A stretch of DNA of 64,000 bases from NCBI RefSeq assembly GCF_016863115.1, contig NZ_BOOG01000008.1, forward strand, positions 182,509 to 246,508, in the 5' to 3' direction. The notes under the pieces were generated by a model. The model was not told the DNA's origin and did not search any database. It saw only the letters and a program-made list of their open reading frames with translations. The translations under genes and the position numbers were made by a program. The DNA is from Sphaerimonospora thailandensis (GTDB lineage Bacteria > Actinomycetota > Actinomycetes > Streptosporangiales > Streptosporangiaceae). This document shows positions 1-64,000 of this stretch, in pieces (within the stretch, counting starts at the first letter, position 1; each line of letters opens with the position of its first letter).

Positions 1-130
1 ACATTAGAACAGAATTTCGAGACCTGTCGCAACTTTCAACGCGCGGTAAATACCGGCCCTGGAAACGGCTAACGATCTTGATCGATGGGCAGAAAGTCGG
101 CACACACCTCGCGTTCTGGAGAGTTGCGCC

Positions 131-415
131 ATGGCCTGGTCGCAGGACGAAGAGCGAATGCTTACGATGATCGAGCGGCATCTCACCGACGAAGACCCCA
201 AGCTGGCTGCCAGGATCGAGTCCTTCAACCAGAGGGTGGAGCGGAGGGAGCACGGCCGGCGGCGGACGGCCGATCGTGCCGCCGGCGGGGCAGGGGCCCG
301 CTGGCCACGCCGATCCACCATGATCATCACGTTGAGCTGGATGCTGATCGTGGTGCTGATCACGGCTCTGCTGATCATGGCTCTCCAGCACAACGCGGCC
401 GCCCTCCCGATCTGA
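131..415 (+). CDS. DUF3040 small membrane protein
   Basis: This 94-residue protein matches the actinobacterial DUF3040 family, whose N-terminus reads like 'LSxxExRxLxxIExxLxxxDPxLAxR'. Here the equivalent is 'WSQDEERMLTMIERHLTDED' followed by 'PKLAARIESF'. Residues 1-60 are charged and probably cytoplasmic. One hydrophobic helix follows at about residues 63-84, and the tail is short. The ATG has a GGAGAG ribosome binding site 8 bases upstream. The family has no established biochemical role; members are small single- or double-span membrane proteins of actinomycetes. A short palindrome (CGGTAAATACCG, near base 40) lies upstream but its role is unknown. The family call is firm; the function is not known. 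Confidence 0.85.
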   Translation: MAWSQDEERMLTMIERHLTDEDPKLAARIESFNQRVERREHGRRRTADRAAGGAGARWPRRSTMIITLSWMLIVVLITALLIMALQHNAAALPI

Positions 416-501
416 GCACGAGCTGTTACGCAGCCAGGCACCGACCACGATGACCGGTTTCCGCCAGCGTCCGTCGGGGACGGGGGCCGACGATTGGAGG
501 C

Positions 502-1005
502 ATGGCTTACGAGATCCGGGCTATCGAGCCCGCTGTAGTGGATCAACTCAGGAGAGTGGACGACGCGGGCCGGGAGCCGCGACAGGTCGCCGACACCGAG
601 GGCGGCAGCCCGCTGCGCTGCTGTCTGCGGCGGTCGGAGCCGGGGGAGGATACCCTGCTGGTCTCCTATTCGCCGCTGCGCCGCTGGATGGCCGAGACCG
701 GCGCCGATCCCGGTCCGTATGAGGAACTGGGGCCGGTGTTCATCCACGCGGGACCGTGTGCGGGGCCGCGACCGGGCTACCCGGAGGCGATGGGTGGGCC
801 TCGGCGCGTGTTCCGCGCCTACCGGGCCGACGGCTCCATCCTCGGTGGGCACCTGCTTGAGGAGCACCGCTCGACCGATCCCGCGATGGCGTCCGCGCTG
901 CTGGAATCACTCCTGGACAACCCGGAGGTCGCGTTGATCCACGTTCGCGCGGTGGAGTTCGGCTGCTTCCTGTTCGAAGCACGTCGCCCCGCCCCCACTC
1001 CGTGA
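502..1005 (+). CDS. DUF1203 domain protein
   Basis: This 167-residue soluble protein has the layout of the DUF1203 family: an N-terminal 'YEIRAIEP' strand, a middle 'PLRCCLRRSEPGE' segment, then 'LLVSYSPL' and 'ELGPVFIHAGPC', and a C-terminal 'IHVRAVEFGCFLFEARRP'. The Cys pair in 'LRCCLR' and the 'FIHAGPC' box are the family hallmarks. The start ATG follows GATTGGAGGC, a good ribosome binding site. No enzymatic role is established for the family. It is convergent with the penicillin-binding protein gene, and the spacer between them carries an unusual set of inverted repeats that begins at the 3' end of this gene. Confidence 0.85.
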   Translation: MAYEIRAIEPAVVDQLRRVDDAGREPRQVADTEGGSPLRCCLRRSEPGEDTLLVSYSPLRRWMAETGADPGPYEELGPVFIHAGPCAGPRPGYPEAMGGPRRVFRAYRADGSILGGHLLEEHRSTDPAMASALLESLLDNPEVALIHVRAVEFGCFLFEARRPAPTP

Positions 1006-1247
1006 TCTTGCGAATTCTCGCACGAAAGCCTCCCGACCTGCGCGGATCCATTCCGTGATCTTGCAGATAATCGCAGGCACGCCGTACGACCTGCGTCTAT
1101 GTATTAGCTGATCTTGCGGTCGCCGGGAAGTGCAAGATCACCGACAGTGTTTTCGCTGGTCAGTGGGTAGGCCTGCGAGAAACTGCAAGAACATGGACGT
1201 GAAGTGCCTGCTCATGGCGCCGACTGCGAGAATTCGCAAGATCACGG
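1000..1247. repeat. Cluster of GATCTTGC inverted repeats
   Basis: Bases 1000-1022 and 1225-1247 are perfect 23-bp inverted copies of each other (core GTGATCTTGCGAATTCTCGC). Between them are degenerate copies of the same unit: TCCGTGATCTTGCAG at 1052, GCTGATCTTGCGG at 1106, TGCAAGATCACCG at about 1131, and TGCGAGAAACTGCAAGAACA at about 1174. The left copy overlaps the last codons of the DUF1203 gene. The spacer separates two convergent genes, so the array may act as a bidirectional terminator or may be an extragenic palindromic or miniature mobile repeat. No transposase is nearby, and no target duplication is evident to me. Confidence 0.7.
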
Positions 1248-1294
1248 CAGGGGGAGGCTCTGGGCTCGTCTTGGTCTGGCTCTGTCCGATGGCC

Positions 1295-2917
1295 TTATCC
1301 GAGGGCCTTGAGGAAGGTGGCCGCGATCGGGGCGGCGACCGCGCCACCTCCGCCGCCGCCCTCGACCACGACGGCGAAGGCGAGATCGCCTCGGTAGCCG
1401 ACGAACCAGGCATGCGAGTCGAGCTCGGGGCCGGTGCCGAACTCGGCGGTCCCGGTCTTGCCCGCGGTCCCGGCCGGCAGGCCGGCGGTGCGTGCCGTGC
1501 CCTTGGTCACCACGGCCTTCATCATCGCGCGGAGCTGCTCGGCCACCCCGTCGGGCAGCGGCGCGGGCGAGGCCTTCTGCTTGAGAGACGGCACCAGCGT
1601 GGGCGGGCGCCACGACCCGTCGGCCACGGTGGCGGCGACCCCCGCCATCACCAGCGGGCTGGCGGTGATCTCGGCCTGACCGAAGGACTCGGCCGCCAGC
1701 TCGGCGTCGCTGGTCGCCTTGGGCATGCTGCCCGTCGTCGCCGGCACGCCGATGTTGAGCGGCCGGTTGAACCCGAAATCGCCCGCCAGGTCGTACAGCT
1801 TCTGCGCACCCAGCTTCTCGGCGGTCATCGGAGCGAACGTGGTGTTGCAGGAATGGGCGTAGGAGTCCAGGAACGACAGCGAACCGAACGACTCGTGGTC
1901 GGAGTTTCGGATCTTCAGGCCGCCGACGTTCGCTTCCGGAGGGCAGGTCACCGTCGAGGACGGGGTGACGCCGGTGGCCAGCAGCCCGGCGGCGGTGATG
2001 GTCTTGAACGTCGAACCCGGCGGATAGCGGCCGTCCAGGGCCCGGTTGAAGCCGCCCTGGCTGTTGACGACCGCGAGGATCTCACCGGACGAGGGCCGGA
2101 CGGCCACCAGGGAGGTGGGTTTGGGCAGGTCGCGTACGGCATCGGCCGCGGCCTTCTGCACCCGCGGATCGAGGCTGGTCCGCACGTCCTCGCCCCGCTT
2201 GCCCTTGATCGTGTGCAGTGTCTCGCTCTCGCTGCCGACGACCTGGATCTCGGTGGTCGGGGTGCCGGCGAGCCGCCTCTCGAAGGTCTCCTGCAGGCCA
2301 CCGCGTCCCACCGCGCCGCCCACACGATAGGCCGCGCCCAGCTTCTTGACGTCCTTGGCGGTGGCCTTGTCCAGAAATCCGACGAGTTGCTGCACCGAAC
2401 CGCCGTCGTCGCCGTCATCGATGCGGGCGCCGCCGGCATCCATGATCGCGGCCCTGGCCGGCCAGGTCGTCTTGATCGCCAAATGGTTGGCACCGCTCAG
2501 CGCGGGATGGACGGCGGCCGGAGACCAGTCCACCTTCCAGTGACGGTCCTTGACCACGAGCTGCAACTTGCCCTTATAGGTCCACTCGCCCACGTTCTTG
2601 AGGGACGCGGTCGCGGTGTAGGAGGCGGTGGAGCGGTCGTCGACAGGGTCGCTCACGCGCATGCCGGTGACGGTGACCTTGGTCGCGCCCAGGTTCTTCG
2701 TGAGCTCGGCATAGGCCGCCTCGAAGCCGGCGGCCGGGGCCGCGAGTTCGGCTTTCATGGCCGTGAGGTCCCCGCGTGACCATGCGGCCGTGAAGCGCTG
2801 GGCCGTCTCCAGCGGCGTTCCCCTGGTGTGCAGCAGGTAGTAGGCACCCCCCGCCCCGGCCGCCGCGGCCACCACGACCGCGGCAGATATGATCACGACC
2901 GTACGTCCTCGCGGCAC
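1295..2917 (-). CDS. Class B penicillin-binding protein (D,D-transpeptidase)
   Basis: Membrane-anchored peptidoglycan transpeptidase of 540 residues. The N-terminus has a signal anchor (residues 6-28), followed by an NTF2-like MecA_N-type domain (about 35-150), a dimerisation region, and a transpeptidase domain from about residue 240. The three penicilloyl-serine motifs are visible: SxxK as 'PGSTFKTI' (near residue 301), SxN as 'HSCNTT' (near 354) and KTG as 'GKTGTAEF' (near 486). The start is GTG. Architecture and length match actinobacterial PBPs of the PbpA/MecA-like group that cross-link peptidoglycan outside the membrane. It stands alone between the repeat spacer and an acyltransferase gene. 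Confidence 0.92.
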   Translation of the reverse strand: MPRGRTVVIISAAVVVAAAAGAGGAYYLLHTRGTPLETAQRFTAAWSRGDLTAMKAELAAPAAGFEAAYAELTKNLGATKVTVTGMRVSDPVDDRSTASYTATASLKNVGEWTYKGKLQLVVKDRHWKVDWSPAAVHPALSGANHLAIKTTWPARAAIMDAGGARIDDGDDGGSVQQLVGFLDKATAKDVKKLGAAYRVGGAVGRGGLQETFERRLAGTPTTEIQVVGSESETLHTIKGKRGEDVRTSLDPRVQKAAADAVRDLPKPTSLVAVRPSSGEILAVVNSQGGFNRALDGRYPPGSTFKTITAAGLLATGVTPSSTVTCPPEANVGGLKIRNSDHESFGSLSFLDSYAHSCNTTFAPMTAEKLGAQKLYDLAGDFGFNRPLNIGVPATTGSMPKATSDAELAAESFGQAEITASPLVMAGVAATVADGSWRPPTLVPSLKQKASPAPLPDGVAEQLRAMMKAVVTKGTARTAGLPAGTAGKTGTAEFGTGPELDSHAWFVGYRGDLAFAVVVEGGGGGGAVAAPIAATFLKALG

Positions 2918-3010
2918 CGTGTGACACCCCCTGAGGTCCGGATCGATCCCAGAGCCTAACGTGATCAGATGGAGATCCGCATCCCGGCTGCGTGCCGGCC
3001 CCCACAGCGA

Positions 3011-3661
3011 TCAGGTGGCCGCTTTGACGCTCGCCGCGTACTTCGGGACGTACTCCTGGCCTGACAGCCGCTGGACGGCCTCCATCACCTGATCGGTGAC
3101 CTCGCGCCGGTCGCGCGCCCGCCCGGGATCGCCGGCGAACGTCATCGGCTCGCCGATCCGGATGCCGATCCGGTACAGGCGCGGCACCGTGGCCCCCGGC
3201 GGCAGCACCTTGTCGACGCCCATCATCGCGACCGGGATCACCGGCGCGTGGGTGGTCAGCGCGAGCCAGGCGACACCGATCTTGCCGCGGTACAGGCGGC
3301 CGTCGGGAGAGCGGGTGCCCTCGGGGTAGATGCCGAACAGTTCGCCGGCCTTCAGCACCTCCACGGCCGAGTCGAGCATGGCCTGGGCGGCCGACGCGTT
3401 CTCCCGGTCGATCGACACCGTCCCCATGCCGCGCATCCACAGGGCGGTCAGCGGGTTGCCGGTGAAGTACTCGTTCTTGGCCACGAACCGCACCGGCCGG
3501 GGCAGCACCGCGGGCAGGATGAAGGAGTCGAGCACGGACAGGTGGTTGGAGGCGAGGATCGCCGGCCCGCTCGCGGGGACGTTGCCCCTGCCCTCGACCT
3601 TCGGTCGCCACAGCAGGCGCATCAACGGAACACTGATGATCTTGCTGGCGCGGTAAAGCAC
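3011..3661 (-). CDS. 1-acyl-sn-glycerol-3-phosphate acyltransferase family protein
   Basis: PlsC-type acyltransferase that transfers an acyl group to lysophosphatidic acid or a related acceptor at the inner face of the membrane. Catalytic block I is 'NHLSVLD' (HxxxxD), block III is 'YPEGTRSPDGRLYRGK', and block IV is 'APVIPVAMMG'. The family usually has 200-260 residues; this one has about 216. I place the start at the GTG at 3661 because GGAGGAG lies about six bases upstream; a GTG at 3682 in the same frame has no such site. Substrate specificity cannot be read from sequence. Confidence 0.9.
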   Translation of the reverse strand: MLYRASKIISVPLMRLLWRPKVEGRGNVPASGPAILASNHLSVLDSFILPAVLPRPVRFVAKNEYFTGNPLTALWMRGMGTVSIDRENASAAQAMLDSAVEVLKAGELFGIYPEGTRSPDGRLYRGKIGVAWLALTTHAPVIPVAMMGVDKVLPPGATVPRLYRIGIRIGEPMTFAGDPGRARDRREVTDQVMEAVQRLSGQEYVPKYAASVKAAT

Positions 3662-4010
3662 GGACTCTCCTCCATCGGGCACGTGCGATCAACCTTAGGC
3701 CGCCGCGCACGTGATTGTGCCGTCGCCACGTGTGGCGTGCTCAGGTTTTGTACGGCACAGCCAACCGGGTGGAGGTGATACGCGGACGCCCCACGAGAAC
3801 GAGTCTCGCGGGGCGCCCACGCGAAGGCCGATGTGGCGGTCGCCTCCTCGGCGAGAGGCACAACACGGCTCCAGCCGAACGGTATTCCGTGAAGGCGATA
3901 ATTGCGGCCCGGGGGACACAGACCACATCGACCGGTACCGACTCTAACCGACTCTCGGCCCTTGTTATTCCATCGGTCCCCCATGTCCTGGCATAGCCCC
4001 GGAACAGGGA
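3662..4010. other. Spacer with strong hairpin, no gene seen
   Basis: No convincing gene was found in this 349-base stretch. It contains a hairpin at 3787-3798 (CGCCCCACGAGA) paired with 3804-3815 (TCTCGCGGGGCG), with one A-C mismatch and a 5-base loop. It lies downstream of the DUF2809 gene and may terminate that transcript. There is no U tract. The end near 3662 should hold the promoter of the acyltransferase gene, but I cannot identify it. Confidence 0.45.
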
Positions 4011-4418
4011 TCAGCCTGGCCGGGCCGTACGGCAGGTCAGGCGATGTGCCGTCCAGCCCACGCCTGCGCCGATGGCGTACCAGAACAGGTCGGGCGGGTT
4101 GAACGAGGTGCCGAACACCAGGCGGGCGAGCACGCTGCGCGCGGCGAGTTCCTCCGGGACGCCGGTCAGCTGGAAGAACTCCACCGCCCAGCTCGCCGCG
4201 AGCGCCACCGAGGCGGCGCGGGCGGGCCGCGTACGGGGAGCGGCCGCCAGGACCAGCGCGTACAGCAGCAGCGTGTAAAGGGCGTCCCCGCCGTACTTGG
4301 CGACCGGCCCGTCGGCCACGGCCCGGATCCCGAGCCCGGCGGCGACGGTGAGCAGGGCGGCGAGCACCGCGACCGGGCGAGCGACCGGGCGTGGCTCCGA
4401 AGCAGACATGACCGCCAT
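4011..4418 (-). CDS. DUF2809 membrane protein
   Basis: Small polytopic membrane protein of about 135 residues with four predicted hydrophobic helices. The family hallmarks are 'KYGGDALYTLLLYALV' in the middle and 'AVEFFQLT' plus 'LARLVFGTSFNPPDLFWYAI' near the C-terminus. These fit DUF2809, a family related in appearance to VanZ-like small membrane proteins and without known function. Three ATG codons (4433, 4418 and 4409) are possible starts; none has an ideal ribosome binding site, so the N-terminus is uncertain by up to eight residues. It lies just downstream of the epoxide hydrolase and could share its transcript. Confidence 0.75.
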   Translation of the reverse strand: MAVMSASEPRPVARPVAVLAALLTVAAGLGIRAVADGPVAKYGGDALYTLLLYALVLAAAPRTRPARAASVALAASWAVEFFQLTGVPEELAARSVLARLVFGTSFNPPDLFWYAIGAGVGWTAHRLTCRTARPG

Positions 4419-4462
4419 TTTCCCCACGATCATGCCCGGCGGCGCCGTCCGGCATGATCGGG

Positions 4463-5659
4463 TCAGCGTAGCTTCTGGAAGAACTCGCGGACGTCGCAGA
4501 CCAGTAGATCGGGGGCCTCCATCGCGAGGAAGTGGCCGCCCCTGTCGAGTTCGGTCCAGCGTGCGACGTCGTGGTCGCGCTCGGCCCATCGGCGGATGGT
4601 CACGTCATGGGCGGAGACCAGCACGCCGGTCGGCACCGTCCGGCGCTGGACCACCGCCCAGTCGCCCGCGCCCCATTCCCCACCGTCCTCGGCGCCAGTC
4701 TGGCCCCAGTCGTTCGCGGAGATCTCCTCGTAGTAGATCTGTGCGGCCGATCCGGCCGTGCCGGTCAGCCAGTACAGCGAGACGTCGGTCAGGATGCGGT
4801 CGCGATCGATGCTGTCCTCGGGCAGCCCCTCCTCCGGGTCGGTGAGCTCCTTGAACTTCTCCACGATCCAGGCGAGCTGGCCGACGGGCGAGTCGTGCAG
4901 GCCGTACGTCACGGTCTGCGGCCGTTTGGAGTTGCACTGCAGGTAGCCGTCGTTGAAGTTCTGCATCCGGTCCCAGCGTCTCTGCTCCACATCCGACAGG
5001 CCGTCCATCTCGCCTTCCTCACCGACCGGGAAGGTGAGCAGGGCGTTGATGTGGACGCCGATGACATGATCCGGGGCCTGCCGGCCCATCTGCGGGGCCA
5101 CCCACGCGCCGGTGTCGTAGCCCTGCACGCCGTACCGCTCGTAACCGAGCAGCGCCATCAGTCGCGTGAGCACAGCGGCCATCTTGGCCGCGTTCATGCC
5201 CGGGCCGGCCAGCGGTGTGGAGAATCCGAATCCCGGAAGTGACGGGATCACCAGGTGGAAGGCGGTGGCGGGGTCGGCGCCGTGCCCGCGGGGGTCGCTG
5301 AGCGGGCCGATGACGTCGAGGAAGTCCACTACGCCGCCCGGCCAGCCGTGCAGCAGCAGCAACGGCGTGGCGTCGGGCTCGGGAGAGCGTATGTGCAGGA
5401 AGTGGACGCTCTGCCCATCGATGGCGGTGAGGTACTGCGGGTGCTCGTTGAGCGCGGCCTCGTGCGCCCGCCAGTCGTAGCCCGTACGCCAGTATTCGGC
5501 GAGCTCCCTCAGGTAGTCCAGCGGAACTCCGCGGCTCCAGCCCACGCCGGGAAGCTCGTCCGGCCAGCGGGTGCCGGCCAGCCGGGCTGCCAGGTCGTCG
5601 AGCTCGGACTGGGGGATATCGATACGGAAGGGGCGGATGCCCTGCTGGGAATCGGTCAT
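4463..5659 (-). CDS. Epoxide hydrolase (alpha/beta-hydrolase, EHN domain)
   Basis: Hydrolyses epoxides to vicinal diols through a covalent aspartyl ester. The 398 residues comprise an N-terminal EHN domain (about 1-110, '[20 protein letters not shown]') and an alpha/beta-hydrolase core. The oxyanion-hole motif is '[10 protein letters not shown]', the nucleophile elbow is 'VQGYDTGAW' (Asp near residue 180), and the catalytic His lies in '[13 protein letters not shown]' (near 374). It is divergent from a WYL-domain regulator across a 62-bp spacer that contains a perfect 7-bp-arm palindrome. The regulator is the likely controller. The physiological substrate cannot be predicted. Confidence 0.93.
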
Positions 5660-5680
5660 GACTGCGACGTTAGGAGCCGG

Positions 5681-5701
5681 TTAGGACGGCTTCGGTCCTA
5701 A
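5681..5701. promoter_or_regulatory. Palindromic operator between hydrolase and WYL regulator
   Basis: Perfect inverted repeat TTAGGAC-N7-GTCCTAA in the divergent spacer, with another half-site TTAGGA at about 5670. It sits 20 bases before the ATG of the WYL regulator and 22 bases from the hydrolase start. This is the natural position for a site bound by the regulator. Assignment to that regulator is an inference from position. Confidence 0.5.
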
Positions 5702-5721
5702 GGCCGGGCAATCTTGGTGAC

Positions 5722-8018
<2,297 letters not shown>

Positions 8019-8114
8019 TTCGGGTGGGCCGGGCGGTGGTTCCCCGTCGCTCGGCCCACGCACGATGACCTACCGCCGGGCGGCCACCTCACGCGCTCAT
8101 CACCCGAACCGTGC

Positions 8115-9086
8115 TCACCGAGACCGGTCGGCGGGCGGGATGTTCAGCCTGTCGACGGCCTCGCGGCGTCGGCGCTCCGGGCGGCGGTCGTAGCGTGCGG
8201 TGGTGGCGGGGGAGGCATGGCCGACCAGGGCCTGGGCGGTCGCGAGGTCGACTCCGGCGTCGAGGAGCTCACCGATGAACGTGCGGCGGAAGTCGTGCGG
8301 GGTTCGCTTCGACGCGCCGGCCGAGGCCAGGCGGCGGGAGACGATGTCGGCTACGGCCTGCCCGGTCATGTGGGCCGGCCGTAGCCGTCCCGCCTTGTTG
8401 ATGGGGCAGAACAGCGGACCCGACGACCTGCCCCGCACGTCCAGCCACAGCTCGAGCCGTTCGACCGCCTCCGCTGTGAGGTAGACCAGACGCTCCTTGT
8501 CGCCCTTGCCGCGCACACGCAGGGACCTGGCGTCCAAATCGAGGTCGGCCAGTGTGAGACCGGCGATTTCCGCCCGCCGGCAGCCGGTCGAGTACAGCGC
8601 CGCGAGCATGGCCCCGTCCCGCCTTCCGGCGGGGGAGGGGTCCTCGTCGCACGCGGCGAGCGTCGCGGTGAGGATCTCGGCCTGGACATGCCGCCCCGCC
8701 GGCACCCGCGTGTGTGCGTAGGCCGGAAGGTCGGCGGCCCGCTGGTAGTCCTCGCCGCTCATCAACCCGAGCCGCCAGGCCTCCTTCAGCACCCGGCGCA
8801 GCGCGACCAGGTGCTTGTTCACGTGGGCTGGAGACCACCCCTGCTCACGCATCAGCGTGCGCAGCTTGACCGTGTGCTCGTACCGCAGCAGTTCCCAGGG
8901 CTGGCCCGCACCGGTGGCCTGGGGGTCGCCGGTGATGAGACGGGCGATGCGATCGAGACAGCCCCGCATGGTGCGCCGGGACTCAGAGCTGGGGAGGCCG
9001 TCGAGGTACACGTGGTAGGGGTCGGGTGCGGCCTGCTCGGGCAGCTTACGCTCGGGCGGGGCGGGCGGCATGGCAGGCACGTTCAC
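8115..9086 (-). CDS. Tyrosine recombinase / site-specific integrase
   Basis: 323-residue recombinase with an N-terminal core-binding domain (about 20-125, 'WSPAHVNKHLVALRRVLKEA') and a C-terminal catalytic domain. All key residues are present: Arg I in 'YSTGCRRAEIAGL', the Lys beta-hairpin 'VRGKGDKERLVYL', Arg II in 'TPHDFRRTF' (HxxR), His III in 'LVGHASPATTARYDRR' and the Tyr nucleophile in the same motif. It therefore looks active. No tRNA, attachment site or phage genes are next to it, so it may be a chromosomal or stranded integrase. It sits at the edge of the decayed xylanase region. Confidence 0.92.
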   Translation of the reverse strand: MNVPAMPPAPPERKLPEQAAPDPYHVYLDGLPSSESRRTMRGCLDRIARLITGDPQATGAGQPWELLRYEHTVKLRTLMREQGWSPAHVNKHLVALRRVLKEAWRLGLMSGEDYQRAADLPAYAHTRVPAGRHVQAEILTATLAACDEDPSPAGRRDGAMLAALYSTGCRRAEIAGLTLADLDLDARSLRVRGKGDKERLVYLTAEAVERLELWLDVRGRSSGPLFCPINKAGRLRPAHMTGQAVADIVSRRLASAGASKRTPHDFRRTFIGELLDAGVDLATAQALVGHASPATTARYDRRPERRRREAVDRLNIPPADRSR

Positions 9087-9183
9087 ACCCGCTGATCATA
9101 GTATGAATCTACAATGTAAAGAACGCGGGAAGGGGCAGAACCTCAGCGATCTCTGCCTCGTCGGCCGAACACCACCAACAACC

Positions 9184-9825
9184 TCACCGAGAGGAGCCCC
9201 CGGGTTTGCGGGCGGCGAAGCGTTCGATGATGCCGAGCTTGAACCGGTCGTGCCGCTCTATGTCGAATCCCATCGTGCGCACGTCACGCAGTGGACGGCG
9301 GCGCCAGTGCTCCCCGTACATGGGCACGCTGAAGGCGTCGATCAGCCACTGCAGCCCGCGTACCGGCCAGGCGGACGACTCCACGTGATCGGCCAGGAGC
9401 AGCCGGCCGCCCGGGCGGAGCACCCGCGCCATCTCGGCGAGTGCCTTACGTTCGTCCTCGATCGCGCACAGTGAGAACGTGCAGACGACCGTGTCGAAGC
9501 GGCCGTCGGTGAAGCCCAGTGTCCGTGCGTCACCCTGCTGGAGATCGACCCGGCGTCCGGTCTCGTCCGCGCGGCGCCGGGCGACCGCCAGCATGGAGGG
9601 GCTCCACTCCACGCCGGTCAGCCGGACGTCATGCGAGTAGTGATTGAGATTAAGTCCGGTGCCCACGGCCACTTCCAGGACGTCGCCGGTTGCCTGCCCG
9701 CACACCCATGCGCGGGTGTCGGCGAAGAAGCGGCGCTCGGCGAAGACCATCTGCCGGTCGTACGACTCTGCCTGGCGGTCCCAGTATCGGCGCAACCGCC
9801 CATCCCGGGGGGAGGAATCGGACAT
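9184..9825 (-). CDS. Class I SAM-dependent methyltransferase
   Basis: A UbiE/Methyltransf_11-type methyltransferase of about 213 residues. Motif I is 'DVLEVAVGTGLNLNHY', motif II is 'LQQGDARTLGF' with 'FDTVVCTFSLCAIEDE', and motif III is 'RVLRPGGRLLLADHVES'. The substrate is not evident; the C-terminus ('GFDIERHDRFKLGIIERF') resembles small-molecule methyltransferases related to phosphatidylethanolamine or quinone methylation. I place the start at ATG 9825, which leaves the usual N-terminal 'YWDRQAESYDRQM' intact. An upstream start at 9873 adds 16 residues without family support. Confidence 0.85.
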   Translation of the reverse strand: MSDSSPRDGRLRRYWDRQAESYDRQMVFAERRFFADTRAWVCGQATGDVLEVAVGTGLNLNHYSHDVRLTGVEWSPSMLAVARRRADETGRRVDLQQGDARTLGFTDGRFDTVVCTFSLCAIEDERKALAEMARVLRPGGRLLLADHVESSAWPVRGLQWLIDAFSVPMYGEHWRRRPLRDVRTMGFDIERHDRFKLGIIERFAARKPGGSSR

Positions 9826-10158
9826 GCGGTCACCGTATCCGCCGTGAGGAGCGGGATCAACGTCGCGATACACCAGGAACCGCCGTGAAGTCGTGGCGGC
9901 GCTGCCACCTGGCTAGTAGGACCGGCCGATGTGAAGGTCAGGAGCAGCCCGACGGCCGGGAAGCCGGCCGGGGCGTACGGAGATCGCCGCGCAGAGCCGG
10001 CGCGACGGCGCGGATGGCGAGAGGCGGCGACCATCGGCTTCGGCTCGGGGGGCGTGGCCTGATGTTCATCCCGAGCGTGTTCGGTCAGGTGCTGGGGGCC
10101 TGTTTCTCTGAGGCGTGGCCGAATGTGAGCCTGGCCGGTACCGGTCAGGGGTGAAGGC
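9826..10158. other. 333-base spacer, no gene seen
   Basis: Lies between two leftward genes, the HxlR-type regulator and the methyltransferase. Reading all six frames gives only low-complexity Arg/Pro-rich translations with no family resemblance. I see no hairpin with a stem over nine bases and no promoter I would defend. Confidence 0.4.
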
Positions 10159-10530
10159 TCAGAGGCTTGTCTCTTCCCGCGTATCGAAAGCGTCGCGCGC
10201 GCGTTCGATGGTGGGCATGTGCTCCGAGGCCCACGCCAGCAATACGTCGATGGGCTGCCGCAGGGTCTTGCCGAGCGGCGTGATCCGGTACCTGACCGCC
10301 ACCGGACGGGTGGAGACAACCTCGCGTTCGATCACCCCGTTGCGCTCGAGTCGGCGAAGGGTGGCGGTCAGCGACTTCTGCGTGACCGCGGGAATGGCCC
10401 GGCGGAGCTCGTTGAAGCGGCAGGGGCGTTCGCAGAGCTCGTTGAGTACACCGAGGGACCACTTGTCGAGCACCTGATCGAGGAGCTCGCGGTGCGGGGC
10501 GTCGATGCGGAGTTCGCCGTCGGTATCCAT
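10159..10530 (-). CDS. HxlR family transcriptional regulator
   Basis: 123-residue winged-helix regulator. The HxlR signature is clear: 'DKWSLGVLNELCERPCRFNE' near the N-terminus, 'LRRAIPAVTQKSLTATLRRL' as the recognition helix region, then 'VIEREVVSTRPVAVRYRITP' as the wing. HxlR proteins usually sense reactive electrophiles or oxidants and control a divergent gene. Here the divergent neighbour is a RidA-family protein 79 bases away, and the spacer contains AT-rich sequence (TAGATATCTTATGGATACTT) suitable as an operator. The length is typical of the family. Confidence 0.92.
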   Translation of the reverse strand: MDTDGELRIDAPHRELLDQVLDKWSLGVLNELCERPCRFNELRRAIPAVTQKSLTATLRRLERNGVIEREVVSTRPVAVRYRITPLGKTLRQPIDVLLAWASEHMPTIERARDAFDTREETSL

Positions 10531-10609
10531 GGTGAAACCTGGTCTCGTTGAAGTGTCCTTCTTCTACTAGATATCTTATGGATACTTACTTTGAGAAGGA
10601 GAAACGGCC

Positions 10610-11020
10610 ATGACTGTCCAGCATTTCACGCCGGAAGGCATGATGCAGCCCACCCCCTACCACCACGTGGCCGTCGGCAGGGGCACGACTCAGGTACATG
10701 TCAGCGGGCAGGTCGCCCGCCTGGCCGACGGAACCCCGGTGGCCCCCGGCGATCTTGCCGGGCAGGTCGCCCAGGCCCTGCGGAACGCCGCCCTCGGCCT
10801 GGCGGGCGCGGGTGCCTCGTTCGCGGACGTGCTGCGCCTGACGTTCTACGTGACCCAGTGGAACCCGGAGAAGATCGGCGACTTCATGGCCGGCGTAGAG
10901 GCGGTCGCCGAAGAGATCAGCCTCCCGCTTCCCATGCCGCCGGCCAGCCTCATCGGTGTCGACTACCTCTTCGAGCCGGATGTGCTCGTTGAGGTCGAGG
11001 CAACCGCACTGCTCGACTGA
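10610..11020 (+). CDS. RidA/YjgF/UK114 family protein
   Basis: 136-residue member of the Rid family, whose best-known activity is hydrolysis of reactive enamine/imine intermediates from PLP enzymes. The fold markers are 'VHVSGQVARLADGTPVAPGD', 'QVAQALRNAALGLAGAGASF', 'VLRLTFYVTQWNPEKI' and 'PPASLIGVDYL'. The canonical RidA substrate-binding Arg of 'xxRxxxxV' is not preserved at 'PMPPASLIGVDYLF'. This points to one of the Rid2-7 subfamilies rather than the archetype. The ribosome binding site GAGAAGGAG lies at the right spacing before the ATG. It is divergent from the HxlR regulator, which probably controls it. Confidence 0.88.
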   Translation: MTVQHFTPEGMMQPTPYHHVAVGRGTTQVHVSGQVARLADGTPVAPGDLAGQVAQALRNAALGLAGAGASFADVLRLTFYVTQWNPEKIGDFMAGVEAVAEEISLPLPMPPASLIGVDYLFEPDVLVEVEATALLD

Positions 11021-11118
11021 TTCGGCGCACATGGGCCGGGTCGCGAAGGCGGCGAACTGGTGCCGGTGTCAGCTCTTGATGAACTGGTTGGTGGTTCCCT
11101 CGAAGGTTCCTACGCGGG

Positions 11119-11653
11119 CTACCAGGGCAGTACCCCGTTCTCGTCCTGGAAGGTTCCCGTCGGTCCGTCCGTGTCGAGGGTCGCCAGACCCACTACAGCC
11201 TTGGCGCTCTCTTCGGGTGGTCTTCCGATCCCGAAGGCCGCAGTCATGTCCGTGGCGGTGGGGCCGGGCTCCAGCGCGTTGAACTTGATGCCCGGCTGGG
11301 ACTTGGCGTACTGGACCGTCAGCATGGTGGCCGCCGCCTTGGACGCAGAGTAGAGAGCGAGAGACAGGTGGAACTCGGGCCGGTCGGGGTTGGTTACCGC
11401 CCAGAACGACCCGGCGCTGCTCGAAACGGTGACGACGGTGGGGTTGGAGGACTTGCGCAGCAGGGGGAGCGCCGCCTCCGTGACGCGCACGATCCCCACC
11501 GCGTTGGTGTCGAAGGCACGCAGCGCCAAGGGGCCGTCGACGTCTCCGGCCGGCAGGATGCCCGCGTTGTTCACCAAGACGTCGAGCCGGCCCTCGGCTG
11601 CACCAATCGTCGCCAGCGCGTTGTTCACCGATGCATCGTCGGTCACGTCGAGC
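11119..11653 (-). pseudogene. SDR oxidoreductase lacking its 5' part
   Basis: C-terminal three quarters of a classical short-chain dehydrogenase/reductase. Present are 'LDVTDDASV', 'LDVLVNNAGILP' (NNAG motif), the catalytic Ser in 'VVTVSSSAGSF', the YxxxK motif 'YSASKAA', and 'FNALEPGPTATDM'. Missing are about 55-60 N-terminal residues with the TGxxxGIG cofactor-binding motif. The homologous reading ends abruptly at about 11653, directly against an MmyB-regulator fragment that reads the other way. A GTG at 11646 could give a 175-residue product, but without the dinucleotide-binding loop it should be inactive. Confidence 0.85.
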
Positions 11654-11878
11654 CGACGGCTCGATCACCCACAGGTCGGAGAACTCACCCTCAACAGAGA
11701 GCGGCTGAGCGTGGGTGGGGCCGAGAGCCTGAAACTCGTCATCTACCACCCGGACCCCGAATCAGACGACGCGGACAAGCTGGCCCTCCTGGCCTCGGCG
11801 GACCTGCCCACACGGACACGGGACGGCAAGGGTTCGGCCGCTCCGATACGTGAGGCGCGCGGTGCCGCGTTCGGGTGA
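11651..11878 (+). pseudogene. C-terminal remnant of MmyB-type XRE regulator
   Basis: About 75 codons that match the end of the MmyB ligand-binding domain found in actinobacterial XRE regulators: 'LDHPQVGELTLNRERLSV', then 'LKLVIYHPDPESDDADKLAL' and 'LLASADL'. The N-terminal helix-turn-helix and most of the ligand-binding domain are absent and no start codon remains. It begins at the same point where the leftward SDR gene is cut. In actinomycetes such regulators are very often divergent from an SDR gene that they control. That suggests a single deletion removed the shared promoter and both 5' halves. Confidence 0.7.
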
Positions 11879-11950
11879 ACCCGTTCGGGCGCCAGGTGCG
11901 ACGCACGGCGCGATCGCGCAGCGAGCAGCATTTCTCATCGAAGCTCCGAG

Positions 11951-12516
11951 GTGAAGGCACCTGTGACCGAGACCCTGAAAGACCTCATCGACGAACTCGG
12001 CCCGTCAGCCCGTGCCGCCTATGCCGCGGAAGCCGCGGCCGCGGGTGATTTGGTGGTCATCGCCGTTCCCCTCAAACTCGTCAACGACATGCCCGTCGAG
12101 GAACTCGCGGGCAAGGTCGTGCTGGACACGAACAACTACATGAGCTGGCGCGACGGCCACTTCCCGGTGATCGACTCCGGCGAGAAGACGGTGCACGAAC
12201 TTCGCCAGGAGCAGCTCCCTACGTCGAAGGTCGCCAAGGCGTTCACCCACATCCAGGCCCCGCGCTTGTTCAGCGCCGCCCGCCCGGCAGGCGACCCGAA
12301 GCGGTTGGCGCTGTCGGTTTCGAGCGACTACCCCGAGGCCGTGGAAATCGTCACGCGGTTATACGACCAATTCGGGTTCGACACCGTGGACAACGCCCGC
12401 TGAGCGAATCCTGGCGTACCGCCTCCGGCCAGCCCGCGTGGGTCCGTCACGCGTGGCAGAACCGTGAGGAGTTGGCTCTCAACCTGAGACGGGCGAAGCC
12501 CATCATTTCGATGTGA
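11951..12516 (+). pseudogene. F420-dependent NADP reductase-like protein, frameshifted
   Basis: Similar to NAD(P)/F420-binding reductases of the F420_oxidored group. The frame starts at 'ETLKDLIDELGP', just after the point where the family has its GxGxxG dinucleotide loop, so about 25-30 N-terminal residues are missing. It continues through 'GDLVVIAVPLKLVNDMPVEE', 'GKVVLDTNNYM', 'VAKAFTHIQ' and 'FDTVDNA'. Then the stop at 12401 interrupts it. One base deleted from the C run at about 12395 explains this: the next frame continues with the family ending 'PLSESWRTASGQPAW' and 'REELALNLRRAKPIISM' to the stop at 12516. Either real decay or a homopolymer sequencing error is possible for the frameshift; the missing 5' end is real. 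Confidence 0.75.
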
Positions 12517-12633
12517 ACTTGCGCTGCGGCCCGGGCTGTACCGGCTGCTGTGTGATGGCCGGCGGGTGGCGTTCCCTGTCACATCGGGTTGTTCGACGCT
12601 TGGGCAGAGCAACGGAAACCGAAGGAGAGTCTG

Positions 12634-12963
12634 ATGCGCTACCTGATGATGTCCAAGGTCACTGACACGACTCCCGAGCCGGACGAGCGGCTGTACGCGG
12701 AGATGGCCAAGTTCGTCGAGGAACTGAGCGCGGCGGGCGTTCTGCTGGCCACCGGCGGCCTCGAACCGGGCGGCGTGCGCGTGACGTCCCGCGGCGATGA
12801 GATCACCGTGACCGACGGGCCGTTCGCCGAGGCGAAGGAGGCCGTGGCCGGCTTCGCGCTGATCGAGGTCCGTTCCCGGGAGGAGGCGATCGAGTTCACC
12901 CGCCGGTTCCGCGGGATCGTCGGCGACGGTGAGACCGTGATCCAGCAGGTCTTCGGGCCCTGA
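12634..12963 (+). CDS. YCII/DGPF-domain protein
   Basis: 109-residue protein with the 'DGPF' signature in 'EITVTDGPFAEAKEAVAGFA' and the typical opening 'MRYLMMSKV'. It ends with 'FRGIVGDGETVIQQVFGP'. A GAAGGAGAG ribosome binding site precedes the ATG. DGPF proteins are the usual genomic partners and targets of ECF42 sigma factors, and that is exactly the gene that follows 85 bases downstream on the same strand. The catalytic role of the family is not established; YCII domains have a ferredoxin-like fold and are thought to act on small molecules. Confidence 0.92.
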   Translation: MRYLMMSKVTDTTPEPDERLYAEMAKFVEELSAAGVLLATGGLEPGGVRVTSRGDEITVTDGPFAEAKEAVAGFALIEVRSREEAIEFTRRFRGIVGDGETVIQQVFGP

Positions 12964-13048
12964 GCCCGCGGCGCCGAGCCGACGTCGAGACCACCGGGAG
13001 CGCCGCCCCGCGCTTGCGAGCGGGCCGGGGCGGTGCTGTCATCGTCCG

Positions 13049-15028
13049 GTGACGGACGTCCATCGCACAATCGACGCGGTCTGGAAGCTCGAGTCGGCCA
13101 AGATCATCGCTGGCCTCGCGCGGATGGTGAACGACGTCGGCCTCGCTGAGGAGCTGGCCCAGGACGCGCTCGTCGCCGCGCTGGAGCAGTGGCCCGGCTC
13201 GGGCGTCCCCGACAATCCCGGCGCCTGGCTGACGACCGCGGCCAAACGCCGCGCCATCGATCACATCCGTCGCTCCCAGCGGGCCGAGCGCAAGCACGAA
13301 CAGCTCGCCCATGAGCTGGAGCGGCAGCAGGATCCCGAGCCGCCGGTCGAGTCCGAGCAGGACGACGTCCTGCGGCTGATGTTCATCTCCTGCCACCCGG
13401 TGCTGCCGACCGAGGCGCGGGTCGCGCTGACGCTTCGCCTCCTCGGCGGGCTGACCGCCGCGGAGATCGCCAGAGCGTTCCTCGCCGACGAGCCGGCGAT
13501 CACCCGGCGCATCGCGCAGGCGAAGCGGACGCTGGCCGAGGAGCGGGTGCCGTTCGAGCTGCCGGACGGCGCCGAGCCGGCCGGTCGCCTGTCGTCGGTG
13601 CTCGAGGTCATCTACCTGATCTTCAATGAGGGGTATTCGGCGACCTCGGGGGACGATCTGATGCGGCCGGGGCTGTGCCTGGAGGCGCTGCGGCTGGGGC
13701 GGCTGCTGGCGGAGCTGGCGCCGTACGAGGCCGAGGTGCACGGGCTGGTCGCGCTGATGGAGATCCAGGCGTCCCGCTCGGCCGCGCGGACCGGGCCCTC
13801 GGGCGAGCCCGTCCAGTTGCATGAGCAGAACCGCGGCCGCTGGGACCAGTTGCTGATCCGCCGCGGGTTCGCCGCGATGCTGCGTGCCCGGGAGGTCGGC
13901 GGCGCGCCGGGGCCGTACGTGCTGCAGGCGGCGATCGCGGTGTGCCACGCCCGGGCGCGGACCGCTGAGGAGACCGACTGGGCGCGGATCGCGGCGCTGT
14001 ACGACACGCTGGTCCGGCTGGTACCGACGCCGGTCGTGCAGCTCAACCGGGCTGTGGCCGTCGGGATGGCGCGCGGGCCGCAGGCGGGCCTCGCCCTGGT
14101 CGACCTTCTGGCCGACGACCCGGCATTGCGGGATTATCACCTCCTGCCGAGTGTCCGGGGTGATCTCCTGCTGCGGGCGGGACGGCATGAGGAGGCGCGG
14201 CGGGAGTTCGAGCGAGCCGCGTCACTCACCAGGAACGACGCCGAGCGCGTGTTCCTGCGGCGCCGCGCCGATGAGATCACCGGCGAGATCGGCGGGGAGG
14301 CGGCCGGCGACACGCTTGGACGGGCGGCACGCGCGTTCCTGGATCGCGACGACCTCGATGCCGCTACCGTCCGCTCGTACGGGCAGACGCTGCGTCGCCT
14401 GTGCCTGGCGTTGGGGGAGGGGGCGCCGCTGGCGTCGGTGACTTCCGAGCAGGTGGCGCGGGTGTTCGCGGCGGCGTGGGGAGGGGCGGCTGCCAGGACG
14501 TGGAACCGGCACCGGTCGGCTGTGCGGTCCTTCTGCGTCTGGGCGTCGCTGGGTGATCTCGCGGCGGGCCTGGACCGCCGTGCCGAGACCCGCTCTCCGG
14601 TCAAGGGCATCGACCCTGCGCGGTTGGAGGCGCTGTGGAGCCGCGCCGACGTGCCGCTGCGCGAGCGGACCCTGTGGCGGCTGCTGCACGAGTCGGCTGC
14701 CGGGGTGCGAACTGTTCTGTCGCTGAACGTCGAGCATCTGGACCTGGAGGATCGCCGGGCCCGGGTGGGCGGCGCCTGGGTGAGCTGGCGGTCGGGCACG
14801 GCCCGGTTGCTGCCCCAACTGGTGGCCGGCCGGGCCAGGGGCCCGGTGTTCCTGGCCGACCGGCGGCCGGGGCCGTCGCGGACGCCGCGGGAGGCCGACC
14901 TGTGCCCGGAGACGGGCCGCCGGCGGCTGTCCTACGAGCGGGCGGAATACCTGTTCAAGCAGGCCACCAGGCCTCTGGATCCGGCGGGCGACGGCTACAC
15001 CCTGCGGCAGTTGAGGACGTGCCGGTGA
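13049..15028 (+). CDS. ECF42 sigma factor fused to degenerate tyrosine-recombinase domain
   Basis: 659 residues, against about 400-420 for normal ECF42 sigma factors. Residues 1-415 are a standard ECF42: sigma-2 ('IIAGLARMVNDVGLAEELAQ', 'WLTTAAKRRAIDHIRR'), sigma-4 ('LRLLGGLTAAEIARAFLADE') and the C-terminal TPR-like extension ('YLIFNEGYSATSG', 'PTPVVQLNRAVAVGMARG'). From about residue 420 the frame continues, without a stop, as a tyrosine recombinase: a core-binding domain ('LDAATVRSYGQTLRRLCLAL', 'TWNRHRSAVRSFCVWASLGD') and part of the catalytic domain ('HESAAGVRTVLSLNVEHLDL', 'RLSYERAEYLFKQATRPLD'). It stops at 'GYTLRQLRTCR', just where HxxR and the Tyr nucleophile should follow, so recombinase activity is not expected. 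The GTG start is at 13049. Confidence 0.88.
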   Translation: MTDVHRTIDAVWKLESAKIIAGLARMVNDVGLAEELAQDALVAALEQWPGSGVPDNPGAWLTTAAKRRAIDHIRRSQRAERKHEQLAHELERQQDPEPPVESEQDDVLRLMFISCHPVLPTEARVALTLRLLGGLTAAEIARAFLADEPAITRRIAQAKRTLAEERVPFELPDGAEPAGRLSSVLEVIYLIFNEGYSATSGDDLMRPGLCLEALRLGRLLAELAPYEAEVHGLVALMEIQASRSAARTGPSGEPVQLHEQNRGRWDQLLIRRGFAAMLRAREVGGAPGPYVLQAAIAVCHARARTAEETDWARIAALYDTLVRLVPTPVVQLNRAVAVGMARGPQAGLALVDLLADDPALRDYHLLPSVRGDLLLRAGRHEEARREFERAASLTRNDAERVFLRRRADEITGEIGGEAAGDTLGRAARAFLDRDDLDAATVRSYGQTLRRLCLALGEGAPLASVTSEQVARVFAAAWGGAAARTWNRHRSAVRSFCVWASLGDLAAGLDRRAETRSPVKGIDPARLEALWSRADVPLRERTLWRLLHESAAGVRTVLSLNVEHLDLEDRRARVGGAWVSWRSGTARLLPQLVAGRARGPVFLADRRPGPSRTPREADLCPETGRRRLSYERAEYLFKQATRPLDPAGDGYTLRQLRTCR

Positions 15029-15047
15029 GCTGCCGTCTTCGCCGGCG

Positions 15048-15434
15048 CTATGAGTGCTGGGCGATCTGGATGAGGTTGCCGCAGGTGTCGTCGAGCACCG
15101 CGGTGGTCACCGGTCCCATTTCGAGCGGCTCCTGGGTGAACCGTACGCCGAGCCGGCGCAGCCGTTCGAACTCCGCGCGGACGTCGTCGACGGCGAACGA
15201 GGTGAAAGGTATGCCGTCTTCCATCAGCGCTTCCTTGAAGGGCTTGACGGCGGGGTGCCCGTCGGGTTCGAGAACGAGCTCGACACCGTCGGGGTCATCA
15301 GGTGAGACCACGGTCAGCCATCGGGCTTCGCCGAGCGGGATCTCGGTCTTCTTCACGAAGCCCAGCACCTCGGTGTAGAAGCGCAGGGCCTTGTCCTGGT
15401 CGTCGACGAGGACGCTTGCGAGGTTGATTCTCAT
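15048..15434 (-). CDS. VOC/glyoxalase-family protein
   Basis: About 128 residues with two beta-alpha-beta-beta-beta modules of the vicinal-oxygen-chelate fold: 'INLASVLVDDQDKALRFYTE' and 'VDDVRAEFERLRRLGVRF', ending 'DTCGNLIQIAQ'. The final Gln/Glu metal-ligand region looks intact. Reaction unknown; family members include dioxygenases, glyoxalases and resistance proteins. The ATG at 15434 overlaps the stop of the ArsR gene (ATGA) and has GGAGA upstream, so the two are translationally coupled. The pair matches the widespread ArsR-VOC/SRPBCC arrangement in actinomycetes. Confidence 0.9.
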   Translation of the reverse strand: MRINLASVLVDDQDKALRFYTEVLGFVKKTEIPLGEARWLTVVSPDDPDGVELVLEPDGHPAVKPFKEALMEDGIPFTSFAVDDVRAEFERLRRLGVRFTQEPLEMGPVTTAVLDDTCGNLIQIAQHS

Positions 15435-15721
15435 GGGGTCTCCGGTGGTTCCTGCCTGAGCCATCGGTCGGCGATGTGCTCAAGTGGTCGTCTGTCGAAG
15501 TCGTGGAACTTGTACCGGCCCTGCCGCCGGGTCTTCACCAGACCGGCGGCTTCGAGCACGGCGAGGTGCTGTGAGATCGCCTGGCGGGACGATCCCAGCC
15601 CGTGCCTGGCCACCAGCCTCGAGCAGATCTCGAACAGCGTCTGGCCGTTCCGCTCGGCCAGCTCGTCGAGGATCTTCCTGCGGGTGGGGTCGGCCAATGC
15701 CTTGAAGACATCTTCCGCCAT
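15431..15721 (-). CDS. ArsR-family transcriptional regulator
   Basis: 96-residue winged-helix repressor: 'VFKALADPTRRKILDELAER', recognition helix 'SSRQAISQHLAVLEAAGLVK' and wing 'RRQGRYKFHDFDRRPLEHI'. It lacks metal-binding Cys pairs, so it is of the non-metal SdpR-like class. The start is the ATG at 15721: a promoter with TTGTCA and TATTAT hexamers ends six bases before it. This predicts a transcript that begins at or next to the ATG. A perfect palindrome lies between the hexamers and is probably its own operator. It is coupled to the downstream VOC gene. Confidence 0.92.
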   Translation of the reverse strand: MAEDVFKALADPTRRKILDELAERNGQTLFEICSRLVARHGLGSSRQAISQHLAVLEAAGLVKTRRQGRYKFHDFDRRPLEHIADRWLRQEPPETP

Positions 15722-15727
15722 GCCCCG

Positions 15728-15757
15728 ATAATAGGCAAGCACCTGCTTGCATGACAA
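15728..15757 (-). promoter_or_regulatory. Promoter with embedded palindrome, leaderless ArsR-VOC operon
   Basis: On the minus strand: -35 TTGTCA (15757-15752), 18-base spacer, -10 TATTAT (15733-15728), then six bases to the ATG at 15721. The spacer contains GCAAGC-AGGT-GCTTGC (15735-15750), a perfect 6-bp-arm inverted repeat suitable for a winged-helix dimer. Binding there would block RNA polymerase directly. Confidence 0.7.
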
Positions 15758-15924
15758 TGTCCACCTGGGAATGTGGCCGGTTCCCCCGGCTGTTTCACCG
15801 ACCGACGGCCCGGCGGCCGGTGACGAAGGTCCCTGCCCGCGGCCGTGCCGTACGAGGGAGACTTCGCGTGGGCGGCCTGTTGGGATGGAGGCCGCGCATG
15901 GAGGCCGCGCAAGGGGGGGTGCGA

Positions 15925-16407
15925 ATGTGCGAGTACTGCGGTTGCCAGGCGCTGGCGACCATTGACGAGCTGACGCGTGAGCACGATGCCGTCGTCGATC
16001 TGATCGGAGAGGTGCGGACCGCGCACCGGAACGGGGACGTGGGTCTCATGGCCGAGCTGGCCCGGCGGATCGCGGCCATTCTGGAGCCGCACACGCAGGT
16101 CGAGGAGCACGGCCTGTTCCCGGCGCTCGCCGCCGACTTCCCCGACCAGATCGCGGCGCTGGAGGCCGAGCACCGGCGGGTCGAGGCGGTGCTCGGCGAG
16201 GCCGGAGACGCCGCATCGGGCGTCCCCGGCGACCCGGCCTGGCCACGGCGGCTCCTGGACGTCCTCGACGTCCTGCGCCGCCACATCCTCAAAGAGCAGG
16301 ACGGGGTGTTCCCCGCCGCCCTGGCCGGTCTGAGCACGGGCGACTGGGAGGCCATCGAGGCGGTCCGCGAAAGCGCCGGGTGCCTGCTGCCGCGTGCCGC
16401 GGCCTGA
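15925..16407 (+). CDS. Hemerythrin-like HHE cation-binding protein
   Basis: 160-residue four-helix bundle with metal-ligand His/Glu pattern: 'LTREHDAVVDLIGEV', 'ILEPHTQVEEHGLFPAL', 'LEAEHRRVEAVLGEA' and 'RRHILKEQDGVFPAAL'. The N-terminal 'MCEYCGCQAL' adds three Cys that could bind metal or form disulfides. Hemerythrin-like proteins bind O2 or NO at a di-iron site or act in iron and redox sensing. The ATG at 15925 is chosen because AAGGGGGGG lies just upstream; an ATG at 15898 would add nine residues. The gene is divergent from the ArsR-VOC operon and convergent with the phosphatase gene. Confidence 0.88.
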   Translation: MCEYCGCQALATIDELTREHDAVVDLIGEVRTAHRNGDVGLMAELARRIAAILEPHTQVEEHGLFPALAADFPDQIAALEAEHRRVEAVLGEAGDAASGVPGDPAWPRRLLDVLDVLRRHILKEQDGVFPAALAGLSTGDWEAIEAVRESAGCLLPRAAA

Positions 16408-16499
16408 TCATCCTGCTTGCGAGCCCACAGCTGACCGCGCCTCCTCGGCGTCGTCCAGAGCATCGCCCAGAGCATGGTCATGGCGTGTTCATGGTGTGG

Positions 16500-17750
16500 T
16501 CACAGCGCGAACTTGCGGTGCCGCTGGGTGCGCCATTCGACCAGCAGCACCGTCGCGTCGTCCTGCAGGACGCCCTGCTGGTGGTCCAGGACGCTGACGA
16601 TCAGCCGGCGGACGGTCTCCGGGGCGGACACGCCGTCGGCTTCGCGGCGGATCACGAAGCTGGTGAAGCGTTCCATGCCGAACGGCTCTCCCTCGGGGTT
16701 ACGCGCCTCGATGATGCCGTCCGTGTAGAACAGCAGCCGGTCGCCGGGTTCGAGCTGGTAGCGGGCGAGCTCGCCGGACAGCCCGAGTGCCATGCCCATC
16801 GGCGGCGCCGGCGGCGCCTCGTCCAAGGTGGCGACCCGCCGCCCCTGCCGCAGGACCAGCGGCGGGTGGTGGCCCCGGTTGATCCACGTCAGCCAGCCCG
16901 TGTCGATGTCGAGCGTGGCCAGGATGCCGGTGGCGAAACGGTCACCGCCGAGCTGGTCGGCGATGGCCTCGTCGACCGCCTCACTGGCCGCGACCAGGTC
17001 CAGGCCATGGCGACGGCTGTTGCGGTAGGAGCCCACGGCGATCGTCGCGGTGAGCGCGGCGGCGGCGTCGTGGCCCATCGCGTCGAAGACGGACAGGTGT
17101 GCGGTGTTCTCCTCGATGGCGTAGTCGAAGACGTCTCCGCCCACGTTGTAGGCCGGTTCCAACGCGACACTGATCACCACGCGGTCGTTGACCAGGGTCT
17201 CGGGGGGCACCAGGTTCCACAGCACCTCGGCCGACAGGGCCATCGGGCAGGTACGCACCAGGCGGGCGTGGCTGTCGCTGCGGTCGCGCTTACTCTCGAC
17301 CAGCAGGGCCACCATCGTTCCCAGCCATTGGGCCCGCGACCGGTTGATCTCATCGTCCATCGGCACGGTGACCCCGAGCACGCCGATCCGCTCGGCCCCG
17401 TCCAGCATGGGCACCCACAGCCGGCGGGGGCCGGCGGGCGAGCCCGGCTCCACCGGCTCGCCCTCGCCGGGGTCGGCGGCGAGCCGGGCCGCGACGACCT
17501 CGAGATCCCGGAAGGCCCTCCCGGCCAGGGTGGTCTCGATGCGGATGGGGGAGAGCCCCTCACCGTGCTCGTCCCGCTGGCCCGTCATCGGCAGCAGGAC
17601 CTTCATCTGCAGGTCGATCAGGTAGATCATGGTGTGGGAGAAGCCGACCAGCGCGGCATGCTCGGCGACCAGCCGTGGCAGATCCTCCATCGTGGTCAGA
17701 TGGCTGGCACGCAGCAGACCGCCCAACATCCGCTCGCCGTCGCTCTGCAT
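16500..17750 (-). CDS. GAF-SpoIIE PP2C-type serine phosphatase
   Basis: 416-residue signalling phosphatase. An N-terminal GAF-like sensor domain (about 15-165) precedes a SpoIIE/PP2C domain (about 190-405). The phosphatase signatures are 'YNVGGDVFDYAIEENTAHLS', the metal-binding Asp in 'VFDAMGHDAAAAL', 'INRGHHPPLVL', 'LLFYTDGIIEAR' and 'DDATVLLVEW'. Such proteins typically dephosphorylate anti-sigma-factor antagonists in actinomycetes, linking a signal sensed by the GAF domain to sigma-factor release. No anti-sigma or antagonist gene is adjacent, so its partner is unknown. The start is taken at ATG 17750, which leaves 29 bases to the upstream methyltransferase stop. Confidence 0.9.
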   Translation of the reverse strand: MQSDGERMLGGLLRASHLTTMEDLPRLVAEHAALVGFSHTMIYLIDLQMKVLLPMTGQRDEHGEGLSPIRIETTLAGRAFRDLEVVAARLAADPGEGEPVEPGSPAGPRRLWVPMLDGAERIGVLGVTVPMDDEINRSRAQWLGTMVALLVESKRDRSDSHARLVRTCPMALSAEVLWNLVPPETLVNDRVVISVALEPAYNVGGDVFDYAIEENTAHLSVFDAMGHDAAAALTATIAVGSYRNSRRHGLDLVAASEAVDEAIADQLGGDRFATGILATLDIDTGWLTWINRGHHPPLVLRQGRRVATLDEAPPAPPMGMALGLSGELARYQLEPGDRLLFYTDGIIEARNPEGEPFGMERFTSFVIRREADGVSAPETVRRLIVSVLDHQQGVLQDDATVLLVEWRTQRHRKFAL

Positions 17751-17779
17751 GTCGGGCTTACTACCCGTGTCACCCCAGA

Positions 17780-18643
17780 TCAGGCACCGGCAGGTACGCC
17801 CGCGCGGTCGGGACCGGTGCCGATGACCACGGTGGCGTCCAGGTCGTCGGATCCGGCCAGGCGGGCGGTGAGCCCGCTGCGGGCTGCCGCTTCGACGGTG
17901 GGCCGCGCCTGGCTCCGGCTCGTCTCGACCAGCAGGTGGCCGCCCGGCGCCAGCCAGGCCGGCGCCTCGGCGATCACGCGCCGTACGATGTCCAGGCCGT
18001 CCGCTCCGCCGTCCAGCGCCACCGGCGGCTCGTGCAGGCGGGCCTCCGGCGGCAGCAGTCCGATCGCCTCGGTGGGCACGTAGGGAGCGCTGGCGACCAG
18101 GAGGTCGACCCGGCCACGCAGTGTCACGGGCAGCGGGTCGTACAGGTCGCCCTGGTACACCCGGCCGCCCATGGCGGCGATGTTGCGGCGGGCGCACCGC
18201 ACCGCTGCGGGATCGACGTCGACCGCGTGCAACTCGACCGCGTGCAACTCGACCGCGTGTGCCGTGCCCACCGCCGCTGCCAGTGCCGCGCCTATCGCGC
18301 CGGAGCCGCAGCACAGGTCGACCACCAGTGGCCGAGCGCGGGCGGGAAACCGGCGGATGAGTTCGACGGCCTGGTGTGCGAGGAGCTCGGTGCGGCGGCG
18401 GGGCACGAACACTCCCGGATCCACCGCCATCCGCAGGCCGCAGAACTCCGCCCAGCCCAGCACGTGTTCAAGGGGAAGGCCGGACACTCGCCGCGCCACC
18501 ATGGCGGCCAGCTCGTCCGGCGTATGCGCGGCGCGGACGAGCAGGCCCGCCTCGTCCTCGGCGAAGACGCAGCCGGCGGACCGGAGCCTGCCGACGACCT
18601 CGGACAGGGGAAACAACGGGAAAGGGGATGAGAAGCCCGACAT
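17780..18643 (-). CDS. Putative protein N5-glutamine methyltransferase (PrmC/HemK-like)
   Basis: 287-residue class I methyltransferase. N-terminal helical domain, 'EHVLGWAEFCGLRMAVDPGV' and 'FVPRRRTELL' match the HemK/PrmC family, and motif I is 'VVDLCCGSGAIGAALAAAVG'. The catalytic (D/N)PPY motif of true PrmC is replaced by 'ASAPYVPTEAI'. This variant is common in actinobacterial paralogs, so the substrate may not be release factors. A 15-base tandem duplication (near 18224-18253) gives the repeated peptide 'HAVELHAVELHAVDVD' right at the acidic SAM-ribose loop. The gene precedes the SpoIIE phosphatase on the same strand. Confidence 0.85.
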   Translation of the reverse strand: MSGFSSPFPLFPLSEVVGRLRSAGCVFAEDEAGLLVRAAHTPDELAAMVARRVSGLPLEHVLGWAEFCGLRMAVDPGVFVPRRRTELLAHQAVELIRRFPARARPLVVDLCCGSGAIGAALAAAVGTAHAVELHAVELHAVDVDPAAVRCARRNIAAMGGRVYQGDLYDPLPVTLRGRVDLLVASAPYVPTEAIGLLPPEARLHEPPVALDGGADGLDIVRRVIAEAPAWLAPGGHLLVETSRSQARPTVEAAARSGLTARLAGSDDLDATVVIGTGPDRAGVPAGA

Positions 18644-18865
18644 GGGAGCCTTTCGGGATGCCGTGGGGCTCCTGCCGATCGCCTATGCGAGGCGGGGAGA
18701 GGGGAGCACCCAACCTGATCTGGCGGTAATGGGTCTCACCTCCTCGGGACGATCACTTGCGGGCTGCATATGGTACCAGAGGCGGTCGCGGCATCGACGG
18801 CCGGCCCCGCCGTACGGCTCGGCAACCGGGCCGGGCCGTACGGCGGGCGAAGCCGGCGACCGGGC

Positions 18866-20632
<1,767 letters not shown>

Positions 20633-20690
20633 TCGGTCGGCGTCAACGTAACCCGGCCCAGCAAGACGCGCAAGGTGGCAGTTGTCTTCC

Positions 20691-21056
20691 CTATCCCCGG
20701 GTCGTCGGGGTCTGGTCGAGGTCGACGGCCTGGGCGATGTAGTCGCGCAGGGCGGCCTCGTTCACCGCTTCCAAAGTTTTGATCTTGATGTGGCGGGTCT
20801 TCTTGCCGACGCCCTCCAGCAGCCCGTGGGCGTCCTCGAACTCCGCGCCGCGCTCGAAGGCGAAGGTGAGATGGGTCTTGCTCTGACTGATGACCGCCAA
20901 GATCTTTGCCGCACGCCAGGCGGGGGAGCCGTACACCAGGCATTCGGCGGCGGCCGGAGCGCACTCCGCCATCAGGGCGCGCAGCATCGCCACGATCTCC
21001 TGGTACTTGGGCTGAAGTTTGGTCGCGACGTAGGCGTCCACATCGGTGCCGGCCAT
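20691..21056 (-). CDS. DUF1801 domain protein
   Basis: 121 residues with the YdhG/DUF1801 fold: 'KYQEIVAMLRALMAECAPAA', 'CLVYGSPAWRAAKILAVISQ', 'HLTFAFERGAEFEDAHGLLE' and 'TRHIKIKTLEAVNEAALRDY'. No catalytic role is established. The ATG at 21056 has GGAG at a suitable distance. Its promoter shares a long conserved box with that of the HTH-SRPBCC operon 3.8 kb away, which suggests common control. DUF1801, SRPBCC and small winged-helix genes are frequent neighbours in actinomycetes. Confidence 0.87.
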   Translation of the reverse strand: MAGTDVDAYVATKLQPKYQEIVAMLRALMAECAPAAAECLVYGSPAWRAAKILAVISQSKTHLTFAFERGAEFEDAHGLLEGVGKKTRHIKIKTLEAVNEAALRDYIAQAVDLDQTPTTRG

Positions 21057-21093
21057 GTTCTGGTCTCCGTTCGCTCCTCCATCAATTAAAAGA

Positions 21094-21122
21094 ATCTTGT
21101 ATGTAAAAATTATCTTTGTCAA
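21094..21122 (-). promoter_or_regulatory. Promoter/operator box of DUF1801 gene
   Basis: Minus strand TTGACA (21122-21117), 17-base spacer, CAAGAT (21099-21094). The spacer is unusually T-rich, with TTTTTACATA. The same layout, TTGACAAA followed by TTTTTACRTACAAG, occurs before the HTH regulator at 24874-24902, and the match covers about 25 of 30 positions by eye. I infer a shared regulator-binding site. Confidence 0.7.
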
Positions 21123-21174
21123 TAGCCTCTGCCGGGGTAGGGCCGACAGGGGGACCGAGCGTCGCCCTGGCCGG

Positions 21175-22041
21175 TCAGTCTCGCCGCGCGTGGTTCGCGG
21201 GCCCGGCCCGGCCATCGACGACGTCAACGACCTCAACGGGGACCGGCAGGGCCGCGGCCAGCCGGTCGATCTTCTCATTGAGCGCCCGGATCTCGTTCAT
21301 CACCGCGATGTGCTGCGTCAACTCCAGCGCCTGGTCCTCCTTCCATCGGATGGAGTGGACCTCCTGCTCCATGGCGGAGACGATCACGCCGATGAGCAGG
21401 TTCAGGACGAAGAACGCGGAGACCACGATGAACCCCGCGAAGAAGATCCAGGCCATCGGCTCGGTGGCCATCACGTCCTCGGCGATCTGCGGCCAGTTCT
21501 CCACGGTGAGCACCGTGAACATCGTGAACAGCGACTTTCCGAGGTTCCCGAAGTGCTGCGGGGCCACCTCGTGGTAGAGCCGTTCGCCGATGACCGCTGA
21601 GACGTACAGCAACAGCAACTGGAGGACCAGGATGGAGGCCAGTCCCGGAATCGCGGTGAACAGCGCCGAGACCACCCGGCGCATGCTGGGGATCACCGAG
21701 ACCAGCCGCAGGACGCGCAGGAACCGGAACAGCCGCAGGATCGACAGTGATTGCGAGGCCGGCACGAGCGCGGCCCCGACGACGATCAGGTCGAACCAGT
21801 TCCACGGGTCGCGGAAGAACGCCCTCCCCTTTCCGCAGATCCGCAGGAGCATCTCCACCACAAAGATCGCCGTGATGCTGTGGTCGACCAGGAGGAAGGC
21901 CGTCGAATATCGGCCGGCCGGGTCGGCCGTGGTCTCCAACCCGAGCGTGACCCCGTTCAGCGTGATGACGGCGATGACGGTGCGCTGGAACGCCGGAGCG
22001 TCCACCACGGTGCGAAGCCGTTCACGAGAGAAGGCGGGCAA
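21175..22041 (-). CDS. Single-domain voltage-gated ion channel (BacNav-like)
   Basis: 288-residue six-helix channel subunit, expected to form tetramers in the membrane. S3 contains 'RDPWNWFDLIVVG', S4 carries regularly spaced arginines in 'LSILRLFRFLRVLRLV', and the pore region is 'SLFTMFTVLTVENWPQIAED'. The selectivity filter TVENWP resembles the TLESWS filter of prokaryotic sodium channels, with the key Glu and Trp kept. S6 is 'FFVLNLLIGVIVSAMEQEV', followed by a C-terminal coiled coil ('MNEIRALNEKIDRLAAALP') typical of the family. The filter differences (V, N, P) leave ion selectivity open between Na+ and Ca2+. Confidence 0.9.
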   Translation of the reverse strand: MPAFSRERLRTVVDAPAFQRTVIAVITLNGVTLGLETTADPAGRYSTAFLLVDHSITAIFVVEMLLRICGKGRAFFRDPWNWFDLIVVGAALVPASQSLSILRLFRFLRVLRLVSVIPSMRRVVSALFTAIPGLASILVLQLLLLYVSAVIGERLYHEVAPQHFGNLGKSLFTMFTVLTVENWPQIAEDVMATEPMAWIFFAGFIVVSAFFVLNLLIGVIVSAMEQEVHSIRWKEDQALELTQHIAVMNEIRALNEKIDRLAAALPVPVEVVDVVDGRAGPANHARRD

Positions 22042-22257
22042 GCCGAAACTCCAGGGGGCGAGATACGGTGATCACCCGAAATCCTACGTTGCCTGTGCCG
22101 CCGGGCGCGGCATCGGCCCAAGCCGGGGCAAGGGAGCGGACGGCACCGGCCGCGCAGGCCTACCGCGACGCCGCCCGCCACGCCATCAGCGGGCCCGAGC
22201 GGTGTCATCTCACCGCGCGGGCGGCCCGGCTCGCCGCCCCGGAGGAAAACGCGGCGC

Positions 22258-23286
22258 TCAGTTCAGAGTCTGGGTGAGTTCGTCGCGGTGCCCGCCGTAG
22301 CGCAGGCGGCCGCGGGCGCCGTTCACGATCGGCAGGTACGGCGGCACGTGCCCGCACTCGACGTCCGCGATGATCGGTACGGCGAGGCCGCCCAGCGCGT
22401 CGAGCACCGCCTCGTGCTGGCTGAGGGAGTCGATGCCGGGGGCCCGGGTGCGGCCGACGAGCACGGCGACCGCCCCGGAGAAGAATCCGGCGAGGCGCAT
22501 CCCGTGCAGGTTGCGGCAGATGGCCGCCGCGTCGTGTCCGTCGGCCTCGACGTAGACGATCAGCCCCTCGGGGGCCATGGCCCGGGCGAAGGCCGCGATG
22601 TCGCCGTACGGCGTTCCGGCGATGTTGCACACCGTCTCGATGCAGCCGCCGATCAGGCGGCCTTCCACCTCGACGTCGCCGTCGCCGTCCAGCCGCGTCC
22701 AGCGTCCCGGGGTGTCGAGGGTGAACTCGCACGCCTCGGGGACGGTCCGGTAGTCATCCCACCCTCGCGCCCGATAACGGCCGGGCGGGATCTGGGTGAA
22801 CGTCGTGCCCGGCGCCATCTCCACGATGTCCAGCCAGGTGGCGAGCCCTTCGGGAGCGTGGTAGGGCGTGTCCATCAGGTTGTTGCCGTGCACGGTCGCC
22901 ACCCCGGTCAGCAGCGTCAGCGGCGTGATGATCGTCGACATGTCGGAATAGCCCACCAGCCACGTCGGCTCCGCCTCGCGCAGGGCGTCCCAGTCGAGCA
23001 GCGGGAGCAGGTCGATCGCCGTCTCCCCGCCCCACGGCGGGACGACCGCCCTGATGCCGGGATCGGTGAGCATGGCCGTCAGTTCGCGTGCCCGGTCGGC
23101 CGCGGGCGCGCTGACGTGGCCGGCGCCGTCCAGGCACTCTCCGACGACCACCTGATATCCGCGCTCTTCCACCATGCGGATCGCCACCCGGAGGCGATCG
23201 CGCAGACTCTCGTCGATGCCGCTGGAGGGGGCGGTGACGCCGACCCGGTCACCGGGGCGTAGCGGAGCGGGGTAACGAATCTTCAT
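22258..23286 (-). CDS. S66 family LD-carboxypeptidase / MccF-like hydrolase
   Basis: 342-residue serine peptidase of family S66, which includes muropeptide LD-carboxypeptidases and the microcin C immunity protein MccF. The opening 'PAPLRPGDRVGVTAPSSGI' is typical. The nucleophile is in 'WLVGYSDMSTI' (Ser near residue 115), the Glu lies in 'LIVYVEADG', and the His in 'DVECGHVPPYLPIVNGA'. The stretch 'IRAVVPPWGGETAIDLLPLL' and 'TWLDIVE' favours the MccF-like branch, so both cell-wall recycling and detoxification of peptide-nucleotide antibiotics are possible. The start is the ATG at 23286. Confidence 0.9.
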   Translation of the reverse strand: MKIRYPAPLRPGDRVGVTAPSSGIDESLRDRLRVAIRMVEERGYQVVVGECLDGAGHVSAPAADRARELTAMLTDPGIRAVVPPWGGETAIDLLPLLDWDALREAEPTWLVGYSDMSTIITPLTLLTGVATVHGNNLMDTPYHAPEGLATWLDIVEMAPGTTFTQIPPGRYRARGWDDYRTVPEACEFTLDTPGRWTRLDGDGDVEVEGRLIGGCIETVCNIAGTPYGDIAAFARAMAPEGLIVYVEADGHDAAAICRNLHGMRLAGFFSGAVAVLVGRTRAPGIDSLSQHEAVLDALGGLAVPIIADVECGHVPPYLPIVNGARGRLRYGGHRDELTQTLN

Positions 23287-23355
23287 ACCCAAGATCCTTG
23301 CGTGCTCCCCGACCGGGAGAGCCAAGTCATCCGATCGCCGGTCGTTCACGAGCTC

Positions 23356-23405
23356 CGGCGGCCCGGGCGTTCGGCCTGCCGTGGCAGCGAACGCCCGGGC
23401 CGCCG
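23356..23405. terminator. 18-bp-stem hairpin downstream of SRPBCC operon
   Basis: Bases 23356-23373 and 23388-23405 are perfectly complementary, and the 14-base loop itself holds a small CTGCC-GT-GGCAG stem. It lies 42 bases beyond the stop of the leftward SRPBCC gene and before the LD-carboxypeptidase. There is no U tract, as is usual for hairpin terminators in high-GC actinomycetes. Confidence 0.7.
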
Positions 23406-23446
23406 ATCTGACGAGCCGCCGATGATCGGAGGTCAGGCCGCGCGGG

Positions 23447-24292
23447 TCAGGCCGCGTCGGCCAGCAGGACCGGCCGCCAGCCGGCCAACTCGTGGAAGCG
23501 GCGCAGCTCGGCCACGCCGGCCAGCCAGCCGCCCCAGGCGGCGTACGGCGGGCGGGCCTCGTCGAAACCGCTCGACACGAACGTGAGCCTGGTCTTGCCC
23601 TCCGAGCCCTCCAGCTCCCAGGACATGACACCCGCGGGGCCCCAGTCGACCGAGATCGAGCGGCCGGGGACGAGGTCGATGATCTTGGCGGGTTGCGGGT
23701 TGTTGTCGATGCCGCCCATCGCGAAGCGGCCGCCGACGTGCGGCTCGATCTCGATCGGGTATCCGAACCACGCGCTGACCTCACCGGAGTCGACCAGGGA
23801 GTGGAAGACCTTCTCGACGGGGGATGCGATGACGACCTCGCCCCGCAGGACCGGGTCGGTGAAGTCGCACCGGGGGCCGACCTCGCGGCCCTGGACGTAG
23901 TCGGCGAGGTTGGCGACGGCCTGGCACCAGAACGTCTGCAGGACCCCGCGGATGCTGCTTCCGGTGATCATCTCCTGGTAGTCGAAGTGGCTCTGCGACA
24001 ACGACAGGATGGTCGACTCGGCGCCGTCCTCCTCCAGTGTGATCTCCACCGTGGTCTCCACGCCGTCCAGGGACCAGGCCAGCCGCAGCGTGCGGTCGTC
24101 GGCGTGCAGCAGTCGCTGGCGAGGGGCGTCGCCCTCCGGGGTGTAGCGGCCCCAGAACTCGTACCGCTCCGGCAGGTCCACCTCCGTGTGCTCGGCCAGC
24201 CAGACCCGCAGCGCGGCGGGGTCGGTGAGGGCCTGGTGGACGTCCTTGACCGGGGCGGCAAGGCGGGCGCGGAGCGTCATCGGCTCAGTCAT
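23447..24292 (-). CDS. SRPBCC (AHSA1-like) protein with two START domains
   Basis: 281 residues forming two tandem AHSA1/SRPBCC modules. Module 1 (about 5-135) contains 'VKDVHQALTDPAALRVWLAE'. Module 2 (about 140-275) contains 'IASPVEKVFHSLVDSGEVSA', 'IEPHVGGRFAMGG' and 'SWELEGSEGKTRLTFVSSGF'. The fold makes a deep hydrophobic cavity that binds lipophilic ligands; no enzymatic residue can be named. The ATG overlaps the stop of the HTH regulator by eight bases, so the two proteins are co-translated. The regulator-SRPBCC pairing is a common stress or detoxification unit in actinomycetes. Confidence 0.9.
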   Translation of the reverse strand: MTEPMTLRARLAAPVKDVHQALTDPAALRVWLAEHTEVDLPERYEFWGRYTPEGDAPRQRLLHADDRTLRLAWSLDGVETTVEITLEEDGAESTILSLSQSHFDYQEMITGSSIRGVLQTFWCQAVANLADYVQGREVGPRCDFTDPVLRGEVVIASPVEKVFHSLVDSGEVSAWFGYPIEIEPHVGGRFAMGGIDNNPQPAKIIDLVPGRSISVDWGPAGVMSWELEGSEGKTRLTFVSSGFDEARPPYAAWGGWLAGVAELRRFHELAGWRPVLLADAA

Positions 24293-24863
24293 GGGTCTCT
24301 CCCTTGGAATGGGGGGTGGGCGTCGGGTAGCAGGCCACGGCGAGCTTGAAGGGGTCGCCTTCGGCTCCGCCGTAGCGGGTGAAGATCGCCTGCAGTGCGG
24401 ACCGCAGGTCGTCCAGGAACTCCTGGCGGCGCTCGGCCGGGACGCGGATCTCGCCGGACACGCCGATGGAGGGCAGCTCCGGGGCGTTGCGGTCGAGCGC
24501 CGCGATGTCGGACTGGACCTCCTCCACGAGATCGAGCAGGTAGCCCAGGCTCAACTCGTCCTGTGGCCGGCGCAGCCCGCCGACCCGGCCGACCAGCCGG
24601 GGCGACAGCCAGTACGAGCGGGCGCTGGCCTGGTAGATGCCCTCGTGGATGCCGCGCACCCGCCGCTCGGACACCTGCTCGACCAGTCCCGCCTCTACCA
24701 GGCGTTTGACGTGGTAGTAGACGCGCTGCGGCGTCTGGTCCAGCCGGGCCGCGACCTCGGTGCAGGTGCGCGGCTCGGCCAGTTGCCGCAGCACCTCGAT
24801 GCGCTGCGGCTTGAGCAGTGCCTCGGCCTGCTCGATCTGCTCCAGGTACAGAACGTCTCTCAT
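24285..24863 (-). CDS. ArsR/HTH_20-type winged-helix regulator
   Basis: About 192 residues. The N-terminal winged helix reads 'LLKPQRIEVLRQLAEPRTCT' and 'VAARLDQTPQRVYYHVKRLV', with wing 'EQVSERRVRGIHEGIYQASA'. The C-terminal part ('VPAERRQEFLDDLRSALQAI') is probably a ligand-binding or dimerisation domain. The start is the ATG at 24863, four to five bases from the predicted transcription start, so the message is nearly leaderless. It is co-translated with the SRPBCC gene. Its promoter box recurs before the DUF1801 gene, making that gene a likely second target. Confidence 0.88.
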   Translation of the reverse strand: MRDVLYLEQIEQAEALLKPQRIEVLRQLAEPRTCTEVAARLDQTPQRVYYHVKRLVEAGLVEQVSERRVRGIHEGIYQASARSYWLSPRLVGRVGGLRRPQDELSLGYLLDLVEEVQSDIAALDRNAPELPSIGVSGEIRVPAERRQEFLDDLRSALQAIFTRYGGAEGDPFKLAVACYPTPTPHSKGETHD

Positions 24864-24873
24864 GGCAAAAACA

Positions 24874-24902
24874 AGCTTGTACGTAAAAACTGATTTTGTC
24901 AA
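24874..24902 (-). promoter_or_regulatory. Promoter/operator box of HTH-SRPBCC operon
   Basis: Minus strand TTGACA (24902-24897), 17-base spacer with TTTTTACGTA, then CAAGCT (24879-24874). The sequence ACAAGCTTGT at 24871-24880 is a perfect 10-bp palindrome over the -10 position. The box closely resembles the one at 21094-21122. The ATG is only about 11 bases downstream of the -10 position. Confidence 0.7.
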
Positions 24903-24963
24903 TCAACGGCGTCACGGAACTGGAAGCGGCCGGGGCGCCGGCCGTCATCGGGGCGAACGGATC

Positions 24964-25710
24964 TCAGGCCAGGCTGTGCCGTACCCAGACGTTGGGCTCG
25001 ACATAGGTGGCGAAGTCGTGCTCCAGCACGCACCGCACGGGCACCAGGGCCCCCGGTACCTCCACCCAGCCGTCGGAGTCGAACGGCAGGCCGGTCCACT
25101 CCCGCCACTGCGCGAGCGACCCGGGCACCGCCATCGATGCGGGGGCCACACAGACGATCACCCCACCGGCGCGCACATGGGTGCGCAGCCACGGATCGAC
25201 CGGCAACCCGTCCACGCGCGTGCGGCGGGCGTACTCCGCCATCGGTGTCGCGGGCTCGAGGAGCTTCCCACTGGGACGTACGGGCGCGACCACCTCGGTG
25301 AACCCCCGCGACCGGGCGTTCGCCCGCATCGCGGCCAGCATCTTCCCGGACAATCCCTTGCCCCGCAGGTCGGGCCGGACCGTGATGTCGAGCGCGCTCA
25401 CCGTGTCAACGCGCGCCCCGCGGCGGTGGTCGGAGAAAGCCCACATCAGCACCTGGTCCCACCCGGTGGGCGGCAGCTTTCCGCGGCCCGGCGCGCCGAG
25501 CTGGAACGGCACGGCGTGCGCCCGGGCGACCACCTCGCCGCCCTCGTCCGTGGCGACGAGCGTGAACTCCGGGAAGGCGTCGGCGAGCTGCCCGAAATAG
25601 GCCCAGCCGACCGGGTCGTTCAGGACGAACACCGGCCAGTCGTCCGGCATCTCCCACAGTGGGCCGCGCAGCTCGGGGCGCTCCGCCAGCGTAGTGATCT
25701 TCATGTCCAT
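24964..25710 (-). CDS. GNAT-family N-acetyltransferase
   Basis: 248-residue protein with an acetyl-CoA-binding GNAT core in the middle: 'DTVSALDITVRPDLRGKGLS' followed by 'GKMLAAMRANARSRGF', where RGKGLS is the pyrophosphate-binding loop (Q/RxxGxG/A). N-terminal 'WPVFVLNDPVGWAYFGQLAD' and C-terminal 'LPVDPWLRTHVRAGG' segments mark a subfamily of large GNAT proteins common in actinomycetes. The acceptor is unknown. It stands alone between the SRPBCC operon and the thiol-redox operon. Confidence 0.88.
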   Translation of the reverse strand: MDMKITTLAERPELRGPLWEMPDDWPVFVLNDPVGWAYFGQLADAFPEFTLVATDEGGEVVARAHAVPFQLGAPGRGKLPPTGWDQVLMWAFSDHRRGARVDTVSALDITVRPDLRGKGLSGKMLAAMRANARSRGFTEVVAPVRPSGKLLEPATPMAEYARRTRVDGLPVDPWLRTHVRAGGVIVCVAPASMAVPGSLAQWREWTGLPFDSDGWVEVPGALVPVRCVLEHDFATYVEPNVWVRHSLA

Positions 25711-25780
25711 GTCCGCAGGCTATCCAGCCGCTGTCGCCGCCCCAACCGGATTTCCGCCGCGATATCCGGAATTGCCCATA

Positions 25781-26680
25781 TCACCCCGAGCCGGATGGCG
25801 GCCGGGGCCGCGTTCGGGGGGAGACCGCCTGCTCGGTCGCTTCGCTCGTCCCGGCCCGTGTGGGAGCGGAGCCACGGAAGCGGACGACCAGGATCACCGC
25901 CACGATCACCGCCATGGCGAGCAGGACGACCGCGATATCGGGAATCCCGGCGGAAATCCGTCCGACCCACTGCTCTGCCGCGTACTCGGCGTCCACCCCC
26001 ATCAGCCCGGGAAGCGCGGAGGTCCCGTCGAAGAGCAGGAAGATCACCCCGAGAAGGACGAAGAAGACCCCCGACAGCAGTGAGTTGGTGTGCAGGTGCA
26101 GCGGCCCCAGGTGGAAGCCCCGCCCCCGCAGCCAGCGCCTGCCCCCCAGCCGGAACCGGTCCCACATCAGGGCGAGCAGGAACATCGGGAAGGCCATGCC
26201 GAGCGCGTAGACGGCCAGCAGCGCACCCCCGTAGACAGGGTTGCCGCCCATCGCGGACACGGTCAGCACGCCGCCGAGGACGGGACCCGCGCAGAAGCCG
26301 GCCAGGCCGTAGACCGTGCCGAGCGCGTAGACCGATCCCGCCGACCCCGGACGGATGCCGGCCGCCTTCTCCTGCATGCGGCGCGAGGCGAAGCCGATCC
26401 CCAGCACCTGGGCGATGCCGAGGGCGATGACCGTCCAGCCGCCGATGGTCACGAGCAGGTCCCGGTGGCCGTAGAACAGCCGCCCGGCGAGCGAGCCGGC
26501 CGCGCCCAGGGGCACGAGCGTGGTGCACAGCCCGGCGTAGAAGAGCAGGGTACGGCTGAGCAGCCGCGCGGTGGTGCCGAACGCGTAGGCGAAGAAGGCC
26601 GGCAGCAGGAGGGCGCTGCACGGGCTGACCAGCGCGAGCAGCCCGCCGAGGAACGCGGCGAGATAACCGATGTCAATCAT
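25781..26680 (-). CDS. CcdA/DsbD-type cytochrome c biogenesis membrane protein
   Basis: 299 residues with six to seven membrane helices. It carries the two conserved Cys of the CcdA/DsbD transmembrane electron carrier: one in 'LALVSPCSALLLPAF' (helix 1) and one in 'GLAGFCAGPVLGG' (helix 4). The protein moves reducing equivalents from cytoplasmic thioredoxin to extracytoplasmic thiol proteins. Its ATG overlaps the stop of the DsbA-like gene (ATGA). The partner thiol protein and a CPVC-containing membrane protein precede it in the same operon. The C-terminal tail is Pro/Arg-rich and cytoplasmic. Confidence 0.9.
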   Translation of the reverse strand: MIDIGYLAAFLGGLLALVSPCSALLLPAFFAYAFGTTARLLSRTLLFYAGLCTTLVPLGAAGSLAGRLFYGHRDLLVTIGGWTVIALGIAQVLGIGFASRRMQEKAAGIRPGSAGSVYALGTVYGLAGFCAGPVLGGVLTVSAMGGNPVYGGALLAVYALGMAFPMFLLALMWDRFRLGGRRWLRGRGFHLGPLHLHTNSLLSGVFFVLLGVIFLLFDGTSALPGLMGVDAEYAAEQWVGRISAGIPDIAVVLLAMAVIVAVILVVRFRGSAPTRAGTSEATEQAVSPRTRPRPPSGSG

Positions 26681-27474
26681 TTCCCCGTCACCTCCGGCGA
26701 GGATGTCACCCGGGGCTTCCCGGCGGTCAGCCTGGCCTTCTCGATGGCGGCCTCGAAGGCTTCAAACGGCTGCGCCCCCAGGATGGGCTGCGTGTTCACC
26801 AGGAAGGTGGGAGTGCTGGTCACACCGATCCCGTATCCCTCCTCACTGTCGCGGTCGATGGAGTCCTGGGCCGCCTTGCTCTTCATGTCCGCGCGGAAGC
26901 GGTCGAGATCCGGCACGCCCGCCTCGCGGGCCATCTTCTCGAGCTTGTCGGGGGCGAAGGCGCCGCTGTTGCGCGTGCGCTCCTTGGAGAAGGCGACGTT
27001 GTAGAACTCCCAGAACCTGCCCTGCTGCGCGGCGGCGTATCCGGCACGGGCGGCGGCCGTCGACTCCTCACCGAAGATCGGGAAGTTGCGCCATTCGATC
27101 CGCAGGGTGCCGTCTTCCACGTACTTCATCAACTGAGGTTTGGTGTCCCTCGCGAACTTTCCGCAGTACGGGCACTGGAAGTCGGCGTACTCGATCAAGA
27201 CCACGGGCGCGTCCACGCGTCCCATGGCACTGCCGTCGTCGACGACACGCCGGGCCAGGGCGAGCAACGCCCGTTCCAACTCCGGCGGCATCTGCGTTCC
27301 GGCACTGCCGTTGGCCGATGAGGCCGATGCGGACGGGGTGGCGACCGGCGCGCTCGGACTACCGCCGGGGGTTGCGGTGAGTGACGCGAGGCCCAGGATG
27401 ACAACGGCGACGAGGACTGCCGCGGCGACGACCGTGCCGCGGGTTCGGCCGCGGCCGGAGGTGGTGCTGGACAC
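26677..27474 (-). CDS. DsbA-like thiol-disulfide oxidoreductase, membrane anchored
   Basis: 265 residues. An N-terminal anchor (about 12-33) and a Ser/Ala/Pro linker precede a thioredoxin-fold DsbA domain. The active site is 'EYADFQCPYCGKFARDTKP' (CPYC, near residue 102) and the cis-Pro loop is 'VTSTPTFLVNTQPI'. It is expected to oxidise or isomerise disulfides outside the membrane. I use the GTG at 27474 because CAGGAG lies six bases upstream; a longer frame to 27534 has no such site. It overlaps the downstream CcdA gene, the likely electron partner. Confidence 0.9.
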   Translation of the reverse strand: MSSTTSGRGRTRGTVVAAAVLVAVVILGLASLTATPGGSPSAPVATPSASASSANGSAGTQMPPELERALLALARRVVDDGSAMGRVDAPVVLIEYADFQCPYCGKFARDTKPQLMKYVEDGTLRIEWRNFPIFGEESTAAARAGYAAAQQGRFWEFYNVAFSKERTRNSGAFAPDKLEKMAREAGVPDLDRFRADMKSKAAQDSIDRDSEEGYGIGVTSTPTFLVNTQPILGAQPFEAFEAAIEKARLTAGKPRVTSSPEVTGK

Positions 27475-27511
27475 AGGATGCTCCTGATGAGACGAAAAGA
27501 GAAAACGAAGG

Positions 27512-28093
27512 TCAGTCGCCAGACCGGCGATCAAGGTCGGTAGCGTGCGGCGTCGGCACGGCAGGTGGCACCGGGCTTACCGGGCAGTCCACTTCGCCGG
27601 ACAGGCGGCGAACCGCCGCCACCGCCAGCAGGAGTACCGAAGCCACCGCCGCCACCGGCTGGATGGGCGCCCATACGGTCATCGCCCCGGAGGCACCGAG
27701 CAGTAGCAGCGCGAGTTTGTTGCACACCGGGCAGCCCACAGCGAGGAATGACAGCACCGTGCCGGCAGCGCCCAACCGGGAGGCGCCCCGATCAGTGCGC
27801 ACCCGGGCCCCGGAGGTGTCGACAAAGGTGGCGATCACCAAGCCGCCCAGTACGGCGGTGGCGGCCAGTGCCGGATAGTTCCACCACTGAACCGGTACCT
27901 CACGGCTGAAGAGCGGGTTGGGGATCACCACGGTGGGCACTCCGACGACCAGTACGGTCAGGAGCGCGCCACCGGCAGCGGTCGCCCATCGGGCGACGCC
28001 CCAGCTCCGCAGTGCGGTCAGCGCGGAACGCTGCTCGTTCAGTACGGCGACGACCAGTCGTTTGAGGAAATGCCGAACGGTTGAAGAACCCAT
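27512..28093 (-). CDS. Polytopic membrane protein with CPVC motif
   Basis: About 193 residues with four to five hydrophobic helices. I do not recognise a named family. The helix 'GTVLSFLAVGCPVCNKLALL' contains a CxxC pair at a membrane edge, next to 'LGASGAMTVWAPIQPVAAVA'. Position between a small Cys-containing protein and the DsbA-like gene suggests that it takes part in membrane thiol-redox exchange, in the manner of a DsbB or VKOR protein; this is inference from context. The ATG at 28093 is preferred over one at 28132 because the extra residues are not hydrophobic or conserved-looking. It lies 37 bases upstream of the DsbA-like gene. Confidence 0.65.
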   Translation of the reverse strand: MGSSTVRHFLKRLVVAVLNEQRSALTALRSWGVARWATAAGGALLTVLVVGVPTVVIPNPLFSREVPVQWWNYPALAATAVLGGLVIATFVDTSGARVRTDRGASRLGAAGTVLSFLAVGCPVCNKLALLLLGASGAMTVWAPIQPVAAVASVLLLAVAAVRRLSGEVDCPVSPVPPAVPTPHATDLDRRSGD

Positions 28094-28157
28094 GAAGATG
28101 TCCTGTTCTGGTCGGATCATTCGACCTGCCACGAGCGCCGAGCGGGCGCGGGCAGGT

Positions 28158-28598
28158 CTAGATCCGCAGAACGGACAGCAGGATCGGAGTGGGGGCCGGA
28201 GGGGCCGGGCCGGCGCACCCGGCCCTGTGCCTGTCCGCCGGAAGCCGAGTTGCGGCCTGCGGCCTGGCGATGCTCAGGAAGCCGCTCCCGTAGGAGTCGG
28301 TCCGGAGGGACGGTGATCCCTCGGTCACGCTCGGCTTCTTCGAGCAGCCGTGGCCCGAAGCGCCATCGTCGCCGTCCGCGGTGGCGTGGGCCACGAGGAG
28401 GCCGGTTGCGTCAGGCGATCCCTGGGCGGTCACGGCAGCGGGGGACGCGATCCGCTCGAGCCCGGCGGTGACGCTCACTGTGGAGATCAGCCCGCAGGCG
28501 AAGACCGCGAAGGCGAGCAGGGTGAGCACCAACCCCGGCACGGAGAGCCTCAGCACCGCAGGCGTCGGCACCATTCGGGCGGTGCGGCTGCGGTGCAT
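28158..28598 (-). CDS. Small membrane-anchored protein, unknown function
   Basis: 146 residues. One hydrophobic segment near the N-terminus ('GLVLTLLAFAVFACGLISTV') is followed by an extracytoplasmic stretch with 'ASGHGCSKKPSVTEG' and a short hydrophobic end 'PILLSVLRI'. I recognise no family. It is the first gene of a four-gene leftward run: this gene, the CPVC membrane protein, DsbA-like and CcdA. Its HGC motif suggests metal or thiol chemistry, but this is only contextual. An internal ATG nine codons in (MVPTP) is an alternative start. Confidence 0.5.
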   Translation of the reverse strand: MHRSRTARMVPTPAVLRLSVPGLVLTLLAFAVFACGLISTVSVTAGLERIASPAAVTAQGSPDATGLLVAHATADGDDGASGHGCSKKPSVTEGSPSLRTDSYGSGFLSIARPQAATRLPADRHRAGCAGPAPPAPTPILLSVLRI

Positions 28599-28740
28599 GG
28601 AAAGGCGTCCCTTCGTGACGACGTGCGACAGCAGCCAGCCTATGAGAGGGGATGCCGACGCGGCAAAGCGCCCTCACCGAGCCGCGACCTCGACAACGCC
28701 CCTGGCAGCGCCGTCGAGCCTCCGGACGCCGCCTCCACGC

Positions 28741-29133
28741 TCATTCGAGTTCGTGCCCTGCCGTCGCATCGATGTGATCGGGGATCTCCGCATGGCGGTC
28801 TCCGACCGTCGGTGTCCCGGTCGGCTCGAACAGGAGGATCGACGCGCCGGACGGCGAGTACGGTTTGTGCTCTGTGCCACGAGTGACGGTGAACACCGAT
28901 CCCCGCGGGAGCCGGACCGTGCGTTCCCCGCCGGGCTCCCGCAGGGATATGTGCAGTTCTCCGTCGAGCACCAGGAAGAACTCATCGGTGTCGTCGTGGA
29001 CGTGCCAGATGTGCTCGCCCTGGACTTTGGCGACGCGTACGTCGTAGTCGTTGACGCGTGTGACGATGCGGGGGCTCCACAGGGTGTCGAAGGAGCTCAA
29101 AGCCCTGCTCAGGGCGATGGGTTCGTTGTTCAT
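28741..29133 (-). CDS. Cupin-domain protein
   Basis: 130-residue single-domain cupin. The metal-binding motif 1 is 'IWHVHDDTDEFFLVLDGELH' (HxH and Glu) and motif 2 is 'PRGSVFTVTRGTEHKPYSPS' with the final His. This pattern matches mannose-6-phosphate isomerase-like small cupins. Substrate unknown. It is divergent from a truncated GlxA-type regulator across about 50 bases; such regulators often control the gene next to them, so it may have lost its regulator. Confidence 0.9.
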   Translation of the reverse strand: MNNEPIALSRALSSFDTLWSPRIVTRVNDYDVRVAKVQGEHIWHVHDDTDEFFLVLDGELHISLREPGGERTVRLPRGSVFTVTRGTEHKPYSPSGASILLFEPTGTPTVGDRHAEIPDHIDATAGHELE

Positions 29134-29185
29134 GGGTGAATCCTCGCCCGTTGAGTATGATCGGTGGGAGTGCTAGAAATCGCAC

Positions 29186-29323
29186 ATGGCGCAAGAATTC
29201 TCGCATGCCGGCGGTGCGGCGGGCCCGCACAGGGTCGTCGTGATCGTGGATGAGAACTCCAACCCGTTCGAGCTCGGCTGTGCGACCGAGATCTTCGGAG
29301 AGGTCATCCCGTCCAGGGGATGA
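29186..29323 (+). pseudogene. 5' remnant of a GlxA/DJ-1-type AraC regulator
   Basis: About 38 codons match the very start of actinobacterial GlxA-type regulators: 'PHRVVVIVDENSNPFELGCA' then 'TEIFGE'. The homology ends near 29300 and the frame stops at 29321-29323. The following DNA is the 3' end of the flavin monooxygenase gene on the other strand. The remaining DJ-1 domain and the AraC-type DNA-binding domain (about 280 residues) are absent. The original start ATG is intact, so a 45-residue product could be made but should not function. Confidence 0.75.
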
Positions 29324-30476
29324 GGGCGGTGGATTTGCCGACCAGGGCGGCGGCCAGGTACCGGTCGAGGAGGGGAAGCCTGGCCAGTTTGAGCGCCGCG
29401 CGCCGGACGCCGAGCTGCCAGGCGGACGCGGGGACGAACCAGCGTGCCGCGTTCCTCGCCGCCTGCTGCTTTTCGGTGACCACCGGCCGCAGCGTCCGCT
29501 CGTAGCGCTCCAGCGCGACGTCGATGTCGCCGGCCCGGGACAGCTGCTCGGCCAGGACGTAGGCGCCGGTCATGCCCAGGGAGGCGCCCTGCCCGGCCAG
29601 CAGGGACACCGCGTAGGCGGCGTCGCCGATCAGCATGACCCGGCCCCGGCGCCACGTCGGCATGTCTATCTGGGCCACCTGGTCGTAGTACACCTGCTCG
29701 GATGGCGGGCAGGCGGCCAGGGCGCGCGGCACCATCCAGCCCAGCGTCGCGTACTCGCGGCGGATGGCCGCGCGTGGATCGGCCGGTAACGCCGGGTCGG
29801 GGGAGCGGTGCACGGTGAACACCGCCACCCGATCGCCGGGCAGTCCGTAGAAGCCCATCTCCCGGCTGGCGGTGTCGGTCAGGCAGAACCGGCCGGCGAC
29901 CTGGGCGTGCACGTCGGCGTCCTCGAAGCTGTAGGCGGCGGTGTGGTACCCCAGGTACCGCAGGAACTCGCGCTCCGGCCCGAACACCCGGCCGCGGACG
30001 GCCGAGTGGATGCCGTCGGCGCCCACCAGCAGATCGGCGTCGACGGCGCCGCCGTCGGTGAGGGTGATCGTGACGCCGTCGGGGCGGCTGTCGATGCGGG
30101 TGAGACTCGTGGCGTAGCGCAGGTCGACGCCGGGGGAGAGGTTCTCGCGCAGTGCGCGTTCCAGGTCGGGGCGCATGATGCTGATCAGCCGGCCGTCGAC
30201 GATCTTGGCGAACTGGGCGAAGCTCATCCGGGCGCGCGGGCGCCCGGCCCGGTCCCGGTAGGTCAGCTCCTCGACCCGGTGGCCGAGCTCGCGGATGCGG
30301 GGCAGCACCCCCAGGGCCTCGGCGGCGTCGTAGCCTGGCCCGAAAAAGTCGATCATGTAGCCCTGGGTCCGGGGGGCGGGCGCCTTCTCCAGCACCACGA
30401 CCTCGGCGCCGAGGCCGTGGAGGTGCTGGGCGAGGGCCAGCCCGGCGATCCCGGCTCCGCAGATGACTACCTTCAT
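29304..30476 (-). CDS. FAD-dependent monooxygenase
   Basis: 390-residue class A flavin monooxygenase (PHBH fold). The N-terminal FAD motif is 'VVICGAGIAGLALAQHLHGL', the middle DG motif is 'LLVGADGIHSAVRGRVFG', and the GD motif is 'GRVMLIGDAAYAVSLLAGQG'. Sequence type is close to TetX/UbiH-like enzymes that hydroxylate small aromatic or polyketide substrates. It overlaps the TetR regulator upstream (ATGA), and this operon is a typical substrate-responsive detoxification unit. Its 3' end lies exactly where the GlxA remnant breaks, so a deletion probably brought it to this place. Confidence 0.92.
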   Translation of the reverse strand: MKVVICGAGIAGLALAQHLHGLGAEVVVLEKAPAPRTQGYMIDFFGPGYDAAEALGVLPRIRELGHRVEELTYRDRAGRPRARMSFAQFAKIVDGRLISIMRPDLERALRENLSPGVDLRYATSLTRIDSRPDGVTITLTDGGAVDADLLVGADGIHSAVRGRVFGPEREFLRYLGYHTAAYSFEDADVHAQVAGRFCLTDTASREMGFYGLPGDRVAVFTVHRSPDPALPADPRAAIRREYATLGWMVPRALAACPPSEQVYYDQVAQIDMPTWRRGRVMLIGDAAYAVSLLAGQGASLGMTGAYVLAEQLSRAGDIDVALERYERTLRPVVTEKQQAARNAARWFVPASAWQLGVRRAALKLARLPLLDRYLAAALVGKSTALIPWTG

Positions 30477-31099
30477 GCCGATTCACCGGCCTTTCGTGGA
30501 GGTGGGCGGTCGTCGTCGGGGGCGTGACGATCGAGGGGCGTGACCAGCCGATGCAGGACGGGCGCCACGTCGGAGGCCTCCAGGCCGGGGCCGAGCGCGC
30601 GATGCAGCACGATGCCGTCGATCGCGGCGGCCAGGACGGCCGCGGTCGCCTCGGGGAAGGGCACCGCGTGCTCGGTCAGGTGGCCGGCGAGCCGTCGCCG
30701 GAACCCGGTCATGACCTCGGCCAGCGAGCGGCGCAGGCCCTCGTCGCGGGTGGCGGCCAGATATGCCTCGGTGAACAGCAGCGAGGTGGCGTCCCGGCCG
30801 TCGTGGTCCTCCAGCAGGCCCATCATCAGCCCGAGCGCCTCACCGGGCGTGGCGGCCCGGGCCAGCGCAGGTCCCGCCTGCTCCACCACGTCGCCGATCA
30901 CACCGAGTGCCGCCTCGGCCAGCAGCGCCCGCACCGAGCTGAAGTGGTAGTGCACCACCCCCGGGGCGACGCCGGCCCGCTCGGCCAGCATCCGGGTGCT
31001 GACCGCCGTCCAGCCCCGCTCGGCGATCAGCTCGGCCGCCACCCGCAACAGCCGGCGGCGCACCTCCCGTCCCCGATCCGCGGCCGTAGATCCTGCCAC
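30473..31099 (-). CDS. TetR-family transcriptional regulator
   Basis: About 208 residues. The N-terminal helix-turn-helix is 'LLRVAAELIAERGWTAVSTR' followed by 'MLAERAGVAPGVVHYHFSSV'. The C-terminal ligand-binding region is all-helical. The GTG at 31099 has a near-perfect AGGAGG site five bases upstream; a longer frame to 31162 is possible but unlikely. It is coupled to the downstream flavin monooxygenase by an ATGA overlap. Two direct repeats CGTCCAGG (about 31130-31150) upstream are candidate operator parts. Confidence 0.9.
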   Translation of the reverse strand: MAGSTAADRGREVRRRLLRVAAELIAERGWTAVSTRMLAERAGVAPGVVHYHFSSVRALLAEAALGVIGDVVEQAGPALARAATPGEALGLMMGLLEDHDGRDATSLLFTEAYLAATRDEGLRRSLAEVMTGFRRRLAGHLTEHAVPFPEATAAVLAAAIDGIVLHRALGPGLEASDVAPVLHRLVTPLDRHAPDDDRPPPRKAGESA

Positions 31100-31247
31100 G
31101 CACTCCTCCTGCTTCGATGTCTGGTCACTCACCCTGGACGACCGTCCTGGACGATTGACCAAATTCTACCGCATGGGCGTACCTTCTGGGGGATTCGTCA
31201 AGCCGATGTAGTCGCCGTCGAACTCCCACCGGTCGGCCGGCACGCGA

Positions 31248-31376
31248 TCAGCCGCGCCGCGGAGTGACGAGGCCGGATTCGTAGGCGAACACCACGAGCT
31301 GGGCGCGGTCCCTGGCCTGCAGCTTGGTCATCGCCCTGCTGACGTGCGTCTTGGCGGTGGTCGGGCTGATCAACCC
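31248..31376 (-). pseudogene. LuxR-type HTH remnant
   Basis: The minus strand reads 'LISPTTAKTHVSRAMTKLQA' then 'RDRAQLVVFAYESGLV' to a stop at 31248. This is the C-terminal half of the GerE/LuxR helix-turn-helix of NarL-type response regulators. Homology ends near 31376 and no start or receiver domain is found upstream. A 43-codon remnant of this kind cannot work alone. Confidence 0.75.
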
Positions 31377-31512
31377 GCCACGTCACCGCATTGGACTGCC
31401 GCCGCAGTTCCGTCGCCGCCCGGTTGTGAAAGCGGCCGACCAGTGCGCCCAGCACCGTTCGGGGCGTGCGGCTGTGAATGTCACTCCTACACAGTCTTGA
31501 GGAACCGTGTGT

Positions 31513-31956
31513 TTATCGCACCGCTGTGACCACCGGCACTGTGGCGTTCAGCAGGGCGACCGCGGCCGCGTCCTCGATGACTGCGACCGCCGGATCGGGC
31601 AGACCGGTTGCCTCGTCTGCCGCCGTGCGGAAGTAGTAGCCGCCGAGGTTGCCGAGGATCGCGCCGAGGGCGGCGAAGAGCGCTCCTTTGGCCACGGAGT
31701 ACTTCCCCCCGTATTCGCTTCCGAGTGCCGCCCCGGCGAGAGCGACGAGGGCGACGCGCCCGAACAGCCCCGTGTCGAGCGTCGACCACTGGATGCGCGG
31801 AGCGAGCCGGGACTGGGTCCAGGGAAGCTTGTCGGCGACGAATTCGGCCGCTCCCGCCCCGATCAGTAGCTTTCGCCCTACTTCGCTGCGAAACACCGGC
31901 CAGCTTCTCCACCCGCCCATGCTCGCGTCCGCGTGGTAATTCAGCGCCAGCGCCCC
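31513..31956 (-). pseudogene. DUF4126-like membrane protein, 3' part (split by transposon)
   Basis: C-terminal 147 residues of a DUF4126-like protein: 'GAGAAEFVADKLPW', 'SRLAPRIQWSTLDTGLFGRV', 'LAGAALGSEYGGKYSVAKGA' and 'LGAILGNLGGYYFRTAADEA'. The reading frame is open up to the transposon end at 31962. Its missing first 29 codons lie at 42081-42162 on the far side of the transposon. Joining the two flanks with a single AAGCG gives an uninterrupted 176-residue protein. An internal ATG at 31920 could still give a shortened 135-residue product. Confidence 0.85.
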
Positions 31957-31961
31957 AAGCG
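31957..31961. repeat. Target-site duplication, left copy (AAGCG)
   Basis: Five bases directly outside the left GGGG end of the transposon, identical to 42076-42080 beyond the right end. Five-base duplications are characteristic of Tn3-family insertion. Confidence 0.93.
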
Positions 31962-32015
31962 GGGGTGCCGTTAACGAGCGGCGAACCAGGTGACAAGTAA
32001 CCCGTCAGTAGCCTT
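31962..32015. repeat. Left terminal inverted repeat
   Basis: The first 43 bases, starting GGGGTGCCGTTAACGAGCGG, are identical to the reverse complement of the right end. One mismatch at base 44 (T against C) is followed by ten more matches, so the repeat spans 54 bp. Tn3 family repeats are usually about 38 bp and start with GGGG; this pair is longer than usual. Confidence 0.95.
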
Positions 32016-32051
32016 TGATACGCAGGTCGGCTGCCCGCCAAGGCGGGGCCC

Positions 32052-32645
32052 TTACGCCGTTCCCTCGAACTGTCGGGGGATCTTGCCAAGGTGACGGTAG
32101 ATGGTGGGGCGGGTGACGCCGAACTCGTCGGCGATCTGCTGGACGGTGTAGGCGCGCTTGCCGTCGGAGCCTATTTCCTCGTACATCGCCTGCGCTAGCT
32201 TCACCTGGCGTGGGCCGAGTTTGGGTTTCTGGCCGCCGGTGCGGCCGCGGGCGCGGGCGGCGGCGAGGCCGTCCATGGTCCGTTCCGACATTAGGGCGTG
32301 TTCGAACTCGGCAATGGCGCCGAGGATCTGGAAGAACATGCGACCCACGGCCGTGGAGGTGTCGACGCCCTGATCGAGGACAACGAGGTCGACACCGCGC
32401 TCCTGGAGAGTGTTGGAGAGCTCGATGAGGTTCTCCAGGGAGCGGCCGAGGCGGTCGAGTTTAGTGACGACGATCTGGTCGCCTTCGCGGGCGACGAGGA
32501 GGGCCTTGTCGAGCTCGGGTCGGCGGGCGAGCTTGCCGGACGCCTTGTCAGTGAAGACCTGTTCGCATCCTGCGGCTTTCAGGGCGTCTTGTTGTGCTTC
32601 GGGGTGTTGGTCTCGGGTTGATACGCGCGCCACGCCGATTCGCAT
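32052..32645 (-). CDS. tnpR: Serine resolvase of the transposon
   Basis: 197-residue serine recombinase that resolves Tn3 cointegrates at a res site. The catalytic Ser is in 'IGVARVSTRDQHPEAQ' (Ser 9). The arginine-rich active-site region 'VTKLDRLGRSLENLIELSNT' and the E-helix 'GRMFFQILGAIAEFEHALMS' with 'ERTMDGLAAARARGRTGG' are all present. A C-terminal helix-turn-helix ('YTVQQIADEFGVTRPTIYRH') completes it. The ATG at 32645 fits the family start; the open frame extends upstream without homology. It is divergent from the cargo operon, so res probably lies in the spacer to its right. Confidence 0.95.
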   Translation of the reverse strand: MRIGVARVSTRDQHPEAQQDALKAAGCEQVFTDKASGKLARRPELDKALLVAREGDQIVVTKLDRLGRSLENLIELSNTLQERGVDLVVLDQGVDTSTAVGRMFFQILGAIAEFEHALMSERTMDGLAAARARGRTGGQKPKLGPRQVKLAQAMYEEIGSDGKRAYTVQQIADEFGVTRPTIYRHLGKIPRQFEGTA

Positions 32646-32976
32646 GCCTAGAACCGTATCGCGAAGGGGGGTGTGCGTGGCATAGGTGCGTACGCGGGAA
32701 TCGTTACAGTGTTGATCTGCGGGAACGCGGTCGCGCGCGGCATGTATCGCGAACGAACGTTTCCGTACGCCATTCCAGGGTCGCGCTCGTAGACCGGTGG
32801 TGACCGTCTTGTCGTTCAGTGCGGCGGTCTCCAAGGTTGCCACGGTGCAGACATAACTTCAGCCGCCTGGATACCAAGATCCCGTACAAACATCAAGTGC
32901 GCGGGCCGCTTGCGCCTGTCATACCCGCCCGTAAATATTGATTTACCAGGGTCCGGCCAGCAACCGGGAGGAACAC
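32646..32976. promoter_or_regulatory. Putative res region and cargo-operon promoter/operator
   Basis: 331 bases between the divergent resolvase and hydroxylase genes, without a gene. Near the resolvase are related motifs GCGTACGCGGGAATCGTT (about 32690) and, inverted, CGGAAACGTTCGTTCGCG (about 32750-32775), which could be resolvase-binding subsites; this is tentative. Close to the hydroxylase, GTAAAT-ATTG-ATTTAC (32931-32946) is a perfect 6-bp-arm palindrome 30 bases before the GTG start and is a good operator candidate for the RiPP operon. Confidence 0.45.
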
Positions 32977-33966
32977 GTGAGAGCGTCACTCGACTCGATC
33001 GCAGACTTACCCGAAGCCGCAAGACTGCGGTTGAGCTTCGACCCCGACAAGCTACAGCGCGACGTAGATCAGCTCAGTGAACGTACATGGGGTTCCCAGC
33101 GATCAGTGGTGGACGGGTGCGAGTTGACCCCCTCCACGGAGATCGACTGGCGTTGCCTCGCACTGCGCAGTCCCGGCGGGGACCCCGATCGAACAGATCC
33201 GGGTGGTCCCGGCATCGAGGGCTTCGCGGACACCCCATGGATCAGGCACACACCGTACCTGGCCGAGGTTCTCACATCGTTGCCCGCCGAACTGCGCAGT
33301 GTTCGCCTGATGTCGCTGGCGCCAGGCGTCCGGGTGCCGGAACACCGCGATACCCCGACCGGGCTGCCGTACGGATTCATACGCTTGCACGTGCCAGTCC
33401 GTACGAACCCGGGTGCGGTCCTGTCGATCGACAAGGTGGAGCACCGCTGGCAGCCGGGCACGTTGTGGTACGGGGACTTCAGCCGACTGCACAGCGTGAT
33501 CAACACCGGTGACCAGGTGCGGATCCACCTCGTCATCGACTGCTCGATCAGTCCGGAACTGCTCTCCCTGTTCCCAGAGCATTTCCAGAGCCGTGTCCCG
33601 ATGAGCGAGGTGGCGTACAGCCGCCCCGAGGTTCCCCTGCAAACGTTCGAACTCGCCGATTTCCGCTGCGAGGTGCTGGCCCCTCCGTGCGTGCTGCGAC
33701 TCGATGATCAGGCCAGCGAATCCGCAGAGCCAGATCTGCCCGCGCAAGTAATCGATCACGAGGGGACTCTCGTACTCAAGGTCAGTGGCGGCCCCAGCAT
33801 TGCCCTGGTCCACGTCGGGGGCGGAGACTTCCGCTTCCAGGGGTGGATCGAGGAGCGCGGGCTTCACCTTGACCTCTTCGGCGACTCCCCCCGCGCAGTC
33901 TTCTACACACGCCGTGGACGCCGACGCCAGCAGATCACGCGCACCGCTGCGCTTCCGCAGTCCTGA
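32977..33966 (+). CDS. Aspartyl/asparaginyl beta-hydroxylase-like 2-oxoglutarate oxygenase
   Basis: 329-residue protein with a jelly-roll Asp_Arg_Hydrox domain in its N-terminal two thirds. The iron ligands appear as HxD in 'GVRVPEHRDTPTGLPYGF' and a distal His in 'DFSRLHSVINTGDQVRIHLV', with Arg of 'QVRIHLVID' as the probable 2-oxoglutarate anchor. The C-terminal 110 residues are not recognised. The GTG at 32977 has GGGAGG five bases upstream. It is the first gene of the cargo operon and lies 154 bases before the bytA pentapeptide gene. I infer that it hydroxylates the ribosomal peptide or its cross-linked product; in characterised minimal bytAO pathways no such enzyme is required. Confidence 0.85.
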   Translation: MRASLDSIADLPEAARLRLSFDPDKLQRDVDQLSERTWGSQRSVVDGCELTPSTEIDWRCLALRSPGGDPDRTDPGGPGIEGFADTPWIRHTPYLAEVLTSLPAELRSVRLMSLAPGVRVPEHRDTPTGLPYGFIRLHVPVRTNPGAVLSIDKVEHRWQPGTLWYGDFSRLHSVINTGDQVRIHLVIDCSISPELLSLFPEHFQSRVPMSEVAYSRPEVPLQTFELADFRCEVLAPPCVLRLDDQASESAEPDLPAQVIDHEGTLVLKVSGGPSIALVHVGGGDFRFQGWIEERGLHLDLFGDSPRAVFYTRRGRRRQQITRTAALPQS

Positions 33967-34120
33967 CGCGCTGGTCGTCCAGCTCGTCTCCCGGGTGCGC
34001 CCGCAAGACCGCCGGCGCACCACTCTGATCGCGTGGGAGATCCGCGCTGTGCTTCACAGGGTGACCCACGCCTGCACTCCCACCGCCGCTCCCAAGCGGC
34101 CTGGCACGAGGAGGTTCACC

Positions 34121-34138
34121 ATGCGCTACCTCCACTGA
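34121..34138 (+). CDS. bytA: Biarylitide precursor pentapeptide MRYLH
   Basis: An 18-bp gene: ATG CGC TAC CTC CAC TGA, preceded by GAGGAGG with six-base spacing, the best ribosome binding site in the region. The product MRYLH fits the published biarylitide precursor pattern MRYxH (MRYYH, MRYFH), in which the side chains of Tyr3 and His5 are cross-linked by a P450 and the leader residues are removed to leave a tripeptide, here Tyr-Leu-His. The matching P450 gene follows 132 bases downstream. It is far too short for automatic gene finders. The sequence pattern, the ribosome binding site and the partner enzyme together make the assignment strong. Confidence 0.93.
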   Translation: MRYLH

Positions 34139-34148
34139 TCCACCAGCA

Positions 34149-34189
34149 GACAGCGGGTGCCCCGCCAGAATTCGGGGGCACCCGCTGTC
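34149..34189 (+). terminator. Hairpin between bytA and bytO
   Basis: Bases 34149-34163 and 34175-34189 form a perfect 15-bp stem (arm GACAGCGGGTGCCCC) with an 11-base loop. It begins ten bases after the bytA stop codon. No U tract follows. It could act as an attenuator that lets only part of the transcription reach the P450, or as a 3' stabiliser of a short bytA message. Either would raise precursor over enzyme. Confidence 0.75.
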
Positions 34190-34270
34190 CGCGCACGGCC
34201 CTCGTACGAGAGCTCACCCCGACCGGCTCCCCAGGCAAGCTGCCTGTCATACACGGCAGAAAGGCAAGTG

Positions 34271-35425
34271 ATGGAACTCTTCCGACCGCTGGACGACGCT
34301 ACCATCCGCGATCCACACCCCATGTACCACCACCTGCGCTCCGCCGACCCGGTCCACTGGTACGAGCCGCTCAACGCCTGGGTCATCAGCGGATACGAGG
34401 ACTGTCTGCTCGCACTGCGCCGTACCGAGATATTCTCCTCCGATCTACGGGCGGCCGGCATCGACGTCCCGGACAACCTGCTCAGCATCCAGACCCTGAA
34501 CCCGCCGGAACACGGCAGCGTTCACCGCGTCCTCATGGACGCCTACCGTCGCCAGGACTTCTCGGCGATCCGAGCCAGACTGGAGGACCGGGCCGACCAG
34601 CTACTGCGCGGGCTGTCAGGGCGGAGCAGATTCGAACTGGTCACGGACTTCACCGCGCCGCTGGCCTTCACGGCCGTGGCCGACCTCTTCGGCGTTCCGG
34701 ACGCCGACGAGAAGAGCATCGTTGCCTGGTCGGAAGCCATCGTCGCGGCCATGGACTCGGGTCTCACCCCGGAGGCCGCTGCTCCGGGCACCCTGGCCCG
34801 TGACAACCTCAGCGCCGTGATCTCCAACTGGCTCGATCAGAAGCCGCAGAATGGGCTGCTCGGAAATCTCCTCCGCGCAGAATCCGCCTCGGCGATCTCC
34901 CGCGACATGGTCCTGAACACGCTGCGTGCCACGCTCCACGCCGGTTACGCCCCCACCAGCAGGTTCATCGCGGCCTCCGTTCTCTCCTTGCTGCGGACTC
35001 CGGACAAGTGGCAGGAACTCCTCACAGCAGGGGTGAGCGAGACAGCGATCAAGGAACTACTGCGCCATTCCGGCCCCGTGCAGGCAGTTGCCCGTGTATG
35101 CGCCTCCGACTACGAACTCGGCGGCAGACTGCTCCGCCGTGGGAGCGACGTCATCGTGTTGATCGCCGCAGCCAATCGGGATCCACAGCAATTCCCGAAC
35201 CCTGACGAACTGGACCTCAAGCGGACCCCGAACCACAACCTGGGGTTCGGGTGGGGCACACACGCCTGTGCCGGTGCGTCTCTGGCCCGGCTCACCTGTT
35301 CTGTCGCGCTGACCACGCTGCTTCGGTACACTCCCGACCTGCAACTGGCCGGCGAGCCCGTCCACTGGCGCCACGCCACCTTGCGCGGGCTCCAAGAGCT
35401 TCCGGTGAGCGGAATACCGGCATGA
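34271..35425 (+). CDS. bytO: Cytochrome P450, biarylitide cross-linking enzyme
   Basis: 384-residue bacterial P450. The heme-binding loop is 'LGFGWGTHACAGASLARLTC' (FGxGxHxCxG, Cys near residue 333) and the K-helix ExxR is 'AIKELLRHSGPV'. The I-helix reads 'RATLHAGYAPTSRFIAAS': the usual acid before Thr (AGxE/DT) is missing, an unusual feature compatible with oxidative coupling rather than ordinary hydroxylation. Context identifies it: the 18-bp MRYLH gene lies directly upstream. It would join Tyr3 and His5 of the pentapeptide. The ATG at 34271 follows GAAAGGCAAGTG; the longer frame from 34157 lies across the hairpin. It overlaps the methyltransferase gene by ATGA. Confidence 0.92.
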   Translation: MELFRPLDDATIRDPHPMYHHLRSADPVHWYEPLNAWVISGYEDCLLALRRTEIFSSDLRAAGIDVPDNLLSIQTLNPPEHGSVHRVLMDAYRRQDFSAIRARLEDRADQLLRGLSGRSRFELVTDFTAPLAFTAVADLFGVPDADEKSIVAWSEAIVAAMDSGLTPEAAAPGTLARDNLSAVISNWLDQKPQNGLLGNLLRAESASAISRDMVLNTLRATLHAGYAPTSRFIAASVLSLLRTPDKWQELLTAGVSETAIKELLRHSGPVQAVARVCASDYELGGRLLRRGSDVIVLIAAANRDPQQFPNPDELDLKRTPNHNLGFGWGTHACAGASLARLTCSVALTTLLRYTPDLQLAGEPVHWRHATLRGLQELPVSGIPA

Positions 35426-36111
35426 GTCCCCTGGGACGAGGCACCGCATCCGACGGAAGCCCTGTTGCTCCAGACGGAAGCCCGGTCGGCCTCTACAGAG
35501 CCTTCCCGGCAGGCCGCGAACCGGAGATCATCCACAGAGCAGTTCCTCCCGCCGCGCCCATTCTCGAGCTCGGATGCGGCGCAGGCAGGATCACTCACGA
35601 GCTGACCGCACTCGGCCATCACGTGGTCGCAGTTGATCAGAGTGCTGAGATGCTGGCCCACGTTCACACCGGAACACGAGTCCATGCGGATATCGAAACG
35701 CTGGCGCTGCCCGAGCGCTTTCCCGCCGTGGTGCTCGCCAGCTACCTGGTGAACACGATCGTCCCCGGCCAGAGGGATGCCTTCCTTAAGACGTGCCACC
35801 GTCACGTCACGGACGAGGGGCTTGTCCTCGTCCAGCGCACCTCGCCTACCTGGGCAACTGCCCTGAAGGCGGGGCACACCGTGCGGTCCGACCGGATGGT
35901 TCTGACCATAACCGAGGCCCGCCTCGAATCCGGGGTGCTGTACGCGGCGCAGGAATGCCGCCACGGTGACACCACATGGACGCATGCGTGGACCGATGTC
36001 GTCTACTCCGATCGGGAGTTCGAGGAAGTGGTTAGGGCAGCCGGTTTCGCTCTGCTGCGATGGCTCGACCAAGACCAGGAATGGGCCGCGCTCCAGCCGC
36101 TGCCCCGCTGA
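35422..36111 (+). CDS. SAM-dependent methyltransferase of the biarylitide cluster
   Basis: 229-residue class I methyltransferase. Motif I is 'PILELGCGAGRITHELTALG', the acidic loop is 'HHVVAVDQSAEMLAHV', and motif post-I/II is 'ERFPAVVLASYLVNTIV'. The C-terminal part with 'YAAQECRHGDTTWTHAWTDV' is the probable substrate side. The ATG overlaps the bytO stop, so the two are translationally coupled. I infer methylation of the cross-linked peptide, possibly on the Tyr oxygen, His ring or a terminus. No methyltransferase was needed in the described bytAO pathway, so this points to a modified product. Confidence 0.85.
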   Translation: MSPLGRGTASDGSPVAPDGSPVGLYRAFPAGREPEIIHRAVPPAAPILELGCGAGRITHELTALGHHVVAVDQSAEMLAHVHTGTRVHADIETLALPERFPAVVLASYLVNTIVPGQRDAFLKTCHRHVTDEGLVLVQRTSPTWATALKAGHTVRSDRMVLTITEARLESGVLYAAQECRHGDTTWTHAWTDVVYSDREFEEVVRAAGFALLRWLDQDQEWAALQPLPR

Positions 36112-36180
36112 CAATCCCGCCCCGCCGGTACCGTGGAGGGGCTCGGCCGGACACACCCTCCCGCCGAGCCCCAGCTCCGC

Positions 36181-37479
36181 CTACGCTGCCTGATCCTCCG
36201 CAGGCAGCCGGGTTGCCTGCCCGTCCTCGCGGGGGCGCATGGACGCCCCGCACCACGCCAGGGTCAGCAGGCCGAGGGAGCCCACGATCACGATCACGAT
36301 GTGGGGCGGCAAGAACTCCGCGACCGCGCCGGCAGCGGCGAACCCCAGCCCCTGGGTGATCATCAGACCCGCCAGCGTGATGGTCAGCGCCCGTCCGCGC
36401 AGTTCCTCGGGGGTCGCGTCGAGGACCCGCTGGTCCAGCCCCATAGCGTAGGTGAAGCCGAGACCGCACACCGCCAGCAGGGCCCCTGACGTCCACAGAC
36501 CGGGGCGGAAGGCGAACCCCAGCAGCGGGAGGAACATCAGCGTGGCGGTTGGCAGCACCATCCGGACCCGGGTTCCTGCGGTAAGCAAGGTGCCGGCCAG
36601 CAACTCGCCGACCACCGAGCCCGCCGGCGCGGCACACAGCAGCAACCCCACGGCAGCCGGGCCGCCGCCGAACTCGTCCGCGTAAGGAGAGGCCAGAGCT
36701 TCGGGGGCGACGGCGAAAGCGGGCGGCAGCCAGGTCAGCAACAGCAGCGGACGGAGCCCGGGGACAGCCAGCACCTGCCGTACGCCCGACAAGGACGCAC
36801 GGGCCACCGAACCGTGCGCACCGTTTTCCGGCTGGCGGGCCGGCCGACGGCGGGTCCCGAACCGGAGGAGCAAGACCGCCAGGCCGAATCCCGCCGCGGC
36901 CGCGAGCAGGGCCTGCGAGGAGGTCATCACGAGGAGCAGCAGCCCGCCGACCGCGAAGCCGATGATCTGGGTGCTCTGCGAGACGAGCCGCAGCAGGGAT
37001 CGGCCGAGCGCGTACCCTGAGCCGGACAGCAGGTCCGGCAGGCTCGCCGCGCGGGCCCCTTGGAACACCGGGGCGACGGTGCCGAGCACCAGCAGCAGGA
37101 CGAGCAGGACGGGAATGGGAATGCCGGGAAGTGCCATGGTGCCGACCACCACGCAACTGACCGCCTGACAGGCCACCATGACGTCCTGGGCGGGATGCCG
37201 GTCAGCCACTGCCGACAGCAATGTTGCCCCGAAGACGTAGGGGGCAAAGCCAAGCGCGAACGTCAGCGAGGACAGCAGCGGCGACTGCGTCCGCTGGTAC
37301 ACCGTGATCGAGAGCGTGATCTGTGCGACGACATTGCCCAGAGTCGCGATGACCTGCGCGAGGAAGATCATGCGGAACTCGCGTACAGCCAGGACCGTAC
37401 GGTACGTGGCGGGCGCGGTGGAAGTGGAAGGGGCGGCGGAGTCGCTCTGCTGAGGGACGCGGGAGCTGTGCTGAGACAT
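36181..37479 (-). CDS. MFS transporter of the biarylitide cluster
   Basis: About 432 residues with 11-12 membrane helices, of the MFS_3/EntS-like drug-exporter type. The loop 2-3 signature is 'YVFGATLLSAVADRHPAQDV', and the middle loop carries 'RRRPARQPENGAHGSVARAS'. It is expected to export the peptide product or confer self-protection. It is convergent with the methyltransferase and divergent from the ArsR-type regulator across about 97 bases with an inverted repeat. Several ATGs exist at the start (37491, 37479); none has a strong ribosome binding site. Confidence 0.88.
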   Translation of the reverse strand: MSQHSSRVPQQSDSAAPSTSTAPATYRTVLAVREFRMIFLAQVIATLGNVVAQITLSITVYQRTQSPLLSSLTFALGFAPYVFGATLLSAVADRHPAQDVMVACQAVSCVVVGTMALPGIPIPVLLVLLLVLGTVAPVFQGARAASLPDLLSGSGYALGRSLLRLVSQSTQIIGFAVGGLLLLVMTSSQALLAAAAGFGLAVLLLRFGTRRRPARQPENGAHGSVARASLSGVRQVLAVPGLRPLLLLTWLPPAFAVAPEALASPYADEFGGGPAAVGLLLCAAPAGSVVGELLAGTLLTAGTRVRMVLPTATLMFLPLLGFAFRPGLWTSGALLAVCGLGFTYAMGLDQRVLDATPEELRGRALTITLAGLMITQGLGFAAAGAVAEFLPPHIVIVIVGSLGLLTLAWCGASMRPREDGQATRLPAEDQAA

Positions 37480-37517
37480 GGAACGCAGCATCCAGACCAC
37501 CCCGGTCGCGGTTCAAT

Positions 37518-37539
37518 GGATTTGGAAATAGCCGAATCC
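37518..37539. promoter_or_regulatory. Inverted repeat in exporter/regulator spacer
   Basis: GGATTTGG (37518-37525) and CCGAATCC (37532-37539), separated by six bases, pair with one mismatch. They lie in the middle of the divergent promoter region between the MFS exporter and the ArsR-type regulator, where autorepression and exporter control would be expected. Confidence 0.5.
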
Positions 37540-37576
37540 ACCGGCCTGTTGCGGCCATGAGAGACAAGGTGCGGTC

Positions 37577-38629
37577 ATGGCGGTGCAGTTGCTCGTGGAG
37601 ACAGCGGACCTGCTGAAATGCCGCTTCGCGCTCTCCCCACTGTGGGAGACCGTCGCCGCCGTACGGACCCTCACTGATCCCCGTCGCCAGGCATACCACC
37701 TGCCCTGGCTGAGGAATCTCCGCCCCCAGCTCGACGAGAAACAACTCTCCCCGCTCCTGACCCTCCTCCCGCATACCGGGTACACACCGGACTTCCTGAC
37801 CCCGCCCCCGACCGGCCCGCTCTCAGAGATCGAGGACGAACTGGCCCGGGTCGCAGACACCCCCACCACCCATGTGAGGGAGGAACTCGACCGCTGTCTC
37901 CACGGGCCCGAACGGAACACGCCTCCGCCCCCCGAAGTCGCCGACCGTCTCCTCGCCGACCCCGCTCGCACCCTCGCTCAGCTCGTCACCCTGATCCGTG
38001 CCTGCTGGAACTGGCTCATCGCCCCGCAATGGACCCAGCTCCGGGATTTGCTCGATGCCGACATCGCCGTCAGATCTCGGCAATTGACCGAGGGCGGGCT
38101 CCATCGCATGCTCACCGAGTTGCACCCCACCATCACCTGGCACGAACTCGGCGCACTCCACATCGCGGCTCCGCACCAGACCCGGCACCCCCTCAACGGG
38201 CAAGGGCTCCTACTCCTACCGAGCGCCTTCGTATGGCCGGCGCTCACCGTGGTGGTCGAAGCACCCTGGCAGCCCACCCTGATCTACCCGGCGCGCGGAG
38301 TCGGTGACCTCTGGCAGTCCTCACCCCACCCGCCAGCGCCACGAAGCCTCCAGCGCCTCATCGGACGCACCCGCGCCAAGGTGCTGACCAGCCTGAGCAA
38401 GCCCACCTCGACCAGCACCTTGGCCCGAAACCTCGGCCTGAGCCCCGCCACCGTCTCCGAGCACCTCGCCACGCTCCGTGACGCAGGTCTGGTTTCTCGC
38501 TACCGCGTGGGTCGCACGGTTTACTACGCACCCACCGCCTTGGGCACGGCGCTGGGCCAGGACCCCGCCCACGGAACCGACACCGCCGGAGGACGGGCAG
38601 ATGACGCACCCATCGTGCTGAAGCCCTGA
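37577..38629 (+). CDS. ArsR-type regulator with large N-terminal domain (DUF5937-like)
   Basis: 350-residue regulator. The N-terminal 250 residues form a domain typical of actinobacterial ArsR-like regulators ('LLKCRFALSPLWETVAAVRT', 'RQAYHLPWLRNLRPQL'). The winged helix is C-terminal, about residues 265-330: 'IGRTRAKVLTSLSKPTSTST', 'LARNLGLSPATVSEHLATLR', wing 'SRYRVGRTVYYAPT'. It is divergent from the MFS exporter with a shared palindrome and is the only dedicated regulator in the transposon, so it probably controls export and perhaps the whole cluster. The ligand may be the product itself. Confidence 0.88.
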   Translation: MAVQLLVETADLLKCRFALSPLWETVAAVRTLTDPRRQAYHLPWLRNLRPQLDEKQLSPLLTLLPHTGYTPDFLTPPPTGPLSEIEDELARVADTPTTHVREELDRCLHGPERNTPPPPEVADRLLADPARTLAQLVTLIRACWNWLIAPQWTQLRDLLDADIAVRSRQLTEGGLHRMLTELHPTITWHELGALHIAAPHQTRHPLNGQGLLLLPSAFVWPALTVVVEAPWQPTLIYPARGVGDLWQSSPHPPAPRSLQRLIGRTRAKVLTSLSKPTSTSTLARNLGLSPATVSEHLATLRDAGLVSRYRVGRTVYYAPTALGTALGQDPAHGTDTAGGRADDAPIVLKP

Positions 38630-38897
38630 GGAACAAAAGCATCCGCCCCGCTGGCCAGAACCGCTACTCTGGTGGCCGGACGGTGATCCCGGTAACCGAG
38701 GGACGACTTCTTCGTCTGCTCCGAGCCCCGGGCCCGGATGAGGAAGTGATCGCCTACACCGGCGACGTGGACTCCGTCCTGCGGTAGAGCCGGTACCGGT
38801 ACTACGTCATCCCGTCCCTTCGGGCACTTCGCCGATACTTGCGCCCGCTTTACACCGGCGCCCCTACCGTCCAGTCCGAGATGGAAGGGGCTGTGGA
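38630..38897. other. Spacer before transposase, possible short remnant
   Basis: A GTG-started frame at about 38691-38788 reads 'VIPVTEGRLLRLLRAPGPDE' and stops at 'TGDVDSVLR'. I do not recognise it and it has no clear ribosome binding site. Nothing else is evident. The promoter of tnpA must lie here or in the preceding gene. Confidence 0.35.
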
Positions 38898-41800
38898 GTG
38901 GGGCGGGATCTGGGACTGGACGGGGTGGTGGACCACTTCACCCTGTCCGGCGACGAGACGGGATGGCTACGCAACAAGACCGGGGCGACGAGGCTGGGCT
39001 TCGCCGTCCAGCTCAAGTTCTTGACCTGGCGCGGCCGGTTTCCCCGGATGCGCATGGAGCTGCCGCCCGATGCGGTCGAGCACGTCGCCAAGCAGGTCGG
39101 CGTTGCCGCGTCCGAGCTGGGGTTTTACGACTTCACCTCGCGTGCCGCGAAGCGGCACCGCAGCGAGCTGAGGGATCTGACGGGCTGGCACGAGTGCACC
39201 AAGACCGACCTGGTCAAGCTCGTCTCGCACCTGGTGGACGTGATCTGGCACGACGAGCGCCGTGAGGAGCAGGTGCGGGCAGAGCTACTGCGGCAGATGC
39301 GCGTGGACCTGATTGAGCCGCCCACCGCGGCCCAGGTCAACACGGTCATCCGGTCCGCGCTGCACCAGGCCGACGAGCGGGCCGTCGCCGAGGTCGCCGC
39401 CCGGCTCGCGCGGGCGAAGGACTGCACGCGGCGGCTGGACGCGCTGGCCTTCACGGACCCGATCGGCACCGGCACCGAGCCGGGCGACAGCGCGACCGTG
39501 GACGGCGACGATACGACGGACGAGGAGAATGTCGAGTCGGTGCTGGCCGACATCAAGGCGCATCCGGGCAACGTCAGCCTCAACTCGCTGCTGGACGAGA
39601 TCTCCAAGCTGGGGCAAGTCCGCGCCGTCGGCGTCCCAGCCAAGGCGTTCGCCGGCATCGGCGTGCAGGTCATCAACGCCTGGCGGGCCCGTGCCTCCGC
39701 GTCCTCGCCCAGCCACCTGCGGCGCTTCGACGCCTCCATACGGCACGTGCTGCTAGCCGCGTTGCTGTTCCAGCGGCAGCGGGAGATCACCGACACCTTG
39801 GTGGAGTTGCTGAACTCCACCGTGCACCGCATCAACGCGCGCGCCGAGAAGAAGGTGACCGAGGCGTTCGTCGCAGAGTTCACCAAGGTCCGGGGCAAGG
39901 CCGGACTCCTCGGGAAGATCGCCGCCGCTTCCCTCGGCGCCCCCGAGGGAAGCGTGCGGGAGGTGATCTACCCAGCTGTCGGCGGGGAGAAGACGCTCAA
40001 GGACCTGGTCGCCGAGATGAAGGCGACCAACGCCGAGTTCGCCCGCTCGAAGCGGGAGGTGTTCAAGTCCTCGTATAGCAACCACTACCGCAGCGGGCTG
40101 ATGAAGCTCCTGGGCGTGCTGGATTTCCGCTCCTCCAACGACAGGCACAAGCCCGTCATCGAGGCGCTGAAGCTGATCAAGCGGCACAAGGACTCCTCCA
40201 CCACCTACCTCCCGCTTGGCGAGACCATCCCACTGGAGGGGGTGGTACGCAAGGACTGGATGGAGTTCGCGATCTTCACTCCCGACAAGGGGCCCCAGCG
40301 CGTCATGCGCACCGTCTACGAAGCGTGCGTCTTCCAGGCCCTGCGCGACCGGCTGCGCTGCAAGGAGATCTGGGTGGTCGGCGCCGACAAGTGGCGTAAC
40401 CCCGACGACGACCTGCCCGACGACTTCGAGGTCCGGCGCGCGGAGTACTACGAGAAGCTGAACAAGCCACGCGACGCGAAGATGTTCATAGCCCAGCTCC
40501 AGAGCGAGATGCGCGCCGAGCTCGGCGCCCTGGACACCAAGCTGCCGAAGCTGCCCTGGGTGACGATCAGCGGCAAGCACCGCAACGGGATGATCAAGTT
40601 CAGCGAGCCCGAACCGCAAAAGGAACCCAAGAACCTGCGCAAACTCAAGAAGGCGATCCGCAAGAAGTGGGGCACCGTCGCTCTCATCGACATCCTCAAA
40701 GAGGCCGCCCTGCGCACCGGGATGCTCAAGGCCCTCGCCCCGGTCGGCACCCGGGAGGCGATCGGCGAGGCGAAGCTCCTGGAACGCCTGCTCCTGATCG
40801 CGTACGCGTACGGCACTAACTCAGGGATCAGCGCGGTCGCCGCCGGTGAGCACGGGCACAGCGAGGAGGAGCTCCGCTACACCGCGCGGCGCTATCTGAC
40901 TGCGGTCGGCCTCAAGGCCGCTGGGGTGGAGATTGCCAACGCCACCTTCGCCGCCCGCCAGGAAACCGTCTGGGGGCAGGGCACCACCACCGTCGCCTCC
41001 GACTCCACACACTTCAAGGCATGGGACCGCAACATCTTCACCGAGTGGCACTCCCGGTACGGGGGCCGCGGCGTGCTCGTGTACTGGCACATCGAGAAAG
41101 GTTCGATGGCCATTCACAGCCAGCTTCTCAACTGCACCGCCTCCGAGGTCGCCGCCGCGATCGAGGGGATCATGCGCCACGCCACGACCATGCAGGCCGA
41201 AGGCAACTATGTCGATTCACACGGCCAGTCGGAAATCGGGTTCGGACTGACCCGGCTCCTGGGCTACGACCTGCTGCCCCGCATCAAGCAGATCAACAAG
41301 GTCAAGCTCTACCGACCCGGCCGCGAGGACGAGGAAGCCTACGACAACCTCGCCGACGCGATGACCCGCCCGATCCGCTGGGACGTCATCAAGAACAACT
41401 ACGACCAGCTCATCAAGTACGCCACCGCCATCCGGGTCGGCACTGCCACCACCGAGGCGATCCTTCGGCGCTTCACCCGCACCGCCTCCCACCCCGTCTA
41501 CCAGGCCATGCTCGAAGTCGGCCGCGCGCAGAAGACCATCTTCGTCGCCCGCTACCTACGCGACCGCGATCTCCAGCGCGAGATCCAGGAAGGGCTCAAC
41601 GTCGTCGAGGGCTGGAACGGCGCCAACGACATCATCTTTTTCGGCAAGAGCGGCGAACTTTCCTCCAATCGCCGTGACCAGCAAGAACTGTCCGTTCTCG
41701 CACTCCATCTCCTGCAAACGGCGCTCGTCTTCGTGAACACCCTGATGATCCAGGACATGCTTGCCGACCCCGAATGGGCCGACGTCCTCACCGACGAGGA

Positions 41801-41933
41801 CAAACGCGCCCTGACCCCGCTGTTCTGGATGCACATCCAGCCGTACGGCGAGGTGCGGCTGAATATGTGCAGCCGCCTCCAGTTCGCCACCCCCGTCCCC
41901 CAGGCCCCGGTTCCCGACCCCGCTGCAGCCTGA
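38898..41933 (+). CDS. tnpA: Tn3-family transposase
   Basis: 1011-residue transposase that performs replicative transposition. The N-terminal DUF4158 region starts with 'LGLDGVVDHFTLSGDETGWL' and 'GATRLGFAVQLKFLTWRGRF'. The C-terminal DDE domain has the first Asp in 'VASDSTHFKAWDRN' (near residue 703), the second in 'NYVDSHGQSEIGFGLTRLLG' (near 773) and the Glu in 'GLNVVEGWNGANDIIFFGKS' (near 904). Length and motif order are normal and no frame defect is seen, so it should be functional. The GTG start fits homologous N-termini. It ends 88 bases before the right inverted repeat. Confidence 0.97.
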   Translation: MGRDLGLDGVVDHFTLSGDETGWLRNKTGATRLGFAVQLKFLTWRGRFPRMRMELPPDAVEHVAKQVGVAASELGFYDFTSRAAKRHRSELRDLTGWHECTKTDLVKLVSHLVDVIWHDERREEQVRAELLRQMRVDLIEPPTAAQVNTVIRSALHQADERAVAEVAARLARAKDCTRRLDALAFTDPIGTGTEPGDSATVDGDDTTDEENVESVLADIKAHPGNVSLNSLLDEISKLGQVRAVGVPAKAFAGIGVQVINAWRARASASSPSHLRRFDASIRHVLLAALLFQRQREITDTLVELLNSTVHRINARAEKKVTEAFVAEFTKVRGKAGLLGKIAAASLGAPEGSVREVIYPAVGGEKTLKDLVAEMKATNAEFARSKREVFKSSYSNHYRSGLMKLLGVLDFRSSNDRHKPVIEALKLIKRHKDSSTTYLPLGETIPLEGVVRKDWMEFAIFTPDKGPQRVMRTVYEACVFQALRDRLRCKEIWVVGADKWRNPDDDLPDDFEVRRAEYYEKLNKPRDAKMFIAQLQSEMRAELGALDTKLPKLPWVTISGKHRNGMIKFSEPEPQKEPKNLRKLKKAIRKKWGTVALIDILKEAALRTGMLKALAPVGTREAIGEAKLLERLLLIAYAYGTNSGISAVAAGEHGHSEEELRYTARRYLTAVGLKAAGVEIANATFAARQETVWGQGTTTVASDSTHFKAWDRNIFTEWHSRYGGRGVLVYWHIEKGSMAIHSQLLNCTASEVAAAIEGIMRHATTMQAEGNYVDSHGQSEIGFGLTRLLGYDLLPRIKQINKVKLYRPGREDEEAYDNLADAMTRPIRWDVIKNNYDQLIKYATAIRVGTATTEAILRRFTRTASHPVYQAMLEVGRAQKTIFVARYLRDRDLQREIQEGLNVVEGWNGANDIIFFGKSGELSSNRRDQQELSVLALHLLQTALVFVNTLMIQDMLADPEWADVLTDEDKRALTPLFWMHIQPYGEVRLNMCSRLQFATPVPQAPVPDPAAA

Positions 41934-42021
41934 TGCGGTGTCCGATACCCCCCACCACACTGGCCTCCTCGCCGACCAGCAGGGAACCAGCGTGGCGCTC
42001 AGGGCTGGCGCCTTCGATCCG

Positions 42022-42075
42022 AAGGCTACTGGCGGGTTACTTGTCACCTGGTTCGCCGCTCGTTAACGGCACCCC
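42022..42075. repeat. Right terminal inverted repeat
   Basis: Reverse complement of the left repeat: 43 identical bases from the outer end, then one mismatch and ten matches. The outer CCCC at 42072-42075 is followed directly by AAGCG. Confidence 0.95.
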
Positions 42076-42080
42076 AAGCG
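42076..42080. repeat. Target-site duplication, right copy (AAGCG)
   Basis: Five bases identical to 31957-31961. Together with the repeats they fix the borders of the transposon to the base. Confidence 0.93.
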
Positions 42081-42162
42081 GGGGCCACGATCGAAGGCCG
42101 CCGGCGACGCCCAGACACGCGGCCCGCGCCGACAACCGCTGGTTGCCATCGTCAACTGTCAT
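42081..42162 (-). pseudogene. DUF4126-like membrane protein, 5' part (split by transposon)
   Basis: On the minus strand an ATG at 42162, with AAGGAG nine bases upstream, opens 'MTVDDGNQRLSARAACLGVA' then 'GGLRSWPPL', running into the duplicated AAGCG. Continuing at 31956 gives 'GALALNYHADASMGGWRSWP' and the rest of the protein without a frame change. Residues 'GVAGGLRSWPPLGALAL' are the typical DUF4126 N-terminal helix. This is the promoter-proximal piece of the disrupted gene. Confidence 0.88.
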
Positions 42163-42571
42163 GGGCGTACTCCTTGCTCCTCCGACACAGCGATGGACGC
42201 GAGCCTCGATCTCATTGATTGGGGTGTGCGCGAGCCTGATCTGTGCGGCGTCGTCAGCCGCCGAGGTCCGAGACCCGGCGGAGCGCAGTTTCTCTTCATG
42301 GAATTCGCCTGCGCGGCGACGCCCTGGGGGCTACCCCGCAAGCCTTGGCCCAAACCGTCCGACATCGGCACTGCGCCGGACCGTAGGCGTTCAACCTCTC
42401 CGCCGGCATGTGAGACAGGACAGGTGTCTCGCCGGGCCGGGTCTCCGCAGTCGCTAGATAACTTGCGGGAATTACCCGTCTCCAAAGCTATTCGGCTCTC
42501 CTGTCTGCGCAACGAATCTCTGTTTCTGATTTTCTGTTTCCAGAAATACAGAAATTGGTAGGCTGTCGCGT
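42163..42571. promoter_or_regulatory. 409-base spacer with AT-rich nested palindrome
   Basis: No gene that I can support. Just before the coiled-coil gene lies an AT-rich block: TTTCTGT (42531-42537) and ACAGAAA (42548-42554) are perfect 7-bp arms around TTTC-CA-GAAA (42537-42546), another palindrome, and TTTCTG is repeated once more at 42523. TAGGCT near 42559 could be a -10 element, which would put the transcription start at or next to the GTG at 42572. I read this as the operator-promoter of the coiled-coil gene. Confidence 0.5.
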
Positions 42572-43822
42572 GTGACGAATCCCCCGGAGACGGGCGTCCC
42601 GGCGAGCACGGCGGCGACCCCCGAGAGCATCACGACCTCTGCGGCCACGACGACGCGGGCCTGCAGGCACTGCGGCGCTGCGATAGAGCAGCAGGTGCGG
42701 CGGGGCAGGCCCAGGGAGTACTGCCCGCAGGGGGCCTGCCAGGCGGCGGCAAAGCGGGAAAGGGAGATGCGCCGGGCCGCACCCGGACTCGAGGGAGCGC
42801 TCGCCCGGGTCGAAGACCTGTACGAACGCATGGAGAAGGGCCTCACGGCGGCTATCGAGCCGCTCGCCCAGGTGCTCGCCGACGAGCTGAGCCCGGCGGG
42901 AGTCGAGGCGAAGCTGAGCGCGGTCCAGGCCGAGGCGCACACCCGCGTCGCCATCGCCCGCACCGAGCGCGAGCAGGCACTTGAGCAGGTACGGCTCGCG
43001 CGCGAGGCCGCACAGGCCGCCCGGCGGGAGGCGCAGGAGTCCCGGCAGACGGCAGAGGAGGCCTACGCCGAACGCGACAGCGCGTTCACCGACGCCGAGA
43101 CCGCCCGCGAGCAGGCGCTGGCCGCCCTGCGCGAGGCGGCGAGCACCGAACGGAAGGCTCAGCAGGAGGCCGCTGAGGCCCGCCAGCGGGCCGAGGCGGC
43201 TGAGACCGCGCGCGTTCAGGCCGTTAAGGAACTGACCGCACGGGTCGATCAGGCTGTATCGGAAGCACGCCAGGCGCGGGCGGACGCCGTACGGGAACGG
43301 CAGGAGCACGAACGGGCCGCCGCCGAGGCCGCAGCGGCGAAGAACGAGGCCGAGCTGGCCCGGCGCGCGCACCGCGAGGCCGAGCAGGCCAGTGCGGCCG
43401 CGCTCGCCCGCGCCCAGGCCGCCGAGGCCGAACGCGACCGCGCCGTCACCCGCGCCGAGGCCGAACGCGATCGGGCGGTCGGCCAGGCCCATGCCGAACG
43501 CGACCGGGCACTGGCCCGCGCGCAGGCGGCCGAGGAAGCACGGGAGCAGGCGATCGCCGAGACGGCCCGCGCCGCCGCTGAGACGGCGCAGGCCAGACAA
43601 CGAGCGCAGGCAACCCAGGATCAGGCGGATCGCGCCGTCGAACAGGCTCGTACGGCCGTCGCCGAGCGGGAGCGGCTCCAGGCCGAGCTGGCGCTGGAGC
43701 GGGCCCGCCTGGCCGACCTGCGGGCGCAGCTCGACGTGGCCAGGGCGGAGGCGGCCCAGCTTCGCGAACGGGCGGTGGCCGCCGAACTCCGCGCGGCTGC
43801 CCCCGACACGCCGGCGACCTGA
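42572..43822 (+). CDS. Zinc-finger coiled-coil protein (KfrA-like appearance)
   Basis: 416 residues. Residues 31-56 hold a Cys4 zinc-ribbon, C-x2-C-x16-C-x4-C, with 'GRPREYCPQGACQAA', a motif recurring in actinobacterial proteins with a short DNA-interacting head. From about residue 70 to 400 the protein is almost entirely Ala/Glu/Arg-rich heptads, a very long parallel coiled coil with internal repeats such as 'AEAERDRAVTRAEAERDRAV'. KfrA-like plasmid proteins have a similar plan (small DNA-binding head, long coil) and autoregulate through palindromes in their promoter. The palindrome upstream fits. Function is inferred only from this plan. The start GTG lacks a ribosome binding site and may be leaderless. 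Confidence 0.75.
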   Translation: MTNPPETGVPASTAATPESITTSAATTTRACRHCGAAIEQQVRRGRPREYCPQGACQAAAKREREMRRAAPGLEGALARVEDLYERMEKGLTAAIEPLAQVLADELSPAGVEAKLSAVQAEAHTRVAIARTEREQALEQVRLAREAAQAARREAQESRQTAEEAYAERDSAFTDAETAREQALAALREAASTERKAQQEAAEARQRAEAAETARVQAVKELTARVDQAVSEARQARADAVRERQEHERAAAEAAAAKNEAELARRAHREAEQASAAALARAQAAEAERDRAVTRAEAERDRAVGQAHAERDRALARAQAAEEAREQAIAETARAAAETAQARQRAQATQDQADRAVEQARTAVAERERLQAELALERARLADLRAQLDVARAEAAQLRERAVAAELRAAAPDTPAT

Positions 43823-43970
43823 GACACATCGGAAAGAAGGCCGAAGCTGAGAAGCCGTTGGCGCCGGTCGGCGCGATAACGGCGGGGGCGCTGGTCACCG
43901 GAGACCTGGACACGATTCGCCGCGAGACTTCTATGGCACCCTCAATGTGATCCGTGCCGTCGCGCCCTGT

Positions 43971-45050
43971 TCACCAGCTGATTTCGGCCGCCACCGGCAG
44001 ATGGTCGCTGCCGGTGGCGGGCAGCACCCACGAGTTCGCCGGTTCCACGCCACGGACCAGGATCTGGTCGATCCGTACCATCGGGAACTTCGCCGGCCAG
44101 CTGAAGCCGAAGCCGTCCCCGGCGACGTCCTGGGCCGAGCGCAGCTGGGAGGTGAGGCCGGCGAACGCGCGGTCGTCCATGGTGCCGTTCAGGTCGCCGA
44201 GTAGAACCACCCGCTCGTTCTGCTCGGCGGCGATGGCCTTGGCGAGCGCCTGCGCGCCCCGGTTCCGCTGAGCCGTCCAGAAGCCCATCCTGGGATTCAC
44301 CCGTACGGACCCGAGGTGGGCCACATACACCGCCAGCGGACCCTGGTCCGTGGCCACCGTGGTGCGCAGTGCCCGGTTGTAGGCCATCAACGGCCCGGAG
44401 TCCATCATGATGTCGATCGGCCGGGTGTCCGACAGCGGCAGCCTGCTCCACAGTCCGACCGTGCCCCGCACCGTGTGGTACGGGTACGCCTTCGCCAGCC
44501 CCTTCTCGAATGTGCCCAGGGTCTGCGCGGTCAGCTCCACCAAGGCCAGCACGTCCGCCCCTGAGGCGGCCACGTCACGGGCGACGGCGGCCGGGTCGGG
44601 ATGGCCGGTGTCGATGTTGTGGCTGACCACCGTGAGGTCACCGCCCGGGCGGGATTTGTCGCCGAGCAGCCCGCCGAAGAGGTTCAGCCACACCATGACC
44701 GGCAACAGCAGCGCGACCGCCGCGGAGGCGGAGCGGCGCCACAGCGCCCCGGCCGACAGCACCGGGATGAACAGGCCGAGCCATGGCAGGAAGGTCTCCA
44801 CCAGGCTGCCGAGGTTCCCGATCCGGTTCGGGATCTTCGCATGCAGCAGCATGAGCAGGCCGAGCAGCAGCGCCAGCACCGCGAGCAGCAGACCACGCTT
44901 CCAGGGACCCCGCCGGGAGGCGGCGCGTATCGGCCGGCGGATGCGCGCGCGCCGGGTCCCGGCACCGGTGTCCCGGCGGCCGGCACCGCCCTTTCCGCCC
45001 TCCGCCGTGTCCACCGGCGTCACTGTCCGTCCTTGCTCACCCGCGGTCAC
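43971..45050 (-). CDS. Membrane-anchored endonuclease/exonuclease/phosphatase family protein
   Basis: 359 residues. After a basic cytoplasmic N-terminus come three membrane helices (about 53-125, including 'LLLAVLALLLGLLMLL' and 'AAVALLLPVMVWLNLFGGLL'). An extracytoplasmic EEP domain follows: 'LTVVSHNIDTGHPDP' (first Asn), 'VLALVELTAQTLGTF' (Glu), 'VVLLGDLNGTMDDRAF' (GDxN) and 'LPATGSDHLPVAAEISW' (SDH). This layout is common in actinomycetes; possible substrates are nucleic acids or phosphoesters outside the cell. It starts at a GTG that overlaps the MarR stop (GTGA), so it is part of the MarR operon. Confidence 0.9.
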   Translation of the reverse strand: MTAGEQGRTVTPVDTAEGGKGGAGRRDTGAGTRRARIRRPIRAASRRGPWKRGLLLAVLALLLGLLMLLHAKIPNRIGNLGSLVETFLPWLGLFIPVLSAGALWRRSASAAVALLLPVMVWLNLFGGLLGDKSRPGGDLTVVSHNIDTGHPDPAAVARDVAASGADVLALVELTAQTLGTFEKGLAKAYPYHTVRGTVGLWSRLPLSDTRPIDIMMDSGPLMAYNRALRTTVATDQGPLAVYVAHLGSVRVNPRMGFWTAQRNRGAQALAKAIAAEQNERVVLLGDLNGTMDDRAFAGLTSQLRSAQDVAGDGFGFSWPAKFPMVRIDQILVRGVEPANSWVLPATGSDHLPVAAEISW

Positions 45051-45586
45051 TGCTGCATCCTCCTTCCGCTCGCGGTGCCGCCCGTCGAACGCGTTGACCT
45101 CGGCAAGGACGAGGCCCTCCCGGCGCGAGTGGTCGGTTGCCGATGCTCACCCCGTTGGTGGTGCGTGAGCAGTCGAGCGAGCAGGCGGGTCAAGGTCTGC
45201 CTGTCCTCAGCCGGGAGAGGTCCGAGCAGGTCGTCCTGTACCTGGTCGAGCGCTTGGTCTATGCGTCGCAGTTGCCGATCACCTGCCTCGGTGAGGGTCA
45301 CCATGTTGCGTCGCCGGTCGTCCGGATCGGGCGTGCGCTCGACGAAACCCTGTTCGGCCAGTTCGTTGATCGCCGCCACGACGTCGCTGCGGTCCATGTT
45401 GCACCGGCGACCCAGTTCGGCCTGGCTGGCCGCCCCGAACTCGTCCAGCGCGGCCAGGATCCGGAAGTGGTACCCACGCGCACCCATCTCGCCGAAGCCG
45501 TCGGACGACAATCGGTGGGCGTGCACTGCCAGCTGGGTGAGCAGCCAACTCGGCTTCGCGGTCAGGCGTGCGGGGGTCTCTTCCAC
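45047..45586 (-). CDS. MarR-family transcriptional regulator
   Basis: 179-residue winged-helix regulator: 'YHFRILAALDEFGAASQAEL', recognition helix 'GRRCNMDRSDVVAAINELAE', wing 'VERTPDPDDRRRNMVTLTEA'. The start is taken as the GTG at 45586, since the longer frame runs through the promoter boxes; TAGGGT seven bases upstream would make this message leaderless. It is divergent from an NTF2-like gene, with three TTGG-N5-CCAA boxes between them. The stop overlaps the EEP protein start. Confidence 0.88.
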   Translation of the reverse strand: MEETPARLTAKPSWLLTQLAVHAHRLSSDGFGEMGARGYHFRILAALDEFGAASQAELGRRCNMDRSDVVAAINELAEQGFVERTPDPDDRRRNMVTLTEAGDRQLRRIDQALDQVQDDLLGPLPAEDRQTLTRLLARLLTHHQRGEHRQPTTRAGRASSLPRSTRSTGGTASGRRMQQ

Positions 45587-45604
45587 AGCAGTAACCCTAC
45601 ATCG

Positions 45605-45660
45605 TTGGCGCGTCCAATGAATATCTGTATAGTTGGCGCTACCAACATTGGAATCGCCAA
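45605..45660. promoter_or_regulatory. Three TTGG-N5-CCAA operator boxes and NTF2-gene promoter
   Basis: Boxes at 45605-45617, 45633-45645 and 45648-45660 all read TTGG-N5-CCAA. The rightward promoter is TTGGCG (45605-45610), 17-base spacer, TATAGT (45628-45633); its -35 is inside box 1 and its -10 touches box 2. The arrangement suits repression by the divergent MarR protein. Confidence 0.72.
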
Positions 45661-45674
45661 CGAGAAAGGATGTC

Positions 45675-46088
45675 ATGTCCATGGATACCCTGATCGCCGA
45701 CCACATCGCGATCACCGACCTGTTCACCCGCCTCACGCGCCTGCTCGACGAGAAGCGGTGGGAGGACGCCGGCACCGTCTACACCGACGATGTGACGGTG
45801 CACTCACCGCGCGGGGGCGAACTCCACGGCATCGACAAGGTCGTCGGCTTCCTGCGGCAGGCCGAGGCCGGGGGGGAGCACACCCAGCACACGTCCACCG
45901 ACCTGCTGGTGGAGGTCGACGGCGACCGGGCGACCGCCTCGGCGAACTCGTTCGTGTACCACTACCGCGACGGCCAGGCGCCCCACTTCACAGGCGGCCT
46001 GCGACAGTACACCACCGCAGTACGGACACCGGCGGGCTGGCGATTCCGCGAGATGCGGATCATGCCCGCCTGGAGGCGGGAGGGCTGA
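45675..46088 (+). CDS. NTF2/SnoaL-like protein
   Basis: 137-residue cone-shaped NTF2-like fold protein: 'DHIAITDLFTRLTRLLDEKR', 'YTDDVTVHSPRGGELHGIDK', 'ATASANSFVYHYRDG' and 'GWRFREMRIMPAWRREG'. The family includes ketosteroid isomerase, polyketide cyclases and many small-molecule-binding proteins; no catalytic pair can be named. The ATG at 45675 follows GAAAGGA. It is probably repressed by the divergent MarR regulator. A hairpin at 46200-46224 ends the unit. Confidence 0.85.
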   Translation: MSMDTLIADHIAITDLFTRLTRLLDEKRWEDAGTVYTDDVTVHSPRGGELHGIDKVVGFLRQAEAGGEHTQHTSTDLLVEVDGDRATASANSFVYHYRDGQAPHFTGGLRQYTTAVRTPAGWRFREMRIMPAWRREG

Positions 46089-46199
46089 TCTCCGCCCGGA
46101 AGCCGTGGACGCCACGGAGGGCGACACGCACCACCGAACCGCGAGGCTCCGCGGCGGGTGGCCGAGCCGTGCCCGGTGCCGGTCGACGTGGGGGATGCG

Positions 46200-46224
46200 G
46201 GGCGCCCTCGCGTGGAGGGCGCCC
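46200..46224. terminator. Bidirectional terminator between convergent genes
   Basis: GGGCGCCCTC (46200-46209), loop GCGTG, GAGGGCGCCC (46215-46224): a perfect 10-bp stem between the NTF2-like gene (rightward) and the FAD oxidoreductase (leftward, stop 16 bases away). Confidence 0.75.
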
Positions 46225-46239
46225 GCTTCGCCCCTGGTG

Positions 46240-47457
46240 TTATGCCAGTGCCTCGACGGCCGGGCCCGCCGCGGCCCGTTCCCACGTGACGCGGCGGCGC
46301 CGGGTCGGCAGCCCGAACGTCGGATTGGCGACGCCCCAGGCGGCGCCCTTGCAGACCAGCTCCTTGTAGACGGCGGCGATCCGTCCGGTCAGGACCGCCC
46401 GCACGGCGCGGTCGTCGGCGGTGACGTACTGGATCAGGCCGTCCTCGCGTCCCAGCGAGATGCACTGGTTGAAGTAGCGGATCGGCGCGTTCGGGAGCTT
46501 CCCGCCGGTCAGGCGCGCCGCGATCGCGTCGGCGGCCTGCCACGCGGCCGGAGTTCCCGAGGCGCACGACATCCGCAGCGGCTTGTCCCCGGGGCCCATC
46601 GCCAGGGCCGCGTCACCGACGGCGTACACGTCCGGATGCGAGACCGAGCGCATGGTCCCGTCGACCACGATCTGACCGGTGCCGGTGACCTCCAGGGTGG
46701 TCGCCTTGGCGATCGGGTGGACCGCGAAGCCGGTGGCCCACACGGTGACCGCGGCCGGGATGGCCCTGCCGCCGGCGGTGGCGACGCGGCCGGCTTCGAC
46801 GCCGGTGACGGCGGTGTGCTCGTGCACGGTGATCCCGAGCCTGCCGAAGACCTTCCGCAGATGCTCGCGGCCCTTGGGCGAGAGCCAGTCGCCGAGGCCG
46901 CCGCGGGCGGCGAGGGCGACCTCGAGGTCCGGGCGGGCCTCGGCGATCTCGGTCGCGGCCTCCACGCCGGTGAGGCCGCCGCCGACGACGACCACGCTCT
47001 GCCCGGCGTCGAGGCGGGCCAGGCGCTCGCGCAGCCGGAGCGCTCCGGGGCGGCCGGCGATCTCATAGGCGTGCTCGGCGGCCCCGGGGACGCCTTGGGC
47101 GTTCCAGCCGCTGCCGAGGGCGTAGACGAGCGTGTCGTAGCCGAGTTCTTCTGCCCCGGCCGCGACCAGGCCGGTGCCGTTCACGTCGGCGACGGCGACG
47201 GTCTTGCGGTCGACGTCGACGCCGGTGACCTTCGCGAGCCTCAGTTCGACGCCGGCGCCCGCGAACATCTCGCTGAGCGGCCGGGGCCTGAGGTCCTGCC
47301 CGGCCGCCAGCTGGTGCAGGCGGACGCGTTCGACGAAGTCGCGCTCGGCGTTGACGAGGGTGATGGCGACGTCCTCGCGGCGGAGCCGCCTGGCGAGGCG
47401 GCCGGCGGCGAAGGCTCCGGTGTATCCGGCTCCGAGGACGATGATGCGGTGCCGCAT
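46240..47457 (-). CDS. NAD(P)/FAD-dependent oxidoreductase (NDH-2-like)
   Basis: 405-residue pyridine nucleotide-disulfide-type flavoprotein. FAD motif 'RIIVLGAGYTGAFAAGRLAR' opens it, the NAD(P)H motif is 'SVVVVGGGLTGVEAATEIAE', and the second FAD contact is 'DVYAVGDAALAM'. It has no redox-active Cys pair and resembles type II NADH dehydrogenases, with 'YNQCISLGREDGLIQYV'-like C-terminal sequence ('RYFNQCISLGREDG'). It follows an ECF41 sigma factor; oxidoreductases are the standard partner genes of ECF41 factors and probable targets. A CRP-like palindrome lies 71 bases upstream of its ATG. Confidence 0.9.
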   Translation of the reverse strand: MRHRIIVLGAGYTGAFAAGRLARRLRREDVAITLVNAERDFVERVRLHQLAAGQDLRPRPLSEMFAGAGVELRLAKVTGVDVDRKTVAVADVNGTGLVAAGAEELGYDTLVYALGSGWNAQGVPGAAEHAYEIAGRPGALRLRERLARLDAGQSVVVVGGGLTGVEAATEIAEARPDLEVALAARGGLGDWLSPKGREHLRKVFGRLGITVHEHTAVTGVEAGRVATAGGRAIPAAVTVWATGFAVHPIAKATTLEVTGTGQIVVDGTMRSVSHPDVYAVGDAALAMGPGDKPLRMSCASGTPAAWQAADAIAARLTGGKLPNAPIRYFNQCISLGREDGLIQYVTADDRAVRAVLTGRIAAVYKELVCKGAAWGVANPTFGLPTRRRRVTWERAAAGPAVEALA

Positions 47458-47527
47458 TTCCTGCTCCTGTCTCGCGCGGGTTCGCCACTTGAACCGGGCG
47501 GCCCGCCGTTTCCTGACAGGAACGCGA

Positions 47528-47543
47528 TGTGAAGCACCTCACA
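47528..47543. promoter_or_regulatory. CRP-type palindrome TGTGA-N6-TCACA
   Basis: A perfect match to the CRP/FNR-family consensus that actinobacterial Crp proteins also bind. It lies between the sigJ stop and the FAD oxidoreductase start, at a position suited to activation of the oxidoreductase. Being only ten fixed bases, chance occurrence is possible. Confidence 0.5.
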
Positions 47544-47549
47544 CAGTGA

Positions 47550-48494
47550 TCAGAAGGCGATGAGCAGGGGTTCCCCATGATCGGCGGCCGCCCACCGCGC
47601 GGTCGCGCGCTCAAGCTTGTCGGGGTTGACCTGGTTGCGGAGCCCGGCGATGCCCTCTGCGGTGACCTCCAGGCACATGACTCCGACGACCCGGCCGTCG
47701 ACGACGGCCACCACGGCGGGGTCGCCGTTGGCGGTCCAGGCGTAGACCTCGGGCGCGCCGCCGACCAGGGCACGCTTGACCTCGGCGGGTTTGAGCAGGC
47801 CCCGCAGGAACTTCGCGACCGCGACGGCGCCCTCGAGCACCTTGGCGCGGGCCGGGACCTTCCCGCCGCCGTCGCCGATCGAGATGGCGTCCTCGGTGAG
47901 CAGACGCACGAGCGGCTCGGTCCGGCCGGTGGTGGCGGCCACCAGGAACTCCTCGACGATCCGCCGGGCGGCGGCCTCGTCGACTTCAGCGCGGACCCTG
48001 CCGTCCGCGACGTGCTTCTTGGCGCGGTGAAAGATCTGCTGGCTGGCGGCCTCGGTGATGTCGAGGATCTCGGCGATCTCCCGGTGCGGGTAGTCGAAGG
48101 CCTCCCGCAGCACGTACACCGCCCGCTCGTTGGGGGACAGGCGCTCCATGAGGGTGAGCACCGCGTACGAGACCGATTCGCGCTGCTCGGCGGTGTCGGC
48201 CGGGCCGAGCATCGGGTCCCCGGCGAGCAGCGGTTCGGGCAGCCACTGGCCCACATAGGTCTCACGGCGCACCCGCGCGGAGGTGAGCTGGTTGAGACAC
48301 AGGTTGGTGAGGACCTTCGTCAGCCAGGCCTCGGGGACCTCGATGCGGTCGACGTCGGCGGCCTGCCAGCGCAGGAACGTCTCCTGCACTGCGTCTTCGG
48401 CCTCTCCCGCCGAGCCGAGGAGGCGGTAGGCGATGGCCTCCAGGCGCGGCCTGAGGGACTCGAACCGATCGACATCGTCCACGGTCAAGGGCAC
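47550..48494 (-). CDS. sigJ: ECF41 RNA polymerase sigma factor (SigJ-like)
   Basis: 314 residues: sigma-2 ('LEAIAYRLLGSAGEAEDAVQ', 'TFLRWQAADVDRIEVPEAWL'), sigma-4 ('RLSPNERAVYVLREAFDYPH', 'REIAEILDITEAASQQIFHR') and the C-terminal SnoaL-like extension that defines ECF41. Signature motifs are 'WLPEPLL', 'DGGGK' ('SIGDGGGKVPARAKV') and the terminal 'NPDKL' in 'LRNQVNPDKLERA'. In ECF41 the fused extension both activates and restrains the sigma factor in place of a separate anti-sigma. The start is a GTG. The FAD oxidoreductase downstream is the likely target. Confidence 0.95.
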   Translation of the reverse strand: MPLTVDDVDRFESLRPRLEAIAYRLLGSAGEAEDAVQETFLRWQAADVDRIEVPEAWLTKVLTNLCLNQLTSARVRRETYVGQWLPEPLLAGDPMLGPADTAEQRESVSYAVLTLMERLSPNERAVYVLREAFDYPHREIAEILDITEAASQQIFHRAKKHVADGRVRAEVDEAAARRIVEEFLVAATTGRTEPLVRLLTEDAISIGDGGGKVPARAKVLEGAVAVAKFLRGLLKPAEVKRALVGGAPEVYAWTANGDPAVVAVVDGRVVGVMCLEVTAEGIAGLRNQVNPDKLERATARWAAADHGEPLLIAF

Positions 48495-48548
48495 GGCCCG
48501 ATCCTAGCCGCCAGGAGAAACGCGCGGCCGAGGCATGCCGTCGCGCGG

Positions 48549-49856
48549 TCAGCGGCCGGGAGGCCGGGGGACGTAGTGGCGCAGCTGGGGTGTCGCCCAG
48601 GCGATCGCCGCCACGGTCACCGCGGTGAGCGCCCCGCCCGCGCAGATCACGACGTGCGGCCCGTACGCCGCCCCGGCCGCTCCGTGCAGCAGGTTGGCGA
48701 TCTGCGGGCCCCCGACCAGCACGACGGTGAGCGGCCCCTGGACCCGGCCGCGCATGGCGTCGTCGGTGTGCGCCTGGGAGATGGCGTTGCGGAAGGTGCT
48801 CAGCACGAAGTTCACCGCGCCGCCGCAGGCGAGCGCCGTCAGGGCGATCTCCAGCCGTGCGGCCAGCCCGAGGACCACGACGGTGAGACCCCACGTGACG
48901 GCGGCCGCCGCCATGAGGGCGCCCTGGCGCCGGGCCCGGGTGAACGTGCCCGACAGCAGCCCGGCCAGCAGGACCCCGGCCGGGTAGGCGGCGTAGAGCA
49001 GCCCCAGTTCCATGCCGCCGCCCGGCTGGCCGCCGAAGGCGTGCCGGGCCAGTTCCGGGAACAGCGCCGACGGCATGCCGAAGACCATCGCGGCGAGGTC
49101 CACCCCCAGCACCGCCAGCAGCAGCCGGCTGGCCGCGAGATAGCGGAAACCCGCCAGGATCTGTCCGATCGTGGTGCGGGGCGGACCGTCCTGTGCAGCC
49201 GTGGCGTGGGGTGGCAGCGGCGGCAGCTTCGCGACGGCCCACACGACGGCCAGCAGCGCGACGGCGTCGAACAGGTACAGCGTGCCGAGCCCGGCGACCG
49301 GGATCAGGGCCCCGGCCAGCACCGGTCCCAGGATCGAGCCGGTGTAGCGGACCAGCGAGCTGAGGCTGCTGGCCGCCGGCAGCAGTTCGACCGGGACCAG
49401 GCGGGGCACGACCGTGCCCATCGTCGTCATGACCGCGCCGAACGTCAGCCCCTGGCAGGCCACCGCCACCAGCAGGAGCGGAAGCGATCGGCCGCCCAGG
49501 GCGGCCTGGGCCCACAGCACGGTGTACGTCAGGGCCAGGCCGCAGTGCGCGGCCAGCAGCACCTTTCGCCGGTCCATGCTGTCGGCGAGTGCCCCGGTCC
49601 ACAGCGCCGCCGTGACCAGCGCGACCAGCGACACCGCAGCGGCGCCGCCCACGGCGGCCGACGAACCGGTCATCGTGAACAGCTGCGTCGGCACCGCGAC
49701 CACGCTGAACGAACCGCCCACCGCGCACACGGCCGAGGCCGTCCACAGCCGCCGGTAGGCCGGGACGGCCAGCGGGCGGCGGTCGACCGTCCAGGCGCCG
49801 ATCTTCCGAACCGCCGGCCCATGGACAACCGGCACGTTCACGGTTGACGTGCTCAT
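48549..49856 (-). CDS. MFS transporter (EntS-like exporter)
   Basis: About 435 residues with 12 membrane helices of the MFS_3 exporter group. Recognisable parts are 'PAYRRLWTASAVCAVGGSFS' (helix 1), 'LWTGALADSMDRRKVLLAAH' (loop 2-3 signature) and 'ISQAHTDDAMRGRVQGPLTV' near helix 10. It probably exports a drug-like or siderophore-like compound. Its ATG overlaps the stop of the MerR-PP2C gene (ATGA), so the exporter is made together with that sensor. Confidence 0.9.
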   Translation of the reverse strand: MSTSTVNVPVVHGPAVRKIGAWTVDRRPLAVPAYRRLWTASAVCAVGGSFSVVAVPTQLFTMTGSSAAVGGAAAVSLVALVTAALWTGALADSMDRRKVLLAAHCGLALTYTVLWAQAALGGRSLPLLLVAVACQGLTFGAVMTTMGTVVPRLVPVELLPAASSLSSLVRYTGSILGPVLAGALIPVAGLGTLYLFDAVALLAVVWAVAKLPPLPPHATAAQDGPPRTTIGQILAGFRYLAASRLLLAVLGVDLAAMVFGMPSALFPELARHAFGGQPGGGMELGLLYAAYPAGVLLAGLLSGTFTRARRQGALMAAAAVTWGLTVVVLGLAARLEIALTALACGGAVNFVLSTFRNAISQAHTDDAMRGRVQGPLTVVLVGGPQIANLLHGAAGAAYGPHVVICAGGALTAVTVAAIAWATPQLRHYVPRPPGR

Positions 49857-50992
49857 CGCGGGCCGCCGCCGTTGTGACCGGTGCCGTTGTGACCGGCGCC
49901 GTCCGCGGACGAGGTGTCCAGCCGCGCCACGTCGGCGACCACACATGCGACGTTGTCGGGGGCGCCGGCGGCGTACGCCCGCTCGACCAGTTCGTTGAGC
50001 ACCTCCTGAGGACCGCCCGTACCGGCCAGCGCCTCGCGCAGCGACCCGGCCGGCACGACGGCCGACAGCCCGTCGGAGCACAGCAGGTACCGGTCTCCGG
50101 CCACGGCCTCGTGCAGCGACAGGTCGGGCTGGGCCGCGCCCGTACCGGTCAGCGCCCGCACCAGTAGCGACCGCCGCGGATGCGACGCCGCCTCCTCCGG
50201 GCTCAGCCGGCCCTCGTCGACCAGCGACTGCACGTAGGTGTGGTCATGGGTGATCTGGAACAGTGCCCCGTCACGCATCAGGTAGGCTCGGCTGTCGCCG
50301 ATGTGCACCAGGGCCAGGCGGGACCCCGACCACAGCAGGGCGGTCAGCGTGGTGACCGCCTCACCCGACGGCGCCGACGCGGCGATGTCCTGGATCGCCC
50401 GGTCGGCCTCGGCGACCGCGTCGGCGAGTGCGCCGAGCAGGTCATCCGCCGGAACCGCACGGGTTTCCAGCGGCTTGAGCGCCTCGACGGCCGCGGCGCT
50501 GGCGCGGTCCCCGGCCCGGCCGCTCATCCCGTCGGCCACCGCCAGCAACCGGCTGCCGGCGTAGGCGGTGTCCTCGTTGCTCGTGCGTACCAGTCCTGAC
50601 TCCGACCTGGCGGCGTACCGGATCCCGAGCATGGTCGCGGCGTCTTCCACGGCGCTGCCCCTTCCCGACAGATAGTCGACGAGGAAGGTGGCCAGCCGCC
50701 CGCGGGCCGCCGTCTCGGCCATCACCCGCTCCCAGTAGCCGGCGACCTCCTCGGCCGCCGCGGGCGCCGGCAGGTCGCACACCCTGCGGATGCGCGCCAG
50801 CGGCATCCCCAGCCGCCGCAACCAGGCGATCAGTCGGGCCTGCTCCAGCTGTCCCGGATCGTAGTACCGGTATCCGGACTCCCCGTCCACCGCCGCGGGC
50901 CGCAGCAACCCGAGTTCGTCGTACAGCCGCAGCGCCTTCGGCGACAGCCGTGCGGCGCGGGCGAACGCCCCGATCGTCAGCAGCTCACCCAC
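49853..50992 (-). CDS. MerR regulator fused to PP2C serine/threonine phosphatase
   Basis: About 379 residues with an unusual domain pair. Residues 1-110 are a MerR DNA-binding domain: 'LLTIGAFARAARLSPKALRL', 'YDELGLLRPAAVDGESGYRY', 'LRRLGMPLARIRRVCDL'. Residues about 135-365 are a PP2C phosphatase: 'SESGLVRTSNEDTAYAG', the metal Asp of 'LLAVADGMSGRAGDRASAAA', 'ALVHIGDSRAYLMRDGALFQ' and 'AAGAPDNVACVVADVARLD'. The GTG at 50992 follows GGAGGAGC. The fusion suggests a DNA-bound phosphatase that turns kinase signalling into transcription of itself and the coupled exporter. The C-terminus ends in a Gly/Asn/His-rich repeat. Confidence 0.92.
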   Translation of the reverse strand: MGELLTIGAFARAARLSPKALRLYDELGLLRPAAVDGESGYRYYDPGQLEQARLIAWLRRLGMPLARIRRVCDLPAPAAAEEVAGYWERVMAETAARGRLATFLVDYLSGRGSAVEDAATMLGIRYAARSESGLVRTSNEDTAYAGSRLLAVADGMSGRAGDRASAAAVEALKPLETRAVPADDLLGALADAVAEADRAIQDIAASAPSGEAVTTLTALLWSGSRLALVHIGDSRAYLMRDGALFQITHDHTYVQSLVDEGRLSPEEAASHPRRSLLVRALTGTGAAQPDLSLHEAVAGDRYLLCSDGLSAVVPAGSLREALAGTGGPQEVLNELVERAYAAGAPDNVACVVADVARLDTSSADGAGHNGTGHNGGGPR

Positions 50993-51108
50993 CGCTCCTC
51001 CTCGTCTCGGCCCCCGTGGCCGACGCCGACGATCCTGCGGCTTCACCCAGGGGGAAGGTCAAGACGCCGCCGCGAGGACTGGACGGCCGATGGTACGTGA
51101 ACGATCGG

Positions 51109-52356
51109 TCAGGAGATCTCGTCCGCGGCTTCGACGGGATCCTGCGCAGCCGTACGGGTGAGCGGCCGGGCGACCGGCTGGGGGGTCGCGATGGTGCGGC
51201 GACGCAGCAGGCGTGCCAGCGGTTCGGCGCCGCGGGCCAGCAGCGGCCCGGCGACCGCGAGGATGAGCACGTAGGCGGCGGCCAGCGGCCCGAGCTTGCC
51301 GCCGACGCCGCCGCTGACGGCCAGGCCGGCGATGACGATGTTGAACTCTCCCCGGGAGATGAGGGCGGCCCCGGCACGCAGCCGGCCGCTCGGCCCGACC
51401 CCGGCCCGGCGGGCGGCCCACCATCCGGTGGCGACCTTGGTCGCCACCCCGATCACGGCGAGCAGCGCGGCGATCCCGAGGACCGGCGGCAGTTGGCGCG
51501 GGTCGGTCTGCAGGCCGAAGAACACGAAGAACACCGCGGCGAACAGGTCACGCAGCGGCTCCAGCACCCGCCTGGCGTTGTGGGCCAGGGGGCCGGACAG
51601 GGCGATGCCGACCAGGAACGCCCCCACGGCGGCCGACACCTGCAACTGCTGGGCGACTCCGGCGACCAGCAGGGTCAGCCCGAGCACCTTCAGCAGGAGC
51701 ACCTCTTCGTTGGGGCTGGAGGCGAACCGCCCTACCAGGGTGCCGTGCCGTAGCGCGATGACCAGGATGACGGTGATCGTGCCGCCCGCGACGGCGAGGC
51801 TCATCGCGCCGGCGGCCAGACCGGCCCCGGCCAGCAGGGTGGTGAGGATCGGCAGGTAGGCGGCCATGGCGAGGTCCTCGAACACCAGCACCGACAGCAC
51901 CGCGGGGGTCTCCCGGTTGCCCAGCCAGCCCAGGTCGCCGACCACTTTGGCGGTGATGCCGGAGGAGGTGACGTAGGTGATGCCGCCGAGGGCGACGGCC
52001 GCGACGGGTCCCCATCCCAGCACGAGCGCCGTGATCACGCCGGGGGCGGCGTTCAGCACCAGGTCGAGCAGGCCCACCGGGGCCGAGGTGCGCAGCGTTC
52101 CCACCAGTTCGTCGGCCGTGTATTCCAGGCCCAGGGTGAACAGCAGCAGGATCACGCCGACCTCGGCGCCCAGGGAGACGAATTCCTCGCTGGTGGTCAG
52201 GGGGAGGATCCCGCCGATCCCGAAGGCCAGACCGGCCAGCAGGTACAGCGGGATCGCCGAGATGGAGAACCGGACCGCCACGGCTCCGAGCAGCCCGAGG
52301 GCCAGAATGATCGCACCGAGTTCGATCAGCTGGATGGCACCGTGCACGGGCGTCAT
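51109..52356 (-). CDS. CPA2 cation:proton antiporter (KefB/KhtU-type)
   Basis: 415 residues, 12-13 membrane helices. Typical features are 'LIELGAIILALGLLGAVAVR', 'LLLFTLGLEYTADEL', 'TYVTSSGITAKVVGDLGWLG' and 'SVLVFEDLAMAAYLPILTTL', where 'FEDL' carries the conserved acidic residue, and 'ALISRGEFNIVIAGLAVSGG'. It exchanges K+ (or Na+) for H+. The ATG overlaps the stop of the TrkA-C subunit gene, matching the KhtT-KhtU pairing, in which the soluble subunit gates the transporter. No C-terminal RCK domain is fused to it, in agreement with this. Confidence 0.93.
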   Translation of the reverse strand: MTPVHGAIQLIELGAIILALGLLGAVAVRFSISAIPLYLLAGLAFGIGGILPLTTSEEFVSLGAEVGVILLLFTLGLEYTADELVGTLRTSAPVGLLDLVLNAAPGVITALVLGWGPVAAVALGGITYVTSSGITAKVVGDLGWLGNRETPAVLSVLVFEDLAMAAYLPILTTLLAGAGLAAGAMSLAVAGGTITVILVIALRHGTLVGRFASSPNEEVLLLKVLGLTLLVAGVAQQLQVSAAVGAFLVGIALSGPLAHNARRVLEPLRDLFAAVFFVFFGLQTDPRQLPPVLGIAALLAVIGVATKVATGWWAARRAGVGPSGRLRAGAALISRGEFNIVIAGLAVSGGVGGKLGPLAAAYVLILAVAGPLLARGAEPLARLLRRRTIATPQPVARPLTRTAAQDPVEAADEIS

Positions 52357-52835
52357 CCGTTGCGGAAGATGTCGGCCACCGCCGCGGTTCCCTCCCCGGT
52401 GCCCACGACGACGACGACGTCGCCCGGGGCGAACACGAGATCGGGACGTGGGCTGGCGATCACCTGGCCGTCACGCACCACGGCGACGATCGACGCCCCG
52501 GTCCTGGTGCGTACCCTGCTGTCGCCGAGCGCTCGCCCGTCGTACGGCGATCCCGCCGATATGGGGATCTTCTCGGTCACGAGCCCTTCCACCTGGCGAT
52601 GCAGCTCGTTGAGGCGCTCGACGATGCGGCCGGTGCCCAGCAGCTCGGCCAGCGCGCTGGCCTCGTCGGCGGTGAGCAGCACCGTGACCACACAGGTGTC
52701 GGGGTCTTCCTTGTCGTAGATCACCAGGTCGCGGCGGCCGGTGTGATGTGAGATCACTCCTACCTGCCGGCCTCGTTCGGTGGTGAGCACATGCTGCAGC
52801 CCGATCCCCGGCAGTCCCGTCCGCGTGAGATCCAC
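52353..52835 (-). CDS. Antiporter regulatory subunit with TrkA-C (RCK_C) domain
   Basis: 160 residues. The N-terminal half ('LTRTGLPGIGLQHVLTTERG', 'RQVGVISHHTGRRDLVIYD') and the C-terminal TrkA_C domain ('GRALGDSRVRTRTGASIVAV', 'PRPDLVFAPGDVVVVVGTGE') correspond to KhtT-type regulatory subunits. These sense a nucleotide, in several bacteria cyclic di-AMP, and control a K+/H+ antiporter. A c-di-AMP riboswitch lies 1 kb upstream in front of another gene, so c-di-AMP control of this protein is a reasonable but untested idea. Coupled by ATGA to the antiporter. Confidence 0.92.
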   Translation of the reverse strand: MDLTRTGLPGIGLQHVLTTERGRQVGVISHHTGRRDLVIYDKEDPDTCVVTVLLTADEASALAELLGTGRIVERLNELHRQVEGLVTEKIPISAGSPYDGRALGDSRVRTRTGASIVAVVRDGQVIASPRPDLVFAPGDVVVVVGTGEGTAAVADIFRNG

Positions 52836-52960
52836 GTCTCCTCCTGACCTTTTCCTTTTCCTGGTGCCGCGGACTCCGGCGGCCCTACATGGGTGTTCCT
52901 ACCGCCACAGCATTACAGAACATGACAGACCGGGCGAACCGCGTCGGGTGGGGCGGAAAA

Positions 52961-53014
52961 CGGCCGGACCCCGACCCGGAGCCGCGATCACGGCTTCAGG
53001 TCGGGGTCCGGCCG
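52961..53014. terminator. 16-bp-stem hairpin downstream of CHAP gene
   Basis: Bases 52961-52976 and 52999-53014 are perfectly complementary (arm CGGCCGGACCCCGACC), and the 22-base loop contains a further small stem. It lies 83 bases after the stop of the leftward CHAP-hydrolase gene and before the antiporter operon. No U tract follows. Confidence 0.75.
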
Positions 53015-53096
53015 GCGCCAGGGCCCGGCGCGGGATTCGGCGCGGGGCTCGGTACCCGCCGGCGGCCGCGTCAGGGACCGGCGTCAAGCGGCCGCG

Positions 53097-53810
53097 TCAC
53101 GGCGCGGTGTACAGCGGGTAGCCGTACCCCGCCACGTAGCCCGTGGAGCGGGTGCGCTCCTCGACGGCGCCGCCGTCACCGGTGTTGCCCTCGATGGTCT
53201 CGATGGTGCCGTCGCCGTTGTCGCGGACGACGAAGCCGACATGGTCGATGCCGTCGATGTCGCCGCCGCCGCTCCAGTCGAAGAAGACCACGGCGCCGGG
53301 CTTGGGCGTCTGGCCCCACCGGCCGTGCTCGGCGAACCACGTCGCGTGCTCGACGGTGTAGGCGTCCGACCCCATGACGGGGCCGATGCCGAGCCGCTCG
53401 CCCACCCAGGAGACGAACATGTCGCACCAGGGGGCGTTGGCGTAGCCGTCCAGGGTGCCGCCGTCACGTGCCAGGGTCTCCTGGGCGCGCGGAGTGGACA
53501 TGTACCAGTCGTGGAACTTGGTCCCGCCGCCGTCGCCGTTCTCGGTGATTCCCACCTGGCTGGCGGCCAGCTTCAGCACGTCCTGCGGGCTGACCTTGGG
53601 CAGCGTGCGGGCGATCTGAGCCAGAGAGTCGGGGTTGCCGTGGCCGCCGGCCTGCGCGATGTGGCCCGTGACCGCGGTGGCGTGAGCGGGGGCGGCGTGG
53701 GTGGTGGCGGCCAGCGCGGCCTGCGGCCCGGCGACGACGGCGGACACGAGCGCGGTGGTCGCGGCGCCGGTGACGAGGGCAGCACGAACACAGGACTTGA
53801 GGGCGTGCAT
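53097..53810 (-). CDS. Secreted CHAP-domain peptidoglycan hydrolase
   Basis: 237 residues with a Sec signal peptide (about 1-35, 'VTGAATTALVSAVVAGPQAA'), a linker, and a C-terminal CHAP amidase/endopeptidase domain. The nucleophile is in 'ANAPWCDMFVSWVGERLGIG' (Cys near 129), and the His is in 'IDGIDHVGFVVRDNGDGTIE' (near 189). It cleaves peptidoglycan in the cell wall. Upstream lies a c-di-AMP riboswitch, the usual control of resuscitation factors and wall hydrolases in actinomycetes, which turns expression off when c-di-AMP is high. A strong hairpin terminates the transcript. Confidence 0.9.
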   Translation of the reverse strand: MHALKSCVRAALVTGAATTALVSAVVAGPQAALAATTHAAPAHATAVTGHIAQAGGHGNPDSLAQIARTLPKVSPQDVLKLAASQVGITENGDGGGTKFHDWYMSTPRAQETLARDGGTLDGYANAPWCDMFVSWVGERLGIGPVMGSDAYTVEHATWFAEHGRWGQTPKPGAVVFFDWSGGGDIDGIDHVGFVVRDNGDGTIETIEGNTGDGGAVEERTRSTGYVAGYGYPLYTAP

Positions 53811-53820
53811 GCGGGGTCTA

Positions 53821-53995
53821 CTCCCTTGCTTCCATGCCGCCTACCGGGTTAGCTGACGGGTTCGGGCTGGAAGTCGCCCTACGGCACGGCACAGCGCACC
53901 GATTCACCCCAGGAGAGGTGGGTCCCCGGCTCCGCGTGGACGCGGACTCGGCGGCCGGGCGGCATCCCCGGAGGGAACGCCGCGTCGGTCAGAGA
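53821..53995 (-). ncRNA. c-di-AMP (ydaO/yuaA) riboswitch
   Basis: The minus strand carries the family's conserved blocks in order: GAGCCGGGGACCCA, GGGGTGAATC, TAGGGCGACTTCCAGC, CCGAACCCGTCAGCTAACC, CGGTAGGCGGCATGGAAG and a final CAAGGGAG. It ends ten bases before the ATG of the CHAP hydrolase. ydaO riboswitches bind two cyclic di-AMP molecules and usually switch genes off. The AGGGAG at its 3' end is also the ribosome binding site. Confidence 0.95.
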
Positions 53996-54045
53996 TGGGA
54001 CGCAGTTGACCTAAGAAACGGACATATGCGCCCTTAGCTGCCTAA

Positions 54046-54074
54046 AAGGTAATAGATACCACGCCGCCGGTCAA
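54046..54074 (-). promoter_or_regulatory. Promoter of riboswitch-CHAP transcript
   Basis: Minus strand TTGACC (54074-54069), 17-base spacer, TACCTT (54051-54046), about 50 bases ahead of the riboswitch core. Spacing fits a housekeeping sigma promoter. Confidence 0.55.
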
Positions 54075-54163
54075 GTAAAGACAAGGGGGGGTTTACTGGA
54101 CATGACGGTGGGAACCCCCGGGGCGGCGCGAGCACAGCCGCTGCCGTCCCCACCGACACACCT

Positions 54164-55561
54164 TCATCTCGGCGGCTCACCGCCGGCCCCTCGCCGCCAC
54201 CCCTGGGGGTCCACACCGCCCGGCACCGGGGCCCCCGGATCGTACGGCTCGCGGGTGAACACGAACGTGTTGAGGTCCAGGTGCACGCCGCCGTCGCCGG
54301 AGCGGACCACCCGCAGGGTCTCGCCGGCGTAGTAGCCGTCCAGCCCGAGCCAGGTGCCGTCGTCCCGGGCGGCGAACCGCGACGCCCGGCCCTGGCCGCT
54401 GACCGGCGTGAGCGACAGCCCCCGCCGCGGCAGCACCCGCAGCACGTACGGCGCCGGCCCCCAATACCACGGCCCGGTCAGCGCCAGCAGGTCGTCGTCG
54501 ACCTCGATGGGCTCCCACTCGGCCGGCAGCGGCGGCTCGTGCTCGGCGAGGATGTCCAGCAGATCGGTGTCGAGCGGCCCGCGCATCCCCGAGGTGGCGT
54601 TGGCCAGCCACAGCACGCCGACACCGTCGGCGGGATCGGCCCACACCGTGGCCAGGAAACCGGGCATCGACCCGGTGTGGCCGGCCAGCCGCCGCGAGCC
54701 GCGCGGACCGGTGTGCCGGGCGAGCTGGAAGCCCAGGCCGTACCCCCGGCTCCAGGAGTCGCCGTCCTCCACGATGGCCGGCTCGCGCATCTCCGCGAGC
54801 GTGTCCGGCCGCAGCACCTCCCCGATGCCACCCCCACCCGTGTCACCGCAGATGAAGGCCGCCCAGCGCGCCAGATCGGCAGCAGTCGACCACATCTGCC
54901 CGGCCGGGGCCATCGCGCCATGGTCGTTTTCCGGCTCCGGCAGCAGCACATCGGCCCACGGGTGCACGGCGTACCCGCTCGCGTGCGGGGACCGCGGCCG
55001 CGCGGTGGTGTCGCGCATGCCGAGCGGCTGGAGGATCTCCTCGCGCACGGCCTGCTCCCACGGCGCCGACCGCTTGCGCGCCACCAGCTCGCCCAGCAGC
55101 CCGAACCCCACATTGGAGTAGTGGTAGCGCCGCCCCGGCCGATGCCGAGCCGACTCCGGCCCCATCGCCCCGATCATCTCGGCCACCGCCACCCCCGGCG
55201 TGCGCTCCCACCACTGGCCGGGCGGCTCGGCCGTCAGCCCGCTGGTGTGCGACAGCAACTGGGCGATCGTCGCCTCACCCACGGGCGTGCCCGGCACGTG
55301 CTTGTCCAACGGATCGAGCAGGTCCAGCCGCCCCTCGTCACGCAGCCGCATCACCATGACCGCCACCATCGTCTTGGTGATCGACCCGATCCGGTACTGC
55401 GTGTCCCGGTCCGGCCGCTGCCCGCCGACCCGCCCCCGGGCCCCGAACCAGGCGATCTGCCCACCCCGGACCACCGCCGCCACCAGCGAGGGCACCCGCG
55501 ACTGCGCCTGCTCGACCGCCAGCCTGCGCAGCATCGCGCGAGCCGTACCCTCCAGAACCAT
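54164..55561 (-). CDS. Serine hydrolase, beta-lactamase/DD-peptidase family
   Basis: About 465 residues. Class C beta-lactamase fold with SxxK in 'YRIGSITKTMVAVMVMRL' (near residue 61), YxN in 'RYHYSNVGFGLLGELVAR' and the HxG triad element in 'RLAGHTGSMPGFLATVW'. The C-terminal 110 residues form an added beta-rich domain ('LLALTGPWYWGPAPYVLRVL', 'LGLDGYYAGETLRVVRSGD') seen in many actinobacterial homologs. There is no signal peptide, so it is probably a cytoplasmic esterase or peptidase rather than a resistance enzyme. The ATG at 55561 is favoured over one seven codons upstream. Confidence 0.9.
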   Translation of the reverse strand: MVLEGTARAMLRRLAVEQAQSRVPSLVAAVVRGGQIAWFGARGRVGGQRPDRDTQYRIGSITKTMVAVMVMRLRDEGRLDLLDPLDKHVPGTPVGEATIAQLLSHTSGLTAEPPGQWWERTPGVAVAEMIGAMGPESARHRPGRRYHYSNVGFGLLGELVARKRSAPWEQAVREEILQPLGMRDTTARPRSPHASGYAVHPWADVLLPEPENDHGAMAPAGQMWSTAADLARWAAFICGDTGGGGIGEVLRPDTLAEMREPAIVEDGDSWSRGYGLGFQLARHTGPRGSRRLAGHTGSMPGFLATVWADPADGVGVLWLANATSGMRGPLDTDLLDILAEHEPPLPAEWEPIEVDDDLLALTGPWYWGPAPYVLRVLPRRGLSLTPVSGQGRASRFAARDDGTWLGLDGYYAGETLRVVRSGDGGVHLDLNTFVFTREPYDPGAPVPGGVDPQGWRRGAGGEPPR

Positions 55562-55682
55562 CCCGCCGACCTCCCCAGTCACGACCGCATCGTCGATCGC
55601 ACCAGGCTAGCGTCCCGGCGGCACCGGATCCGGCGCACAGCACGGGGCAGGCCGTACGCGGCGCGACCCCGTCTGGGAGACA

Positions 55683-57926
55683 ATGCCAGCCATGACCAAT
55701 CCTCCCGGCGCGGCAGCGGACAGGCCGCCGGGCACCGTGCTGGAGGCGGTGCTCGAACGGATCACCTACGCCAACGAGGAGACCGGCTACACGATCGCCC
55801 GGGTCGCCGCCGAACGCTCGGGCAGCGAGCTGCTCACCGTCGTCGGGCCGCTGCTGGGCGCACAGGTCGGCGAATCGCTGCGGCTCACCGGCCGGTGGGG
55901 ATCCCACCCCCGGTACGGCAGGCAGTTCGAGGTGTGGTCCTACGCCACGGTCCTGCCGGCGACCGTCCAGGGCATCCGGCGCTACCTCGGCTCCGGACTG
56001 ATCAAGGGCATCGGCCCGAAGATGGCCGAGCGGATCGTCGACCACTTCGGCACCGACACCCTCCGCGTGATCGAGGAGGAGCCCGAGCGGCTGGTCGAGG
56101 TCCCCGGGCTCGGCCCGAAACGCACCCGGATGATCGCCGCCGCCTGGGAGGAACAGAAGATCATCAAAGAGGTGATGATCTTCCTGCAGGGCGTCGGCGT
56201 GTCCACCTCGATCGCCGTGCGGATCTTCAAGCAGTACGGCGAGGCCTCCATCGGCGTGGTACGCAAAGAGCCCTACCGTCTCGCCGACGACGTGTGGGGC
56301 ATCGGGTTCAAGACCGCCGACACCATCGCCCAGGCGGTCGGCATCCCCCATGACAGCCCCGAACGGGTCAAGGCCGGGCTGCGCTACACGCTGTCGGAGG
56401 CCGCCGACGACGGGCACTGCTACCTGCCGGCGCCCAACCTCGTCGCCGACGCCGTCAAGATCCTCGAGGTGCCCGCCGAGCTGACCGCCGCCTGCCTGGA
56501 GGAACTGGCCGCCGAGGAGGGCGTCGTCCGCGAGGACGTCCCGGCAGGGGAGAGCGGAGACAGCACCGTCCCGGCGATCTACCTCGTGCCGTTCCACCGC
56601 GCCGAGCTTTCCCTGGCCGGCACGCTGCGGGGCCTGCTGGCCTCCGGCCGCGACCGGCTGGGCGCGTTCGAGGCCGTCGACTGGCCCACCGCCTTCGATT
56701 GGCTGCGCGGCAGGACCGGCGCCGACCTCGCGCCCGAGCAGGCCCAGGCCGTACGGCTCGCGCTGACCGAGAAGGTGGCCGTCCTGACCGGCGGCCCCGG
56801 CTGCGGCAAGAGCTTCACCGTCCGCTCGATCGTCACGCTCGCCCGGGCGAAACGCGCCAAGGTCATCCTCGCCGCTCCCACCGGACGGGCGGCCAAGCGG
56901 CTGTCGGAGCTGACCGGCCACGAGGCCACCACCGTGCACCGGCTGCTGCAGCTGCGCCCGGGCGGGGACGCCTCCTTCGACCGCGACAACCCCCTGGACG
57001 CCGACCTGGTCGTGGTCGACGAGGCGTCCATGCTGGACCTGCTGCTGGCCAACAAGCTCGCCAAAGCCGTACCACCCGGCGCCCACCTGCTGTTCGTCGG
57101 CGACGTCGACCAGCTCCCGTCGGTCGGCGCCGGGGAGGTGCTGCGCGACCTGCTGGCCGCGCCCGACGTCCCCCGCGTACGGCTGACGCAGATCTTCCGC
57201 CAGGCACAGGAGTCCGGCGTGGTCGTCAACGCCCACCGGGTCAACACCGGGCAGCAGCCCCTGGTCCGGGAGTTCGCCGACTTCTTCCTGTTCCCCTGCG
57301 AGGAACCGGAGGAGATCGCCGCGCTGACCGTCGACGTGGTGGCCCGGCGCATCCCGGCCAAATTCGGGATCAACCCCCGGCGCGACGTCCAGGTTCTCGC
57401 GCCCATGCACCGCGGCGCCGCCGGCGCCGGCGCGCTGAACACCGCACTGCAGGAGGCGCTGACGCCGGCCCGGGAGGGCATGCCCGAACGCCGCTACGGC
57501 GGGCGCGTCTTCCGGGTCGGCGACAAGGTCACCCAGCTGCGCAACAACTACGACAAGGGCGCGGCCGGGGTGTTCAACGGCACGGTCGGCGTCGTCACCG
57601 CCATCACCCCCGAGGAGAGCAGGCTGACCGTCCGCACCGACGAGGACGAGGACGTCGACTACTCCTTCGACGAGCTCGACGAGCTCGCCCACGCCTACGC
57701 GGTCAGCATCCACCGCTCCCAGGGCAGCGAGTACCCCGCCGTGGTGATCCCCCTGGCGACCAGTGCGTGGACCATGCTGCAGCGCAACCTGCTCTACACC
57801 GCGATCACCCGGGCCAAGAAGCTCGTGGTCATCGTGGGGTCACGGCGCGCGCTGGGGCAGGCCGTGCGCACCAGGGGCGCCGGCCGCCGCCACACCGGCC
57901 TGACCCACCGCCTCCGCGGTCAATGA
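55683..57926 (+). CDS. recD2: RecD2-type ATP-dependent DNA helicase
   Basis: 747-residue SF1B helicase that unwinds DNA 5'-3' in repair. The N-terminal region has an OB-like part ('YANEETGYTIARVAAERSGS') and helix-hairpin-helix units ('LIKGIGPKMAERIVDHFGTD', 'LVEVPGLGPKRTRMIAAAWE'), as in RecD2 and unlike RecBCD-bound RecD. Walker A is 'VLTGGPGCGKSFTVRSIVTL' (near residue 370), Walker B 'LVVVDEASMLDLLLANKLAK', motif III 'LLFVGDVDQLPSVGAGEVLR', and the C-terminal motif VI is 'NLLYTAITRAKKLVVIVGSR'. It is divergent from the serine hydrolase. The ATG at 55683 or 55692 may be used. Confidence 0.95.
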   Translation: MPAMTNPPGAAADRPPGTVLEAVLERITYANEETGYTIARVAAERSGSELLTVVGPLLGAQVGESLRLTGRWGSHPRYGRQFEVWSYATVLPATVQGIRRYLGSGLIKGIGPKMAERIVDHFGTDTLRVIEEEPERLVEVPGLGPKRTRMIAAAWEEQKIIKEVMIFLQGVGVSTSIAVRIFKQYGEASIGVVRKEPYRLADDVWGIGFKTADTIAQAVGIPHDSPERVKAGLRYTLSEAADDGHCYLPAPNLVADAVKILEVPAELTAACLEELAAEEGVVREDVPAGESGDSTVPAIYLVPFHRAELSLAGTLRGLLASGRDRLGAFEAVDWPTAFDWLRGRTGADLAPEQAQAVRLALTEKVAVLTGGPGCGKSFTVRSIVTLARAKRAKVILAAPTGRAAKRLSELTGHEATTVHRLLQLRPGGDASFDRDNPLDADLVVVDEASMLDLLLANKLAKAVPPGAHLLFVGDVDQLPSVGAGEVLRDLLAAPDVPRVRLTQIFRQAQESGVVVNAHRVNTGQQPLVREFADFFLFPCEEPEEIAALTVDVVARRIPAKFGINPRRDVQVLAPMHRGAAGAGALNTALQEALTPAREGMPERRYGGRVFRVGDKVTQLRNNYDKGAAGVFNGTVGVVTAITPEESRLTVRTDEDEDVDYSFDELDELAHAYAVSIHRSQGSEYPAVVIPLATSAWTMLQRNLLYTAITRAKKLVVIVGSRRALGQAVRTRGAGRRHTGLTHRLRGQ

Positions 57927-58234
57927 TCGGACAGGTAGGAGACCATGGAGGGCTGCCCGAGCCGGCCGGTGCCCGGACTTCTGAGCTTCTCGACGGCTCT
58001 CGCAGGGATCCGTGAGAAGGCCCGACTCGTCCGCCCGGCGGCATGACGCCCGCCGCACTGAGCGTCACACTGACTGATGTACTTGGCGGATTTTGACGCG
58101 GACCTTACCCTGAGCTGGTGAAATCCAGCTCTTAGGTGATCGAATTGTGACCGAATCACACGGCAAAGCGTGCATATAACTGGCAACCCCCAATAGAGTC
58201 ATTAGGGTGCCCTTTGCACTGTGGGGGAGAGATC
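57927..58234. promoter_or_regulatory. 308-base spacer with palindrome upstream of L,D-transpeptidase
   Basis: No gene is supported here. At 58146-58160 TGTGA-CCGAA-TCACA is a perfect palindrome with a five-base centre; CRP sites have six, so the binding protein is uncertain. It lies about 75 bases before the GTG of the L,D-transpeptidase. ATAACTGGCAA and CAATAGAGTCATTAGGGT further down are AT-rich for this genome and may hold the core promoter. Confidence 0.4.
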
Positions 58235-59452
58235 GTGCCGAGCACTCACACTCGTTCGAAGTTGACGATCGCCGGAGTCGCCGTGGCCATGGCCGCGGCG
58301 CTGTCGGCATGCTCAGGAGGGTCGGGCGCGCCCGGAGCGGCGGGCGGCGCCGCTGAGACGGCCCCGCCCACCCCGGCGCCCTCCATCAAGATCAGCCCGG
58401 TCAAGGGCAGCGCCACGGTGCGCCCGGACAAGACCGTGATCGTCACCGCGGCCGGCGGCGCCCTGGAAGAGGTCACCGTCCAGGCGGCCGGCGGCACGCC
58501 GGTCGAGGGCAAGTTCAACGCGGACCGCACCAGGTGGATCTCCAGGCAGCCGCTCAAGCCCGCCAGTAAGTACACCGTGTCGGCCAAGGCCAGCGGTGAG
58601 GGTGGCCCCGCCACGGCAGCCAGCCAGTTCACCACGCTCAAGCCGAAGTACGCACTGGCCGTCGCCGACGTCACCCCCGGCATCAAGGGTGAGACGGTCG
58701 GCGTCGGCATGCCGATCATGGTCACCTTCAACCAGGCCGTGACCGACAAGGCCGCCGTCGAGAAGGCCCTGGAGATCGACGCCGAGAAGCCCGTCAAGGG
58801 CGCCTGGCGGTGGATCAACGACCGGCTGGTCATCTACCGGCCGGCCAAGTTCTGGCCCGCCCACCAGAAGGTGACATTCACCGCGAACCTGACCGGCGTA
58901 CGCGGCGGACGCGACATGTACGGCGTGGAGGACCACACCGAGACCATCAAGATCGGCGCGGCGTGGGTCAGCACGGTCAACGTCAAGACCCACATGATGG
59001 TGGTCAAGCGCGACGGCAAGACCGTGCAGACCATGAAGATCAGCGCCGGCAAAGGGACCACCCGCGAATACACCACCACCAGCGGCATCCATCTGACCAT
59101 GGAACGCGGCAACCCGGTCACGATGATCTCCCCGGGTAAGAAGGAGGGCGACCCCGGGTACTACAAGGAGATCGTCGACCACGCCGTCCGCATCTCCAGC
59201 AGCGGCGAGTACGTGCACAGCGCCCCCTGGTCGGTCGGCTCCCAGGGCCGCGCCAACGTCAGCCACGGCTGCATCAACGCCCACCCGACCCAGGCCAAGT
59301 GGTACTACGACAACTTCCATCGCGGCGACGTCGTGAAGATCGTCGGAACCAACCGGCCGCTGGAGTGGAACAACGGCTGGGGCTTCTGGCAGATGCCGTT
59401 CAGTCAGTGGCAGAAGGGCAGCGCTCTCACCGGCGGGGACTCCGACGCCTGA
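58235..59452 (+). CDS. L,D-transpeptidase lipoprotein (YkuD)
   Basis: 405-residue exported enzyme that forms 3-3 cross-links in peptidoglycan. The signal peptide ends in a lipobox 'AALSACSGGSG', so it is a membrane-anchored lipoprotein. Two Ig-like domains (about 60-260) precede a YkuD domain with 'TTTSGIHLTMERGNPVTMIS' and the catalytic 'GRANVSHGCINAHPTQAKWY' (SHGCxN, Cys near 347). A short C-terminal tail with 'GWGFWQMPFSQW' follows, as in mycobacterial LdtMt2-type proteins. The GTG at 58235 follows GGGGGAGAG. Together with the penicillin-binding protein at the left end it represents the second wall cross-linking route in the window. Confidence 0.95.
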   Translation: MPSTHTRSKLTIAGVAVAMAAALSACSGGSGAPGAAGGAAETAPPTPAPSIKISPVKGSATVRPDKTVIVTAAGGALEEVTVQAAGGTPVEGKFNADRTRWISRQPLKPASKYTVSAKASGEGGPATAASQFTTLKPKYALAVADVTPGIKGETVGVGMPIMVTFNQAVTDKAAVEKALEIDAEKPVKGAWRWINDRLVIYRPAKFWPAHQKVTFTANLTGVRGGRDMYGVEDHTETIKIGAAWVSTVNVKTHMMVVKRDGKTVQTMKISAGKGTTREYTTTSGIHLTMERGNPVTMISPGKKEGDPGYYKEIVDHAVRISSSGEYVHSAPWSVGSQGRANVSHGCINAHPTQAKWYYDNFHRGDVVKIVGTNRPLEWNNGWGFWQMPFSQWQKGSALTGGDSDA

Positions 59453-59470
59453 TCACATCGGCGGGACTCG

Positions 59471-59494
59471 GCCCGGGGCCCGAACGTCCCGGGC
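59471..59494. terminator. Short hairpin between convergent genes
   Basis: GCCCGGG (59471-59477) and CCCGGGC (59488-59494) can form a 7-bp stem with a ten-base loop. It lies just after the L,D-transpeptidase stop and just after the convergent 59-residue gene. Confidence 0.4.
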
Positions 59495-59505
59495 GCGACC
59501 CGGGA

Positions 59506-59685
59506 TCAGAACACGTCGTAATACATGAGCACGAACGCGCCGGCGACCTTCACCAGGGCGATGGCGATGATGACGCAGAACACGATCAGCGCAGGGCGAT
59601 GCTCGAAGTGCTTGCCCTCTTTCAGCGGCGGCCGCTTGGCCACCCGCTCGGCGATGCGCTCTTCGAGCGGCTTGCGGTAGAACAT
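59506..59685 (-). CDS. 59-residue single-span membrane protein
   Basis: A small gene. It reads 'MFYRKPLEERIAERVAKRPP' then a charged 'LKEGKHFEHRP' and one membrane helix 'ALIVFCVIIAIALVKVAGAF', ending 'VLMYYDVF'. The basic head and single helix suggest an inner-membrane protein with cytoplasmic N-terminus. TAAACT lies six bases before the ATG, which fits a -10 element of a leaderless message. I do not recognise a named family. Coding quality is good: third positions are GC-rich throughout and the hydrophobic pattern is coherent. Confidence 0.7.
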   Translation of the reverse strand: MFYRKPLEERIAERVAKRPPLKEGKHFEHRPALIVFCVIIAIALVKVAGAFVLMYYDVF

Positions 59686-59823
59686 ACTTTTAGTTTATCT
59701 GCACCCCCCGCTGCCTCTTTTGTTGGGGAAGTGAACCCCCTCGCACTCCTCTCCGTGACAGAACACATGCAAGGAGTTGCCGAAACGGCACTTGGATCAA
59801 CATAAGAAATTTATTATCCTGGG

Positions 59824-60186
59824 GTGAGTTGGCAGATAGTGATCGTCCCAGAAGTTCGAGACTGGCTTCATGAGCTGCGGAGGATGGATCGTCAGACGCT
59901 CATCTTGATCGCTGCCGCCCTGGATCGTATCGCCGAAGAAGGCCCCGGCCTCGGCAGACCGTTGGTCGACACGCTTCAAGGCTCCACGATCCGCAATCTC
60001 AAGGAGCTCCGTCCTGGATCCAGCGGGCGAAGCGAGGTGCGATTGTTGTTCGTTTTCGACCCCTGGCGTCAGGCTGTCTTTCTGGTCGCGGGAGACAAGT
60101 CCAGCAATTGGAACGGCTGGTACGACATCGCGATCAAGACAGCGGAGGTTCGCTTCGCCCGATACCTGAAAGAGAGGGAGTCGTGA
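59824..60186 (+). CDS. RelE/HigB-type toxin
   Basis: 120-residue protein of the phage-derived Gp49/RelE toxin family: 'IVIVPEVRDWLHELRRMDRQ', 'DRIAEEGPGLGRPLVDTLQG', 'IRNLKELRPGSSGRSEVRLL' and 'FVFDPWRQAVFLVAGDK'. Such toxins are ribosome-dependent mRNA nucleases. The GTG start lies seven bases after TATTAT (59812-59817), so the message is predicted to be leaderless. The next gene, an XRE antitoxin, overlaps by GTGA. Toxin-before-antitoxin order is the HigBA arrangement. Confidence 0.9.
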   Translation: MSWQIVIVPEVRDWLHELRRMDRQTLILIAAALDRIAEEGPGLGRPLVDTLQGSTIRNLKELRPGSSGRSEVRLLFVFDPWRQAVFLVAGDKSSNWNGWYDIAIKTAEVRFARYLKERES

Positions 60187-60527
60187 CAGACGATGCGGTG
60201 ACCTGGGCCGAGCTCCGTGGCGAGCTGGTCCGACCCGAGGATGAAAGCGACGTAGCCGAACGCCGTGCGGAGTTGATCGCACGGCAACGTGCTCATCAAT
60301 TGGCCGAGGCCAGGCGCAGGCGTGGCCTGCGCCAGGAGGACGTCGCGCAGGCCATGGGCGTCTCCCAGGCGCGCATCTCACAAATCGAGAACGGAGTGGT
60401 CAGCGAGGTGGCCACCTTGGCGGCATATGTGGCCGCGCTCGGCGGACAGCTCAAGATCGTGGCGGACTTCGGTGAATCCCTCATGGTCCTCGACACGCCT
60501 CGCGCGTCCCGCAGGGTGATCGGGTAG
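60183..60527 (+). CDS. XRE-family antitoxin (HigA-type)
   Basis: 114 residues. The C-terminal half is a helix-turn-helix: 'LAEARRRRGLRQEDVAQAMG', 'VSQARISQIENGVVSEVATL'. It then reads 'AAYVAALGGQLKIVADFGES', the usual ending of HigA/Xre antitoxins paired with Gp49-like toxins. The N-terminal half ('AELRGELVRPEDESDVAERR') should bind the toxin. The GTG at 60183 overlaps the toxin stop. It probably also represses the operon promoter. Confidence 0.92.
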   Translation: MTDDAVTWAELRGELVRPEDESDVAERRAELIARQRAHQLAEARRRRGLRQEDVAQAMGVSQARISQIENGVVSEVATLAAYVAALGGQLKIVADFGESLMVLDTPRASRRVIG

Positions 60528-60615
60528 CCGCCAGTAATGCGCTGATCCTCGTCCCGCACTGTTAAAGCCATAAACCGTGCAAGAAGCCGTAGCGTCCCTA
60601 CCTGAGACGGGTTCA

Positions 60616-61530
60616 TCACCGATAACCGGTCACGTCGGCGGGCTTGCCGGCGTCCTGGACTTCGACCATGTACCGCCAGGCGTCCGGCCGGCTGCCGTCC
60701 ACATCGGTGAAGCCGTACACCTGAGCGAGCTGCCCGCTCGACAGCGACTGCCCGTTCCACCGGCCCACCTGCGGGTCGGCCGCGAGCGCCGCGACCGCAC
60801 GCCCAACGAACGCGGGCGTCTCGGAGATGGCGAAATGAGGTTGCGCGGCGAGCGCGTCGCGCCAGTTCACCTCCGTCACTCCGTAGTGCTCCAGCATGAT
60901 CTCCGAGCGCATCCAGCCGGGCGTCAGCGACACCGCGGTCGCGCCATAAGGCGCCAACTCCCGTGACTGGGCGAAGGCCATGCGCGTCACGGAGGTCTTG
61001 GCCAGGTCGTAGAAGAAGGAGATGCGGTAGTTGGCCGCGTTGTAGTCGGCCGTGCCGTCGGTCACCTCCACCACCAGGCCGCCGGGCCGCCGGATCAACA
61101 GCGGGAGCGCGTAATGGCTGGTGATGATGTGCGTGTCGACGGCCAGCCGCAGGATCCGCAGGCCCGTCTCCAGCGAGTGCTCCCACAGCCGGTCACGCCA
61201 GCTGAACAGCAGCTCCCCACCCCAGATGTCGTTGACCAGTACGTCGAGCCGACCCTGCTCCCGCTCGATCCGCTCCACCAGGGCCCGGACCTGCTCGGGC
61301 TCGAGGTGGTCCACCTGGACCGGGATGCCGAGGCCGCCGGCGGCGGTGACCATCTCCGCGGTCTCCTCGATCGTCTCCGGCCGGTTCAGCTCCGAGCGCC
61401 GCTCCCGGGTGCTGCGCCCGGTCACATAGACCGTGGCACCCGCCGCGCCCAGCTCGGCCGCGATGCCACGCCCCGCACCCCGCGTCCCACCCGCGACCAA
61501 CGCGACCGTCCCCGCCAGCATCTCGCTCAT
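60616..61530 (-). CDS. SDR-family oxidoreductase
   Basis: 304-residue short-chain dehydrogenase. Cofactor loop: 'VALVAGGTRGAGRGIAAELG' (GGTRGAGRG). NNAG is changed to 'LDVLVNDIWGGELL', and the active-site Tyr/Lys region is atypical: 'ADYNAANYRISFFYDLAKTS' has YxxxK as YDLAK. C-terminal 'ALAADPQVGRWNGQSLSSGQ' and 'YGFTDVDGSRPDAWRYMVE' match an actinobacterial subfamily. Substrate unknown. The ATG at 61530 agrees with the family N-terminus. Confidence 0.9.
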   Translation of the reverse strand: MSEMLAGTVALVAGGTRGAGRGIAAELGAAGATVYVTGRSTRERRSELNRPETIEETAEMVTAAGGLGIPVQVDHLEPEQVRALVERIEREQGRLDVLVNDIWGGELLFSWRDRLWEHSLETGLRILRLAVDTHIITSHYALPLLIRRPGGLVVEVTDGTADYNAANYRISFFYDLAKTSVTRMAFAQSRELAPYGATAVSLTPGWMRSEIMLEHYGVTEVNWRDALAAQPHFAISETPAFVGRAVAALAADPQVGRWNGQSLSSGQLAQVYGFTDVDGSRPDAWRYMVEVQDAGKPADVTGYR

Positions 61531-61640
61531 GGATCCGATACTGACAGGCGCGACCGACAGAATCCGCCGGGTCCGCGCCTCACCGGGCCAGGGCCTGCAT
61601 ACTAGACTAGGTCGTGGCGCCGCTGCGTAGCCGGCTCCCC

Positions 61641-62747
61641 TCACACCAGCGAGAGTTGGCGGGCGGGGGAGCGGCGGCGGCGCCAGCGCCGGGCCGAGCG
61701 GCCGATGCCGTACATCTCGGCCAGCGCCCGCACCTGCTCGGCCACCCGGGCACGATAGCCGGCATCGGCGACCTGGCCCCTGCCGTACAGCGCCTGGTAC
61801 CGCGGCACGAGGCCGGGATGCTCACGCGCCAGCCACCCCAGGTACCATTCGCGGACACCGGCGGACAGACGCAGGACCAGCGGTGTCACACTGACCGCCC
61901 CCGCCTCGGCCGCCCGCCGGACGGTGGCCTGCAGGTGGTCGGTGGAGTCGGTGATGAGCGGCAGGATCGGCGCCATCAGCACCCCGCAGGGGATTCCCGC
62001 GTCGTTGAGCGCGGCGCAGACCTCAAGCCGCCGCTGCGGGGTGGCCGCTCCCGGCTCGACGGCCCGGCGCACCCGATCGTCGACGAAGCCCACCGACACG
62101 GCCGCGCCGACCTGGGTCACCTTGGCGGCCTCACGCAGCAGGTCGAGGTCGCGCAGGACGAGCGGGCTCCTGGTCAGCACGGTGAAGGGGTTTCCGGCAT
62201 CGGCCAGGGCCCGGATGACGCCCGGCATCAGGCGATACGTCTCCTCCACCGGCTGGTAGCAGTCTCCGTTGAGGCCGAGCGCCACGCCGTCGCCGGACCA
62301 GCGGGATGAGCCGAGCTCGCGGCGTAACCGGTCGGCCAGGTCGGTCTTCACCACGATGTGGGTGGCGAAGTCGTCTCCGGGGTCCAGCCCGAGATAGCGG
62401 TGGCCGCGCCGGGCCCCGCAGTGACGGCACCCGGTCTCGCATCCCCGGTAGGGGCTCGCCGCCCACCGGTGGGGCAGCCCGGCGGTCTCGGGGATCCGAT
62501 CGATCGCGGTCCGCGCCGCCACCTCCAGGCAGGTGACGTCGCCGAGCATCCGGGTGACCGCCCGCCGCTCGATCCGCCGCGAGGCCGCCTGCGACGGCGC
62601 CGCACCTGCCTCGGAACCGTCGAGCGCACCGTCGAGCAGCGACTGCTGCACAGGCTGATCAACGGGCCGGTGGACGGGGTGCTGCACCGCCGGAGCCATC
62701 GTCGCGGGAGAGGCGTCGCCACGCATAGAGATCAGTAGAACACGCAT
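61641..62747 (-). CDS. Radical SAM protein (Rv2578c/SPL-like family)
   Basis: About 368 residues. The radical SAM cluster motif is CxxxCxxC in 'SPYRGCETGCRHCGARRGH'. Downstream are 'GLNGDCYQPVEETYRLMPGV', 'LTRSPLVLRDLDLLREAAKV' and 'AAVSVGFVDDRVRRAVEPGA', the arrangement of the Rv2578c family of actinobacteria, distantly related to spore photoproduct lyase. An extended N-terminus of about 80 residues is Pro/Gln/Ala-rich and variable. Reaction unknown. The start is uncertain among ATGs at 62771, 62747 and 62726. Confidence 0.9.
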   Translation of the reverse strand: MRVLLISMRGDASPATMAPAVQHPVHRPVDQPVQQSLLDGALDGSEAGAAPSQAASRRIERRAVTRMLGDVTCLEVAARTAIDRIPETAGLPHRWAASPYRGCETGCRHCGARRGHRYLGLDPGDDFATHIVVKTDLADRLRRELGSSRWSGDGVALGLNGDCYQPVEETYRLMPGVIRALADAGNPFTVLTRSPLVLRDLDLLREAAKVTQVGAAVSVGFVDDRVRRAVEPGAATPQRRLEVCAALNDAGIPCGVLMAPILPLITDSTDHLQATVRRAAEAGAVSVTPLVLRLSAGVREWYLGWLAREHPGLVPRYQALYGRGQVADAGYRARVAEQVRALAEMYGIGRSARRWRRRRSPARQLSLV

Positions 62748-62843
62748 TCGACCCTCCCGCCAAGCGCCCACGCCGAACGGTTACCCGGCCCGGGGATAGC
62801 TGGAGTCCCCGGCAGGAAGGCTCTCGCCAGGACGTTGACCGAC

Positions 62844-62873
62844 ATTTAAAGTGGGACAAGCGTCCTGTTTAAT
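62844..62873. promoter_or_regulatory. Imperfect inverted repeat upstream of SMR exporter
   Basis: Arms around a GGAC-AAGC-GTCC core extend outward into AT-rich flanks (TTTAAAGTG on the left, TGTTTAAT on the right) as an imperfect repeat of about 12 bases. It ends 12 bases before the SMR start codon, where a repressor would block transcription. The TetR regulator 120 bases downstream of the exporter is the natural candidate. Confidence 0.45.
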
Positions 62874-62885
62874 GAAAGGGGTTCC

Positions 62886-63209
62886 ATGGCCTGGCTTCTG
62901 CTCGCCGGTGCGATCGCCTCGGAGGTCGTGGCCACCTCCGCCCTGAAGCTGAGCGATGGGCTGACTCGGCTGGGGTGGAGCGCCGTGGTCACCGTCTGCT
63001 ACATCGCCTCGTTCGTCCTGCTGGCCCAGGCGCTCAAGCTGCAGATGCCGGTCGGCTTCGCATACGCGATCTGGGCGGGCATCGGCACGGCCACGATCGC
63101 CCTGATCGGGGCGCTGTTCTTCGGTGAGGCCATGAACCTCGCCAAGATCGCGGGCATCGCGCTGATCATCTGCGGCGTCGTCGTCCTCAACCTCGCTGGA
63201 ACCCCCTGA
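62886..63209 (+). CDS. SMR-family multidrug/quaternary-ammonium exporter
   Basis: 107-residue four-helix proton-coupled exporter that works as an antiparallel dimer. The essential Glu in helix 1 is in 'LLAGAIASEVVATSALKLSD', helix 3 holds 'PVGFAYAIWAGIGTATIALI', and helix 4 'AGIALIICGVVVLNLAG'. The 'TSALKLSDGLTRL' loop is of the EmrE/Qac subgroup rather than the guanidinium exporter subgroup, and I see no guanidine riboswitch upstream. The ATG follows AAAGGGG. It forms a likely regulatory unit with the TetR gene downstream. Confidence 0.93.
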   Translation: MAWLLLAGAIASEVVATSALKLSDGLTRLGWSAVVTVCYIASFVLLAQALKLQMPVGFAYAIWAGIGTATIALIGALFFGEAMNLAKIAGIALIICGVVVLNLAGTP

Positions 63210-63327
63210 CCTTCTGTCCGCAGAGCCACCGCCTGATCGTTTGACCCGGCGTGCCTCCGCCGAGAGAGTTGTCGGCGGCGGTCCCCAGCCGGATGGAGGC
63301 CGGAGCACAGGGAGGCCAGAGCAGGAA

Positions 63328-63939
63328 ATGGCACCGGACCGGGATCAGGCCGCCGGCGGCGGGCGCCGCCCGCAGGAACGAGCGCTGCGTCGCCGCGAGG
63401 CGCTGCTGGAGGCGGCGGTCGACCTGCTGGGAGAGGGCGGCTTCACCGCCGTGACCCACCGCGCGGTCGCCCAGCGGGCCTGCCTGCCGCTCGCGGCCAC
63501 CTCCTACTACTTCTCCTGCCGCGACCAGCTCCTGACCGAGGCGTTCGCCCTGCTGGTGGAGCGGGAGCTCGACCAGATGCGCGCCTACCTCGACGCCCTG
63601 CCCGCCGGTCCGCCCGAGCGGCTCGCGGAGATCCTCGCCACCGTGTACACCCTGGACCGCCCCCGGCAACTCGGCCTGTGGGAGCTGTACCTGCAGGCCG
63701 GCCGGGACCCCGCCCTGCAGAGCGTCGCCCGTGCCTGGACCGACGGATGCGACGAGATCGTCGCATCCGTGCTGCGCCGTACCGGCCGCCCCAGCGGCCG
63801 CGCGCAGGTCCGCTTCGTCACGACCGTGCTGTCCGGGCTGTGGCTGGAGGACATCGTCGAGGCCCGGCCGCAGGGCCGGGAACGCGCCGCCGAGGTGATC
63901 ATCCGCGCACTCGGCGCCATCGTCGAGGTTCGCGGCTGA
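63328..63939 (+). CDS. TetR-family transcriptional regulator
   Basis: 203 residues. N-terminal helix-turn-helix: 'EALLEAAVDLLGEGGFTAVT' then 'HRAVAQRACLPLAATSYYFS'. C-terminal domain: 'LWELYLQAGRDPALQSVARA', 'VRFVTTVLSGLWLEDIVEA'. It follows the SMR exporter on the same strand after 118 bases and probably represses it, with quaternary ammonium or other lipophilic cations as inducers. AGGA lies only two bases before the ATG at 63328, so the start is not certain. The remaining 61 bases of the window hold nothing recognisable. Confidence 0.88.
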   Translation: MAPDRDQAAGGGRRPQERALRRREALLEAAVDLLGEGGFTAVTHRAVAQRACLPLAATSYYFSCRDQLLTEAFALLVERELDQMRAYLDALPAGPPERLAEILATVYTLDRPRQLGLWELYLQAGRDPALQSVARAWTDGCDEIVASVLRRTGRPSGRAQVRFVTTVLSGLWLEDIVEARPQGRERAAEVIIRALGAIVEVRG

Positions 63940-64000
63940 CATCTCCCGATCTGCCGGTGCCATGTCCGAATCGTTCAAGACGTACGGCCGGCGGATGCCC

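Follow-up and report, generated by a model that had tools for sequence, protein, structure and literature searches.

A Tn3-family transposon carrying a six-gene biarylitide-type cluster with an 18-bp precursor gene in Sphaerimonospora thailandensis

Introduction

The cytochrome P450 P450Blt of Micromonospora sp. MW-13 (PDB 8U2M) cross-links the pentapeptide MRYLH, its native substrate, with a specificity governed by I-helix residues 231, 234 and 238; single mutants at these positions, E238A included, had lowered activity, and His234 is said to direct C-N coupling (PMC10929621; the PMC articles cited here are drawn on in excerpt). No hydroxylase, methyltransferase or transposon is described for this pathway in the excerpted text. 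The identical pentapeptide is the substrate of a homologous P450, RufO (PDB 8SPP, 9DUJ and 9EBY), in the rufomycin pathway of Streptomyces atratus, where it is nitrated (PMC12186263, also for the PDB assignment of P450Blt). The myxarylin cluster of the myxobacterium Pyxidicoccus fallax (bytA, encoding MNYLH, with bytO and bytZ) includes a SAM methyltransferase, and its Tyr-Leu-His core has a published C-N link and N-terminal methylation; the excerpts of PMC8708641 and PMC12951456 make no mention of a hydroxylase, and it was stated in 2021 that the biarylitide loci of other organisms lack a methyltransferase gene (PMC8708641). The sav cluster of Saccharothrix variisporea (SavB, SavH and SavT) does have an aspartyl/asparaginyl beta-hydroxylase gene, together with an MRYVH precursor, a C-C cross-link and an amidinotransferase in place of a methyltransferase, but the hydroxylated product was not detected (PMC13417212). 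AchB of Actinomadura hibisca forms a C-N link, and the biological function of biarylitides is given as unknown (PMC13417212).

Tn3-family unit transposons combine the genes tnpA and tnpR with terminal inverted repeats that start GGGG and with a 5-bp target site duplication. The repeats are usually about 38 bp long.

Here we describe a locus in a 64-kb stretch of Sphaerimonospora thailandensis DNA (the window), where, with high probability, a 10,114-bp Tn3-family transposon carries a six-gene biarylitide cluster whose P450 is predicted to link Tyr3 to His5 of MRYLH. What the sequence shows directly is the set of cluster parts and the fact that they are conserved together, both ends of the transposon with the duplicated target, and the hybrid sequence on either side of the precursor gene.

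Results

An 18-bp gene encodes MRYLH

The first-pass annotation of this DNA had proposed an 18-bp gene for MRYLH behind a GAGGAGG ribosome binding site, followed by a P450 gene, and direct reading bore this out. The precursor gene bytA (ATGCGCTACCTCCACTGA; codons ATG-CGC-TAC-CTC-CAC-TGA) occupies 34121-34138 on the forward strand, its GAGGAGG site lies at 34108-34114 on the same strand with a 6-nt spacer to the ATG, and the P450 gene begins with an ATG at 34271, 132 nt after the bytA stop codon, and ends at 35425, as had been said. The accompanying view that the published precursors are MRYYH and MRYFH was outdated: MRYLH is already known as a precursor from P450Blt and RufO, so it is not new.

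The strict pattern ATGMGNTAYNNNCAYTRR had a single match in the window (mean 0.00 in 100 shuffles) and occurred once in the whole 6.18-Mb genome, where the reversed-pattern control also gave 1 match per strand; the motif by itself is thus no proof, and the weight of bytA comes from its context. With ATG, GTG or TTG allowed as start, neither strand of the window held an M-x-[YWH]-x-[YWH]-stop ORF other than bytA.

That context is conserved. MRYLH was found at the same position in 6/6 close homologous loci (L003-L008; P450 identity 67-93%), as two tandem copies in five of them and as one copy in the sixth, giving 11 copies in the relatives and, with that of the window, 12 in 7 loci. Each of the 12 ATG codons is preceded by a purine-rich stretch resembling a ribosome binding site. 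The search of homologous loci for such an ORF, which the first-pass annotation had suggested as a check, was extended to 109 loci other than our own (ATG or GTG starts, within 2.5 kb or the available flank): in 87 of them an aromatic ORF of five codons accompanied by an RBS-like string was present, and in 22, including 12 outgroup P450 rows, it was absent. A five-codon MxYx[H/Y] precursor with a ribosome binding site adjoining the P450 gene, as expected of a biarylitide locus, is therefore what the window contains.

MRYLH might instead be the last five residues of a longer precursor, given that the frame is open for 123 codons upstream in the window (in-frame ORF 33785-34138) with several GTG and TTG starts on the way. 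We rejected this reading and give it next to no chance, because 5/12 MRYLH copies have no other upstream in-frame start, copy 2 of locus L005 having just 3 open codons before its ATG, and because all 12 copies have the RBS-like stretch directly before their own ATG.

As a separate observation, five-codon MRHxH ORFs, which would be His-x-His precursors, lie just 3' of related P450 genes with an MFS gene alongside in loci L024, L026, L043, L047, L049, L051 and L055; His at precursor position 3 is mentioned in PMC13417212.

The P450 belongs with the biarylitide enzymes

The gene at 34271-35425 (forward strand) encodes a biarylitide-type cytochrome P450 of 384 aa, a relative of P450Blt and RufO as judged from PDB sequence matches, the P450 tree and its I-helix, LRATLHAGYAP. 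By sequence, the nearest PDB chains were those of RufO (303.8 bits) and P450Blt (293.8 bits), with the unassigned chain 22yx between them. Among the matches listed, the window P450 shared 66-93% identity with at least 12 near-full-length relatives and with a shorter protein of 296 aa, and the next match fell to 41%. In the close loci the identity was 93% for Streptomyces lichenis, 83% for S. chumphonensis, 77% for S. ipomoeae, 77-78% for two further Streptomyces and 67% for Lentzea xinjiangensis.

The first-pass annotation had also asked for a P450 phylogeny, which we built from 86 rows out of a total of 121, leaving out 35 (13 Streptomyces loci with MKYWH and 22 from the range L083-L111). The window P450 grouped with the biarylitide P450s, in a 16-row clade with support of 100/100, and a branch with 100/100 support set every other row apart from the 12 outgroup P450s, which have canonical I-helices. 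The deep branching order was poorly supported, and the P450Blt row formed a long branch outside the window's clade with its exact placement unsure. Within the limits set by these weak deep branches, both sequence and tree make the enzyme one of the BytO/P450Blt kind. The RufO chain showed zero branch length to the S. atratus locus (L014), as it should, and the RufO clade stood apart from that of the window.

The residues that matter in P450Blt are kept in part. The window P450 retains the equivalent of His234 and has Val at the position of V169, where RufO has Asp169 (F helix); Ala and Pro stand in its clade where P450Blt has E238 and S239. The string HAGYAP was seen in this clade alone, in 15 of its 16 rows, the exception (P0005) having HAGYTS.

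These residues bear on what the enzyme does with its peptide. RufO-like nitration or some other oxidation of Tyr3, instead of cross-linking, is suggested by the action of RufO on the same MRYLH peptide (PMC12186263) and by the higher scores of the RufO chains over P450Blt in the PDB search. The RufO-type loci L014 and L020, however, have a NO synthase gene between MRYLH and the P450 gene, whereas a NO synthase search found no match in the window's own genome (the same search being positive in 2/14 control genomes); the window P450 shares Val with P450Blt in place of Asp169, and the RufO clade is separate in the tree. Nitration or another oxidation of this kind is thus highly improbable. Since no NO synthase was found in the genome and His234 is kept, a C-N link between Tyr3 and His5 of MRYLH is the predicted reaction.

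An altered outcome is harder to set aside. With A238/P239 in place of E238/S239, and with P450Blt mutants reduced in activity, a biarylitide P450 of this kind could give a C-C or C-O link or a hydroxylation; residues 231, 234 and 238 control specificity in P450Blt (PMC10929621), and HAGYAP sets the window's clade apart. Against this, His234 is retained, and the A. hibisca enzyme (L027, HAGYTS) likewise lacks E238, AchB of that species being the C-N-forming enzyme of PMC13417212. We consider a different outcome unlikely, and C-N cross-linking remains our prediction.

Six genes are conserved as a unit

The cluster runs in the order Asp/Asn-type hydroxylase, bytA, P450, CypM-like methyltransferase, MFS transporter and ArsR/DUF5937 regulator, and these six genes are kept together in 7/7 loci (the window and its six close relatives), with the five protein genes present in 6/6 relatives. 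Compared with S. lichenis, a conserved block at 32872-38615 with 90-91.5% DNA identity spans the whole cluster. Locus L008 has its methyltransferase gene on the opposite strand, and in S. chumphonensis (L004, 9850-12150) about 2.3 kb of extra DNA with overlapping long ORFs occupies the gap between the methyltransferase and MFS genes.

The first gene (32977-33966, forward strand, GTG start) encodes a 329-aa aspartyl/asparaginyl beta-hydroxylase-type Fe/2OG oxygenase (PF05118, 61.5 bits against a cut-off of 22.6). H122, H171 and R181 were invariant in the alignment and D124 nearly so (numbered from base 32980), and Foldseek matches included proline hydroxylases and Cpz10. Beyond the window's clade, hydroxylase homologues occurred in 15/103 loci, with the precursors MRYLH, MKYWH, MRYIH, MRYAY, MRYDH, MSYDH and MRYRH.

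Downstream of the P450 gene, a class I SAM methyltransferase of 229 aa is encoded at 35422-36111 (forward strand), its start codon overlapping the P450 stop codon (ATGA). By structure comparison its nearest fold was CypM, with YunM and TylM1 closely behind, and CorZ was not among the structure matches listed. No methyltransferase homologue was found outside the clade in the 103 loci (E up to 1e-8, within the available flanks). An MFS transporter gene follows on the reverse strand (36181-37500; PF07690, PF05977; probable exporter, whose true start may be internal), and divergent from it, on the forward strand, is a gene for a DUF5937/ArsR-type HTH regulator (37577-38629; PF19361, PF01022).

A fused methyltransferase-hydroxylase protein, P0313, was considered as a sign that the two enzymes act jointly; its hydroxylase part was 50% identical, but this hint was dropped because its methyltransferase part was weakly similar (30% over 104 columns). 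Separately, Pseudonocardia sp. TMWB2A has a relative of the methyltransferase (P0142, 56%) and one of the hydroxylase (P0268, 49%), seemingly on one contig (217140 bases, the longest for both), and no P450 of the window's clade among the matches listed beside them; this is possibly a related cluster with a different cyclase.

The first-pass reading of the locus as biarylitide-type is thus supported by the placement of the P450 and by the MRYLH ORFs of the close loci. Its unit of precursor plus P450 stood in that both are present, but the unit is larger, comprising six genes within a Tn3-family transposon.

bytA has hybrid flanks and a hairpin behind it

In S. lichenis, two bytA copies lie 63 bp apart. 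The 45 bases 5' of the window bytA matched those of copy 1 at 44/45 positions and those of copy 2 at 20/45, whereas the bases on its 3' side matched copy 2 (the first 28 identical, 46/60 ungapped) and did not match copy 1 (23/60); the Leu codon CTC is also that of copy 2. The single bytA of the window therefore resembles two tandem copies fused into one, and from these hybrid flanks we infer, as the simplest history, a deletion between two direct repeats that left one hybrid gene.

Folding of the bases between bytA and the P450 gene (34139-34200) gave a hairpin with a perfect 15-bp stem at 34149-34189 (forward strand; -40 kcal/mol, z -5.7 for the region). In the window and in each of the six relatives, a hairpin lies 3' of the final bytA (-26 to -49 kcal/mol per 66 bases); against mononucleotide shuffles these hairpins were strong, except for those of L006 (z -1.2) and L005 (z -2.4), which were weak. 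A possible role is that of an attenuator or 3' stabiliser. A promoter and terminator scan gave no more sites than in shuffles.

The cluster rides in a Tn3-family transposon

The transposon spans 31962-42075 (10,114 bp) and carries the cluster as its cargo. Its left terminal inverted repeat (31962-32015, forward strand) and right repeat (42022-42075, reverse strand) are 54 bp long and start GGGG, with 53/54 outer bases the same, and they belong to the longest inverted repeat in 26000-48000 (31962-32026 paired with 42011-42075). Directly outside them is a perfect 5-bp target site duplication, AAGCG, at 31957-31961 and 42076-42080. Next to the left end, tnpR (32052-32645, reverse strand, ATG start) encodes a small serine resolvase of 197 aa (PF00239 Resolvase, PF02796 HTH_7), and next to the right end tnpA (38898-41933, forward strand) encodes a full-length Tn3-family transposase of 1011 aa (PF01526; NF033527, 750 bits against a cut-off of 500), with the cluster between the two. 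A full-length TnpA, a serine resolvase, GGGG-starting repeats and a 5-bp duplication are together what is expected of the Tn3 family. The interval 32646-32871, between tnpR and the cluster, is the expected place of a res site.

The relatives have the cluster in another setting. No TnpA, TnpR or transposon repeat was found near the clusters of L001-L111 in the flanks searched (for L003-L082 these reached 8 kb at most, less where a contig ended, and for L083-L111 they were about 1.5 kb), so that a single transposon-borne copy of the cluster was seen; a whole-genome TnpA search of six relatives gave no match in three, 49-59% identity in two and fragments in one. One could argue from this that the cluster is native to the genome and that the Tn3 genes adjoin it by chance. 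Chance adjacency is nevertheless quite improbable: the near-identical repeats enclose tnpR, the cluster and tnpA, with a perfect duplication outside; a query with the left end found the repeat at these two places only in the genome; the same vehicle occurs with other cargo in Streptomyces; and GC content is 66.7% inside the transposon against 69.6% and 71.1% on its two sides in the window. The cluster is therefore carried in a Tn3-family transposon with intact ends, for which mobility is predicted.

Searches for an empty target site gave, besides our own genome, short or weak matches for the left flank against 100 family genomes (among the matches listed) and for the right flank against 2 genomes of the genus; no empty site was found, the flanks being unconserved in the single congener compared. 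The search for plasmid-borne copies of the cluster found none (a weak 96-base match in 2 records), and that for the transposon repeat in viral contigs was likewise negative.

Sibling elements in Streptomyces have different cargo

The core of the repeat was found, with at most 2 mismatches, in 30/392 Streptomyces genomes, the reversed control giving 0 among the matches listed. Five facing repeat pairs were examined, of which three had perfect 5-bp duplications (GACAC, AACTC and TCGTT), one a 4/5 match and one a mismatched pair. TnpA matches of 85-95% were present in 3/5 pairs, one of them whole and the other two broken or partial. None of the five carried the cluster described here, their cargo being different. 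L143, L144 and L145 share the terminal repeats, with perfect duplications and different cargo; transposase sequence 88-95% identical to TnpA is present in L143 and L144 (broken in L144), and L145 has a resolvase match and no transposase match. With the window element, these three would form a family of cargo-swapping vehicles in actinomycetes.

In L147, 1.56 kb separates the facing repeats, with no TnpA or TnpR match and no matching target duplication; it may be a MITE-like remnant of this transposon family. A Streptomyces plasmid carries one identical repeat, a recombinase gene, a related tnpA in two annotated pieces and other cargo; a plasmid resolvase gene without an adjoining transposase is described in PMC12724294.

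Streptomyces is also home to most of the nearest relatives of the cluster. The best 4-5 P450 candidates per genome were scored in both groups: the window's P450 clade was present in 1/341 genomes of the host's family (its own, with 32 others matching at 34-44% identity) and in 2/392 Streptomyces genomes. The I-helix strings and precursors of Nonomuraea and Actinomadura loci recur in several genomes of the host's family. Between the host and S. lichenis, DNA identity was higher for the cluster (90-91.5%) than for the rpoB region (85-87%), which, with the Streptomyces vehicle, points to a recent move of the cluster from a Streptomyces-like donor.

Discussion

In the pathway that we propose, MRYLH would be made by the ribosome, with the strong hairpin 3' of bytA likely giving more precursor than P450 message. 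The P450 would then bond a carbon of the Tyr ring to a nitrogen of the His ring, a C-N coupling proposed because the His234 that directs it in P450Blt is kept, and Met-Arg would be removed by a protease encoded outside the cluster. By analogy with myxarylin, the CypM-like methyltransferase may methylate the Tyr amine freed in this way, the Fe/2OG oxygenase may hydroxylate a beta carbon of some residue of the peptide, and the MFS protein would export the product under the control of the ArsR/DUF5937 regulator. The conserved tailoring, transport and regulator genes thus predict a methylated, hydroxylated and cross-linked Tyr-Leu-His.

Each described system shares some of these features. P450Blt has the same precursor and the His234 and Val169 equivalents, but stands outside the window's P450 clade and has E238/S239; the RufO pathway shares the precursor and a homologous P450 but nitrates its peptide. 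Myxarylin has the Tyr-Leu-His core and a SAM methyltransferase, but in a myxobacterial host and from MNYLH, and the sav cluster shares the hydroxylase gene. In the literature consulted we found no description of a variant tailored by both hydroxylase and methyltransferase; the word methyltransferase is absent from the main text of PMC13417212, whose table of 277 clusters may list relatives. Compared with the usual Tn3-family transposons, the window element has repeats that match over 54 bp and a complete RiPP cluster as cargo, and as far as our searches show it is the first biarylitide-type cluster seen as cargo of this family.

It is probable that a complete minimal RiPP factory, built around the smallest kind of gene known, crosses bacterial families as Tn3 cargo, while its tandem 18-bp precursor genes serve as sites of recombination through which copy number changes on the way. 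The natural A238/P239 variant offers a probe of current ideas on how the I-helix sets the cross-link. Biarylitide clusters are scattered over unrelated bacteria, and intact transposon ends with a target duplication provide a concrete vehicle for that scatter; carriage as transposon cargo would help to account for the spread of such small peptide factories among different bacteria.
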